Shown here: positions 1-64,000 of the stretch, piece by piece
Layout: every line of letters starts with the position of its first letter
Numbering within the stretch: position 1 is the first letter of the stretch
Assembly (NCBI GenBank): GCA_028753945.1
Contig: JAPNXP010000009.1
Coordinates: 3,596,001-3,660,000, forward strand
Reading direction: 5' to 3'
DNA length: 64,000 bases
Source of the DNA: Hexactinellida sp. DTS-2022
Taxonomy: Eukaryota; Porifera; Hexactinellida
Notes under the pieces: model-generated
What the model was told of the DNA's origin: nothing
Database searches by the model: none
What the model saw: only the letters and a program-made list of their open reading frames with translations
Made by a program: the position numbers and the translations under genes

Positions 1-253
1 ATTTGGAGAAAGTAGCTTCTACATTTATTTTTCTCCAACATATTTCTGCCAAATAGGTGTCCAATAGTTCCGAGTTAGTAGTCATTGAATTCCTCATCCT
101 TTTTTCGCTTGACCCTGAGTACATTCCACAGTTTGGGTATGTAATCCAGTGGTGGGATTTACAAAATCTAAGCTGTGGTTAAAGGTTAAGTGTTGGAATG
201 TGCTAGCAGGAATTAAATTATACAAGGCCCATTCATCAGAGTAGATACTCAAG

Positions 254-625
254 CAGACATGGGGTCAATCCTTTTCAAAAGGGCTTAATTCCAAGCCCAT
301 CCCTTATGGGAAGGGCTTAAGCCCAAGCCCTTATGGGAAGGGCTTAAGCCCAAGCCCTTTTCTAAGCCCTTTTTGAAAAGGGCTTAAGTCCAAACTCAAG
401 TCCATAATAAAGGGCTAAAGTCCTTTTACTCTAATTATTTAGAAATCCATACCGTATTATATTGAATAAGTGCCTTGAAAAAGGGCTTGAAAAGGATTGA
501 AGCTCACTATAAAGGGATTAAGTCCAAGTCCGGACTTTAGCCCTTTTATTAAAGGAGGATTTAAGTCCGGATTTAAGCCATCTCAAAAATGGGCTTAAGG
601 CCTTTGAGGCTTGGCCCCATGCCTG
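254..625. mobile_element. hAT-like MITE with GGGCTTAAGCCC subrepeats
   Basis: The ends are CAGACATGGGG (left) and, on the other strand, CAGGCATGGGGCC (right). The interior is built of inverted AAGGGCTTAAGCCC-type palindromes. It sits inside the Merlin transposase frame. Flanking 8-mers tactcaag and tactatat agree only in part, so the target duplication is degraded. Confidence 0.6.
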
Positions 626-675
626 TACTATATAGTAGTCCCAGGGAGAATATACTGTTGTATGATCGGGAGTCC

Positions 676-1186
676 CAGGGTTGGAAATAAATCATTTATT
701 TTTTTCTCAAATCAAATCATTTAGATTAAAATTATATCAAATCATTTCAAATCAAATCAAATGAAATATCTGAAATTTCAAATCAAATCAAATCAAATAT
801 TTGAAATATTTGAAACTTTCAAATCATTTCCGAATCACTGTCAAAACGTTTAAAAATTTTGAAAATGATCTTATATATTTGAAATTGAATTGAAAATGAC
901 GCGAAATTATATTAAAGCGATTTGGAAACGATTTGAAAATGATTTAAAGAATATGATTTGAAAATTATCTAAAATGATTTGAAAAATGATTCGAAAATGA
1001 TTTGAAATAATTTCAAATCAAATCATTTGAGAATTCAAATATCTTCAAATCAAATCAAATCAAATCATTTGAGGATTCAAATAATTTCAAATCAAATCAA
1101 ATCAAATCATTTGAGAATTCAAATTCTTTTAAATCAAATCAAATCAAATCAAATATTTGAAATATTTGATCAGATTTACAACACTG
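676..1186. mobile_element. AAATC-rich MITE
   Basis: The left end is CAGGGTTGGAAATAAATC and the right end, read on the other strand, is CAGTGTTGTAAATCTGATC. Between them lies a run of TCAAATCAAA / TTTGAAAT low-complexity repeats. The host Merlin frame resumes on both sides. An imperfect direct repeat (agtcccgaatc / actcccgatc on the minus strand) flanks it. Open frames through the AAATC run are repeat artefacts. Confidence 0.6.
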
Positions 1187-1830
1187 AGATTCGGGACTCA
1201 AGTTTTGCTGTCCGATCAAGTACAGGGATCATAAAAACCTCCTTTGTCTCTCTATCAATCCCTCCAAATATCCATTGACCAGAAAGTAATCGACCTCAGG
1301 AATATTTTCTGTGACCGAATTTTGATTCATCTATTTCAACAATATGTCCAGGTCCGTCAATTGGTTAGGGAATACTAGTTAAAATACTTCAACACACAAG
1401 TCACGAATAAAGTTCTTCAATCAGTGAATGTATGTTCTCCCCAACCAAGATTCTTGTGTAAAAATGCCGTTGTTTGCAGATTATCAGCCCAGAAATAGAG
1501 AAATTCTACCAATTCGGGTAATGGTACATTGGAACCTTCGAAAAATGAACCAATTCTCAGTGACGCGAACTTTTTGCAGTTTTTCCCGTACATCACCTAT
1601 TTCCTTCTGATATACATGCAAATGCTCCAGGACGGATCATGCTACCCTATTTACATAGCATCCCTCTAGCTAAAAGCCGATTTGTCTCCAACCACATGAT
1701 ACAGGTATCTTCGTCTATAGTGACAGCACGAAAAAGTTGTTTTAATGTCATTTCATTATCAGTCGGGAAGATAGTAGGAACAATAAAAGGTTGGAATGAA
1801 GGAGCAATTGCCATTAATGATCAATGAAAG

Positions 1831-2280
1831 AATAATTACGTGTGATATGTAAATGTTCAAATTTAGAATTGTCGTCTCTGGAACTTATTTATATTCATAT
1901 AAGTGGTGATTTGTATGTAATTTTGGAATTTAAGTTATCTAAGGTCTTTACCACTTGTAGTTTGCATGACACTTTTATGAAACCAACAATTGTTTAACAA
2001 TAATCATTCCAATTGTAATTTGTAAAACTTACAACTGACTAATTTAGAGTGCTTCCAATTGGATTGAGGGTTTCTGATTGAATTTTATCATAATGATTCA
2101 TTACTGCATAAAAACCATTGGAATGATTGCAATTATATGTATAATTCTGTTTGGTAATAACAGAAAACATAACAATATTATCATAGGATCTACTTCCTCC
2201 GAATTTCAGGGGACCTACTTTGTATTTGGGCAGCAGGAGCCGACGCGGCTCTCCAATTTTTGAACTTTATTCTTTTTTAT
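1831..2280. other. no recognisable feature
   Basis: AT-rich DNA between the Merlin relic and the large inverted-repeat element. It may be the untranslated 5' part of the Merlin copy, but no terminal inverted repeat was found. Confidence 0.5.
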
Positions 2281-2297
2281 TAATTATTACAAATCTT

Positions 2298-4063
2298 CAG
2301 GGCCCGTATTCACTAAGATTACTTAGTACTTAAGTACTAAGTATATACTTAAGTACTAAGTACGTACTTAGTTAAGTACATACTTAAGTCGTATTCACTA
2401 AAAAATATTGTTGTACTTAAGTACATACTTAACTAAGTACGCGCACAGTGGGCAAACCAGGGGAAATAGAGTTATTTGTTAACACCCTTGGATTACGAAC
2501 TTTTTTATTTTTTCAGATTCACCATTGTTTCAAACCTAGAAATACTAATTTTCGAAGTCATATACTAGCGGGGTAACGAATAATATGAATTGGAATGACT
2601 GATCTAAATATATTTTCTATCAATAATTCTGTTGTGATATTACGATCGTAATCAAACTTGTACGATTTCTACCCATATGATGATTCATACTATCAATATG
2701 TAATTTATATCAAGACTCAAGACTGTAACTTCTTGATGTCATTGCTATAAATACAATTTCATTGTGGAATTGAAGCTAAATTTACAATATCTTATGGAAG
2801 TATTTATGGATTTAGGACGGAAATTTATATGCCATTTTGGTTCAAAAACATTAGGTGCTCGGTCGTGGTCACATATTCTAATGCTTTTAAATGTTACATA
2901 GACATATTAGCAAAACATTTATATTAGTTTTGCATCCGCCCAAACCCGCCCCGGAATGATTTTTTTCAATTTACCATTGTCCCCTCAGAAAATTCATATA
3001 ATGTAAATTGAATTTGTCCACTAATTATCCAATTAATTTAGTTTTTTTCTTCCATTATCTGATAGTGATAATGAATAACAAAGCAGTTTATGATATATTA
3101 AAGTCAAATCTCTCAATCAGCATACCAAGTTAGAAATTCATCCATGCTTTTGAATTTCAGTAAATAATTTTATGAGATCCGGAAGAAATTTAGGAGCTAG
3201 CAATGTTCCATATTATACAACTATGCTACCTAAAACTATCTAGGGTTTCCTAAGAGTAATTGCACCTGCGATAGTTACACTCAGCATCCATCTACCTGAG
3301 ATATAGAATACCTAGGGATAAGACTAAGATTTCAATTATTTTACCCAAGTTTAAGATGTATTATCAATAATCATGGGTGATTAATATATGATTGTTACAG
3401 AGCCAAAAATTTAATAAATCATGAATTTACCATTGATCGTCCAAAACTACTGTTAGGAGACTACATATATCATTTTTGATATTGCCATTCGGTTTGCAGC
3501 TACCGATAACCTATATGTCAATAATACTTCATTAGAGTCTATCTAGCATAGTTTTCCTACTCCCCCTTACACCCTTGAAAATGCCCACTGTGGTACGTAC
3601 TTAAGTACGAAATTTAATTATATTTATTAAATTTTATTTAATAGCATAGCATATTAGTGTATGGAATGCTATTGTAATAGCTTGTTGTATTCTTTTAACT
3701 TTAAAAAGAATATTCTCAATGAAGTTCCTGTGATTTGAGTGCTTGAGAAAAACAGAACTTTTAGAAAATAACAACCAATAGTAATAAATGTTGAAAATAG
3801 AATCATAAACTTCCCCTAAAGTAAAGCAAGTGCTACTAGAAATCTATTACAATGTTCTAATTAAACACGAACGTTAAAGAGTCGATAAAAGTAATTCTTA
3901 TAAGTTAAGTTAACTTAGTATGTTACTTAAGTTTTGTACTTAAGTATGTACTTAAGTACACACTTAAATCTTAGTGAATACCAATCTTAGTGAATACGAC
4001 TTAGTACATACTAGTACTTAAGTACTAAGTACGTACTTAACTTCTTAGTGAATACGGGCCCAG
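2298..4063. mobile_element. non-autonomous DNA transposon with nested AAGTACTTAAGTAC termini
   Basis: The ends CAGGGCCCGTATTCACTAAG and CTGGGCCCGTATTCACTAAG (other strand) are inverted repeats. They are followed by many palindromic ACTTAAGTACTAAGTAC subterminal repeats (2320-2440 and 3900-4045). A second copy of the TATTCACTAA motif occurs at the inner edge of each end. The interior 2450-3600 has no coding potential. It interrupts the left arm of the large foldback element. The uninterrupted right arm reads cttcagg at this point, and AGG is present on both sides, so a 3-bp duplication is possible. A related single end lies near 11333. Confidence 0.75.
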
Positions 4064-4471
4064 GAAAATACATCATTGCCAATCGTAATTTATTTCAAAA
4101 AGAAGTACTCCAACCTAATGATTCATGATTCAAAAGAATATCTTAAATCAAAGTTAATAAATAATTAATCTTAGGAAATCAAGAATCCTGATAGAAGCTA
4201 TTAATTTATGAAATCCATGTTAATTGTAGTTAATTTGGTGAAAGCACTTCAGTCTCGGTAGTTTGGCGACAGCACACTCATTAATATTGAAGCAGGATTT
4301 GTTAATTTGTGAATAAATTCACAACAAATTAGTCTTAGACTATTTAGGCTCAAGAAGTTTGCAGAAATAATAGTCGGTAAAAACAGATAGATTTAACTTT
4401 TTAATTATCCTCTTAAGTAGTTAAAAGCGAACTCAATATACACTATATTAAGATGGTATACTCTGTACGAC

Positions 4472-4873
4472 CAGGGGTGGTGAATCTGCTGTTAACAGCA
4501 ATTTTGGCTGTTTGCTGTTAACAGCTAAGAATTCGTCCCCAATTGGCATTCAACCTTAACTGCATTTAAGTCGCCTTTAAGCTGTTAACAGCCAATGTGA
4601 GCTGTTAACAGTCAATTCTAGCTATTAACAGCCAAATCAAGCTGTTCTAATTCAACAATTGCATCAGTAAAAATTATTGAAAATGGGCAATCAAAGAAAG
4701 TTATACTCAAAAATGTTTAGATTCGAATTGCATATCGTATTTACATAACAGTGAAAATGAAACTAAATGATTATATAATAATATGTGAATTATTATTGCA
4801 ATGGTCAGCATCTAGCTGTTAACAGCTTCGATTTTCATTTGCTGTTAACAGCCACTGGCTGTTTCCATCCCTG
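4472..4873. mobile_element. hAT MITE with GCTGTTAACAGC repeats
   Basis: The termini CAGGGGTGGTG and CAGGGATGGAAACAGCC (other strand) are hAT-like. Subterminal GCTGTTAACAGC palindromes are repeated at both ends. The flanking 8-mers tgtacgac and tctatgac match at 6 of 8 positions, as expected for an old hAT duplication. It lies in the left arm of the foldback element, and the mirror position in the right arm is empty. A partial inverted copy is at 60076-60246. Confidence 0.85.
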
Positions 4874-5930
4874 TCTATGACATGTAAAGAATTGTATCAA
4901 TTGATGGCTGTAAATATATTATTTTTTTCCAAAATCAAATCAAATCAAATCATTTGAAATATTTGATTTGATTTAATACCCTGATTGAAATGGTATAGAA
5001 TTGTTTACTAATTATTTAAATGGTGTTATTTGATATGAAGAAGTTTTAATTAATTAATGTGAACCTTCTAGAATTTTCTAGAATCCGCCAACGCTTCTCA
5101 TATTATATAAGTATTTCTAGACGAACTAATGTGTGGCTACCTCTTTGGGGATAACAGACAACACTGCTTGAACTGATACCAAGGCGCATAGGATTTTGAT
5201 TGTATTTCCATTATGGTATTTATTAATGGGAAAGTAACACAAGTAAGAATATTGTTGTAATCTGGAAGGATGCTTATTTACAAAATAGTATGAATGTTGA
5301 CAAATTTGAGCTCCAAGATTAATATTGTAGGTGGTCATTTGGTCAAAACAGTATAATTAAATATTAACATGTAATATAAAACAGGCATTAAGCAACTAGT
5401 ATATATTGATTCTTTCGAACTAAGTATCGTCAAAATGGGGATATAATCGAAAATCCGAAATACGGAGCTCTCACATTTGACATTCTTTGGATCCAAATTT
5501 CCATCAAATCTTTACGGAAGTGAATGGATAAGCACCGGTAAATAATATACATTCAAATTCAATCGAGTTTCTATAAATCTGTAAATCTGTTGAGGTTAAG
5601 ATAACTTTCTTAAATAGATCAGTGACTGAAATCTAGTTGCCAATGAGAAAGGTTGTTAATATGCAATGTTGAAACCAATTAATTCAATATTCGGGTTGAT
5701 GCCGAACATCAGTATATAGTATTTGGTTGGCAACCAAATATATTCGGTTGACCAGAAAATACTTTTCAGTTGATGAGGTACATGATGAGGGGCAGAGGAG
5801 GGAATTTAAACTTGGAAATTAAACGCATCGTCATAGCTAGCTACATCATGGCGGTACGCGGTCGCTCAACACTGAATTCATAGATTGACAAGTTATCGGT
5901 TTTCATTATTATACAGACTAATAATTAAAT

Positions 5931-6054
5931 AAAAATCCAAAATTGCAGCTGTGCCGACGCATGTTCCTTTGGTGGCACTATATTTTGGTGGTGGTTTATT
6001 TATAGTGCCTCCAAAGGGACATGCTGTCGGCATAGCTGCAATTTTGGATTTTTT
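5931..6054. repeat. hairpin repeat (AATTGCAGCTGTGCCGAC family), copy 1
   Basis: Near-perfect inverted repeat. AAAATCCAAAATTGCAGC, then CATGTTCCTTTGG and GGCACTATA, folds back on CCTCCAAAGGGACATG and GCTGCAATTTTGGATTTT. Other copies are at 12752, 20913, 28050, 48334 and 52203. It usually stands next to the GTTGGAAGTTTCGTTTTAG repeat. Confidence 0.8.
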
Positions 6055-7969
6055 TTCGCCTTGTCATCATCACCATGAAGGTGTTAAATTATTTCAGAAA
6101 GGTGTTTCAAAAGGCAACGACCCTTAGTGAGTTGGAAGTTTCGTTTTAGCTCACTTCATTTCAAAGATATTCAAGTTTCAATAGAATATATTAAGTGATG
6201 AGTCAGCATTTTTTATGTGCGTATTGGGTGATCGCCCAACACTATCCAACCCATTAGAAATATAGAATTCACAAAATTGTAAAACACATTTTTTTGACGA
6301 TGTCATCAACACCTCAAGGTATCAAGACCCATTTGTAGAGGTGTCACGTGGCATAAGGATCAATTGATAAATTAGAAGTTTGTTTCTATCTTGTATCATC
6401 TCTGAGATTTATGTTATTTAATTAATTATTATATATAATAATTAATATTATTTATAATATGACACCAATTTCAATGTCAACTTACAATTATTAAGTTAAA
6501 TTATTTTGTCATAAATAATTAATTAATTAATTCGGCTATCAAATTGCAATTCCGCACACTCGATAACCCCTAATAAACAAATTGGAAGCATCTATATTAG
6601 TCATATACTGACTGAATTAATTATAAATAATTACGTCAGTATATTCATAGGGCAACAGTATTCCTGCAGTAAATATAATCAGATAATCTGTAGTTGTTAA
6701 GGAATGTAAAATCTTTGTTTTCAATTAGAAAATAGAAGCATACTCGATCTCACAAGTTGAATCAATATAATAATGAGTTGAAACAATAGAATTAGATTTA
6801 ACACTTTCAATTGAACTGAAGTGTTAGTAAACAAAGGAAACTTGCAACTCAATTGTGGCACAAACGTAACCCAATTTAAAAATTCGTGCACTGTGAAAAG
6901 GTGTAGAATTTAATTCTCTATCGAATTCATATAAATTAAATATTCGCGCACTATTTATTGTTCTTTTTCTAATATTAAACAGGTGCAAAAATGTGTCAAA
7001 AAAATTGAATAAAAAATCTTAACCCCAGGTGCACATCTGTAACCCATGAGACACCTATCCTGAAAATTTGGGCTCTTAGTTAATTAAACTCTGTTCTGTG
7101 GAGAGAATACGGACCAATAATAACCAAGGCAGTAAGATTAGAATTGGGCCACTATACTATAGTATAGTCGGCACAGAAATAATCTAATACCAGTTGGAAT
7201 AGTGAATATTGTAGCTTAGCATTTTGCAGAACAATTGAAACTGGAGATTTGAAATTTAGAATAGGAATCTGATAAAAATGAATCTGACACCCTAATAACG
7301 AAGCGAAGTGTTAGACATGTAAATTGGCTTATATGCACATAGCTATGCTACTACAATACTATTTATAGTATATTTGGCTTAGTGATGATTTCAATTTTTC
7401 CCATAGAGTTTGGCTTATGAGCTGGAAAAATTTAACTTTTTTGTTTCTTTACCGATTTAAGTGATCTTTAGACGAGTCCGAATCTACTCAATACGAGTAC
7501 TCAGAAATTCTAGAAGGTTCATAATAATTAATTAAAACTGCTTCCTATCAAATAACATCATTTACATGATTAATAAACAATTCCATACCATCTCAATCAG
7601 GGTTTAAAATCAAATAAAATATTTCAAATGATTTGATTTGATTTAATTTTAGAAAAAATGCTAAACTGATACAATTGTGTACATGACACACAGAGTGAAC
7701 AAACTGCATGTAGTGTATATGCGAGTTGCTTTTAACTACTTCAGAGGATAATAGATAATTTAAATCCTAATCTGTTTTACAGACTAATAATTATTGAGCT
7801 TAAAATAGTCTCTGAGTCTAATTTGTTGTGAATTTATTTAACAACTTAACAAATCCTGCTTCATAGTCAATATTAAAGAGTGTTGTCGCGAAACGACCGA
7901 GACCGAAGAGCTTATACCAAATTAACTACAATTGAACATGTTTTCACAAATTATTAGCTTTTATCACTA

Positions 7970-8136
7970 CAGGTAAACCTCCCAAAGCGGCACTCATCGG
8001 GAGAATGATTTTGTGCCGCTTCTCGGAGGTTGCCGCTTTGGGAGGTTGCTCGTAAGGTAAAACTCCCAAAGCGGCACCCATCGGGAGAATGATTTTGTGC
8101 CGCTACTCGGAGCTGCCGCTTTGGGAGGTTTACCTG
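7970..8136. mobile_element. Tc1/mariner-type MITE in a TA site
   Basis: The ends CAGGTAAACCTCCCAAAGCGG are inverted with respect to each other, flanked by TA on both sides. The 167-bp element is itself a tandem pair of the segment with AAAGCGGCAC and GGGAGAATGATTTTGTGCCG. It interrupts the right arm of the foldback element, where the other arm is continuous. Confidence 0.85.
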
Positions 8137-8283
8137 TATTCTTGATTTCCTAAGAATTGTTAAAATTTCTTAACCTTGATATTAAGTGATTCTCTTGAAT
8201 CATAAATCAATAGATGGGAGGACTTCTTGTTGAAATAAATTTGGATGGCATGAATGATATTTCCTGAAGGATTTGTAATAACT

Positions 8284-8480
8284 AGCGCGCTTCGCTTGCT
8301 AGGTCGCTTCGCGACCTAGCAAGCGAAGCGCCGTTATACTATGAAGGTTATGAAGGTTAGGAAGAAGGTTATGAAGGTTAGGAAGCGCCGTTATACTATG
8401 AAGGTTATGAAGGTTAGGAAGAAGGTTATGAAGGTTAGGAAGCGCCGTTATACTATGAAGGTTAGGAGAAAATTGTCACA
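8284..8480. repeat. GCTTCGCTTGCTAGG palindrome and ATGAAGGTTAGGAAG tandem repeat
   Basis: Bases 8284-8335 form a strong hairpin around gctaggtcgcttcgcgacctagc. Bases 8341-8470 are about 2.3 copies of a ~57-bp unit made of atgaaggtt and aggaag blocks. The open frame with MKVRKK repeats here is a by-product. The hairpin motif ctagcgc..cttcgc recurs at 18570 and 52622. Confidence 0.8.
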
Positions 8481-9036
8481 AGATGGACTTGTACCAAAAG
8501 ACCCAATTTCAAAGCTACTGTTTCTCAATCGGTAATACATTCATACCTGGTGAGTATAGCTATATATAACATTAAAATTTAATCTCAATCTTTATGTTAA
8601 TTAGTATCCTTTAAAATCTTATTAGGTCCAATATCGCATTCTCTTCTTCCCTCTGCCGGTATTTTTGGTAAGCACTAAAATACGCGTAGATATTAATATT
8701 AAGGCCAGTTCCCAGATATTTTACTCCAGCACAGGCTATTGTTAATGATGTTTTTATTGACCTAGTATACCCCAGATTGTAGACATTTAATATTTGCAAC
8801 TGGAATATGCTTGATCTACTCACACGTGCTAAGTGTTGGTATCTTGATACAACTTTTAAGGTAGTCTAACAACCGTTTGTTCATTTGTTTTCAATTCATG
8901 CTTTCATAAGGCATGGTCCGGTATGCAAACAAACTCCACTTGTATTCGTTCTCATGTCAAGTCGTCGAAACTAGTGATTATAATTTGGTTTTAAATCAAG
9001 TTTACGATATTTTACCCAACACCCCAGTGGTCACAC

Positions 9037-9333
9037 CAGGGGTTTATGTAGGATTTTCGTGGCTGGCACTTTATTATGGAGGCATAAATTTTCCGGCACC
9101 CTAAAGGTATTAGCTATAATACATAATCAGTATAATTAAATGGTGCGGCACTATTTTAAGGAGGTAAATTGCTACGGTGCACAAACAGTTGTTTATCCAA
9201 GCATTTCTGGACCAGAAAATCTGGCCATACACACCCGGCACCTAAATCGAATCGAAATTCACTCACTTTTTCACCAAAACTGATGCCTGGCCGGCACTTA
9301 AAAGTGCCGGCCAGGCACCTAGATAAACCCCTG
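9037..9333. mobile_element. hAT MITE (GCCGGCAC family) copy 1, exact 8-bp TSD
   Basis: Ends CAGGGGTTTAT and CAGGGGTTTATCTAGG (other strand), flanked by the perfect duplication ggtcacac at 9029-9036 and 9334-9341. Interior segments such as gtgccggccaggcacc form inverted repeats. It interrupts MULE-1. An inverted second copy begins at 13433. Confidence 0.95.
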
Positions 9334-10046
9334 GGTCACACGAATGCTACTGTATTTCGAACTAGCGTTTTGGGTTTCAATTCCATCTATTTTCCCAGAA
9401 GCATGTTTAAAGGGTTGCGTATTCCATTGGGTACAGGCAGTTTGGAGGAAAATACAAGAAACTAGAATTGTGCTTGCTTACAGGTAAATCCAATTGTTAT
9501 TTAGAATTATTTTTTTGGAAAGTTTATTTAATAGTCGCTCGTATCATACCTTAGAGAAGATGATTCAACTCGTAAATACCTTAAACGATTGATGGCGCTA
9601 CCGTATTTGCTATCTGAACATATAGTTGAAATGTTAAAGCGATTGCGTAAAAAAGCTGAAACTCACTCACTAATGTCACTAACAAACTATATATATATAA
9701 CATGGATTGCTAACAGCATTTGGACGCCAAATTCTTGGAATGTTTATAATCAATTAATCAGAACAAATTATGATGTTGAAGGGTGTCACTCCAAGCTTAA
9801 CAGAGCTGCAGCTAGGAAAGAATAACTTGCAATTTATTTACAAGTGGAACTACTGTCAAAAGAGGAAATAAATAAATATATTCACTCTATTACCTGTTTG
9901 AGTTTCATTCGTCACTATTCAAATAATTTTAATCAAGAAAAAGCTAGTCGACCTACAAGTCAAACTTGTCCACATGGGGAGAAGTTGCCTCGACGCCAGA
10001 GAAGCCGTTTTCGGTGGAATCAATATAGGATCTGTAGTGCTTGGGA

Positions 10047-10506
10047 CATAGGCGCCGAAAGTGGGGGAGTCAGGGGGTGTTACACCCTCCTCTTTTTTGT
10101 CAGGGAGGGTTTCACCCCCCCTGGCTGAGGAAACAGTCAGGGAGGGTATACCCCTCATGGTCAGGGGGGGAAGGGGTATATTAGATATATTCTTTAATGG
10201 GCCCCAGTAAAAATTGAAGGAGGGCAACATAAAAAATACAATGTTCAATATAATTTAAGACAATGAAACGTATAATTCGTACGTATAATTCATTCAAAAC
10301 AAATCGATATCTGGGTGTCTCGCAGTCCGTTTTTTTCTGCGGGACATGCCCCCTTACACCCAAAAGGACACTCCACGCCCCCCCTCAACTTTAACCTCAT
10401 ACTTGTAAAATTTTGCGTCCATGCACCATAGGAATCGTTATTTTGACCTTTAACATTAAATGTAAAGTTATACCCCCCCTGGCGCTCGAGAGTTTCTGCG
10501 CCTATG
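10047..10506. mobile_element. MITE with CATAGGCGCCGAAA ends, exact 8-bp TSD, copy 1
   Basis: Inverted ends CATAGGCGCCGAAA and CATAGGCGCAGAAA, with the perfect duplication gcttggga at 10039-10046 and 10507-10514. The left part is rich in guanine runs. It interrupts the last part of MULE-1. A second copy is at 60384-61047, and related ends occur at 38754 and 56956. Confidence 0.95.
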
Positions 10507-10610
10507 GCTTGGGAAGACTACAGAGCAACTCCAATGACACTGAGGGATTCCAAAGTATTGCTAGACAGATGTGCCCATCTAATTGGACCCACAGAATAGA
10601 TGTATTGAAA

Positions 10611-10770
10611 AAATTATATGTATTGAAAAGTTATTCTACGCATTTATGTACTTCTTATTATACGCATTTATGTACTGCTTATTATACGCACTTATGTACT
10701 TCTATTCTAAGCATTTATGTACTTCTATTCTAAGCATTTATGTACTTCTTATTCTACACACTTATTACAC
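10611..10770. repeat. ~22-bp tandem repeat (GCATTTATGTACTTCTTAT)
   Basis: About six imperfect copies of a unit containing gcatttatgtacttctatt. It produces spurious open frames with YTHLCTS repeats. Confidence 0.85.
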
Positions 10771-11004
10771 TTATTTACTCATTATTTTTAATTGTACAAG
10801 TTAAGAGCCAATAATGGGATAGTATAAATTGTGAGATTATTGAGGCAGGTTGACGAAAAAAAGGACAAGTTGGTATTTGGTACAAGATAAAATAGGTACG
10901 AGTCGACCAAAAAAATTGGTACAAGTTGGTTTTTGGGACGAGTTGACTGGCCCCCAGCCACAATATTCATTATTTAAACTGTTATTAAATTCTAAATTGT
11001 AGTG

Positions 11005-11140
11005 GGCCAGAATTCAATGACTGCCTTAGTTAGTTCATATTTTATGTCCGTATCCTCTCCACCGAACAAATTTTCATTAACTAAGAGCCCAAATTTCAGG
11101 ATATGTGTGTCTCATGGGTTACAGAAATCTCCCTGTGTTT
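11005..11140 (-). repeat. interspersed repeat, inverted copy of 7020-7100 and 52090-52180
   Basis: Contains the complement of gtaacccatgagacacc and the downstream gagaggatacgg segment seen at the other two sites. No coding potential was recognised. Confidence 0.6.
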
Positions 11141-11673
11141 TCGATCCCGATCCTCTTTTTCTGATGAGTATTACTTTACTAAATCCGATAAATCCAGCCA
11201 GGCTTAATTAAATGGCTAACAGTATGGCAATTTTCGAGTTGTTAATTCCATTTACAGTATAATTACAAAGATGAATATACATTTATAATCAAACCAAGTT
11301 ATTTGTTAATATTTTTATTATCTATTAACCAGGGGCCTTATTCACTAACATTAAACTAAGTCCAAACTACGTCTAAACAAAGTCTTGAATTAGTTTATGC
11401 TTCTCAAAACTTATCCCAAACTTACTTTTTGCATATACTTAATGAAAATTAAACTGAGTTTTCTTTCAAATAAACTTAAATTATTTCCTAGCAATCTACG
11501 AACATATTTACTTGATATATCTGTTATCCTATCTAAACGGAATTTATTATTCAAAGAAATATCAAAACACGATTCCTCCACCCAAATTATGATATAGTAC
11601 AGTACGTAGTGTTTGTATAATACAAAGAATGTGAGGTATAATACATGAATAAATAAAATAATTGTCAAATATA

Positions 11674-12730
11674 GTGGGGTCAAAAATTAAGGTTCCGAAA
11701 CCAACCTCTGGCTAGTTAAGTTTATGCCTGATTCTGATACTTTAGGATATAACTCGCGATTTAAGCTCCCATGCCGCTCTGGAAAGTTTGGGCAAACTTT
11801 TTTATAGCGACAAATTCAAAGGGCCACCGGCAATCATTTTGAAAAATTAAAGCCCCTCTCTGAACATTTCATAAATTGAGATTAGAGTATTTTTGAACAG
11901 TATGCAATAAGTAGTAGCTGCACTGAAAATTTCAACTCAATCGGGACTATACTTTTAATGTAATAACCTTTTGAAGATTCTTACGTCATTTGTCACCATG
12001 GGAGGTCCCTTCTTTAAACTATTTTTTTAAGGGATTTGAAGCATATCTCATCCTATATACATGCGATAACCTTTTAACTCGCTATGTAGTATGTCTCCAT
12101 GTAAATCTCGGTAATAGAACTAAATTTACCACTTTGACTATACAAAAATTAAAAATCCAGTCATTTGACGTCAAAAGTGTGATAATTATATATATAAAGT
12201 GGCCGAATAAAACGATTATGGGTCAATTTCTTTGCTTCGTCACCCCCATGTGAGATCTCGAGAAGAGTCAAAGTGGTAAATTTGGGTCTATTACCGAGAT
12301 TTACATGAGACATACTACATAGCGAGTTAAAAGGTTATTGCATGTATATAGGATGAGAGATGCTTCAAATCCCTTAAAAAAATAGTTTAAAGAAGGGACC
12401 TCCCATGGTGACAAATGACGTAAGAATCTTCAAAAGGTTATTACATTAAAAGTATAGTCCCGATTGAGTTGAAATTTTCAGTGCAGCTACTACTTATTTC
12501 ATACTGTTCAAAAATACTCTAATCTCAATTTATGAAATGTTCAGAGAGGGGCCTTAATTTTTCAAAATGATTGCCGGAGGCCCTTTGAATTTGTCGCTAT
12601 AAAAAAGTTTGCCCAAACTTTCCAGAGCAGCATGGGAGCTTAAATCGCGAGTTATATCCTAAAGTATCAGAATCAGGCATAAACTTAACTAGCCAGAGGT
12701 TGGTCACGGAACCTTAATTTTTGACCCCAC
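11674..12730. mobile_element. 1.06 kb foldback MITE in a TA site (Tc1/mariner-like)
   Basis: Two arms of ~460 bp are almost perfect inverted copies, separated by ~130 bp around 12200. The ends GTGGGGTCAAAAATTAAGG mirror each other and the element is flanked by TA at 11672-11673 and 12731-12732. The arms differ at only a few positions, suggesting recent origin or sequence conversion. No transposase is present. The small frames inside, including one at 11990-12253, are probably fortuitous. Confidence 0.9.
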
Positions 12731-12751
12731 TAATACAAGCATATTAAAATG

Positions 12752-12877
12752 AAAAAATCCAAATTGCAGCTGTGCCGACGCATGTTCCTTTGGAGGCACT
12801 CTATTTTGGTGGTTGGTTAATTGATAGAGCCTCCAAAGGAAAATGCAGGCTACACAGCTGCAATTTTTGAATTTTTC
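12752..12877. repeat. hairpin repeat (AATTGCAGCTGTGCCGAC family), copy 2
   Basis: Same inverted repeat as at 5931, slightly decayed in the right arm. Confidence 0.75.
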
Positions 12878-13340
12878 GACATGAAATCATCACTATAAAG
12901 GTGTTAAACCATTTCAGAAAGGTGTTTCGGAATGTAACGACCCTTAGTGAGTTGGAAGTTTCGTTTTAGTTCACTTCATTTCAGAGATATTCAAGTTTCA
13001 CTATAATATAACGAGCGATGAGTCAGCATTTTTTATGTGCGTGTTGGCATAAGGAGCAATTGCTAAATTCTAAGTTTGTTTCTATCTCTGAGATTTATGA
13101 TATTTAATTAATTAGTATTTATAATTATTAAATTATTAATAATTTAATACCAATTTCAATGTCAACTTATATTATTTAAGTTTAAATAGTAATAAATTTA
13201 ATTTGGCTATTTTAAATTCAATTCCGCCCGCTCGATAACCCCTAATGAACAAATTGCAAACTTCTATAAAAGTCAAATAAATACTGAATTAATTATAATT
13301 AATTACGTTAGTATATTAATAGTACAAGTGTATTCTTGCA
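12878..13340. repeat. GTTGGAAGTTTCGTTTTAG repeat family, copy
   Basis: Closely matches 6056-6660 and the inverted copy at 27600-28050, including atgagtcagcattttttat and caatttcaatgtcaactta. The hairpin always lies directly upstream. No reading frame is kept between copies. Confidence 0.8.
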
Positions 13341-13362
13341 GAATGAATATATTCACTTATTC

Positions 13363-13432
13363 CAGTGGTTCCCAACCTTTTTTAACTCGTGAACCCCCTG
13401 ATACCCGAAAATTTGGTTGTGCACCCCCAGGA
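13363..13432. mobile_element. 5' fragment of a CAGTGGTTCCCAACC hAT MITE
   Basis: Starts CAGTGGTTCCCAACC and continues gaaccccctgatac, the widespread hAT MITE terminus. It is cut at 13433 by the next insertion and its other end was not found. A complete relative lies at 43452-43758. Confidence 0.7.
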
Positions 13433-13794
13433 CAGGGGTTTATCTAGGTGCCAGGCCGGCACTTTTAGGTGCCGGCCAGGCATCAGTTGTGATCAAAAAG
13501 TGCGTAATTTTCGATTTGATTTAGGTGCCGGGTTGGCATTTAATTAGGTGCCGGGTGTATGGCCAGATTTTCTGCTCCAGAAATCATTGGATACACAACA
13601 GTTTGTGAACCGTAGCAGTTTACCTCCTTAAAACAGTGGCGCATCATTGTATTATATTGATTTTGTATTATGGCCAGAGGGGCCAGATGGATCAAAATCA
13701 TAATCCAAATCCATTCAGTAATCCATTTTCCACAGGAATATAGATCCAAATCCAATCCATATCCATATGGAATACTGATATCAAATCCATGTCC

Positions 13795-13985
13795 AATCCA
13801 TTAATCCATGAGATCCATGAGATCCATGAAATCCATCAGATCCATCAGATCCATGAAATCCATAAGATCCATGAAATCCACAGATCCATAAAATCCATGA
13901 AATCCATCAGATCCATGAAATCAATCCATCAGATCCATGAAATCCATAAGATCCATGAAATCCATAAGATCAGTCAAATCCAGTA
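13795..13985. repeat. left subterminal array of ATCCATGAA motifs
   Basis: Short-period direct repeats of atccatgaaatccataag type, inverted relative to the array at 16980-17425. Probably transposase-binding sites of the hAT element. The open frame rich in IHEIHEIHQ is a repeat artefact. Confidence 0.85.
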
Positions 13986-14228
13986 TGTATAAACTTTAAT
14001 TATTATTATGTAATGCGATATCCTTGTTTCAATTTTCTAATTGATTTCTTCTCACTTTACTTGTTAGAATTATTTTCAATAGAATCTAGTATCACACATA
14101 CGTTCTGGTACAATGTGTTACTAGTTTACGAAATGGATTTTCTATTATGTTGTAGATTTGAATAGGCGTATTGATTATATCGAATTTGATTCGTGTATTC
14201 TGTTAGTTCAATTGATAATAACCGTTGA

Positions 14229-14355
14229 AATAAATCATAAATTACCACCTGTGCCTCCGTCAGTACCATGCAGGCACTATAATCGCCCAACATAGATACT
14301 GATAGTGCCTGCAATGGTACTGACGGAGGCACAGGGGATAATTTATGATTTATTA
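14229..14355. repeat. ~50-bp-arm hairpin upstream of the hAT coding region
   Basis: CTGTGCCTCCGTCAGTACC and the following gcaggcacta pair with tagtgcctgc and GGTACTGACGGAGGCACAG. Flanking ataaattat segments extend the stem. Its sequence resembles the AATTGCAGCTGTGCCGAC hairpin family only in general form. Confidence 0.8.
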
Positions 14356-14374
14356 TATCTAAATTCAATGTAAA

Positions 14375-14779
14375 GTGTCATTCAATATCTCTTTCAAAGT
14401 CCGAAAAATTCCAAGAATGGCTTGCTCTATATCTACAAAAGATCCTACATTAATGTCAACGAAAACAGACGTTTTAGCTTGGGTAAAGAGAGAGGAATAT
14501 TCCACTGTGGAGACATCCTCTAAAGCTCCATGCTGGGTATTATTACGCCTAATCCATATCCCTGATTATCTTGTCGAATGTCAGTTGGTCATGGACAACA
14601 AACGAATAGTAGTTGGATATGCAATCTGCATTGCATGTAGTGAAATATTCGCGACCAAGATAACGAAAGAAAACAAATTGATGGCATCGGGAACAACTCC
14701 ACTAAACCACCATGTAGAAAGATGTGTCAAGACTCAAGGTTCAAAGTTGAACGATGCCCGCCTGAATTTCCAAAATTAG
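14375..14779 (+). CDS. hAT transposase N-terminal part with BED zinc finger (frameshifted)
   Basis: A 134-codon frame contains YAICIACSEIF followed by GTTPLNHHVERC. This is the C-x2-C ... H-x3-C layout of a BED-type finger, which hAT transposases use to bind their own ends. It overlaps the next frame (from 14722) by 58 bases; the two read as one protein if a one-base frameshift lies near 14730. Start codon choice is uncertain: methionines occur at codon 1 and again at MACSIST (codon 15). Confidence 0.75.
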   Translation: MSFNISFKVRKIPRMACSISTKDPTLMSTKTDVLAWVKREEYSTVETSSKAPCWVLLRLIHIPDYLVECQLVMDNKRIVVGYAICIACSEIFATKITKENKLMASGTTPLNHHVERCVKTQGSKLNDARLNFQN

Positions 14780-16295
14780 ATGTTAAAATTAGTAAGGAGG
14801 ACCAAATTTTAATCAAAGAAAGTCAGAGTGCACTAGTTTCAGGTGGAATTTTGCCTCTTAGTTTATGCGACAAGGAGGTATTTCGAAATTTTTCCCAAGT
14901 AATGTTACAAATTGGATCTAAGTATAAAAACCCCGAAGCAAGTAAAGTCCTCTTTGGTAAAACAGCTGTTAGAGAAAATATCCTCTTAAAACTTGAACGC
15001 TGTAAAAGCCTCATTAAAGAAGCAGTTCGATGTGCTAGAGATTCCTTCTCAGTTGTAACTGATATGACAACAGATCAAGTGACCCAAAGATCATGGACCG
15101 ATCTCACCTTCATCTGGGTAGAAAATTTCAAAATCCGACGAGGACAACACGCATGCAGACACTGGGAGGGAGGGCGACATACAGCAGAAAACATTAGATC
15201 TTTTATAAATGAAGAATTCGAAAATATTGGCATTGATGACATTTCGCAAGTGCAAATAGTTACCGATTCAGGCAGAAATATTGTCGCTGCCGTGTATGAC
15301 ATGCGCAGTAATCGCTGTGCGGCTCACAGACTCCATACAGTCCTAAGTGATGCATGGGAATATGCAAAAGAACACAACAACGAAATCCTAAATCTGGATC
15401 TCTTCTGCCGCAAGCTTGTAACATTTGTAAAAGCATCCAGCAACATACAGGAACACCTTCCAACGCGATTGAAACACGGGGGTAAGACACGGCCTTGGCG
15501 TTCACTATACCAAATGTTTCATTCAATATACATCTCATATGATGCTCTAGGAGTGGTTTTGCATCAGAAGCGTGAATTGGTTAGGTTGCAATCGATTTAT
15601 AAACATTTACTGAACGAGGTTTTGAATTTGTTACAGATAATGTGTCCATTATGGGACAAACTAGAGACAGGTGACAAGCCCTCACTACAAAATTGCCTTG
15701 TAGTAGGGCATATTTTGATGAGGAAATTTTCACGAAGAACACAAGGACAAGGGGAGATTGTACACCCAGGAATTGAACTATTCAAATCCAATTTCATCGC
15801 AGTGTTGGACACTAAATTCTTTAGATCATTGAACTTCACACATTCTATAGCGATTTTACTTGGCATCACATTGAGGGATTTCACTTTCCTCGAAGATGAG
15901 ACAAATCGACGCAAACAAGTAGCGCAAACGGAAGGTAAGCTGTATTTGAATTACGTTTATTAATTATATTTTTGCATTCATTTTCATATTGCATAAATAG
16001 ACGATCTCGTAAATGTTGCCTGCGAATATGTCTACAAACATGCTGTTGATCTGATACATCCCAAACAGACCAGACTACCCAAGATTGTACAGTGGATAAA
16101 GACATCAACCCTTCCCCTCTTAAGAGATACTGCCCTGAAGACCCTTTTTCTGAGTTTAGAAGTTATGAAGTTCGGAGTGAGAACACCCAACTTCTGCTAG
16201 ATAACCCTGATGAGTTAGTTCGAAAAGAAATTGCTAAATACAGAGAGATGGCAAGCAGTGCTCGACAAAATGAAATTTTGATGGTGGCTAATTAA
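14722..16295 (+). pseudogene. hAT transposase catalytic core
   Basis: A 413-codon frame from 14722 holds SVVTDMTTDQV (first catalytic Asp, residue ~114), SWTDLTFIWVE, and IVTDSGRNIVAA (second Asp, residue ~182). CAAHRLHTVL follows near residue 200, as in hAT transposases. The frame ends at 15963, but a likely GT-AG intron (gtaagc at 15934 to an ag before 16002) leads into DLVNVACEYVYKHAV. A further frameshift near 16120 links to KRYCPEDPFSEF and EIAKYREMAS, stopping where the MITE at 16256 enters. The open length of the core suggests that inactivation was fairly recent. Confidence 0.85.
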
Positions 16296-16554
16296 GCCAC
16301 CACTCACTTTTTCTGGTGGCTAAAGAATAAACAACGGCCGATTTAACAAACCACTGATGACTTAACAAAGTTCTAATGCCGTAAAACAACACTCATATCA
16401 ATAACAAATAATGCAACGATAAAGATAATCTACACCACGTCTAATAATCCACAATTGATGGTAGATTAGTTAAGCCACCAAAGGCAATATTTGGTTGCTT
16501 AAATAAGATTTTTGGTGGCTAACGCCACCAAACCACCTAATTTGTCGAGCACTG
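16256..16554. mobile_element. hAT MITE inside the hAT transposase, exact 8-bp TSD
   Basis: Inverted ends CAGTGCTCGACAAA, duplication atggcaag at 16248-16255 and 16555-16562. Subterminal ggtggctaa / ttagccacc repeats. It splits the transposase between EIAKYREMA and the dimerisation domain. Confidence 0.95.
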
Positions 16555-16800
16555 ATGGCAAGCCCCCAAGTCGGCAGCGATTTTAATCCATTAGAATGGT
16601 GGGGTCAGCATAGACAGACTCTACCTATACTGGCTGGTGTATCATGCGGTATCTTCTCAATACCTGCTACCTCAAGTGAGTCGGAACGCCACTTCTCGTT
16701 ACACAAATCGATACTCACCGCAAGGAGGGCAACATTGAGCCCCAAAGCTACTGAAGCCCTTGTAGTTGTCTCAGCCAATATGGCCTCTGGCCTTATTTAG
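16555..16800 (+). pseudogene. hAT C-terminal dimerisation domain
   Basis: The frame reads NPLEWWGQHRQTLPILAGV, then IPATSSESERHFSLHKSIL, TARRATLSP and ALVVVSANM before a stop at 16800. This is the hAT family C-terminal dimerisation signature (WW, SSxSER.FS, R..L.P). It continues the frame that ends at 16255 when the MITE and one duplication copy are skipped. It belongs to the element 13675-17432. Confidence 0.92.
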
Positions 16801-16974
16801 TATTATTTATTCCATTGCTCATTAGAGTCATGACTCCTGAACTCTAGGGCCCATAGTATTGCCTAATTCAGTATTGTCTAATTCACGGCCTATATTTTAT
16901 GATGTGTCACTTGTTTAGTAATTTAGTTCTGGGCTCCGTCCAAATTCCAGTCTAGTAAGTGAATTATGGAAAAA

Positions 16975-17425
16975 ATATTTTATGGATTTTATGGATTTCA
17001 TGGATCTGATGGATCTGATGGATTTCATGGATCTGATGGATCTTATGGATTTCATGGATTTCATGGATCTGAGGGATTTCATGGATCTGACGGATCTGAG
17101 GGATTTCATGGATTTCATGGATCTGAGGGATTTCATGGATCTCATGGATCTGATGGATTTCATAGATCTCATGGATTTCATGGATCTGATGGATCTGATG
17201 GATTCCATGGATCTGATGGATCTGATGGATTCCATGGATCTGATGGATCTGATGGATCAGATGGATCTCATGGATTTCATGGATTTCATGGATTTCCTTG
17301 GAATTTGGAGAATCCAAATCCATCCGATATCCATGAGTTTGGGATTTGTCAATCCAAATCCATCCAAAATCCATGGATTGTGGATTTGATGGATCATAAA
17401 TCCATGAAATCCATAATCCATAATC
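16975..17425. repeat. right subterminal array of ATGGATTTC motifs
   Basis: Inverted partner of the 13795-13985 array, about 45 copies of a ~9-bp unit such as atggatctg or atggatttc. Because the period is a multiple of three, all frames stay open on both strands (GSDGSDGFHG, MDLMDFMD, IHQIHEIH). None is a real gene. Confidence 0.9.
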
Positions 17426-17494
17426 CATCCAGATTATGGCTAATACCTCTAGGGTGCCGGAAAAATTCTACCTCCATAATAAAGTGCCAGCGGG

Positions 17495-17700
17495 AAGTCG
17501 GAATTTGTCCTAACCAGCTTTTGAATTTGTCCTAAATTCTGAGTTCGGAATTTGTCCTAAGCCCAATGTCTGAATTTGTCCTAAAATCAATCCGATCTCG
17601 GGATTTGTCCTAAATCTAAATTCTGAATTTGTCCTAAAGAAATTCCGAGCTCGGAATTTGTCCTAAATCTAAATTCTGAATTTGTCCTAAATTAAATCCA
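17495..17700. repeat. solo array of GAATTTGTCCTAAA repeats (MULE-3-type terminus)
   Basis: At least ten gaatttgtcctaa units at intervals of ~20-30 bp. The same motif makes up the ends of the MULE at 58019-61580. Here only one terminus is present, so it is a truncated or solo end of a related element. It replaces the last bases of the GCCGGCAC MITE. Confidence 0.75.
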
Positions 17701-18254
17701 ATTTTCGGCTGATATTGGTGGTCCTACGTCTGATATTGGTATCAATATGTAACAATTATTGTTTCACGAGTTTCGAAACAAGAATAAATAATTACTACAA
17801 ACCGACTTAAAACAATAGATGTTATTAGTTATCGGCTCCAGATAACAATAGATGTTATTAGATAACAAACAAGTGATTTAGTTAACAGTTATTACGGGAC
17901 AAAGGAACGATTGTTGAATTTGAAGTATATTTCTATCTTGAACCATCTTTAGTTTAATGCCATTCATTCATTATGTATTGGCATAGCCTACTCTATATAT
18001 GGTCTGACATTAACCTAGAAAATATGGACCAAGGATGAAGGAGAAGATGGTAATATTTATCCAAACACAATATTTAATTTCAAAAATAATAATAATAATC
18101 AACCATATTTATTAGAAATATTCTTGAAATATATACAACTATTAATCAGATTTTATTCCAAACTCTTCTATTGACGTACTATCTCATCCTTTTAAAAATT
18201 TCGCTCTGGTATTTTATTTATATTAGCTTCTATTCATGACTGACTCTTGTTCTG

Positions 18255-18480
18255 TCCCCGGATGACCATGTTCCTGTTTTCAAGATGCCTCGAAGTCCAC
18301 CAACCCTGAATCACGCCTGGACATGCGCTCTTCGTCGCGAGGATATTGGTGACCTAAAGGTGGTCTATGTATGTATAAACCATTTTCGAAAAGACAACAT
18401 AGACTACACTTTCAAAGTCCCAGAAGGAGATGGTACTTTACTGAAGTACCGCGGGCGAAGGCAAAGCTGAAGGAAGGCGC
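18255..18480 (+). pseudogene. THAP domain exon, copy A
   Basis: Translation contains HVPVFKMPRSPPTLNHAW, then ALRREDIGDLK, VVYVCINHF, and after a frameshift KEGAVPSLLP. This matches the THAP C2CH finger: conserved F.MP, W, C..HF and AVPS. The first zinc-ligand pair is damaged because ~22 bases present in copies B and C (acaagagcaactacaaccc) are deleted. THAP fingers bind the transposon's own subterminal DNA in P elements. Confidence 0.88.
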
Positions 18481-18569
18481 TGTACCAAGTTTACTGCCTT
18501 TATAATCAATATTAGGAGCTAAATAATATTAGGAGCTAAATAGATTGATGCTACAGTATATCCATATAT

Positions 18570-19075
18570 ACTAGCACGCTTCGCGGCAGAACCCAACCAC
18601 ACACCAACCGCTTCGCGGTTGTTGTGTGGTTTATATACTTCTAACAATGATTATAAAGCGTAAATCGGCCTAAATAGTCAAATTTAACAAAGTGAAATTT
18701 TAGTGATTACGTCATCATGCGATAATGAGTAAGCATATTGGCAATCTGGTGTGACGAACCTGTCCGCATCATTAATGTCCATGTTCTATTAAAGTTTCAG
18801 ATTTTTATCTCTTAGAGGGCGCGAATTATATGCAATTAAGTGAATTTTCAGGGTTCTCGAAATGTGACAATGACGTCATAACTTGTCGAGGTGTGAGAAA
18901 TTTTGAGTGGAAACCTCAACTTGTTGTCGGGTGCCAAAAGTTACCCCTATATGCCAAAATCACATTTGGCAACCGGAAACCTAATGGTTTTCAATTTTTA
19001 AATTGGAGCCTCTCAACCGCCAGTTTTTTTTCAACACTTTGCGAGTTTCCCGTCCGGGTATTCTAGAAGTCCGTG
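18570..19075. repeat. CTTCGCGG hairpin repeat family, copy
   Basis: Starts ctagcacgcttcgcggc, with a ~17-bp-stem hairpin (AACCACACACCAACCGC paired with GCGGTTGTTGTGTGGTT), and continues to about aatcacatttggcaaccgg. The same order occurs at 52622-52666 plus 54767-55140. It is not a tRNA: no A/B box order and no cloverleaf. The superfamily is unknown. Confidence 0.65.
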
Positions 19076-20145
19076 ACAGAGTATATCCGTCCCCATTGCT
19101 GCAATTAGTGACATCCAAGATATTGAATCTGTTTTGCAGGAACTTGCTTTAACATTCAACTCTAGTTCTTATTGTGATTATTCCCTTAAGTTCGGTTGTG
19201 CATCCTTTCAAGATGTCCGTCAATTATATAATTCAGAAAGAACAAGTTAGTCAAGTTAGCTCCTTTTTTGACTATGAAGTCCTGTTTCCGTCTAGCCTTG
19301 AGCGTCAAAATGTAAACTGGTTTTGAAAGTCGTTAACGAATTAACAATATCTGCGCTAACTATCCAGAACTATCTTGCGTTATCCAGAATATAGAAATAA
19401 TACTCCTGAGTTTGTTGATACCCTTCTTACTGTTTGGAAATTATTCAACGTTAATACACCATTAAAGGAATACATTTGAACGATAATTTCTCTAGACCTT
19501 TGACTTTGAATGACGAGCGATTTCTATTTTTGACTCGTGTAGTTTTTGGTTAGATGCTTGGCAAACTTTACCAGAAAAAATTGGCAAACTGAGTAAACGA
19601 ATATACACCAGTTTTAGACATGCTTGTATTGCCTTACAACAAATTACCAACGAATTGACTAATCTTGTGGCTTTGCATATGTATTGTCCTCCTTTCTACA
19701 GACGGATCCCTTGGATTACCATTTCGGTCTACACCGTTTGAGTTCTAATTATCACATCTATCTTCAAATCCTTGAAACTGATATATCAACAAGTGATTGT
19801 GGTTCACAGTTGCTTCAATCATTACCCTTTATTGCAGGCTTTTCTGTCCATCAGTACCTGAAACAAACAAAACCATGTCATGTCTGTCTACATATGCTAA
19901 CAGTTGATAAGAATTTCTACTTGATTTAGACCTGAACTCTTAGTATAAACTTCTGCAGCTAACGGACCTTGGCAGACTTAAATATCCATCTGAGCCAGTT
20001 TTGAATTCCATACTTGTTTTATGGAAGACCTTTAGTGGCATCGAAAACAACAAACACCTGTTGGTGAAACTTGTAAGTGGACCTTCTAGAAAATATTAGT
20101 TGAACTTTCGTTGATATATTTGGAAGATAGTGATAATCGTGAATC

Positions 20146-20623
20146 TCATACATGGGTTCAAGTCCGGACTGGAATTAAGATTTATATTTAAAATCCCAAC
20201 CCATTCTGAATGGGAATGGGACTTAAGCCCTGAATCCCGAAATTGAAAGACTGCGACTAGGAATTAAGTCCTATCCTAGGGAATGGGAATGGGACTCAAG
20301 TCCTGGAATCCCGCATTTGAAATACTGGGGCTGGGAATTAAGTCCTATCCTAGGGAATGGGAATGGTACTCAAATCCTGGAATCCCGGATTTGAAAGACT
20401 GTGACTTGGAATTAAGTCCTATCCTAGGGAATGGGAATGGGACTTAAGCTCTGAATTCCAGGATTTGAAAGACTGTGACTGGGAATTAAGTCCTATACTA
20501 GGGAGTGGGAATGGGACTTAAGTCCGGAATTGACGAAATGAAAGACTGCGACTGGGAATTAAATCAGAAATCCCATTCAGATTGGGAATTCAGGGAATTA
20601 AATTGGAATTGAACCCATGTATG
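20146..20623. mobile_element. MITE with tandem GGGAATTAAGTCC interior
   Basis: Ends CATACATGGGTTCAA are inverted, with near-exact duplications cgtgaatc (20138-20145) and cgtgatcc (20624-20631). Copy C of the P-like element shows the empty site. The interior is ~5 copies of a ~70-bp unit with gggaatgggaatggga and ctgggaattaagtccta. Confidence 0.88.
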
Positions 20624-20912
20624 CGTGATCCCAGTATTTGGAAGTCTACTTGTATTAGCTGTGATGTGTTTAGTTGGAACATCTTATCGAAGCTAGTCTC
20701 TACCGCAGCGAATTGCTTTCTTGCAAACAAAGTTAATAATTATAACTCGCTGGTTCTTTCAAAAAGTATAGAAAATCGTAAATTAAAGAAATTCTATTAA
20801 TCAAAAATCGTAACCCCAGGGGCAAATTAGACGGCCCATCCGCACCTAAATGCCAAGTTTCAGCCCATCAACTATAAAGCTCTGGCCAGGGCACCGTCTA
20901 CGGAGAAAATAT

Positions 20913-21010
20913 AAAAATCCAAAATTGCAGCACTATATTTTGTTGGTTTTTTATTGATAGTGCCTCCAAAGGAACATGCTGTCGGCACAGGCTGCAATTT
21001 GGAAATTTTT
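20913..21010. repeat. hairpin repeat (AATTGCAGCTGTGCCGAC family), copy 3
   Basis: Left arm is partly deleted; the right arm keeps CCTCCAAAGGAACATGCTG and GGCTGCAATTT. Confidence 0.65.
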
Positions 21011-21769
21011 TCCGCCCAGTCATCAGCGCCTCAAGGTGTCAAGAACCATTTGTTAATTGGTCCGAGTCACAAGGAACGGTAGATAAATTTGAAGTTTGTT
21101 TCTACCATAAACCATCTTGAGTTTAATGCCATTCATTCATTATGTATTGATAATAAATTATATTATTAGTTATTTATTTAGCAATGTTATCCACGGTTGA
21201 GTTGAATTAAGTCAACAAATTCCTTATTTAATTTAATTTGTTTTAATTCATTAAATAGTAATACTACAATTAAAAAGAAGCCAGCTGCAATTTATAAGTT
21301 AAATCAATTTAAATATCTCAAGTTGAAACAATAGAGTAGGATTTAACAAGTTAAATCAATATAATTATTACAAGTTGAAACAATGGAATTAGATTTCACA
21401 GTTTTACTAAAATTGAAGTGTGAGTAAACAAAGAAATTTCAACCCCCATTTATGGCAGAAATTAAACCCTTTATTGAAAATTTCTTCTCCCATCAGACGC
21501 AGAATTTTATGGTGAATCCCAATGTGAAATAAAATTTGGGGGTTTAGTAAAAACATCACAGTGGCTTCAAATTACATTTTAGTGGAAATAGGCATTTTGG
21601 TAGCAGACAACTACTCATGAAGTATTAATTACATATAGGTTATAGATAGCTGCAAATTGAATGGCATCATTAAAAATGATGTATCTAGTCTAATAAATGG
21701 AATTCCGGAGATTCACATACAATTTCATCAAATATTCTATTTTGGTTTGTTAACCGTACACTGCCTAAC
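21011..21769. repeat. interspersed repeat remnant, then plain AT-rich DNA
   Basis: Bases 21030-21170 match 17890-17975 and the inverted 48150-48300 (tttgaagtttgtttct, gccattcattcattatg). Bases 21300-21450 match 6740-6870 and the inverted 52440-52600. Nothing was recognised at 21480-21769. Confidence 0.6.
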
Positions 21770-21783
21770 GGGGGAGTTGCATT

Positions 21784-22275
21784 TGTTAGAATTTTGAAGT
21801 TGTCATTTGTTAGAATTTACTTAACTGTCACTTGTTAGAATCGGTTTTTCAGTTTACTGTCACTTGTTAGAATGGTTTTTCAGTTTACTGTCACTTGTTA
21901 GAATGGTTTTTCAGGTTACTGTCACTTGTTAGAATCGGTTTTTCAGTTTACTGTCACTTGTTAGAATGGTTTTCAGGTTACTGTCACTTGTTAGAATGTT
22001 TTCAGTTTACTGTCACATGTTAGAATGTTTTTTCAGTTTACTGTCACTTGTTAGAATGGTTTTTCAGGTTACTGTCACTTGTTAGAATGTTTTTTCAGTT
22101 TACTGTCACTTGTTAGAATGTTTTTTCAGTTTACTGTCACTTGTTAGAATGTTTTTTCAGGTTACTGTCACTTGTTAGAATGTTTTTTCAGGTTACTGTC
22201 ACTTGTTAGAATGTTTTTTCAGGTTACTGTCACTTGTTAGAATGGTTTTTCAGTTTACTGTCACTTGTTAGAATA
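21784..22275. repeat. left terminal array of MULE-2
   Basis: About 17 copies of tgttagaat, spaced ~30 bp in the regular part, unit ttactgtcacttgttagaat plus gnttttcag. It is the inverted counterpart of 25630-25998. It is not a CRISPR array: the inter-repeat sequence is itself repeated. Confidence 0.92.
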
Positions 22276-22833
22276 ATTAGTTTTTCATTTTAAGATTGGT
22301 AAATATTTAAGGATTCTCAATTATTTTTTTCTTTAGTCAGAATCCATTTAAATCACCCCATTTCTGAAATCTGATTCTTTATTAATAACGAATACTGTTT
22401 ATGACTGCCACTTCACGTATGAAATGTATACACGAACTACCAAATAGTAGTATATATTCACTAACTTTACCTGTTACAAATATTATTATCATGGAGTACA
22501 CATCAAATGAATACAAGCGGAGCGTTGGAAGAGTTTTTACAACTCAAGATGGTAATAAATATATCAAATCCAAAATTAAGGGGAATTTTATGTACCTTCG
22601 ATGTGTGTTATTTAGGGGTGGGTGTAAGGGTTCAAGTAAACCATGAAACCAATTTAATCATACCTTTGAATTCGCATAATCATAATGTCGAAAAGTATCA
22701 AACAGAAGTTTATCTATTAAAAACAAAATGCAAAACTATGGCCAGGAATTCCCAAACAAGCCTTAGAAGAGATTTTGATAATGTTACAAGAAATGATCCT
22801 TGTGCATGTGATATCTCCTTCAGAGAATGCGAG

Positions 22834-24096
22834 TAGGGTTTGGAATTATCCGTAATTCGCAAATATCCGGATACCGGATACTCTTTCATTTAGCTATCCG
22901 GATATCCGGATATCCGTTTATTAGCATTGCACGTTGTAATATTTAGCACAGTTGGTTATTTGTCTCAATATATATAAATAATTCCGTGAACATGATGTTT
23001 ATGATAAGGCATCTAAATAATACTGTATGTAGAAATGGAATATATTAAGAACTAAATCAATGTACTCTAAGTCTCTAACTAACAATCTAATTCTTTAGCT
23101 TCCTAAAGTAACTTTTCAGAAAACATATGCTATCTAAGGTATCATCACCCAGCCTAGATCTAATTTTGGTTATAAACAAGCCAACAGTGCAAAGGGTTCT
23201 CTCAGATTCGACGCTTGTTGGAGGTATCGATTCTAGAGCTTCTAAGAGTAATGTGAAATGTTTTGACTTTGTGCCAGTCTTTAAAAAAGGTCTTTATCAT
23301 TCTTTATAATATGATGTAGATTTGTTTGGATCGGAATATTAAATCTAGCTGTTGTCGATCGATAAATAGCATTTTCCAGTTCACCTAGAATGATTTCAGT
23401 TACTTGCATGCGATTTGATTATGTTATTTCGCCAATTTCAAAGGAAGTCTCTTGTTCAACCTGGATTTCATCTGAACTTTCTCCATTATTAAATGTTTCA
23501 CAATCAACAAGCACTGCTAGAAAATAATCTCACTAGTAATCTTTATCTGTTTTCTTACTTACTGTTTCTATATTCTCGTTGAAACTAACTTGGTGCATAA
23601 AACGGCAATGATTTCGCATTGCACTGGTACATCCTCCTTTACAACAAATTGAGGCATTGCAAATGTTGCATTTCGCTAGATCGCCCTCTCGCAGAAAATG
23701 ATCCCAAACTTCTGATTTCTTCCCCATGTTAATCACATTAACTATTTCGGAAAATTATAACTATTAATTAGCTACTCCAATGTACACCAATAGAAACATC
23801 TATGCATATGTCGAAAGTGTTTACTGTTTAATAAAAAACAATTATTATCTGACGATTGAAGCAATTCAATGACAGTGCAAGTAGATTAATTAATCGTATC
23901 AAAATATTATTGGATTAATGATTACCACATGATTCCATTGAAAATATTTAATTTGAAACTCAAGAGTAAAATACATATAAGCTTCTTAATTAAATCATGC
24001 GGATATCCGACTAATCATTATCCGGGTATCGGATAATTGTGATCGCTTTAACATCCGGATAATATCCGGTTATTACTATCCGGATTCCAAACTCTA
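22834..24096 (-). mobile_element. hAT derivative with BED-finger exon, exact 8-bp TSD, inside MULE-2
   Basis: Inverted ends TAGGGTTTGGAAT and TAGAGTTTGGAATCCGG, duplication aatgcgag at 22826-22833 and 24097-24104. Subterminal ATCCGGATATCCGG palindromes occur at both ends. Only the first coding exon of a transposase survives (23533-23736, minus); the core is missing, so it is an internally deleted copy. Confidence 0.95.
23533..23736 (-). pseudogene. BED zinc-finger exon of the deleted hAT
   Basis: The 67-codon frame starts MINMGKKSEVWDHFLREG and has AKCNICNASICCKGG then AMRNHCRFMH. This is the W..F, C-x2-C, H-x4-H layout of BED fingers found at the N terminus of hAT transposases and of ZBED proteins. 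The frame ends shortly after in KKTDKDY, and no DDE core follows within the element. Confidence 0.88.
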
Positions 24097-25629
24097 AATG
24101 CGAGTCATCCCTCTATCGAGCGAGACGAAAGTTACAACCGAAAATTCCGCTTTCTGCTCCCGAGTTTGTTGCTATGCTGCCAACAACAACATTGGGGAAA
24201 TACTACAAGTATAGCGTGACGAGAAGTGAGCAAACAGGTGTAATCTTTTATTCAGAGCAGATGCAGACATTTTTGGATGAAGTGACCAATATTCAATTTG
24301 ATGGTACATTCTTTACCGTTCCAACTCAATTCTCTCAGCTCTGGACCATATTTGTATCTGTGGGAAGACATACTCTGCCAGCTGTTCATTGTTTAATGAC
24401 ATCAAAGAGCCAGGAGCTATATCAAGCAGTATTGGAGAGTATTTGTACTAATATTCCTCAATTCCGGCCATTAGCGAGTATGTCAGATTGGGAACCAGCA
24501 GCAAGAAATGCTTTTAAGTTGGTGTTCCCTCAAGCGAGAATTTACGGATGCTGGTTTCACTACACCCAGAGAATTTGGGCTAATTCACAACAATTTGGAC
24601 TTATACAAAGTTTTGGAGATAATCCAGAAGTAAAAGCTTACATAAAACAACTAATGGCAATCCCGTTTTTGCCAGCTCCCCTAATTATTCCCACTTTCAA
24701 TTTCCTTCTAATGCCAGTTATACAAAATACTGAAAAATTAAAGCTCGAAAAACTAAAAAATTATTTCAAAAAACGTTGGATAAATCAAATAACTCCTGAA
24801 GAACTTTCTATTTATGAAATCAGCATCGCTACAAATAATGGAGCAGAAAGCTATCATTCTAAACTCAAATCAATAGTAAGAACTAACCATCCAAGGATAT
24901 GGACGTTTATGGAAACTCTGATGAAATAATACAGGATACAGACAATGATATAGGACGTTTACGCATAGGCAGATAAATCAGTAGACCACGAAAAAAACAG
25001 GATATTAATAATGAGGAACGTAGGAATACTTGCAAACAGAAGTTGTCTTGTGGAGATTACAAGCCAATGGAATTCTTGAAAGCGATTAGCTATACAATTG
25101 GCAACATTAAATCGCAAGAATTTATTTCTTCAAGTGAATCAGAATATTCCGACGAAGAAAATGTTGAGCCAACTGGAGAAAATAATAAATGTATTATTTG
25201 TCTTGCGCCTCGTACAGAAACATGGATCTCCATGCCCTATAGACATGCCAATTGCTGTACAGAATGTAGCCACACAATTGAGGAGCTAGGACACCCTTGT
25301 CCTGTGTGCCGTACTATAATCGAAAGCCGCTTTCAAATATTTACTAGTTGACAACATTTAATTATGTTATGATCTTTCCAGATTTATATTTATTACATCT
25401 TGATTTATATTTATTATATCTTCATTTATCCTTGCATTACGTTCTTCCAGATATATCATTAAAGCTATCGTTTATCTTTACTAATCTAATAGTTAAATAT
25501 TTAATGAAATATAATATCCCGAATGTTTAATCATAAAAATATTGTGTGATTAGTATCAAGAAATAACTGTTGAAAATTGAAATTACATGTATTCTAAATT
25601 TTTAACTTGAGACAGTAACCTGAAAAACC

Positions 25630-25998
25630 ATTCTAACAAGTGACAGTAAACTGAAAAAACATTCTAACAAGTGACAGTAAACTGAAAAAACATCTAACAA
25701 GTGACAGTAACCTGAAAAACCATTCTAACAAGTGACAGTAAACTGAAAAAACATTCTAACAAGTGACAGTAAACTGAAAAAACATTCTAACAAGTGACAG
25801 TAACCTTAAAAACCATTCTAACAAGTGACAGTAAACTGAAAAACCGATTCCAACAAGTGACAGTAACCTGAAAAACCATTCTAACAAGTGACAGTAAACT
25901 GAAAAACCATTCTAACAAGTGACAGTAAACTGAAAAACGATTCCAACAAGTGACAGTCAAGTAAATTCTAACAAATGACAACTTCAAAATTCTAACAA
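25630..25998. repeat. right terminal array of MULE-2
   Basis: About 13 copies of attctaacaagtgacagtaa spaced ~30 bp, inverted relative to 21784-22275. The open frame reading CWNRFSV repeatedly on the minus strand is an artefact. Confidence 0.92.
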
Positions 25999-26019
25999 AT
26001 GCATGCACCTCTGCCTAAC

Positions 26020-26560
26020 TGTTACAACGTGTATCAAGAGCACTGATAAGTTTATAGATAGTCAATAATGCATAAAATCGATGTATTTTCGAAAATATTT
26101 GAACATTCTGTGTTCTTCCACTATTTTTTGTAGTGCTTAGGATATCTGAGAAAAATTTTTGAAATTGTTTTGGACCATGGATGAGCTTCTTCACTCTGAT
26201 CCATGGTCCAATTTTTGAAATTTTCATAACTATAAGAATGCAGTACAAAACGTTGGTAGGGAATCAACATACATATAGTTCATTGTCAATATAATGCACA
26301 AAGAATTTGTATAATACGGAATCTTTTGGGGCAGTTATTTGGATATTTTATTTCATTCTCATCCATGGTCCAACAATTATAATATCTAATATCAATCGAC
26401 CTAAATAACAATTTACTTTGGGTACATACCGATATTTTCAGAATGATTATTATATTATATATATACAGATAAACAGATTATCCGTCTCTGCTATTGTATA
26501 TTTTGAAAATCTATCTATAGTCTTCAATTTAGAATAATTGACAAGTTCTTGCGTCGAACG
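26020..26560. other. AT-rich, no gene; short TTGGACCATGGA hairpin
   Basis: Bases 26167-26214 form a hairpin, ttggaccatgga against tccatggtccaa, and a third copy of catggtccaa lies at 26366. Otherwise nothing was recognised. Confidence 0.6.
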
Positions 26561-27353
26561 AATACTACACCCCAAGTTATTAGGAGCCCAATGACAGTAT
26601 TCCGTGCGTTTAACTCGACTCTCTTGTTTCTCTACCGTCACCCAGCTGTTAGTTCTCAACTAAATTGTATCTGACGCTTCTTCCTGTCTTACACCTTATC
26701 ACGGGAGACCAATGACAGTATTCCTTGCGTATTTTTGGTTCATCAAGTCTTCCTCTTTTGCATCGTATGACAAGCGATTCCGTTTGTTAGGTTAGGATGA
26801 GTAACACGCTGGGCAGCGAGGCAGTAAACTTGGTTTAGCTTTGGCTTCGCCCGCGGTACTTCAGTCAAAGTACCATCTCCTTTTGGGACCTTGAAAGTGT
26901 AGTCTATGTCTTCTTTCTGAAAATGGTTGATACATACATACATAGGCCACCTTCAGGTCACCAATATCCTCGCGACGAAGAGCGCATGTCCAGGCATGAT
27001 TCAGGGTTGGTGGACTTTGAGGCATCTTGAAAACAAGAACATGGTCTCCGGGTTGTAGTTGCTCTTGCATCCGGGGACAGAACAAGAGTTAGGCATGAAT
27101 AGAAGCTAGTATGAATAAAATACCAGAGCGAAATTAAAAAAAGATGAGATAGTACGTCAATATAAGAGTTTGGAATAAAATATTATCAATACATAGTTGT
27201 ATATATTTCAAGAATATTTCTAATAAATGTGGTTGATTATTATTATTATTTTTGAAATTAAATATTGTGGTTTGATAAATATTACCATCTTCTCCTTCAT
27301 CCTTGTTCCATATTTTCTAGATTACTGTCAGGCCATATATAGAGTAGGCTATG
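26560..27353 (-). mobile_element. P-element-like (THAP) relic, copy B, 5' part
   Basis: Minus-strand copy of the 5' portion of the family. It opens at 27353 with CATAGCCTACTCTATATATG (minus strand) and runs through the shared 5' leader (atttaatttcaaaaataataat). It carries the THAP exon at 26800-27085 and stops before the transposase core. Confidence 0.85.
26800..27085 (-). pseudogene. THAP domain exon, copy B
   Basis: Reads CPRMQEQLQPGDHVLVFKMP, then SPPTLNHAWTCALRREDIG and DLKVAYVC. After frameshifts it continues HFQKEDIDYTFKVPKGDGT and TEVPRAKPK. The upstream bases tgtccccggatgcaagagcaactacaa would encode C-P-G-C-K-S-N-Y in another frame, restoring a CxxxGC-type first ligand pair. It has the longest THAP frame of the family in this window. 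Confidence 0.88.
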
Positions 27354-27599
27354 CTTTGACTTTTTCTAATTGATTTTATCCTTTGATTTAATTCATTTTT
27401 CCCTGCGTACCTTCAACGTGTTTTGAAGAGGTTTCCTCCTAGAATATTCTTGCACAATGGATACACTGACATATTTAATTCTAATTAATTCGCTCTATGT
27501 TTAACTTATAGAAACGGTTCCAATTTGATTATTGGGGTTATCAGGGGCGCTGAATTAAAATATTAGTGAAATTCAACTTGGATTAATAATTATTGCAAA

Positions 27600-28050
27600 T
27601 AATTGAACTTAATTTATTTTGCTGTTCATAATAATGGTGTTAAGTTTAATAATTAATTAATTAATTCAATATTTATACTAATTAGCTAGATTTTATTAAT
27701 CTCAGAAATGATAGCAGATAGAAACAAACTTTCAATTGATCAATTGATCCTTATGCCACATAGCACCTATACAAGTGGGCTTGACACCTTGAGGTGATGA
27801 TGACATCGTCAAAAAAATGTGTTTTTACAATTTGGTGAATTAGATATTTCGAACGGATTGGTTTGTGTAGGGTGAAGACCCAACACACACACATAAAAAA
27901 TGCTGACTCATCACCTATTACATTGAATGAAACTTGAATAACTCTGAAATGAAGTGAGCTAAAACGAAACTTCCAACTCACTAAGGGTCGTTGCCTTATG
28001 AAACACCTTTCAGAAATAATTTAACACCTTCATAGTGATGATATGGCGAA
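27600..28050 (-). repeat. GTTGGAAGTTTCGTTTTAG repeat family, inverted copy
   Basis: Matches 6056-6560 and 12878-13340 in reverse, including the complement of atgagtcagcattttttat. It lies beside the hairpin at 28050-28174. Confidence 0.8.
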
Positions 28051-28174
28051 AAAAAATCCAAAATTGCATCTGTGCCGACAGCATGTTCCATTGGAGGCAC
28101 TATCAATAAACCACCACCAAAATATAGTGCCACGAAAGGAACATGCGTCGGCACACCTGCAATTTTGGATTTTT
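28050..28174. repeat. hairpin repeat (AATTGCAGCTGTGCCGAC family), copy 4
   Basis: Near-complete inverted repeat, AAAATCCAAAATTGCA with GTGCCGACAGCATGTTCC, facing GGAACATGCGTCGGCAC with TGCAATTTTGGATTTT. Confidence 0.8.
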
Positions 28175-28224
28175 AACTTCGCTCTGGTATTTTATTAATA
28201 TTAGCTTCTATTCATGTCTAACTC

Positions 28225-28510
28225 GTGTTCTGTCCCGGATACAAGAGCAACTACAACCCAGATGACCATGTTCCTGTTTTCAAGATTCCTCAAAGTCTAC
28301 TAACCATGAATCATGCCTGGACATGCTCTTCGTCGCGAGGATATTGGAGACCTGAAGGTGGTCTATGTATGTATCAACCATTTTAAGAAAGAAGACATAG
28401 ACTACACTTTCAAAGTCCCAAAAGGAGATGGTACTTTGACTGAAGTACCGCGGGCGAAGCCAAAGCAGAAGGAAGGCGTTGTACCAAGTTTACTGCCTCG
28501 CTGCCCAGCG
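28225..28510 (+). pseudogene. THAP domain exon, copy C
   Basis: In frame one sees CPGYKSNYNPDDHVPVFKIP, then LTMNHAWTC. After a frameshift DIGDLKVVYVCINHFKKED, DYTFKVPKGDGTLTEVP and KEGVVPSLLPRC follow. All THAP landmarks (C, F.IP, W, C..HF, VPS) are visible. The second N-terminal Cys is replaced by Tyr (PGY), so the finger would be impaired even without the frameshift. Confidence 0.88.
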
Positions 28511-29145
28511 TAATATTCAACCAAACTTACCAAACGGAATCGCTTGTCATACGATGCAAAAGAGGAAAACTTGATGAACCAAAACTACAACTCCTCTTGA
28601 GATCCGCGAGTCGAGAGAAAGAGAAGTTTGTGGTCAACTCTCTACAGGACTTGAAAGATAAGTTATCCTTGATTTCTCTACCTAAACTTTACCAGAAAAA
28701 ATTGGCAAACTGAGTAAACAAACATACACAAGATTTAGACATGTTTGTATTGCCTTACCACAAATAACCAACTCCATCTTGTGGCTTTACTCATGTGTTG
28801 TCGTCCTTTCTACAGACGGATCCCTTGGAACACCATTTCGGTCTATACCGTATAATATCGTGTTCTAATTATCACATCTATCTTCAAATCCTTGAAACCG
28901 AGTGTCGACTTTAACTTTCTAGCATATTAAACATATTTACTTACCAATAAGACACTTCCTTTCAATATATTCAGTCATTTGTCAAGAATTTTCTTCTCCG
29001 TATTCCACTACTCATGGTCAATTCAATTTGGAGCCATTTCTTAATGAGATTAATGATATATCAACAATTGATTGTGGTTCACAGTTGCTTCAATATCATT
29101 AGCCTTTATTGTAGGCTATTCTGTCCATCAGTACCTGAAACAAAC

Positions 29146-29615
29146 CAGGGCTTTTCATGAGTCAGTGACTCGAGTCACCGAGTCAATTGACTCGTGACAA
29201 AATTCAGTGACTCGAGTCACCGAGTCAATTGACTCGTGACAAAATACAGTGACTCGAGTCACCGAGTCTGACTCGATGACTCGTGGTGACTCGCGAGTCA
29301 TCAAGTCAATCAGATAATATCTTTTGAGTTTCATGGGTTTTTCAGATTCTGAATATAATCAGATTAGTAAAAGATTATTCAGGTAATACTCAATCTCCAA
29401 TTGCTTAATCTTACCAATGTACACATCAATAATTCGCGATTCCTGAACTCGATGGTTCGCGAATCCTGACTCGATGACTCGCGAGTCCTGACTCGAGTCA
29501 CCGAGTCAATTGACTCGTGACAAAATTTGGTGACTCGAGTCACCGAGTTTGACTCGATGACTCGTGGTGATTCGCGAGTCATCGTGTCAATCAAATGACT
29601 CGTGAAAATACCCTG
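29146..29615. mobile_element. hAT MITE of GACTCGAGTCACCGAGTC repeats, exact 8-bp TSD
   Basis: Ends CAGGGCTTTTCATGAGTC and CAGGGTATTTTCACGAGTC (other strand), duplication aaacaaac at 29138-29145 and 29616-29623. It is built of gactcgagtcaccgagtca palindromic units. A truncated relative lies at 33878-34018. Confidence 0.95.
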
Positions 29616-29840
29616 AAACAAACAAAACCGTGTCATGTCTGTCTTGATTTAGTCCTGGGCTCTCAGTATAAATTTCTGCAGCTAACGGACTGTGGCAGAC
29701 TTAAATATCCATCTGGGCCTGTTTTTATTCCATACTTGTTTTATGGAAGATCTTTAGTGCCATCGAAAACAATAAAGAGCTGTTGGCGAAGCTTGTTAGT
29801 GGAGCTTCTAGGAAAATACTAGTTGAACTCACGTTGGTGT

Positions 29841-30236
29841 CATACCTGCCAACCTATTTGAGTCATATCCCTGTACAGGGCTCCAATTTTCCCCTGTACA
29901 TTGGCCAAAATCCCTGTACACCTACCAAAAAAGTTTCTCGCTTGTCCAGGGAATAAATGTACACTTACATAACAAAATTATCACTTTGGAAAGGAGAAAG
30001 CATTGAATTATATACTGTACAGGGAATCCCTGGACGCTGAATAAATATATAAACCTGTTGTGCCTTTATATTGTCAATGTAGAATGCATGGCAGATTCTT
30101 CTATGATCACTCTAGGCATTATTAGGCATTATTTTACTCCTTTAGTAAATTAAAAATCCCTGTACCCTTTTACAAAACAGCCAAATGGTTAAAATCCCTG
30201 ACTGTACAGGGAATCCCTGTGCGGTTGGCAGGTATG
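29841..30236. mobile_element. MITE with CATACCTGCCAACC ends
   Basis: Inverted ends CATACCTGCCAACC, flanked by tggtgt and tgatgt. Internal tccctgtacaggg palindromes are repeated. Copy A of the P-like element shows the uninterrupted site. Confidence 0.88.
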
Positions 30237-30458
30237 TGATGTATTTGGAAGATAGTGATAATCGTGATCCAAGTATTCGGAAGTCTACTTGTATTAGCTG
30301 TCGTGCGTTTAGTTGGAACATCTTATCGAAGCTCGTCTTTACCACAGCGAATTGCTTTCTTAATGGTTCAATATACTGAACATAAAAAAATTAAATTTGC
30401 CATCTTCTTGTACATCCCTGGTACATCTACAGTCAGGCCATATATAGAGTAAGCTATG

Positions 30459-30928
30459 GATATACGTAGATTTAAATATTCAAAAGTTCTCGAAATTGCA
30501 GACATTTTTCTTTAGAATTCAAAGAATTTCATGACGATTAGTCCATCAGATTTTGTAAATTTGTTGTAAAGCTTAATCCACCCATGGTTAAGGGGGTAAA
30601 TAATCTTAACTAACTTACATCTATATGAGTATAAGTGTATAAAAAAACTTGGTACTCGTATCTTGACTAATTCTAGCAAAAAATCCAGTTATTTACTTTG
30701 TACTTATATATCATAAAATCGAAACATAAAAACAATTTCCAAAAAAGCGGGAGTTTGAAAATTTTGGCGGGAGGTCGTGGGCAAATGTGAATAAATCGGT
30801 AGAGTTGGCGACCCTAGATTAGGCCCTAATTTATGTTGGACTAAGGCCAAAGCAGCATCTTATAGTTTTTTTAAACCTAAAACATATTTGTTGTAATAAG
30901 TCCTGTTGTATAGAATTTTGAGACATTA
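30459..30928. other. AT-rich, nothing recognised
   Basis: No frame, repeat or terminal inverted repeat was found between the end of copy C and the next MITE. Confidence 0.5.
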
Positions 30929-30930
30929 TA

Positions 30931-31430
30931 CAGTGCAACCTCTATAAGTGGGGTCTCTATAAATGGGGAACCTCCATAAGTGGGGAATTTTTTTACCATA
31001 TTCGTATATATCCATACAAATGAACCTCTATAAGCGGGGAAGTGGGGAATGGGGGACCATAAATTTCAAGGAGTTTTTATCTCCATACAAAACAACCTCC
31101 ATAAATGGGGGGAATGGACAAATCCTAACATGATTCTTATAAAATAATACAATATTTCCAATAAATCGACTCAAAAGTTCTACAGAAAAAATATTTTCGA
31201 TTGATCTACTCTGATGTTTTTAGAAGAAATCACCTAGTGTAGATCAGCAGTTAACTAAATTGTCATAATATACAAATAAGAACTAGAACGTGCATTAATG
31301 TGTGTGTTATATAAATATTTTGTATAATATAGCATATATAATGTTTTTCCAATTGAATTTTATAACCGGGGAATGGGGGGCAATTGAAATTTTCCCCGTC
31401 CCAGCTCCCCCACTTATAGAGGTTCCACTG
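30931..31430. mobile_element. pogo/Tigger-type MITE in a TA site
   Basis: Ends CAGTGCAACCTCTATAAGTG and CAGTGGAACCTCTATAAGTG (other strand), TA on both sides (30929-30930 and 31431-31432). Subterminal cctctataagtgggg and cctccataaatgggg repeats. Confidence 0.93.
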
Positions 31431-31632
31431 TATTAGATACTGGTAAACCATCTCATTTTAATTCGTTCTTTATAACTTAGCAAATACTTTCAGTAATATA
31501 TTGAGCATATACAATTCATATATACAGTTCAACATTATTCTTCTCAATAACTAAATTTTCTTCATTTTAATTTATATTTCTATATCTTTTTTGCCATTAG
31601 ACCTTTTAATTTATCAATTATATTATTTAGAT

Positions 31633-31831
31633 CAGGGTTTTTTTTTAAGGCCGATCTTGGTGTAAAATTTGCACCAAGATCTTTTGGAATTTTATCACGA
31701 TTCGGGTCGGCAGCGGCCTCTGCAGTGTAGAATTACACCACGATTAAGGGTCGGCCGCGGCCGATACAGTGTTGAGTTCCACCAAGGCCGCGCTGAGTTG
31801 CACCAAGGTCTCAACCTTAAAAAAAACCCTG
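31633..31831. mobile_element. hAT MITE with CAGGGTTTTTTTTTAAGG ends, exact 8-bp TSD
   Basis: Inverted ends, duplication atttagat at 31625-31632 and 31832-31839. Internal caccaagat / gcaccaagg and cggccgcggccg palindromes. Confidence 0.95.
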
Positions 31832-31839
31832 ATTTAGAT

Positions 31840-32913
31840 AATATTTCTTTCTGCCCCAGGCATCTTCCAATTTATTGTAATTTACTATCCCAACGATCTG
31901 AACATGTCTACTGTTAACACGACCCAATTGGATTAAAATAAATGTTGATTACTAAACCCAACCCCAAACTAAATATAACTACATAGTATATCCTATATCC
32001 TTGTAGTACATATACTATATATTAAAAGGTTTGCAATACGAAATCAGTGGAAATATATTACAAAATACACTATATTTATCATACAATTTACAAAAGCATA
32101 TACAAATTAATGGCTAGACAGAAGAATAATTAGTTGCCTATAAATATACACAGCTTAGACTGAACCCATAATATAGATTGGGGATATTGCTTGCTTTGGA
32201 ATTGCCAATCAATTTGTGGTGCAAAAGAAAGATTTAATTTTTTCGTCATTTCTAATTTAAATTTTCTTTTTTGTGTGTTGGATTAAATAACTGCAAAAAG
32301 CATATAATAAATCTTATTTCTTGAGCCTTAAGGAAAATTAAAATTCGAAGAATATTTAGCAAAAAGAGACGATAGTAATATTGTTGATGATTTTGCATCC
32401 CCCCCGAGTACAATAATGTTCCTACGCCGCTGGTATTATCAGCTAGGATATAGCGGTACTGGGTATAGTGTAGCTATTGTATTGTATGTGTTCAACACTT
32501 TTTTGTATATTTAACAATCAGTGGCTTATAAGTCGATTCTTCAAAGCTGGGCACTAAATCGTTAATTATCAAAGTTAAATTTTTCATTAACTATCTAACT
32601 TTTAAGTTAACTTTAAACATCACTAACGAACTAATTAACTTCAGTTATAAGACCGGTAAAGCCCTCTATATTTGGCAAGGCTCTTCAATGCTGAAGTGAA
32701 AACCATCTAACCATCGAAAAACCATCGAGTTTAATTTTTTTTCTTATACTACTGCATTTATCGGTCAATTATCCGATTCGGGCAACCAATTAGCCGATCG
32801 GAATTACTTTTGATTTTCATTGGTTTATCTATTTAGGATACTAGGTTGATTAGTATAAAACAAACTAATACGAAATAAATATATTACTAAATATTCAAAT
32901 ATTCAATATAAAT
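31840..32913. other. AT-rich, no gene recognised
   Basis: Only short frames. The part near 32910 may be the 5' flank of the Tc1/IS630 pseudogene, but no terminal inverted repeat was identified. Confidence 0.5.
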
Positions 32914-33870
32914 TATGGCTTCGAGTTCATACGATGCAGGACAACACTCTGCCACGTCATCTACGGTTGCTATTTTACGAGGTGGGAGAGCAATTCAAAA
33001 TGAATTACGGCTAAGACTTATCGATGCCCATCAGTCGGGAGTAACCTATAAATAGATGATCAGATTGTATGGCGTTAAGAAGGATAACGTTTACAGAATT
33101 TGTACATAGCACCAGACAATATTCTACCTAGCTTTGCGGTGGTCCAAGAGGAAAAAAGTTGGACGAGGATTCGATGAGTCTTCTCTTAATTTCCATTGAA
33201 GCCCGTCCCGATATCACTCTTGGCGAGATGAGAATTAAACTACTTCTCGAACGAGGGATAACTGTTTCGATATCTACGATCGCTCGGTGTTTTGAAGGAT
33301 GCTTAATTACAGTAAAAAACTTGAATTACTTCCAAGTGTACGTAATTCACCTGTTAACAAAGAATGTAGAATAACTCATTCTCTATGGTTGCAAGAACAG
33401 CATGAAATCGGAGCAAGAATCTGTTACGTTGACGAGTGTGGATTTGGCTTATATATACCGCTCGGAATCGTGGTCGATCAATGCAAGGATTGCCAGCTCG
33501 AAGGGTTGCTGACAATCAACGAACTCCCCATGTCACTCTGATATGTGCTATCTGTCCAGGTGTTGGACTCGTCCATTCAAAGATCCTATTCGGAGGTGCT
33601 AAACAAACACATTTTGATCAATTTATATGTGAATTATTCCATCTCTCGTTTGGTGCGGCATTGGAACCAATACTATTTAAGATATTATTTAAGATACTAT
33701 TTAAGATGTATCAACTTTCAATTCAATGTTATAGCGATGACTTGGCAGAATTTTCTGAAAGTCATCAGATTTTCCAAAATTCTGCCAAGTCATCGCTATA
33801 ACATCGAATTGAAAGTTGATATCATCTTAAAATAGTTTTTGCTCCCAAGAACAAATCTATTGAAGTATTG
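32914..33870 (+). pseudogene. Tc1/mariner-IS630-type transposase pseudogene
   Basis: Starts MASSSYDAGQHSATSS, then ILRGGRAIQNELRLRLIDAH and, after a stop, MIRLYGVKKDNVYRI. This is a helix-turn-helix arrangement like the paired-type DNA-binding part of Tc1/IS630 transposases. Later frames give DITLGEMRIKLLLERGITVS (second helix-turn-helix) and ICYVDECGFGLY, the DE-type first catalytic motif. RNRGRSMQGLPARRVADN, THVTLICAICPG-like segment and GLVHSKILFGGAKQTHFDQF follow, as in the DDE_3 family. At least three frameshifts and several stops are present. Near the expected second Asp the frame collapses into the hairpin at 33704-33825. Confidence 0.8.
33704..33825. repeat. 122-bp hairpin in the IS630-type pseudogene
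   Basis: CAACTTTCAATTCAATGTTA with tagcgatgacttggcagaat on the left pairs with the complementary segment at 33778-33825. The loop is ~15 bp. It may be a local inverted duplication or a tiny foldback insertion. Confidence 0.85.
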
Positions 33871-33877
33871 CACATAG

Positions 33878-34018
33878 TCAAGCTCGAGTCAACTGACTCG
33901 AGTCACCGAGTTATATGACTCGTGACAAAATTCAGTGACTCGAGTCACCGAGTCTGTTCGATGAGTCGTGGTGACTCGCGAGTAATCGAGTCAATCAAAT
34001 TACGCGTGAAAAGCCCTG
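33878..34018. mobile_element. truncated GACTCGAGTCACCGAGTC hAT MITE
   Basis: Same repeats and same right terminus (cgtgaaaagccctg) as the complete element at 29146-29615; the left terminus is lost. Confidence 0.8.
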
Positions 34019-35340
34019 GTTATAAGCAGGTACTTCGTTATATCTAACTTGGGTATAATGAGAGTTAACTATAGTATTGGGGGGCCACGGCCCACCCTTT
34101 CCTACGCCCATGGATAATACTCTCCTAATCCTAAGCTGGTGGTAAATCCCTGAAAGCAGGCACTCTCATATAGCGCAACTATTGTAGTTACATAATATTA
34201 AACTATATAAACTAGACACACACAGCAGTACCACTATTACCTAGCTGATAATATGATGAAGTTGGTTTAGTATTCGACCAGGGTCACTTCAGTCAGATCA
34301 CCTTTAGTTATCAGATTTGAATATATTTAATATCTATCGAGAGAAGATATACGGAGGTTTACTGTAAAATGATTTATATTTTTTCAAAAATTTCAGTTGG
34401 TTATTTTTATCATACAATGCAGGGTTGGTATTTCATAAAAATCACTTTCTCAAAAATTGTAATCATACTTCGGAGAGAAGGAGGTTTAGGATGTTTAATT
34501 TTTATTTAAAATTTCCCAAATTTTGGAGTTATAAATATTCAAACTTGAAGTTGGGAAAAAGAGTGGAAGTCTAATTTTAAAAAGTCCACTGGGTAGAATT
34601 AGTTCAAAGTGTCAATTACTATTCAATATCAAACTGAATCTAATTATTTGGTATCATTCGTTGGAGGAGACACGGAGGTTTACCTCAATGCCATTAGATT
34701 TTCGAATAATCCCTATACACTCACCTATCAAAAGCATTCGTACAACCAAAAATCTCCTATGGAAATAGTACTATAGAACTCTAATATTTAACACTAATGT
34801 ATAAAGATACTATGAGGTGTCGCCACACTGGTTTCAGAATCGTTTTGTACGGCACCGAATTGACCATGGTACAAGCTTTCAACTAAATTACATATTGATT
34901 AGTTTGAAAATTATCATCGGTGTCACCATGTACCACTTCTTCCAATTGTCCCCATGCTACAAGTAGGGAACAAGTGGCACATGGTGCATTCGATGATATT
35001 TTTCAAACTAATCAGTAGATAATAGAGTTTTATATTTCGAATGCGTAGATTACGAATATGAAATCTAAATTGCGGTATCCCATAGATTTCCTGTACAATG
35101 CACATTATTATAGACTCCCTATTATACTATCTTCTATGGGAATGTTGATGGAGTACGAATACTTTTGTTAGGGGAGTGTATAACAGACAAATAAGTATTT
35201 TTTAAATGGCGTAAATCTCTGTTTCTATTGTTTTATCTTTTCAAACTATAAACTCAATTTTCCGATATAAAATTGAATCAGAATCGATTCAAATTTTACA
35301 GTACATGCTCTGATATATTACAATTGAATCCTCCGGAAAA
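34019..35340. repeat. AT-rich region with an imperfect inverted repeat
   Basis: Bases 34720-34790 (cacctatcaaaagcattcgtac) mirror 35103-35183 (gtacgaatacttttgttagg). Tactgtaaaat at 34362 mirrors attttacagta at 35294. These suggest an old foldback element of ~1 kb with decayed ends. No gene was recognised. Confidence 0.45.
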
Positions 35341-35397
35341 AAACAGCGGTCGCCAGTCATTTCTTTCAGAAATTCTTTCTTGGAAAAAACATTAAGG

Positions 35398-35950
35398 AAG
35401 TTGCCAGCTGTTTCTTTTCATGCTAGTAATTATTTATCGTCAAAAGTGTCCAGAAAGTATCTCTGAAATTGTAATTCTTTAATTTACATTCATTTACGAT
35501 GTTTAAATAATGAATAACCATTTTTTGTTTCAATGACCGTCATAAAACTCCCAAATTAACAAATTCGGAGTTTACGGACTTTCCCGTTGTTTTTTTTCAT
35601 GGAAAATTGTTTTTCTTAAAATATTTACTAACAGTATCCCTGAAATTGCACTTCATTAATCTACATTCATTTTTATGAGGTTTAAATCAAGAAAACCATT
35701 TTTTGGTGCAATGCCTGTCAAAAAACTCCCATATTGATAAATTCGTGTTTAAGGAAGTTCCCGGCTGTTTCTTTGATGCTAATAATTATTTATCGTCAAA
35801 AGTGTGTAGACAGGACCCCTGAAATGCACTTCGTTCATTTACATTCATTTAAGAGATTTAAATAAAGAAAATAGTTTTTTGGTGCAATGTAGGTAAAAAA
35901 ACACCCAAATTTACAAATTCGTGGCATAAGGACTTTGCCAGCTGTTCTTT
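35398..35950. repeat. ~180-bp tandem repeat, about three copies
   Basis: Each unit contains gccagctgtttctttt, taattatttatcgtcaaaag, a tacattcattta segment, and caaattcg near the end. Copies start near 35398, 35576 and 35756 and are ~75-85% alike by eye. Confidence 0.75.
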
Positions 35951-35959
35951 TGATGTTAA

Positions 35960-36075
35960 CCCTCGGCTGGCTTGGGGTAAAAGGTATAAATAGAAAAACC
36001 CCACTTTCACTTTCACTTTCAATTGAAATTCAATTAACTTTCAGTTTCAATTTTACATTCCTAGCCAGACGAGGG
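35960..36075. mobile_element. piggyBac-type MITE in a TTAA site
   Basis: Ends CCCTCGGCTGGCT and CCCTCGTCTGGCT (other strand), flanked by TTAA at 35956-35959 and 36076-36079. The length is 116 bp, and the interior holds cactttcactttcaattg repeats. TTAA duplication and a CCC terminus are the piggyBac hallmark. Confidence 0.85.
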
Positions 36076-36133
36076 TTAAGTAGTATGGACCGCCCCCCAG
36101 CTTAAATTTCTAGTCGGGCACGCCCCCCTCGCC

Positions 36134-38648
36134 CAGTGCTCCCTCTAAGCTTTTTCGGCGGTAAATTGCCGAAATATGATGGCCCGGAGGTGCCACCGCC
36201 GATTTACAAAAGAAATTCGGCCACCGCCGGATTTTTAGAGGGCCAAAGAAGTTCAAAACCACAGTACTGAGAATATATATTTAGAATTATTAACCACAGT
36301 ATCGAAAAAAAATAAAGAATATAGTATGTAGAGTTTGTGTTTGTATGAGTCTCGTATGTAGATTATGGGTCATCTGAGTTTGTTGACCACCCGTCAGACA
36401 GATCATCTTCTGGATCTTCAGGCTCATTGTCTCCCAGTCGGCACCCTTGCCCCTTAGTGGTTCATCGTCTGCGTCGCTGTTCTCAGATACAAGGGACCTA
36501 TCAGAGATGTCCTCCTCGTCGGAACTAGGCACAAAGTATTCGTCGCAGCTATCGTTATCTTCGAGGTCTGCATCCTTGGTGAGTGCGTTGGCTACTCTCG
36601 CACGTTTGATAGCCGATTCAGCAGTCAGCTTTCGCCTTCTGTCCTTTTCCGACCACCACATCTCGAAGGCTTGTTCCAGCTCCTCACCAGAGCAAATATC
36701 CTTAGAGCGAGAGAGCAAACGAACCGCCATGAGACGGTCCAGTTGTGGTATGGCGAGGCATGCCCTATACTTGCTCTTAATCCTGTTCTGACAGGAGAAC
36801 GCTCACTCTGCTCCTGCCGACGAAGCCGGCACACAGCCAACTACGTCTACCAGCAGAGAAAAGTGTTTGCCAACACCCGCCTCCGACGCAGCCTTCTTGA
36901 TACACGAGACTCTTTCTCTACGCGCATATGTTTCTGTCAGTCGAAAGTCTCTATACAAAGATTTTCTCTCCGCTTTGCTCCCTTTGCCAAGAAGAGGCTT
37001 ACAGGTCTTCACCAGATTGGAGATGGCACTCTTGACATCATGCTTTGGTAACTTTGAACCTTTGATGCGGAGCTGCAGGAACTCAAAGGGCTTGAAAATC
37101 TTTGCCGATTCTAGCGGTAGACGCTTGCGGAGGTGTTCGAGGAAAACCTTCCGGAGTTGCTTTCCGGCATCACTTAGTCCGTCTAGAAACTCTAGGCGAT
37201 TCCCTGTCTTCTCGATCAATGTGAAGCACCGCCATACAGTAAGTCCCTCCAACTGTGTCTGCAGACTGAGAACAGACACTATCCTCAGGATGCGGCGAAG
37301 GTCACCGAAGAGAACGCCTCTCTCCCTAAAGAATGTAATTACTAACTTCCTTCCGCAGTGTCCCGCAGGTAATAGTTCGACTCAATGAAGCTTAGAACCT
37401 GGTCCATGCAGTCAGAGAGTACAGAAATACAGCGATAGCGACCGATCCACCGTGTTTCGATGAGAGATGTTGGTAGACGAGCCTCCTTTCCCCAGACGTC
37501 ACAGAGCGCCTTGTACTCTCCGCACCTCGAGCTGCTTCTGGAGAAGAAGCTGTAGGATGCCCGACAAAGTGCGTCTACCTCATGGAGAAAGACCTTGCAA
37601 CGCGGATCTTTATAGATATCATCGGCAGCCAGTGCCAGTCTATGGGATGTGCAGTGGACTTGGTAAAGAACTTTTTATCTGCGTTCACCCCTCTTGCCTT
37701 CGCGACTTCTTCAGAAAAGTGCTTCACCATTCCGTTGTGCACACCTACCATTCGCCATCTGACCCCACACCGACGCAGTTGGCTACGGACAAGCCATGCT
37801 TGGCCAGCAGAGAGTAAGTAGCTGCCGCGATAGCTTGACCAGTGCCATTATTGAGCTCCACAAGTCCAAGGAACTGTGAACCATACTTCAGAGTGTTCAC
37901 TAGGCAGCACAGAGTCTTGGTCATAGATATGTCCGTCGACTCATCCAGAATGACACTATAGGAATCCCCATCACGAACTCCCTCGAGAGACTTTGTTCTA
38001 ATGACGTCTGAAAGGAACTGGAGGTGGATGCTGCCATAGTTCTTGCCGCGCCAGTTCTCAGACGGAGATGACTTTGACTGGGACACAAGGTCACCAAACT
38101 TGAGAATAGGAGTACGCTTCGCGAGTGCCATCTCCTGATTGCAAATGAGACTCAGAGCTCCGAATTGTAGAATCACCCCGTTCTTCACCTCCTCCTTGAT
38201 ATTCTTCCGGGTCTCACACTTTTTCATAGCAATGTCCTCCAGTGTACGCTTCATGGTTGGTTGTGACCTCGTTGCACCCTGTCCTTTACAAGCCCTCTGG
38301 TGGTCAGTCAGATTTGACCTCTTTATCCCTTTATATACTCTCCACCTCCCGAATGTCGCAATGGCCTGCTTGTAATCTGCACAAAGCTTGCAGCGGTACA
38401 ATTTTGTATCCACATCAGTTTGGAACTCGAGCCAGAGGAAGTCCTTAGGATACTTGTCCATATGAATAAGATCACTAATCTTCAATATGTTTAAATATTT
38501 AGTGCATATGCATGGATATAACTATGTGTAAGATATGTTTAACGATTTTGACTGGCCGAATTATGTAGCCAAATTAAAAGCCACCGCCGAATATCTGGCG
38601 GAATTAGCCGCCAGATAACGGCCTTGCCATTTCTTAGAGGGAGCACTG
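36134..38648 (-). mobile_element. hAT transposon (ZNF862/DUF4371-like), exact 8-bp TSD
   Basis: Inverted ends CAGTGCTCCCTCTAAG, duplication ccctcgcc at 36126-36133 and 38649-38656. Subterminal accgccgaatatctggcgg repeats. The transposase gene is on the minus strand, about 38485 to 36300, and is higher in GC than the surroundings. It is one of the youngest-looking elements in the window. Confidence 0.95.
36290..38485 (-). pseudogene. hAT transposase (ZNF862-like) of 36134-38648
   Basis: The first frame (38485-37745) begins MKISDLIHMDKYPKDFLWL. It has a zinc-finger-like stretch (YRCKLCADYKQA, LTDHQRACKG), then YSVILDESTDISMTKTLC with the first catalytic Asp region, LGLVELNNGTGQ and GVGSDG. After frameshifts HRLALAADDIYKDPRC, SLIETRWIGRYRCISVLSDC and SFIESNYYL follow (about 37640-37370). 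The dimerisation domain is at 36880-36720: PASSAGAE, a TGA, then AFSCQNRIKSKYRACL and RLMAVRLLS. That TGA (minus strand, 36805-36803) stands where the family has the Arg of the ER.FS motif. A tail with KDADLEDNDSCDEYFVP and an acidic stretch ends at 36290. ZNF862 and related DUF4371 proteins are domesticated relatives. Confidence 0.85.
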
Positions 38649-38955
38649 CCCTCGCCCCCCCCGAATTCTACGGCTATGCTCATCTCATGCACATAAATAG
38701 TTATAATTTAAATAAGAAATTCAAATTAGAAAAGGCTTTAAAAAGAATATTATCATAGGCGCCGATTTTTGTAGGAGTGAGTTATTTACTGGGGGGGGAC
38801 AACTTTTGGGACAATTTTTCGACCTTGGCCGGCTAAGGTTGAAGGTTGATTAGAAAGGTCAATTCGTTCCAAGATCGAGCGACTTGAGCATTCGGAGGCC
38901 AATGATGATGCTACTATTGGTTTAAACAAATACAGTACATTTTCAACCTTATGGC

Positions 38956-39686
38956 CAGGCCTGGGGTAATAGTAATATGTAATAGTAATTGTATTAGTAA
39001 CGATTACATTTTAGAAGTAATAGAATAGTAATAAGTAATAGTGTTTCAAATAGGATGTAATAGTAATAGTAATAGTAATCGAACCTATTGTAATATGAAT
39101 TATCTATTACAATTCTATAACTTCGGCCTGCCTTAGTTGATTTTCGTGAAGAAATAGGAAGTTCTTAAAATAAATTTAAGGCAAGAAGATTATCGTTTTG
39201 AATTTGTCACATTATTGAAATTAGTTATTTGCTTAGGTTAGATAATATGTTTTGTTTGTGCGAGATATACTTCAGACTTTCTGAATCATAGCAAGTTCTT
39301 AGTAAATGTTTATTAATCTGTAATAATAGTAATAGTAAAAGTATTAGTAATATTAAAAGTAATAATAATAGTAATAATAATAGTTATAGTTATATATTAC
39401 ATATACAGTCGAAATCGGGGTTTTTTTACCACGGGTTTTTTTGCCTCCGGGTTATTTTGCCTCTTTGCTTCTCCTTGTTTCTTCATAACCTCATAGCACT
39501 GTATAATGTTAATACGTTTTTTTTGCGTATCGGGTTAATTTGCCTCTTTTTCCATGCAATTAGGGTGGCAAAAAACCCCGATTTTGACTGTAAGAATAGT
39601 GTAATTGTAATAGTAATAATAATAGGAAGAAATATATATATGTAATATTAATAGATTACATTTTAGAGTGATTGACCCCAAGCCTG
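38956..39686. mobile_element. hAT MITE rich in TAATAG repeats, exact 8-bp TSD
   Basis: Ends CAGGCCTGGGGT and CAGGCTTGGGGTC (other strand), duplication cttatggc at 38948-38955 and 39687-39694. The interior is (gtaatagtaatag)n low complexity with a nested mariner-type MITE at 39405-39590. Confidence 0.93.
39405..39590. mobile_element. pogo/Tigger-type MITE in a TA site (CAGTCGAAATCGGGG)
   Basis: Ends CAGTCGAAATCGGGGTTTTT and CAGTCAAAATCGGGGTTTTT (other strand), TA on both sides. It is related to the MITE at 58752-58945. Confidence 0.93.
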
Positions 39687-40119
39687 CTTATGGCATGGGT
39701 ATGCCTTCACTCAACAGGATGCTACCACATCAACGACCTGGGGGATCTTGACTCTCCAAAGCCCACCATGATAGGTACATTTAAACGTATGGTAGTATAT
39801 ATAATCATATATACAATCTTAGTTTCCAAATTGAAAATAGAAGCTATTCGATGTCACTTTGTGAGATCGAGTAGCTTCTATTATAAATTCCATAACAATT
39901 ATAGATGATGTTAATATATTTTCTTTAGCACGAATATAATTGCACAATTTATATACTGTGCGTATTGAATTTTAATAAATTTAGTTTATATTCCCCCCAG
40001 TGGACCCCCCAGTAGCCCCCCCCCCCACCCTTCCGACCTGACGGGTCCGGGGCCCCCAGAACCCCAACATCGAATCCTATGGATAATATTGCATGTTTTG
40101 CTTTTAAGGTTAATTATAG

Positions 40120-41570
40120 AAAAAATGAATGAAATTAATCAACTTTTAGGGTTACTTTTTTACATTTTAAGTAGTAATAAGCAAACTAGTGTTTATTGCA
40201 ATAAATTACACCAACTAGAAGAATGTGTAAGGCGGAGATTAACGTTAGTAATGATGCCCCCAATGAATTGGAGGATGAGACTGAAGTTGAGAGTAATGCT
40301 GTAACTTACAGAGATAAATTGGCAGACATTTTGTCATTATTTATCATAGTACTTTAGTCTCAATAACTGAATTCGAAAATAATTCGCAACTTGATCCCAG
40401 TGTATATTATAATCCCCTGATAGTTGAATTTCTTCTCACGTATTAGATGCCATTATTACCTTTGTGGAGTGGGATAATTTTATGTACAGTTAATTCGTTA
40501 GAGAATGCAACAGATAGTAATGCAATTGTTGAGAATTGGTCCAGAATTGATAAACACAGCATATTTAATTCAGATACCGGGATACGAGCTGCTGATTTCA
40601 TTAGAACAGTTTAGAATAATATATACGATAGGATCGCGGCGTTTAAATTTGCTTTACCGACTGGCTCATTAAGTGTTTCAAATTAAGAAGAGAACACGCG
40701 TGGAGAATGAAGAGGAGTGGTCTAGATGTAAGAAGAGTAAATTTAGTTATACTAAACCACTGTTAATAAAGTTAGTACGATATTTACAAATTTCAAGTCT
40801 AGTAAAGGTTTTAATGTTGAAAATTTAAGTAAACGTTCAACAAATAGGGTGGGTAGCTGCATATGTCAAGAAATTCCAGTCGATGTTCTTACAGTTTGTG
40901 ATGCTATTTTGCGTGCAAGTTAAGTTGGAATAATTAGTGATTTATATTTAGTAGAAATGGCTACCATGGAATATAAGTTACTGGCATTCCAACCACTTAC
41001 ATATCGGGGACAGAAGAAGTTATGTGAAGATTTACATTTAGAGTTGTCGGACAAATTCCATAAGAGATAATATCCCAGTTAATTCTAATATAAAAGAATA
41101 TGTTCCTTCAAAGTGTTTGCGAATTCCTGGAGATGGAAATTGTTTTATTTGCATCATTATCATACTGGTTGACAGGAAAAATTGATGTTTTTAATTTAGT
41201 ACAGTTTAAAGTTGTAGATAATATGGTTGGTAGGCTGAAGGATGCATGCAATAAGTTATTACCAGTAAATTTCCGAAGAGTGTTATAACTATCGTAACGT
41301 GGCGGACTATGTAGTGAAATCAAATATGAGGAGGAATTCTACGTGGGCTACTGATGTAGAGTTATTTGCTACGGTCACATTACTACATACGGATATTAGG
41401 TATTAGTTCATACATGGGTGACAAGTGGGTGGTATTCTCAGGTAGAGGGGTTAAACTAGTTGATACTTTGGAATTCCCCAAGGAAATAATGCAGGCTTTA
41501 TCTATATTAACCATAATGGAGTACATTATGAACCTATATTACGGGTGGATTAAATATCTACGAGGTAATC
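40120..41570 (+). pseudogene. OTU-protease pseudogene, possibly the tail of a transposase-like gene
   Basis: The second half gives NSNIKEYVPSKCLRIPGDGN with the catalytic Cys codon at 41141-41143. After a one-base shift FASLSYWLTGKIDVF and DNMVGRLKDACNKLLP follow. Further on, STWATDVELFATVTLLHTDI (about 41340-41400) and INHNGVHYEPI (about 41505-41535) carry the usual His. GDGNC(L)F and the final NH..HYEP pair are the OTU cysteine-protease signature (deubiquitinase-like). Upstream, 40480-40690 reads NAIVENWSRIDKHSIFNS and GIRAADFIRTV, a pattern that I associate with uncharacterised transposase-like proteins; this link is inference. Stops and frameshifts throughout exclude a working gene. Confidence 0.72.
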
Positions 41571-41600
41571 AATGAATTCATTGATTACCTCGTAGATATT
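41553..41600. repeat. perfect 48-bp palindrome
   Basis: AATATCTACGAGGTAATCAA followed by tgaa is mirrored base for base by its complement through a gaattc centre. No spacer is present. It begins just past the OTU His motif. Confidence 0.95.
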
Positions 41601-42124
41601 ATTTAATTAATAACTATAGTATAATTAGATAATTAAAGAAAATTTCCTTTATTAATAAATAATTAATTGTTGTATGCAAAATATTATCCAGGGTAGGAAT
41701 TACTCCTTGGTATATAGAGTTAACTCCCGTTATAACTAAGTTCAACTACTTGGACTTCGTTATAACGGGAATTCACTTTTATCGATGTAATTCAAAGGAT
41801 CACTTCTAAGTGATCAATTTAATTCCATCGATAGAAGGATAGAGAATAAAAGAATTTCGGGCTTGATAGTGCAAAAGATTGAGATTTGATTTTGCAGGGA
41901 ATTAACTAACATTATACAGCCACTATCTCTGCATTTATATTGGCCAACATTTATAGTTGTAAGCTATATTCTTAAAATAATTATGTGGTGATTTAGATAT
42001 TTGTGTAAAGTTTACCCCCTAGTTCTTAAAAGAAGGCAAATACGTATATTTCTGGATAAGTAAGATTTATTGGATTAGTTGGATAAGTAAGATTTATTGG
42101 ATAAGTAAGATCAATCCAATAGGC
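41601..42124. other. AT-rich, decayed repeat ends only
   Basis: Bases 41729-41775 contain ctcccgttataac and its inverted copy gttataacggga, probably a decayed mariner-type MITE. Bases 42053-42112 repeat ggataagtaagatttattgg. No gene. Confidence 0.5.
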
Positions 42125-42315
42125 CAGGGGTCGGCAATCCTAGGAGTGGCACGCGAAGTGTTTTCCATGGCACGCCAAGTGATTCACCAAACATTTTCCG
42201 TGGTGACCATATTATGTTTTCTCTAAAAATAAATTATGTTTGGCCCGCAAGGTCATAAATATGTTGACATTATAGGTAAACTGGCACACATCATTCAAAA
42301 GGTTGCCGGTCCCTG
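42125..42315. mobile_element. hAT MITE (CAGGGGTCGGCAATCC), exact 8-bp TSD
   Basis: Ends CAGGGGTCGGCAATCC and CAGGGACCGGCAACC (other strand), duplication caataggc at 42117-42124 and 42316-42323. Length 191 bp. Confidence 0.96.
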
Positions 42316-42527
42316 CAATAGGCTATTGAAGTTAAATATGTCTACTTTATATTAAAAACACTAAAAAAAACCCAGAAAACTGGACACGATATTTCCCATC
42401 ACCTTGAAGGAGGGGGACTAAGCCAGAATTTATTGTCCGAATCGTATATTTTCCGTTAGCCACATTCCATAATCAATTTATACTCAACTGTTATTTTGAT
42501 ATCTAATATATATAATTAAACCATGTA

Positions 42528-42856
42528 CAGGGGCGGCGCCAGCACAGCCCCATTGGGGGGGCGAAAGGGGGGCGGACCAATGCACTGGAGGGTCAAACCC
42601 AATAGTTGTAAACATTCCAAAATTCACATTCAAACCAAAATCGATATTTTTAATGACAAACTTGGTTAAATAATCTGTCCTATAATAGTGTACGGTGGTG
42701 CAAAACGGCTAATTATGAACTCCCTGTCCAGGGCATTTAGCATTTCCGCATTAACATTAAGTACTCCTATAACAGACAAGCGAGTTCCCGCCCCCCCACA
42801 GGGGGGGCGGATCAAAAGCCAGGGGGGGCGACCGCCCCCCCCGCGCGCCGCCACTG
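42528..42856. mobile_element. hAT MITE (CAGGGGCGGCGCC), 7/8 TSD
   Basis: Ends CAGGGGCGGCGCC and CAGTGGCGGCGCGCGG (other strand), flanks accatgta and accatata. G/C runs at both edges. Confidence 0.92.
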
Positions 42857-43451
42857 ACCATATATATCAGAATATTCAAAAGAGAAGTCATTCTCAAGAA
42901 CAGTAATCTCAAAATCTGCATTGAAGCATTGGTAACTTTCTATAACCGCAAAATAGAAATTCCAATTGTCAAAAATCTAATACTTTGAATAGTCATAACA
43001 ACCAAAATATTTCTTAGATCAGAATGAAAGGTTATTTGATATTCTGAATTCAGTGGTAACCACGAATTCAAGTTTCAAGAGAATAATAATTTTACCCTAT
43101 TTCCCCCTAAATTCCCACTGTGCTCAAGTTTTTCAAAATAATTCCAATTCTATCAAGTTTTTGTCAATAAATTCCAAATCTACTCAACTTTTCGATTAAT
43201 TCACAGATCTACTCAATTATAGAAAGGCTATATTTGGTCTATCTCATAGAATATTAAATCAAAATGTTTTTGTGTTTGTTTGTTCAGAATTGATGGAGGA
43301 ATTGGTAAAAGCTATATACTTGAAATTTTGCAGGGGGGTAGGGAATACTGTATGTACCAACAAGTTCTAATATCTAAAAAATATTCACATCTACCATTAC
43401 AAAGTTGTCAAAACATTGAGCCAAGTAAATTCGAGGGTTGTTCCTGTATGG
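42857..43451. other. no recognisable gene
   Basis: A short frame near 43282 (RIDGGIGKSYILEILQGG) is not assignable. The rest is AT-rich. Confidence 0.5.
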
Positions 43452-43758
43452 CAGTGGTTTTAAACCGTTTTTGTACTACGGAACCCTAAATGTTGTGGCA
43501 GCACGCGGAACCCTACACATGTAATTCCACTTCGAATATATTTATAACAAATTTAATTACATTTATTTATTGGCTAATATTGTCAAGTACAGTTTCAATG
43601 TGAGATCTGTGATTGTTTACTTTTGCATATTTCTTTAATTCGTGGTCCGATAGTCAATAAGTTGCTAAATATTGTATTTCCGATTAACTATATTGAGTCT
43701 CTGATGTATTTACATCGATTAGCCAATAATTCCGCGGAACCCCGGTTGATAACCACTG
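43452..43758. mobile_element. hAT MITE (CAGTGGTTTTAAACC), exact 8-bp TSD
   Basis: Ends CAGTGGTTTTAAACC and CAGTGGTTATCAACCGGGG (other strand), duplication ctgtatgg at 43444-43451 and 43759-43766. Same superfamily as the fragment at 13363. Confidence 0.96.
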
Positions 43759-43766
43759 CTGTATGG

Positions 43767-45882
43767 ATCAGCAGCTAGCATTCAATTAGTATTAGTATAA
43801 TTGGATGCTTTAGTGTCTGTCAAATGTTAAGTGTGCATTATAGAATACTGAGAGTGACCAACGTTGGGTCAAACTCAATTATTCGAATTATTTTTTTAAA
43901 ATTTGGAACAGATCACTTTTGAAATGGTTACCAGATCCTTCAGTTCAATCATTTTATACTTCTTCCACTCAATCAAATCTTTATTGAACCTTCATCAAAT
44001 CAATCAATTCAATGTGGATTGAATTAAATAATTAATTTCAAATCAATTCAAGTCTAGTCATTTAAGTATTGGTGTGTATTTCAACACTTTCAGGGCCGTA
44101 GTTCGTATCCCAACTATCAGGCCCGGCCTTAGGCCAAGGCGACCTGGGCAGGGACCTTGGACCCCGTAGTAGTTGGGCACCACACTTCACTGTACATTTC
44201 ATGATATGGGATCAAGTACACTATGGTATTCTAGGGTATAGGGCCCCGCAAACTGTCTAGCTGGCCTTGTGCCGAGGGCCTCGCAAACTGCACAAACTGT
44301 AAGGCAGGCCCTGCCAACTATATAAGTGTCTATTATCCGGATTCCAGGTATATTCGGGCAGCTGTAGATAATTTCTTTGAAGTCTTTGGACCCCCAGGAC
44401 TTTTCTGGGGCCTGGGCGGGTTACGTAGCCTGTGACTGTAATAATCAGTCTAAGGATTAATAATCAGTCTAAGGATCAATTTGATTGAGTTTTTAAACAT
44501 ATCTTTTTGATAGGAACAAATAACAGTATTATCACAATTCTCTAAAATGAAGATTTGAATTAGATATTGATAGTTTAAAATAGCGTAATAGTGAATCCAT
44601 ACTAGTCAATGGAAATTCTAGCAATTTTCTCTGTTTGGCGCAAGTTCTAATTTAGTGCCAATTTACCTCTACTCTATTAGAACAAGGGATTTCGCCACAC
44701 AGAATTTTCGATTTCGATTTAATATTTTTTCTATAGATTTTCAAATAATCACTCGATTTTATCAGAATTTTGGCATTATATATAATTAATAACTCTATAA
44801 ATTTGTATTAAAGTTCAAAATCGACACAGCGAAATATTAACTACGACTGACAAGGATAATTTTTTAGGGATACTTTCTTTCTCATCGACTAAATACTTTT
44901 TGAGATATGCGAGTTATACAAAGGTAACTATCCGGAAATTCTTGCGGATTTTTTTGTACGAAATAACGGTGATTTTGACCTTTGGTGACGTATAAAAGGT
45001 CAAAGAAATGTCTGAATCAAAATTTTTCTTTGGATTTGGGAGGCTAGCATATAAAAGTATTGCTAGGAGTGGTTCATCTAAGAAATATAGTATTTTGTTA
45101 TATTTGTTAAACCTACGATCTTATCTCCATAATACAAACTTTAGAAATTCGAGTAAATTTTGAACGTTCCTGCGTGTTCGTATTAACTATGTTCTACTGT
45201 AACAATTTGAGTGGTCAGACAGAATATGGAGGAACTGCCGGCTCAGATAAATCAAATCAATTCTATTCAATTCTATTTAAATCAATTCAATTAATTTCAA
45301 ATTAATTCAGATAAATTTCAGATCATTCAAATCATCAAAAAAAAAACTCAAGTTCCAAACAGTAATTCAATCAATTCATTCATTTTCTATAAACAAACTC
45401 AATCAATTCAATTCAAAAAATTCAGTTCAAAATGATTTGACTTAGTCCTGCGATCAGTGGCAGTGAGAGACTTTAATCTAATTGGTTGAGAGGAAGTTCA
45501 GGCATCTAATCAGTTACTTGTGTTCCGTCTGTCTAGCCATACATTTCTAACATTCCATTGTGTTATTGAAATCAAATTATTATCAATCAAGACAATAACT
45601 TTTCCATATCCCAAAGTTAGGGATCCACTGTTGCAGTTTCTTTTTTAATATTTAATTAATTATTTGAAGTGGGAAATATTGAAAAAATCGATCATTATCA
45701 TTACTTTATATCAGTTCTAAAATACGCTATACCTTCTACCGTCATAAATATGTTCAACATTTTTTAATTTCTAACATTTGCGGTTGAAACGTTTTGGCGG
45801 CATTTAAAAGTAATGTGGCAATATACTAAATATAGAATCCGAGGCAGAAGTGCGATTGGGCCACAATAAGTGACCATGGATG
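43767..45882. other. gene-poor stretch with one exact-TSD MITE and AATTCAAATC runs
   Basis: A 196-bp hAT MITE at 44118-44313 is annotated separately. Bases 43960-44060 and 45240-45440 are aattcaaatcaattca low complexity. A possible outer element, CAGGGCCGTAG at 44091 facing CTACGTAACCC near 44420, lacks a clear duplication. No protein-coding region was recognised. Confidence 0.55.
44118..44313. mobile_element. hAT MITE (CAGGCCCGGCC), exact 8-bp TSD
   Basis: Ends CAGGCCCGGCCTTAGGCC and CAGGGCCTGCCTTAC (other strand), duplication ccaactat at 44110-44117 and 44314-44321. Confidence 0.96.
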
Positions 45883-46218
45883 CAGTGATATGTTCCGTTA
45901 CTCAGTAACGGAGTAACGGTAACGTTATCGCAAAAAGTAACGGTAACATATCCGTTACTTTTAACTTGTTACCGTTATCTTTAATCAGTTACTCTTACCA
46001 CTGTTATCGTTATTACGTTAAACTTATTTCATTGCCATTACACCGTTACTTTTAATCAGTTACCGTTATATTAAGGTAACGGTAACTAATTAAAGGTAAA
46101 GGATTAACCGAACAAAAGTAACAGAGTAACGGTAACGGGATAAATAAAGTAACGGTAACGGGAGTAATAAAAAACGGTAACAGAGTAACGGAATATTTAG
46201 TAAATAAGCACATCATTG
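45883..46218. mobile_element. hAT-like MITE of GTAACGGTAACG repeats, 7/8 TSD
   Basis: Ends CAGTGATATGTTCCGTTAC and CAATGATGTGC (other strand), flanks catggatg and catggaag. The interior consists of inverted taacggtaac / gttaccgtta repeats. Confidence 0.85.
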
Positions 46219-46385
46219 CATGGAAGGAGTGATCCATCACCCATATGACGCATTAATTATTATCTTACCCATTATATATTAACTATTTGACGCAAATGTA
46301 TGAGTATTATAAGTATTTAATTAGCACACTCATGAAATCAAGTTGTTTCTATAGCTTTCTAGCAGCATATGCACAGCATCTATCC

Positions 46386-46903
46386 CAGTGCTGCCAAGTC
46401 TCCGTAAATTTACGTAGACTACGTAAATATACCCCTATCTACGTGTCTACGTATGAAGACATTTCTACGTATTTCTAGCGAAATATATTTTTTAAGACTT
46501 CACATATAACTGCGTTTTGTTTTTACTAGTGAACCACCATATCATTATTTATGTTTTATAATATGTTAAATAATATCATAGTGATGAATTATTCCAATCG
46601 CAGAATAGTCTTGATTCAAAACAGTTGCACAATTAAAAATTAGTTAAATTAAATCTTACTTTGATAGTTTGATACATACTATTAGTGAGTATATCATATT
46701 GTTTACAAGCGCGAAAGCGTCCATATATCTACCTTTATAAATGATTATTCGTACAAAATAGTTAGTTTATATGATTTGAAAAAGCAAATTAAGAACTATA
46801 GGGTCGCAGAGGTAATTTTAGCATGCTCCGTAAAATTTTTTGTTTCTCCGTAAATTTTATAGTCTATCTCCAGGAATTTATCTGAACTCACTTGGCAGCA
46901 CTG
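46386..46903. mobile_element. hAT MITE (CAGTGCTGCCAAGT), exact 8-bp TSD
   Basis: Ends CAGTGCTGCCAAGTC and CAGTGCTGCCAAGTGAG (other strand), duplication atctatcc at 46378-46385 and 46904-46911. Subterminal tacgtagactacgta repeats. Confidence 0.96.
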
Positions 46904-47167
46904 ATCTATCCTCTCTGACATATTGCGTTACGTTGAGATGTTATGATATTGCTGCAGTAATTAATAGATTATGGCAGGAATGATTACCATCTACATTAAT
47001 GACTCTCACTTTGTAGTATTATTAACTTGAGAACTATCACAACTTCTATTTGAGGTGTGCTAAATTAATTAATACACTCAGGTTCTTACATTATGAACAT
47101 TCAAGGGACCAAAAATTGTGTTCGTAAAAGAGAGACTTCTTAAGACATTTATTGATTCATACTCATC

Positions 47168-47331
47168 CAGGGGCGGTCGCAGGATCTGGCCAGCCCGGGG
47201 CAAAAGAGCAGGTTTAGATTAAATCCGGGGCATGCTCCATGTAATTATACTACCAATTGGGCTGTAATCCGGGGCAAAATATTTTAACCCGGGGCATTTG
47301 CCCCGGATGCCCCCCCCTGGGACCGCCACTG
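47168..47331. mobile_element. hAT MITE (CAGGGGCGGTCGC), exact 8-bp TSD
   Basis: Ends CAGGGGCGGTCGCAGG and CAGTGGCGGTCCCAGG (other strand), duplication tactcatc at 47160-47167 and 47332-47339. It splits the transposase relic of copy D. Confidence 0.96.
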
Positions 47332-48193
47332 TACTCATCCTTTGATACGAATAATGGCGATGAAATTGATGTCCAACTAGTCTGGGGTGAAATTGATGAT
47401 CTAACTTCCATTGAACGTAGTTTACAGACTCTTCAGTCATTAGCTTTTATTGCTGGTTATGCAGCACATAAATATATTTAAAAAACTCAGCCATGTCATG
47501 TTTGCATTGATCTTTTGACCATTGACAAAGACTTTATCTTGATGAAGATTCACAACCCGAGTTCAGGCTTTTGCAATTAACTGACCGTGGTGGCCTAAAG
47601 TATCCATCTGAGTTTATCCTCGAATCTATAGTAACTTTATGGAAGAAGTTAATTGCAATTGAAAGCAAAGACAACTTGTTGGCGATATTGATGTAAGGAT
47701 CATCCAGAAAAATTATTGTGGAAGTAACCTTGATATTCTTAGAAGAGACGGATGCGATTGCTAAATCGAGTTGCATTTCTTGTGGTGTCTCTATTTTGAC
47801 TATCCTAAAAAATCTTATTTTCATTTGCGCCAACTGTATACTAGCTAACAAGGTAAAAATTATAACTCCGCTGTTGCATCTAAAGGAATAGAAAAGCGAA
47901 AACTGAAGAAGTTCTCACATTAATGAAATACACCAGAAGGCTACTCTTCTATTATTATTATTGTTATTATTATTGTTATTTGAACCCACATTATTCTTTA
48001 TGTATGTTTATCATTGTTGTTAAGTGAGCATGAAGACCCATTAGAGAAAATCTATTAATTTCTAGAATTATTTATTATAACAGATTAATTTCTAAATGAA
48101 GTTGAAAACATTGAACCGTGTTATCACTTTTTCATCGTACACTACTTCATCCATGGTACATTTGATGGTAGGCCTTTTATAGAGTAGGCTATG

Positions 48194-48758
48194 GAATGGC
48201 ATTATTTTCAAATGTGGTTTTATTACGGTAGAAACAAACTTCCAATTTATCAATCGTTCCTTGTGGCTCGTGACCACTTGACAAATGGGTGTTGACGACA
48301 CGATTAAAAAATCTCAACTGTCAATCATCCAAAACCAAAATATTTTGCTTCCAAAGGAACGTGCTGTCAGCACAGTTGTATTTTGGGATATTATGTGTAG
48401 ATCCTGCCCTGGGTACACCATACTAGTTGAGGTTTGAAAATTGGCACGAAAGTGCGGAATTACCGTCTAATTTGCACCTTTTTGATCAAACAATTTATAC
48501 CCTATTTAAATTAATTATAGCTCATACCCATAGCCTACTATATACAGGCCATTTCACTGATTTGGACCAGGGATAAGATAAAGGCGGGTTTATTTTTATA
48601 ACTGTAACCAATTACCTGATTAATACTAGACTCGTTATATCAACTACACATATCAAAGTATTATATATGGTTCATAGTTGTCTCCCAACATAAATTCAAG
48701 CTCAAGTATATTATTACATGCAAACTAGATAATAGAATTATGAAAACTAAGCAAATGT
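48194..48758. repeat. repeat remnants
   Basis: Bases 48194-48300 match, inverted, the 21040-21130 repeat. Bases 48334-48392 are a decayed copy of the AATTGCAGCTGTGCCGAC hairpin. At 48529 a CATAGCCTACTATATACAGG terminus of the P-like family starts in plus orientation, but no coding part follows it. Confidence 0.6.
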
Positions 48759-49561
48759 TTAGAGGAATTTCTTAGGAGTTTCTTTGGGGCAGGTAGTAGG
48801 AACATTATGGTTTTTTGCCTTGTTGCTGTTAAGTAACAATTGGCTACTGTTGTTAAAATATAAAGTAATAAATTGATTTTCCTTCTGTACTAAGCAATCT
48901 ATACACTCATCAACGAAGTCTTCGCACTTTTCACTATCGAGTTTCGTAGAGGGAATTGCTTGAATCCGATTGAAAACATAATTGTAAACACTTTCCAAGG
49001 TGTAAACACCACATTTAGCACGTAATTGGAAGGGCCATTTTAAGCTGCCACGATCAAAAGGGCCATTTTAAGCTGCCACGATCAAAAAGGCCAATCAAAG
49101 CAAAAGTTAAAATCCGGGTCTTCAATTTCCATTTTCAGGAAGTACTGAACAACAATCGAGGTACAAATCTGAGATTTTAGACAATTTCTTTAATAAGAAA
49201 GGCAGCATATCCTCCGATAAAAGCTAGAGGTTTGTCTTGTGAATGAATTCAGGGGAAAAACTTCCAAAGAGTGCCCACATACACAAATGTGTGAAATCAA
49301 AATTCTCAGGATGGCTGCGATAAAGATCATCTTCATGGGTTTCGAAGCTGCCGATAAATTCCATAAACGAATCTCTATCTTTATGGACATAATCTTTCCT
49401 ATTATACAACTGGAGAATATTAGACGGTTTAAGTGCCCTCCAATTTTCCAGGACTTGACTAAGCAATACATTGTAGTTTTACATCTGTTTGTATAATCCA
49501 AAATGGTGTTCAATAAGATCAATTTGTATAAACGATGACAATACTTAATAGGTATTTCCAC
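48759..49561 (-). pseudogene. unidentified coding remnant
   Basis: Two minus-strand pieces look protein-like. 49466-49224 reads LENWRALKPSNILQLYNRK, then FMEFIGSFETHEDDLYRSHP and FDFTHLCMWALFGSFSP. 48998-48759 reads ESVYNYVFNRIQAIPSTKL, DSEKCEDFVDECIDCLVQ. They are separated by a duplicated ~31-bp segment (ggccattttaagctgccacg, 49034-49095) and stops. I recognise no family. They lie downstream, on the same strand, of THAP copy E and could be its body. Confidence 0.35.
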
Positions 49562-50219
49562 ATTCGCCGGTCAATATTTTAAAAGTTTAGGCAGTGCAAT
49601 ACTTGAATGGTGAAAACTCGTGAAGGTTTGAACTGTTAATTTCCTCATGAACTGGCAAGCTTCCCCAGACTCTAACCAACGAACTAGAGTAGACATTCAA
49701 TTAAATCTGACATCATTATGTATATGTGGCAAGAATCTAAATCCTTGAGACAACTCCCTTCCAAGAGTTGATTAATCAATCAATGTCCATATTTATCGGT
49801 TTTCAAACATACAGCTGATTGAGATATTCGCAAGGGTTCCACAATTATAACACTTTAACTTGAAGAAACTGTCAATAGTAATAATCTTTTGGACTGAAAT
49901 CACTACAGTATTTGATGTCAGATTGACAATATAAATGTGGCATCAAGGTGCCAAAAATCCATTCTTGGGGATCTTAATGTGAGATGATTTAGTAATTATG
50001 TCATCTAGTTTAGAGACAGTGAATTTTCTCTGTTCTTCTTCGTACAAGTCAACACTGTTTCATTGCCTATAATATACAATAACATACAACATGTTAAAAT
50101 ACAAAACTTTTATATTTAGCACAACTTGACATACTCGTACTCGGATCTGTAAATCATGCTCCTTTTTGTCTCTATCAAGCCGCTGATACTTGATAGTGTG
50201 ATCAATAATACGATCAGGG

Positions 50220-50880
50220 CCACCAGGAAGGTATTTAGGTACTGCGCCTTTCTTCAATGTAGCTTTTATTGGTCGCATCTTCGTTTGGCCATCATGTTAA
50301 GATAAGTTTGTGTGTCAATGATATCATCAGAATCAAAGTGTTTTGCACAAACGAAAATGTTTTTCAGTGTGTGAAGATCTAGCATATAATTACATAATTA
50401 CGTATGATTAATTAAAGAGCATCCTTATATGTAGACGATCTACAGATTAGTTATTTCTTAATTAAAGTATGTAAGTGATGTTAAGCTTAAAGTAAAACTG
50501 GTAAAGTAATTAATTAAGCTTGTCCAACTAGTAAAGATATACTCACCATCTCTATGCAGAAAACGTTTTCATTTATCATTTATGTCTTGCGGCCCAGAAG
50601 GAATGTGAAATCACCACTATGATCACTATAGTATCCATAGCACATCTGGGAGCAGAACAAGAGTTGGGCATGAGTCCAGGATATAAATAAACAAGGAGCT
50701 AGCATTATAAAGGCAAAGTATGATTGAATTAAAGAGAAATTGTAATTAGAATAGCTAATATTTACATATACGAAGCTCGTTAACTATATTTCTAGGTATA
50801 CCTACCTATTTCTAAACCAGATTAGCATTTAGTTTTAATCAAAATATTTATATTTACATTATGGGTATTTAGAAAATCCC
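50220..50880 (-). pseudogene. THAP domain in two exons, copy E (diverged)
   Basis: Minus strand. The first exon (about 50660-50547) gives SCSAPRCAMD then, after a frameshift, FHIPSGPQDINDK, a stop where THAP has Trp, and KRFLHRDG. A GT-AG intron fits (gtgagt from 50546, acceptor ending at 50379). The second exon reads NIFVCAKHFDSDDIIDTQTY, MMAKRRCDQ, and after a shift KATLKKGAVPKYLPGGPD. All THAP landmarks are in order: C-x3-C, F.IP, C..HF, AVP. The leader (agaacaagagttgggcatgag) resembles copy B, so it is a diverged member of the same P-like group. Confidence 0.78.
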
Positions 50881-51019
50881 CTCCCCGGTACAATTGCACA
50901 ATCTTACACCCCCCTACTTTTTCAAAGATGGTCAAAATCACTGTATGCCACGTGATAGAACCCGTCGAGACATGAAGATTGAGATGAAGATCACTAAAAT
51001 CGGTTAAGAAATAAAAAAG

Positions 51020-52600
51020 TTAAATTTTTTTTTAGCTCATAAGCCAAACTTTATGGGAAAAATTGAAATCATCACTGAAGCCAAATATACTATAAAATAG
51101 TATTGTAGTAGCATAGTTATGTGCATACAAGCCAATTTACATACATGTCTAACACTTCACTTCGTTATTAGGGTGTCAGATTCATTTTATCAGATTCCTA
51201 TTCTAAATTTCAAATCTCCAGTTTCAAATTATTCTACAAAATGTTAAGCTACATTTAAGGCTGGATTCGGTTAACCGTTGCTGACATCGGTTAACGGTTA
51301 GAGATTTTATTAACCAGTTAGCCGGTCTGTTGAATAACAGCAGAGTTATTGGGAAATTAATGCATAAAGTATTAAAATTTTTGAATTTTATCAGATAATG
51401 TAGTCCTAAATCCATTTTTCATCACCACTTAATTAAATTTTATTGGACAACATTGATTTATATTTACCTAAAGCACGAAATTTATCAGTTAATATAATTA
51501 TGCAGTTATACTTTATACACCTGAGTCTTATTCTGAGTATAATCAAATTTTTATAAAGGATTTATTGTATTGAGTAGGATGGGCGGTTAACCGGTTAACC
51601 GTGGCCAGAAATCGAATTGTAACCGTTGCCTCAGATCGGTTAGCCAACCCCACCCTTGCTACATTATTCATTATTTCAACTGTTATTAGATTATTATTTA
51701 ATTATATTATTCGTCTGTATAATAATAAAAACCTATAACTTGAGACGCGTACCGCCATGCTGTAGCTAGCTACGACGATACGTTTAATTTAGGCATACCA
51801 AGTTTAAATTGCTTCCTCTGCCCCTCATTATGTACCTGATCAACTGAAAAGTACTTTCTGGTCAACCGAATATATCTGGTTGCCAACCAAATCCCAAATA
51901 CTGATATTCTGCATCAACCCGAATATTGTACTAATTGGTTTCAACATTGCTTATTAGCAACTTTTTTCATTGGCAGCTAGATTTCAGTCACTAATCTATT
52001 TAATAAAGTTCTTTTAATAGGAACAGATTTACAGATTTATAGAAATTCGATTGAATGTATATTTACACCATGTTCTTTTGAGGTTAAAATCGTAATCCCT
52101 GGTGCACATCTGTAACCCATGAGACACCTATCCTGAAATTTGTCTCTTACTTAATAAAACTCCGTTTTTGTGGAGAGGGTGCGGAGGAATAATAATAACA
52201 ATAAAATCCAAATGCAGCTGTGCCGACAGCATGTTCCTTTGGAGGCGCTATCTTTGTGAGGCTGTTGATTGAGAAGGTTGGTTACATTTTTGGACACATT
52301 TTCTGGACACATTTTCACTCCTGTTTAATGTTAAAACAGGAATAATATTTAGTGCTGAATATACAATTTAAATGCATTATATATGAGAATTTAATTCTAC
52401 ACCTTTTACACTATACGAATTTTCAAGTTGGACTTCGTTTGTGCCACAATTGTTATTAATTACTAACACTTCTGTTGAATTGAAAGTGATAAATCTTATT
52501 TTATATTGTTTCAACTTGTGATAACCTTGCATACCGAAATGTCCGCGTACCGAATAGTCGTATGACTCATATCCCAAATATTTTCGCCTAATTCATTTTA
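51020..52600 (-). repeat. second copy of the foldback-element interior, rearranged
   Basis: 51030-51255 matches 7205-7430 in reverse, 51666-52080 matches 5560-5940 in reverse, and 52440-52600 matches 6740-6900 in reverse. The middle part near 52090-52255 is in the opposite orientation. The MITE at 51256-51657 and a hairpin fragment (52203-52252) are included. Confidence 0.75.
51256..51657. mobile_element. MITE of GGTTAACCGGTTAACCG repeats, exact 8-bp TSD
   Basis: Ends TAAGGCTGGATTCGG and AAGGGTGGGGTTGGC (other strand), duplication gctacatt at 51248-51255 and 51658-51665. Subterminal cggttaacc palindromes. Confidence 0.93.
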
Positions 52601-52692
52601 AATTTCAATTTATTCCAAACTAGCGCATTTCGCTTACTAGGTCACTTCGCGGCAGAACACAACCACCAGAGTTTGGGCCGATTACTTTCAGT

Positions 52693-52858
52693 CAGGGCCG
52701 GAGGAAGCTCGTGAGAGGTGGGGCGGCCTTGTATTATGATTATAATTGTTAGGATCGCAGAGTCAAAAACACCCCCGGGAAATTTCAGAGTACCACAAAA
52801 TCACAGAAAAAGTGGGGCGGCCCAGGCAGCTCCAACCGCCCCTATTCCGCCGACCCAG
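52693..52858. mobile_element. hAT MITE (CAGGGCCGGAGG), 7/8 TSD
   Basis: Ends CAGGGCCGGAGG and CTGGGTCGGCGG (other strand), flanks ctttcagt and ctttcaga. Length 166 bp. Confidence 0.88.
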
Positions 52859-53337
52859 CTTTCAGATGATTACGATTACGATCTATAATTTTTAAGCGAT
52901 TACGATTACGATTACTAGAAACTTGTATATACGATTATGAAACCAACCCAAAATGTATACTAAATGCGGTCTGGCAAAGTCTGATAAATTCGAATCTAAA
53001 AGTACTATTAACAACAAGGAAAAGTGTCAATTTCAATAAAATTACAGTGGAACTCGCTTAGTACGTACTCGGCTTAATACGTACTCTCGTATAACGTACT
53101 GTTCTCTAAAAACCGATTTTTCCTCCTATCTGATCCAATATAAATGATTCGGTTAATACGTACTTCGGATAGAACGTACAAATTTCTATTCCCAAGTAAA
53201 TAAACTGTATGTAGTTAAATTCAGTTAGTACATACTCTAGAAAACTATCAGCAGAACTCAGGTATTATTTGGTTTAAGTGAGAGGTGACAACTAAAATAC
53301 TTTAATCATATCGTTAAGTATGTTATACACTTGTATA

Positions 53338-54372
53338 TAGGGTGACCAGATGGCTTTGACAGAAAACCTGGACATTTTCCATTTTTTGGCCAAAAAAACT
53401 GGACATTCCTGGACACGTAAATCCAAAACCTGGACAAAAACCTGGACAAATCTAAAACCGCGATAAATCTCATATTATGAGCGTAGGAGTGCTAAAATTG
53501 TATATTCCATACTCTGATATATAAGAGTATATAATTTCATGTTAAAATTGTTCACTCAAATTCACGATAAGCTATTGTTTATACTCTATTCTACTTTAGT
53601 AATATAGAAAATACACCGGTTTATAGGCACTCTCGTTAATATCTAAATCAGGGGACTATCAAAATTTGTCTGTATTACCTTCCAATTCGTATTACCGTGA
53701 GCTTATTCCATATTATTTATAGCCCAATTACTACAATATTTCTTGCTTTTCCATTTATTTATAGAAAAAAACACTCCAATGTGTAATAAGCAGGGTTGCC
53801 GTGGGTATGAGAAATTTTTTTAGCCTATGGGAATTTCCCCATGTGGGAATCCTGTGGGAACGGGATGGGAATGGGAATTAAAATTCCCTTCCCACGGCAA
53901 CTCTGTACTAATAAGGTTCGAAAAAGTACAAATAACTAAAAAGTAAAAACAATACAGAAAATAAGTTAATAGGCATGCATTGGGCCGAGCCAGGCAGGCC
54001 CATGCGCCCACTTTTTGGAGATTGGGAAAATAATATTTTGATATCACTCCAGGAATTATAATACGAAAAATAATGAACAATTAGACATGCAAGATGTAAT
54101 TTTTAGAATACTAAGGTTCCATATAAAATGACTAGCCTCTACAAAATTATCGATAACCGAATATACCGCAATCACAGCAATTAGAATCATTACATAAAGG
54201 AATATAAGACAAGAATTAGCATATTACTTATATAAAATGACTGGGTGGACAAAAAAAGGACAAAAATTGGACAGATTCCAAATTTTGGGGAAAAAACTGG
54301 ACAAAACTGGACAAATCACAAACCTGGACAATTTCTAAATTTTGCACAAAAAACTGGACAATGGTCACCCTA
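53338..54372. mobile_element. hAT-type element (TAGGGTGACCA), exact 8-bp TSD
   Basis: Ends TAGGGTGACCAGATGG and TAGGGTGACCATTGTCC (other strand), duplication cttgtata at 53330-53337 and 54373-54380. Repeated aaaacctggacaa segments near both ends. No transposase. Confidence 0.95.
53791..53905. mobile_element. hAT MITE (CAGGGTTGCCGTGGG)
   Basis: Ends CAGGGTTGCCGTGGG and CAGAGTTGCCGTGGG (other strand). The flanks share only aataag with an offset, so the duplication is blurred. It is the innermost of the nest. Confidence 0.85.
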
Positions 54373-55140
54373 CTTGTATACCATACATCGATTCACATCA
54401 TTGAACAAGTAATTATTTCGACTTGTGGATTATGCATACGGATAAGACGTACCTCGGTTAGTATGTACTTTTCCTTGTCTCCCAAGGTGGTACGTCTTAA
54501 CCGAGTTCAACTGTATCTGTACTGTATTTATTATGATGGAATTCAAATTAATCTGACTGTTATTGAATAAAGCACTTTCGCAGGTGCAATCCTACGAATT
54601 GATGATATATATCCTTAATTTCAAAGATAAATACGCTAATAAAATAGCATGATTACGATTACGATACGATTACACTCTAATAGAATTATCTGAATACAAT
54701 TACGATTACGATTACAGCGAAATGTGCAATCGATTACGATTGTAATCGTAATCGGCCCCAACCCTGACAACCACACACCAACCGCTTCGCGGTTGATGGT
54801 GGTTTATACACTTCTAACATTGATTATAAAGCGTAAATAGGCCTAAATAGTAAAATTTAACAATGTGTAATTTTAATGATTACGTCATCATGCGATAATG
54901 AGTAAGCATATTCGTGATCTGGTGAGACCATCGGGCCCTCATCATTAATGTACACGTTCTATTAAATTTTCAGATTTTTATGTACGATTAAGTGAAATTT
55001 CTTGAATCTCGAAATGTTCCAATGACGTCATAAATTGTCGAGGTGTGAGAAATTTTGAGTGGAAACCTCAACTTGTTGGCGGGTGCCAAACGTTACCCCT
55101 ATATGCCAAAAATCACATTTGGAAACCGTCCAGTTTCTTC

Positions 55141-55611
55141 AATCAACTCGGAACATACGAACAAATATATACACACACATACAGGTTTGTGTTTTAATAG
55201 AACAGATGTTGCAGTGTATATGCACTATTGGTGTACATGCATGTACACTGCTGTATAAGCACTTTGTGAACTATATTGGCTACAAGTATATATACACCAG
55301 TGTATACGCACTTTTGCTTATTTTTAATGTCAATGGGTGCTTATAAATTTTAATTAAGTATTGTGAATTCCTGTGTATCTATCTAGTTATGATTCAGTCG
55401 AAACAGGTTTTTCTAATCCCAGTTTTTTTTAACTATAACGTGTCTATAGTACTAACAATTCATAATCATTAATCTCGTGCCTACAATACTCTTAAGTAAT
55501 CTACTACACAGAATTACAGATGTTCTACTGAATTAACATTTCTAAGTAACTACTATGAATCTCGTTATAGTTCTCCCTTCGGAGAAAGATCTTTAAGAAA
55601 TCACTGAGAAA
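55141..55611. other. no gene recognised
   Basis: Contains a tatacacacacatac run near 55169 and TA-rich DNA; the overlapping short frames look fortuitous. Confidence 0.5.
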
Positions 55612-55839
55612 ATGAATAACTCACGGTATCTGCAAAACGAGTTAGAAGAGGATACACAGTCTCCTACGGGTAGCTATCTAAGTGAAACGCATGAAATTAA
55701 TGACTTGACAGAGACAGACTTTCAGGATAAATTATTCTGTAGCACACCAATTCAAAGCAGAATAGTTTATAATAAAAATCCAAGTGACAATGAAACATAT
55801 AACCGATCCCAAAGAGAGAGTGGCTTCCTGAACATTTGA
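55612..55839 (+). CDS. short unassigned frame
   Basis: The 75-codon frame starts MNNSRYLQNELEEDTQSP and ends RSQRESGFLNI. It is hydrophilic and acidic at the start. With a one-base shift near 55835 it would go on as PEHLRNAVYDHKKKTYIEN, which recalls the basic tail of retroelement polyproteins. It points opposite to the adjacent gypsy integrase. No family was recognised and it may not be a gene. Confidence 0.25.
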   Translation: MNNSRYLQNELEEDTQSPTGSYLSETHEINDLTETDFQDKLFCSTPIQSRIVYNKNPSDNETYNRSQRESGFLNI

Positions 55840-55859
55840 GGAATGCAGTATATGATCAC

Positions 55860-56955
55860 AAGAAAAAGACATACATAGAAAATTAGCAAGCTCGATGTCG
55901 AGCTTATTTGGAGAATTTTGGCTGTTGTTATACTGAACTGTCCATTCTATATTTCTCTGAACGTGATCTTGCAGTCTGTTTACATGTACTCACGTGTTCT
56001 TCCGTCAGTATTTTTGATTCTGACATCCACAGGCCCTATGACTGTCTCAATTTTCCAACCCGTTTCCCATCTGTCACTAAATTTTCTAGAAACTCCCCTA
56101 AATGGAATAGAAAGCAATACCTGATCTCCTGGTATAAACTTACAAAGCCGTGATGAATTCGATCGTCCATCATAATACTTTTTTTAATGTTCCTGAGCTT
56201 TAACCATTTCTCCTTCCACAAAATCTCTTGATTCTGCCAATTTTCCGCGTAGAAATCTTTCATAAGAGCTCGGATTATAACCAATTTGTTCTTCTCCTAA
56301 AAATTTTGATGGAGGATCTCGACCATATAATAGCTGAAATGGAGTAACCCCCGTACTAGAGTGCTTAGTCGTTCGATAAGCAAAAAGAACAATAGGTAGA
56401 TATTCTTCCCAGTCACAGCTTCTCCCAACATAGCACCTTAACATTTGTAATATCGTCCTATTACCCCTTTCCACTAAACTGTTCCCTTGTGGATGGTAGG
56501 ATGTCGTGTTTTGTTTTTTAAATCCTAATGCTTTGCACACATCCTGTAGCATAGTGGACTCAAAATTGCGTCCCTGATCTGAATGTAAAATCTTTGGGGT
56601 TCCCAATCTTGAAAATAATTCTATTAAAAGTGTAGATATTGTAGTCGCCCTTTGATCTTTCATCGGAAAACACTCCAACCATTTTGAAAATGCATCTTCT
56701 ACTACCCTTATTACTTTGGAACCTCCAACATATCCACTTGAACCATTTGCATTGTTCTTCCAATTGGTGTATTCAACATAGGAGCTTTGACCGGTAATGG
56801 AAGCTTGGCCTTTTGACATTGATCACACGATCTTACATACTGCTCGATATCCATAGCCATTCCCACCTAATATTCAAGGGTTTTTAATCTGCTTAAGGAT
56901 CTTTCCATTCCTTGATGCCCCGCATTGTCGTGAGCTTTGATAATTCCTCAGTTGA
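55860..56955 (-). pseudogene. Ty3/gypsy integrase fragment
   Basis: Minus strand. It starts near 56955 with IIKAHDNAGHQGMERSL and, after a TAG in place of Trp, GMAMDIEQYVRSCDQCQKAK, the H2C2 zinc-binding part. MVQVDMLEVP carries the first catalytic Asp, and after a frameshift AFSKWLECFPMKDQRAT follows. LHSDQGRNFES has the second Asp and YHPQGNSLVERGNRT the Glu. The 211-codon frame 56819-56184 covers most of the core, including LFAYRTTKHSSTG and FQLLYGRDPP. The tail (KKYYDGRSN, GDQVLLSIP) runs to about 55890. No LTR, reverse transcriptase or gag is present. The upstream end is cut by the GC-rich insertion at 56956. Confidence 0.9.
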
Positions 56956-57110
56956 CATGGGCGCCGAATGGGGGGGTGCTAAGGGGGCTTGCCCCCTTGG
57001 CTCACAGGGCGTGGTGGGCAGCCCCCTTGGGTTTTGGATATATTTTGTAAATATTTGTCTTAATAATATAATTATATTTGTTGCACATAGCAATAATTTC
57101 AAAGAGACCT
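56956..57110. mobile_element. probable MITE with CATGGGCGCCGAA end
   Basis: The left end CATGGGCGCCGAATGGGGG resembles the CATAGGCGCCGAAAGTGGGG family at 10047 and 60384. The right end was not located and 57110 is only a guess. Confidence 0.45.
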
Positions 57111-58309
57111 GATAGCAGCTACTTTCTAGAAGGAAACCCCGAGAATTTCAAAAAGCAGTGCACAATAAGCCTTTTTATTAATACGTCGCAAGAACCGATG
57201 ATTGGACCAGTGGTAGATGAATAAGCTGTAACCCCACCAATGAGTCTGGTTCATGATCCTCCCAATCTGTCGGTGCCACAAATCTTTAACTCTCCGGATG
57301 GCTACATGGAGGATGACGGTTTCAAAGGTCCATACAAAAAGGATGGTCCAGACGGTAAAGGTCGCAGTTTTCAGGGATCCTGGAAGAATGACTTCCAATG
57401 GCTCTACTACGACAAGACAAAGGATAGTTCCTTTTGCCGCTGGTGCAATTGGGGCTTGAAGAAAGAAAAATGCTTCCTGAGTTCCTGAGACTAAGAGAGA
57501 CATACGAAAAGCAGAGGCTCATAGGGATGGGCTGGAACGATTACAGGAAGGGTAGGGAGGATCTGAGGAAGCATGAAAATAGCGAGATCCAAAGGCATAC
57601 ACTTGAAGTACGTTATTGATGCCACGTGCGACTCTATGTCCAAGCTTATCAACTCCAAAGCTCAACAGCAGCGTCTGAAAAGACGCGCTGCACTAGACAC
57701 TATCTTTGCTGGGCTAAGGTGGCTGGGACAACGTGGTCTTGCTATCAGGGGACACGAACACGACGAGGGAAATTTCAATTTTCAAGTCCCGGATGGAGTT
57801 CGTCAGCCAATATCACCCCAACCTCAGGGAACACGTGGAAAGTGAGATAAGAGCTAAGCATATGGGTTGGGAGATTCAAAATGAAATTCTGAAAATGCTT
57901 TCCGAAGGTGCAATGAGAGAACTTATCAAGCAAGTCCAGGACGCTAAGCAATTCGCGATTATAATTGATGAAGTCTGCGATAAAGGATGGGTGAGCAACT
58001 CTCCACTACTTGAGGTGGATAGCTGGAATTTGTCCGAAAAAGGTTCCGGAATTTGTCCTAACTTCGCAATTGGAATTTGTCCTAAATATTCTGGAATTTG
58101 TCCGAAATGTGAAAACTGAATTTGTCCTAAATGTGAAAACTGGAATTTGTCCTAAATGTCAAATTGGAATGTAAATAACGATTGAAATTTAATGATTACT
58201 AGCAAAGAAACATAATAAATGTGAAATTTAAGAGAGCAAATAAAACAAATACATTGAAAGAATGATTATTTGTTTGGATTATAACTTAGAAGTAAATATT
58301 TTGAAATAT

Positions 58310-58600
58310 CTACTGGAAAACTTTCAAAATACCTTTTACTTTTTCCCTACAAATCGGACATATTACTTCCATGTCAATTATGCGTTCTGCACATGCCTGA
58401 CAAAAGCCTCCGTGAACACAGTCTTCATGTAGGAGTGCAAAGTTCTCTTCTCTTCCTAACAAGCATATATGGCATATATTCCCTTCTTGATTTGTATGTG
58501 CAGATATACTTTCAGAATTACTCGTATCTTCATCTTCTGCAATTTCTGATTGGAGATTTGCGCGCCCCATTGTGGTTGCGATACCACTTAGATATTCCAT
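58310..58600 (-). CDS. RING-finger segment of MULE-3
   Basis: The 96-codon frame is free of lesions: an acidic lead-in (EDEDTSNSESIS), then Cys pairs C-x2-C, C-H-x-x-x-x-C-x2-C, and CPIC at residues ~53-90, ending VKGILKVFQ. Such a finger would be expected to bind E2 enzymes. It is the last part of the transposase gene rather than a separate gene, although its own start codon makes an independent product possible. Confidence 0.75.
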   Translation of the reverse strand: MEYLSGIATTMGRANLQSEIAEDEDTSNSESISAHTNQEGNICHICLLGREENFALLHEDCVHGGFCQACAERIIDMEVICPICREKVKGILKVFQ

Positions 58601-58751
58601 TTTATTTATAGAACAGTTAATAATTTTTCAGTGTATTTATTCCTGCTAATACGTTTAGCTTTGGTGGTGCAATTAGCCCTCTCCTTGTTTCCAAATCTTG
58701 AATTAATCTCTGTAACTCGGTGTCATTGTCTGATATTATGTTATCTAAGTA

Positions 58752-58945
58752 CAGTCGAAATCGGATTATTTTGTCCAATTCTTTGCATGGATAATTCGAC
58801 AAAATAATCCGATAAGACAAATAAACCCGATAATTCGTAATGGTAAATCAAATTTTCCTCGAATATTAGGACAAAATAATCCGATAAGACAAAATAATCC
58901 GATAAGACAAAATAATCCGATGACAAAATAATCCGATTTCGACTG
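58752..58945. mobile_element. pogo/Tigger-type MITE in a TA site (CAGTCGAAATCGGATT)
   Basis: Perfect inverted ends CAGTCGAAATCGGATTATTT, TA at 58750-58751 and 58946-58947, repeated acaaaataatccgataag inside. It interrupts the MULE-3 transposase. Confidence 0.96.
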
Positions 58946-60075
58946 TATGCTATAAACTTCCAGACATTAGGATGAGGCGTTTTAATAATCGATTTTAAAG
59001 TTTTATGATACGATTCTGCTCCGTTATTAGTTGCATCTTGATAAATAAACACTGATATATGCTCGTATGCAATTAACCATGTACGATGGAAATACTTCCG
59101 AAACTTTGAAATCAACTCTCTTTCAGCTTCATTTATACCAATTGATGGTATCTCTAAAGAATAATAAACAGATGCAATTTCCTCTTCTGGAAGGAAAGGC
59201 AAAGCCATTATTTTGCGGATCCACATTGAAAAGTCATGATTTCGCATGTACAATTTAGATAGACCAAGCTTCTGGACATTTTCATAAATTGCTTTAGTAA
59301 AATGAAACCAACATCCAATTATGGTTATTGAAGGAAAAACTGCTGTCATTGCATTCCTTGGTGCTTGCTCAAAATCTCCCTTTGCGAATGTTGGATTTAA
59401 TTCAGGTATCAATCGCCGAATAGTTAGCAATACAGCCGTGTAAAGTCTTGCAGTTTTTCTAGTCATCAAAACATGCAAAGCCGGAAGAGTATGACCTCTA
59501 ACATTAATAAAAATTGTAAATAGCTGGAAAATAGTCTCGGAACAACTTTGAATGTTGCATCAAACTGAATAGTTGATGAATTACTTAGATTATTCATCAT
59601 CGTACTTGATCCCCAAATAACTGCTACTCCATCCATAGTAATTACCGTTTTCAAATGATTTGTGAAACTAAGTGATCCTTGCAAGAGGGAATCGAATTCT
59701 AAAGCAGAGGAGGGCATATTGGGATGCAAAACCTTCTCCTCTTGAACATACTGCTCTCTAAAGATTTGAAAGTAACTGAAGACGCTTCATTTAGTCCTCG
59801 GCAGGTATCATTAAATACTTCTCGGAGATTAGCTGATGATACTTCAGCTTTCCTTTTAATAGTATTGCTAACGATAATCTTTTCAGATCTGTGCATCGCA
59901 GCATCGTGGTTATGTTGGGCGTTTAATTCGAGAAGATTTGCTGTTTGTCAATTTTGCAGTGCAAGCACAAGAGTTGCTTCGAAATAATGCACACTTGGTG
60001 TAAATGGAATTGCCGTATTCTCCGGACTTTACATAGCGAAAACCTCGACATTCGTAACTGATACAATTATTGAAT

Positions 60076-60246
60076 TGGCTGTTAACAGCATAAATTTGGC
60101 TGTTAACAGCTAGAATTGGCTGTTAACAGCATAAATTGGCGTTAATTAACAACTTAATGGCGACTTAAATGCAGTTAAGGTTAATGGCAATTGGGGACGA
60201 ATTCTTAGCTGTTAACAGCAAACAGCCAAAATGGCTGTTACCCCTG
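60076..60246 (-). mobile_element. partial hAT MITE of the GCTGTTAACAGC family
   Basis: Inverse of part of 4472-4873, ending in ctgttacccctg. The other terminus is lost. Confidence 0.82.
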
Positions 60247-60383
60247 GAACCTGTGCTATAAACAGACAGACAGACAGACATCAATCCTCGCTTAGTAAAT
60301 AAATTGAGAGGCACTGCACTACCTATTAGTCTATTATATACTCATAACAAGAATATACACAAGTTAATGGAGTCACACACACG

Positions 60384-61047
60384 CATAGGCGCCGAAAGTG
60401 GGGGGGTCAGGGGGGGTTACACCCTCCCTGGTTTTTGTCAGGGAGGGTTTCACCCCCCCTGGCTGAGGAAAGAGTCAGGAAGGGTATACCCCTCCTGGTT
60501 GGTCAGGCAGGGAATATTAGACATTTTCTTTATTGTTAAAGTAGAAAACATACACGTAAACCCATAGAAAAATTATAATTCCATAAGGAGTCCTTCTAAA
60601 TACATTGGATTATTAATATATGTATACAATTATGCCCGTAAACATAATGATTTTCAGCCACCATAGCAGTGGCGAAACAGGGGGATGCGCTAGGGGGGGC
60701 GCGTTCCCCCCCCCCCGTAAATTGAAGGGAGGCAACATTATTGGTACGGGGTTACCGTTCCCTCTGGATAAAAAATACAATATTCAATATAATTTAGCAC
60801 AATAAAATATACGTATAATTCATTCAAAACAAATTGATATCAGGGTATCTCGCAGTCCATTTTTTTATGGGGGGCTTGCCCCCAGAACCCCCCAAGAATT
60901 GCTCGCAACACTCGCTCCGCGCCCCCCAACTTTAATCTTATACTTGTAAACTTTGCGACAATGCGCCATAGGAATCGTTTTTTTGACCTTTCACATTTAA
61001 ATGTAAAGTTACACCCCCCCTGGCGCTGGAGAGTTTCGGCGCCTATG
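60384..61047. mobile_element. MITE with CATAGGCGCCGAAA ends, exact 8-bp TSD, copy 2
   Basis: Duplication cacacacg at 60376-60383 and 61048-61055. Longer than the 10047 copy because of an extra guanine/cytosine-rich segment (60660-60730). Confidence 0.93.
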
Positions 61048-61184
61048 CACACACGACATACTTGTGAGCCACGTTCAACTCGCAAACCATTGTATGAAGA
61101 CCCCTGCTAAATGCGTACTATAGTAGATTTTCAAATAATTCTTAGTAAATTCAATTAACTGTCGATTTTCTAAAATAATATTAA

Positions 61185-61400
61185 AAATCAACCCGGACCA
61201 AATATTTCTGATATATTTGGTCCGCCCGGACCGAAAAACAGCCCGGACCAAAAACATCTGAAATATTTAGTCCGGCCGGACATTTTGCAAACCCGGACCA
61301 AAAATGTCTGAAATATTCGGTCCGGGAAATTTTATGTCCGGCCGGACCAAATATTTCTGATATATTTGGTCCGGCCGGACCAAATTTACCCCGGACGGAA
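61185..61400. repeat. GGTCCGGCCGGACC hairpin tandem repeat
   Basis: Four or five units of ccggaccaaatatttctgat / atatttggtccggccgg type, each a small hairpin, next to the right end of MULE-3. Confidence 0.85.
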
Positions 61401-62372
61401 TATTTCGTGACACACCCCATATTAGTTAGTGTTTGGTAAGAAACAAATACCACAAGAAATCATAATAGCTAATATTCAATAATCAACAAACACATATCGG
61501 TTTTCAATATTTAGGACAAATTCCCAATTTTGATATTTAGGACAAATTCCAATTATATTTAGGACAAATTCAGGTTTCCCCTTGAGGTGGGTTGACAAGG
61601 AATACGAGGTTCAAGAGAAGTGGATGGCATTCATTGCGCTGGACAAAAGCGATGCTGAGATTATATATACAATGATCAAGCAGTCTTTGCTGGCGTACGG
61701 CCTAACTTTTGAGAACTGTCGTGGCCAAGCGAGCGATGGAGCGAGTGTCAAGCGCGGAAGAAAGAATGGAGTGTCTACAAGGATCCTTAGGGACTACCCC
61801 TTTTCCATCTATAGTTACTGCAGCGGCCATGGTCCATCACTCATTTGCCAAGACGCCGTTTCGAGCCACCCTGACCTGAAGAAGACCCAATAATATATTA
61901 GGGATATCGTGGCCTATATTCAGTACTCTCTCCGACGCAGGGGCGAGTTCAAGGCTCTTGTGCTTGACCAGGGTGAAGTGGAGATACTGCTAGCTGAAGA
62001 GGAAGGACGTCCAGCCGTTCCTCAGCCAAAGGCAAACCTCAGACCCATATGTGTTACTCGCTGGGTCCTAAGGGCTCTGGCCATGGACTCTTTCTGTGCC
62101 AGTTACTCGAAAATTCTGGATTACATGTCGAGATTGAAGGCGGTACCGTGAATGGTACCTCCTCTAAGAATAAGGACGTTGCTGTGGGCTACGTGAAAAC
62201 TCTTCATAAGTTCAAGACATATTTCTGCGCGAGGCTGTTACAACGTCTCTACAATATCGTTGGTCCCGTAAACGCAGAAATTCAAGGTCGTAAATGTTCG
62301 GTAGGTGGCGTGCGCGACAAGATCATGAAACTTATGGGCGCGCGCGCACAGTGGGGCAACATGGCTGAATAA

Positions 62373-63103
62373 ACAATTTTTTTACCATTTTAAATTGTTA
62401 AATGATTGCGATATTCGAAATCAGAACTATTGAAAACCTAGGAATCCGAAATTTAATTAATCTAACACCAGTGGTTATGAAATAGTTGGTGGTTGAAAGG
62501 ATGGTTTCTATTTTTGTATCTAAAATATTCAACATATTTTTATTATATTAGTGACATTTACGTCATCCTCATATGAAAACTACGAATCATACGTATTGGA
62601 ATGTTGTTTGTGAGTGATCTACTATCTACTTGTTGCATTTATAAAAACATTTTGAATTATTCCGTTGAAAATTATAAACTCATCAGAATTCGTAAAGCTT
62701 GTTTCACTAATACATTACAAACGGTGACACTACACTTTTAACTGTCGAAACTTATACTGATCACTGCTGATCAAAGAAGTTGGTGATATGTGAAGCCAAA
62801 TATTGATATATATTTAAATTTAGTAATAATTTCAGGGTGACCAAAGATGACCAAAATATCCTTTTGGTCTCCAGTTTACGCTAAAATAGTCCCCTAATGC
62901 ATTGTAGTAAAAATGTAAATTTATTACCAATCAATATTGTAGATGTAATATTTATTTGAACTTTCTGAGATATCAAACAAGAGATATGGAATGCAATTAA
63001 TTTGTTTCATAGAGATATTAGTGACTTAAAACAATGTAGTAATATTGGTCATAAATAATATAATATGCAAGAAATTTTCAAAAGTCTAATCATTTAATCT
63101 AAA
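62373..63103. other. AT-rich spacer, no feature found
   Basis: Stops in all frames. It may hold the 5' untranslated part or an intron of the following gene. I found no terminal inverted repeat or heptamer/nonamer-like signal that I could defend. Confidence 0.5.
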
Positions 63104-64000
63104 ATGAACAATCAAGAAGTAAGAAATATTCTCCAAAAGGCGGAAAATAACTGTCGTAAAGCAACCAGCGAGATGCTGGTCCTATTTGATTTACCAGAAT
63201 CTCAATTTTCAATGATGAATTTGAAATTTCAGGAATTAACCACTATCCGTAGAGAGTTTGTCCGACATAATGATCTGGATAATTGGGAAATTTTGCCTTT
63301 CTATGAACATGGGGCATGTAAACCTTCAGGAAAGATGAGATCTGATGGAACAGATAAACTGACTGATACAATTTCATTTGTTGAACCTCTCTCTAATACA
63401 AACAGGAAATCTATTTCAGCAGTTACTCTGCAAACAATAAGAACACGGCTTATGGTACTACTCGATCATATCACTTTTCTCGCTGAGAGAGAAAATACTG
63501 ACTCCAGAACAATTGCAGCTTTAGCAATCCAGTGTATCAGCAATGATAATTATGACAGAGATGCAGCCAAATTATGTCCCGATGTTGCTGCGAGAACTGC
63601 ACCCAATCAAGTTAACAAGTTCCCATTAGAAAAAGCCTCCTTTATGTTAGATCTCTTGGAAATTGGGAAAAGGAAATACATTGACCTCCGTCGTATCTGC
63701 AAGTCAGAAGATATTCATTTTCCTGGTTACAAGAAGATTGTAGCATACCGAAATGAAATTTGTTCAGCACAGGAAATCTCTGTCTTAAATAATGAACAAG
63801 GAAATTCCATAGGAGTGAATATTCCATACTCTACTTTAGTACATAAAACAACAGAAAGAATAGTACAGTTGATTCCTTCTTGCATAGAATCTCATTACCC
63901 TTTAACTCTCACGATAGCTGATGGTTTCGATGGCTCAGGGAGTCATCGACTTTACAACCAGTTTCCTACAAACCCAAGCCTCTCAACGAAATCTCTCATA
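63104..64000 (+). CDS. RAG1/Transib-superfamily recombinase, N-terminal part (runs off the window)
   Basis: An uninterrupted frame of 299 codons from ATG at 63104 to the last base, with no stop. An in-frame TAA lies two codons upstream, so this start is the earliest. The protein begins MNNQEVRNILQKAENNC. Residues ~178-215 read EKASFMLDLLEIGKRKYIDL, then HFPGYKKIVAYRNEIC. This resembles the RAG1/Transib segment in which a leucine-rich helix and K/R-x-Y-x-x-(I/L)R precede a (F/Y)P.Y.K(I/V) motif. Residues 273-284 read DGFDGSGSHRLYNQ; DGSxxHxxYKQ-type sequence around the first catalytic Asp is typical of Transib and corresponds to DGMGD in RAG1, so D276 is the likely catalytic residue. The remaining Asp and Glu would lie beyond the window. 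Whether it is a transposon or a host gene, and whether a RAG2-like partner exists, cannot be seen here. Family assignment is from memory of motifs. Confidence 0.65.
   Translation, partial: MNNQEVRNILQKAENNCRKATSEMLVLFDLPESQFSMMNLKFQELTTIRREFVRHNDLDNWEILPFYEHGACKPSGKMRSDGTDKLTDTISFVEPLSNTNRKSISAVTLQTIRTRLMVLLDHITFLAERENTDSRTIAALAIQCISNDNYDRDAAKLCPDVAARTAPNQVNKFPLEKASFMLDLLEIGKRKYIDLRRICKSEDIHFPGYKKIVAYRNEICSAQEISVLNNEQGNSIGVNIPYSTLVHKTTERIVQLIPSCIESHYPLTLTIADGFDGSGSHRLYNQFPTNPSLSTKSLI

Follow-up and report, generated by a model that had tools for sequence, protein, structure and literature searches.

A decayed Transib copy inside a hAT-like transposon of a hexactinellid sponge and its relatives with asymmetric ends

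Does the reading frame at the right-hand edge of a 64,000-nucleotide stretch of the genome of Hexactinellida sp. DTS-2022 (contig JAPNXP010000009.1, positions 3,596,001 to 3,660,000; hereafter the window) belong to a RAG1-like gene or to a transposon? The frame starts with ATG, occupies positions 63104-64000 and reaches the end of the window after 299 codons. It contains the motifs DGFDGSGSH and FPGYKK, which the initial annotation had correctly located and had read as signs of a RAG1/Transib-type DDE recombinase. Copies elsewhere in the genome match the frame at 95-96% identity, and it is therefore more than a chance open stretch. The frame on its own, with which a profile search had been suggested, has no Pfam match and no significant match in the PDB. 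Its link to Transib and RAG1 therefore goes through its relatives in the genome. A structure predicted by AlphaFold for the 299 residues without relatives has a mean pLDDT of 33 and is unusable.

The relatives place the family among the Transib/RAG1-type DDE enzymes. In phmmer searches, the 712-residue relative L025 matches HzTransib of Helicoverpa zea (6pqn) in two stretches with an E-value of 2.8e-25, amphioxus RAG1L (6b40) with 1.3e-7, and mouse RAG1 (4wwx) with 3e-6. Among the solved structures compared, to which this ranking applies, L025 is nearest to HzTransib, by far ahead of RAG1L and RAG1. An eight-member profile of the family matches HzTransib with an E-value of 6.3e-35. The D-D-E residues, the CxxC and the HxxxxH of L025 all align with RAG1: the second aspartate of DGLDGSG, the aspartate of LDGKMS and the last glutamate of SEEAIE fall on positions 210, 318 and 572 of 4wwx_B. 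With an offset of 390, we take these to be D600, D708 and E962 of RAG1, and the CxxC and HxxxxH presumably fall on the RAG1 zinc ligands. The family is thus homologous to these enzymes, with its catalytic and zinc-binding residues aligned. The proposal that the DGSG aspartate is the first catalytic one holds through the alignment of L025, in which the expected second aspartate, the glutamate and the zinc-binding residues are also found. Outside the sponge, 87 stretches from bacterial and archaeal genomes and 98 from viral contigs fit the peptide pattern, and none was confirmed.

The window copy itself is broken. The frame had been called intact, an impression that arose because it met the window edge. 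When the contig is extended to the right (locus L001), the codon directly past the edge is TAA (L001:1501-1503). Homology continues beyond it in the first frame to approximately L001 1851, passes into a shifted frame, regains the first frame at approximately L001 2335-2529, and then shifts again. The three catalytic motifs lie in one frame, with the stop codon and the shifted stretch between them. The element to which the frame belongs is an ordinary relic of a Transib. Its parts within the window, and the sequence next to it, are as follows.

62147..62335, forward strand: left flank, part of the hAT-like transposon entered by the Transib (from matches to the joined flanks)
62336..62340, forward strand: left 5-bp duplication, GGGCG (from uninterrupted paralogues)
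62341..62346, forward strand: six additional bases, CGCGCG, which separate the duplication from the element end (missing in paralogues)
62347..64000, forward strand: the part of the Transib inside the window (from paired ends and comparison of copies)
62347..62373, forward strand: left terminal inverted repeat, CACAGTG, 13 bp and the box GAATAAA (paired with the right end)
63104..64000, forward strand: first 299 codons of the transposase (from the frame, the contig extension and relatives)
63389..63526, forward strand: candidate stretch similar to the RAG1 nonamer-binding domain, residues approximately 96-141 (from profile A3)
63929..63931, forward strand: codon of the first catalytic aspartate, Asp276 in DGFDGSGSH (aligned via L025 to Asp210 of 4wwx_B)

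The complete copy is 3,139 bp long. It begins with CACAGTGGGGCAACATGGC at 62347, runs 1,485 bp past the window, and closes with the inverted equivalent at L001 2985. Both ends begin with CACAGTG, which is the heptamer of the recombination signal sequence (RSS). The second copy of the GGGCG duplication lies at L001 2986-2990, and the right flank of the hAT-like transposon starts at L001 2991, with a hAT dimerisation domain at L001 3288-3833. The two flanks, when joined, match four uninterrupted paralogues at 84-94%. At the junction three of these read TTATGGGCGTATTGG, which establishes the duplication as GGGCG on both sides; the junction of the paralogue L060 reads TTATGGGCG and agrees with it. 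An imperfect duplication with four of five letters in common (GCGCG and GGGCG) was considered for this copy and is ruled out by the empty sites, against which the duplication is exact. The three paralogues examined at the junction lack CGCGCG, and the six bases probably originated as a later slip of a (CG)n run. Identity of the window copy is 94.2% with the copy L004 and 94.6% with L006. It is almost certain that the window ends within a dead Transib copy, approximately 5% diverged, which entered a hAT-like transposon and duplicated GGGCG.

The inverted repeats starting with CAC and the 5-bp duplications that the initial annotation advised looking for are both present in the family. Both ends were located in 11 of the 14 copies examined; L003, L005 and L016 have no paired ends. 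An exact adjoining 5-bp duplication is present in eight of the 11 two-ended copies, and L006 and L019 are without a matching one. Inside the ends, a box resembling RARTAGG was scored at each distance from the heptamer at both ends of the 11 two-ended copies. The optimum for the left box is 13 bp from the heptamer in all 11, tied with 12 bp in L017 and L018 and with 4 bp in L021; the box fits only five of seven letters in the window copy, where it reads GAATAAA, and in L004, L006, L017 and L018. The optimum for the right box is 22 bp from the heptamer in ten copies. The exception is L021, the right end of which has no box at this distance (two of seven letters). The 13/22 asymmetry therefore holds in 10 of 11 two-ended copies.

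The same asymmetry is seen in the genome at large. The motif CACAGTG-N(6-35)-AATAGGCA has 171 matches, and the reversed pattern has two. Among the first 100 matches in contig order, the gap is 23 in 75 matches, 14 in 13, 22 in five, 24 in three, 21 in two, and 25 and 7 in one each. These 100 matches include eight convergent pairs less than 8 kb apart, six of which are 14/23; whether the spacing is given as 13/22 or 14/23 depends on where the start of the box is placed. The remaining two pairs, 23/23 and 23/24, join ends unlike in sequence and are probably unrelated ends. Asymmetric Transib ends as such are already described in PMC8355894 and PMC9435367. The window contains three additional Transib-type ends, compared with 0.02 expected by chance. 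They are given below with other mobile-element features of the region.

3556-3592, reverse strand: Transib-type end with 23 bp between heptamer and box (motif search)
14722-15963, forward strand: 413-residue open frame, the longest in the window, without a Pfam match at E ≤ 0.01
21557-21592, forward strand: Transib-type end with 22 bp between heptamer and box (motif search)
24174-24929, forward strand: MULE transposase frame above the Pfam cut-off
43096-43122, reverse strand: Transib-type end with 13 bp between heptamer and box (motif search)
58741-59478, reverse strand: MULE transposase frame above the Pfam cut-off
L001 4773-8916, reverse strand: frames resembling a Gypsy-type retroelement (reading of translations)

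The frame at the window edge is not the only long one, as had been stated, since five others are at least 200 residues long. Three of these pass the Pfam cut-off, two as MULE and one as rve, another matches DUF4371 below the cut-off, and the 413-residue frame looks hAT-like by eye. The Gypsy-like frames downstream, also read by eye, include a gag-like zinc knuckle, a protease, reverse transcriptase/RNase H and an integrase. The GC content of the 4-kb blocks of the window ranges from 31 to 43%.

Genome-wide, the family is large and diverse. A first look gave 480 candidates; the scored matches to relatives number at least 131, and some copies account for more than one of these. Fifteen of the 131 matches lie in open frames of at least 700 codons, and 13 of these 15 have no stop codon inside the match. 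This number of open Transib copies is unusual when set against PMC4411706, which gives "one or at most a few". Thirty loci fall into 12 clusters at 70% identity of the N-terminal part. The copies L013 and L014 differ by one mismatch and three gap openings across 3,666 aligned positions, and their duplications differ from each other. Near-identical copies at two sites with different duplications indicate that the family of L013 and L014 moved recently.

Two further observations concern the genome as a whole. The ends of seven contigs were inspected as 14 segments of 1.5 kb (L032-L045), of which 13 are readable and one, L038, reads N. A single satellite, repeating every 211-212 bp or at multiples of that length, makes up nearly all of eleven readable segments; another repeat, with a period of 408 bp, covers L032 and L043. 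No doublets of TTAGGG, TTAGG or TTAGGC were found in the contig ends examined, and satellites may cap the chromosome ends instead of short telomere repeats. Homeodomain matches at E ≤ 0.001 number only 16 in a six-frame search of the genome, in which introns may hide some; this is low for a bilaterian. These matches, and homeodomain frames that we take to be Msx-like and NK-like, point to an animal genome.

The transposase of this family combines several parts that resemble those of RAG1. In the zinc-binding (ZnB) segment, 65-66 residues separate the second cysteine of the CxxC from the LHS motif in 19 of the 30 loci, those in which this distance is measurable; it is 64 in RAG1 and 30 in HzTransib. 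The α11-α12 region was lost by Subgroup II Transibs (Tao et al. 2022, PMC9435367). Because the ZnB segment has the length of that of RAG1 and aligns with it nearly without gaps, the α11-α12 region appears to have been kept here, as judged by length and alignment. Closer to the N-terminus, the stretch encoded by 63389..63526 shows a weak but specific resemblance to the nonamer-binding domain of RAG1. With profile A3, 13 of the 14 PDB sequences matched at E ≤ 1 are RAG1, each with an E-value of 0.11-0.30; the 13 are close kin and therefore not independent. The stretch is likewise covered where profile A2, which is longer, matches RAG1.

At the C-terminus, a zinc knuckle of the form Cx2Cx3GHx5C is present in 10 of the 30 loci, some of which stop before the tail. 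L023 has a degenerate form of it. The tails of L004, L006 and L011, which belong to the family of the window copy, lack it, as do those of L013, L014, L021, L028 and L030. A tree of 26 N-terminal stretches contains a split, supported at 99/99, between a clade without the knuckle, in which the window family sits, and a clade with it, in which L030 is the exception. Two changes of knuckle state are needed on this tree if L023 is counted as having the knuckle and seven unscored rows are set aside. The tree has several long branches, and the program flags the joining of L013 and L028 as possibly wrong. As the tree is unrooted, gain of the knuckle is indistinguishable from its loss.

Among described systems, the family resembles the Subgroup I Transibs with asymmetric ends of Tao et al. 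2022 (PMC9435367), with which it has in common the asymmetric ends, the segment of RAG1 length, the single gene and the 5-bp duplications. Their CTT1 zinc knuckle has a possible counterpart here in one of two clades; what differs is the presence of many clusters and open copies within one genome. The window copy is a decayed Transib, probably of the Subgroup I type as judged by described traits. HzTransib, which is the best sequence match, has a ZnB segment approximately 35 residues shorter, and its ends are described as symmetric in PMC8289069, whereas those of the sponge family are asymmetric. By our reading of the figure legend, HzTransib is the Hze listed among the examples of Subgroup II (PMC9435367). 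The AanRAGL transposon of Aureococcus (PMC9435367) also has bipartite asymmetric ends with a 9-bp offset (spacers of 4 and 13 bp) and 5-bp duplications; however, it carries RAG2L and other end motifs. Vertebrate RAG1 has in common with this family the D-D-E residues, the zinc ligands and the ZnB length, and the consensus heptamer of the vertebrate RSS, as given in PMC8289069, is identical to CACAGTG. The vertebrate spacing is 12/23 to ACAAAAACC, whereas here it is 13/22 to a RARTAGG-like box, with no RAG2 seen. Asymmetric Transib ends were known before, and the new interest of the family lies in its expansion and in the patchy distribution of the knuckle.

The RAG1-like parts raise the alternative that the sequences derive from a RAGL transposon encoding RAG1L and RAG2L or from a domesticated RAG1-like host gene. 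The ZnB segment of RAG1 length would fit this, as would the C-terminal CCHC knuckle of the relatives, which resembles that of RAG1L. The RAG1L knuckle is given as Cx2Cx3GHx4C (PMC7204232), one residue shorter than the one found here, which is absent from the clade of the window copy. Transib is by far the best match, and there are many copies with ends and duplications. A search for an adjoining kelch/RAG2-like frame, suggested by the initial annotation, found no second large frame in any of the three elements checked, in which the other frames of at least 80 residues are 95 and 97 residues long. The Pfam RAG2 profile gave no matches; its control was silent too, which makes this search weak and not a proof of absence. 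The Pfam RAG1 profile gave 68 matches, of which 67 cover it only from position 474 onward (best 32.4 bits) and one covers positions 12-83. Because these 67 matches are confined to the C-terminal part, no RAG1-type host gene is seen among them, although introns could hide one. We consider a RAGL transposon or host gene highly improbable. The class of enzyme put forward at the outset thus stands as Transib/RAG1-type DDE, but its source is a multicopy Transib and not a RAG1-like gene. Even less credence, next to none, is due to an origin in another DDE superfamily (CACTA, Chapaev, hAT or MULE) combined with chance resemblance. Relics of hAT, MULE and integrase sequences do surround the copy; however, RAG1, which exceeds the cut-off in two of five relatives, is the only Pfam family to do so in the five relatives and three pieces of the window copy, and the D-D-E residues, zinc ligands, CACAGTG and 5-bp duplications are consistent with Transib/RAG1. 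The alignments of L025 and their E-values in effect refute this origin.

What the asymmetry of the ends does is a separate matter. It is possible, if rather unlikely, that it is an inherited quirk of sequence with no role in the pairing of ends. The copies share ancestors, so their counts are not independent; L021 departs from 13/22, and the genome-wide tallies were set against the reversed pattern rather than a symmetric competitor. By contrast, 10 of the 11 two-ended copies keep the 9-bp offset unchanged, even though their clusters have 33-39% protein identity to the window frame and the letters of their spacers differ. Our own interpretation, which is tentative and may well prove wrong, is that the sponge genome contains a diversified and recently active radiation of Transibs that have kept a nonamer-binding-like stretch, a full ZnB segment and, in one clade, the CTT1 knuckle, and that pair their ends in a 12/23-like manner without RAG2. 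For the live relatives of the window copy, the mechanism to be expected from the family is that one RAG1-like transposase would bind a bipartite end consisting of CACAGTG and the RARTAGG-like box, and a short-spaced left end (13 bp) would have to pair with a long-spaced right end (22 bp). The D-D-E site would cut beside the heptamer by a nick and a hairpin, and insertion would occur with a 5-bp stagger.

If the radiation of Transibs with paired unlike ends is real, the rule of asymmetric ends would predate RAG2. The knuckle would not be the reader of the asymmetry, because clades with and without it both keep the asymmetry, and the domain resembling the nonamer-binding domain would remain a candidate for this role. 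Open copies, asymmetric ends and two types of tail together provide a natural comparison for identifying the part of the enzyme that imposes the pairing of unlike ends, a question that underlies the 12/23 rule.
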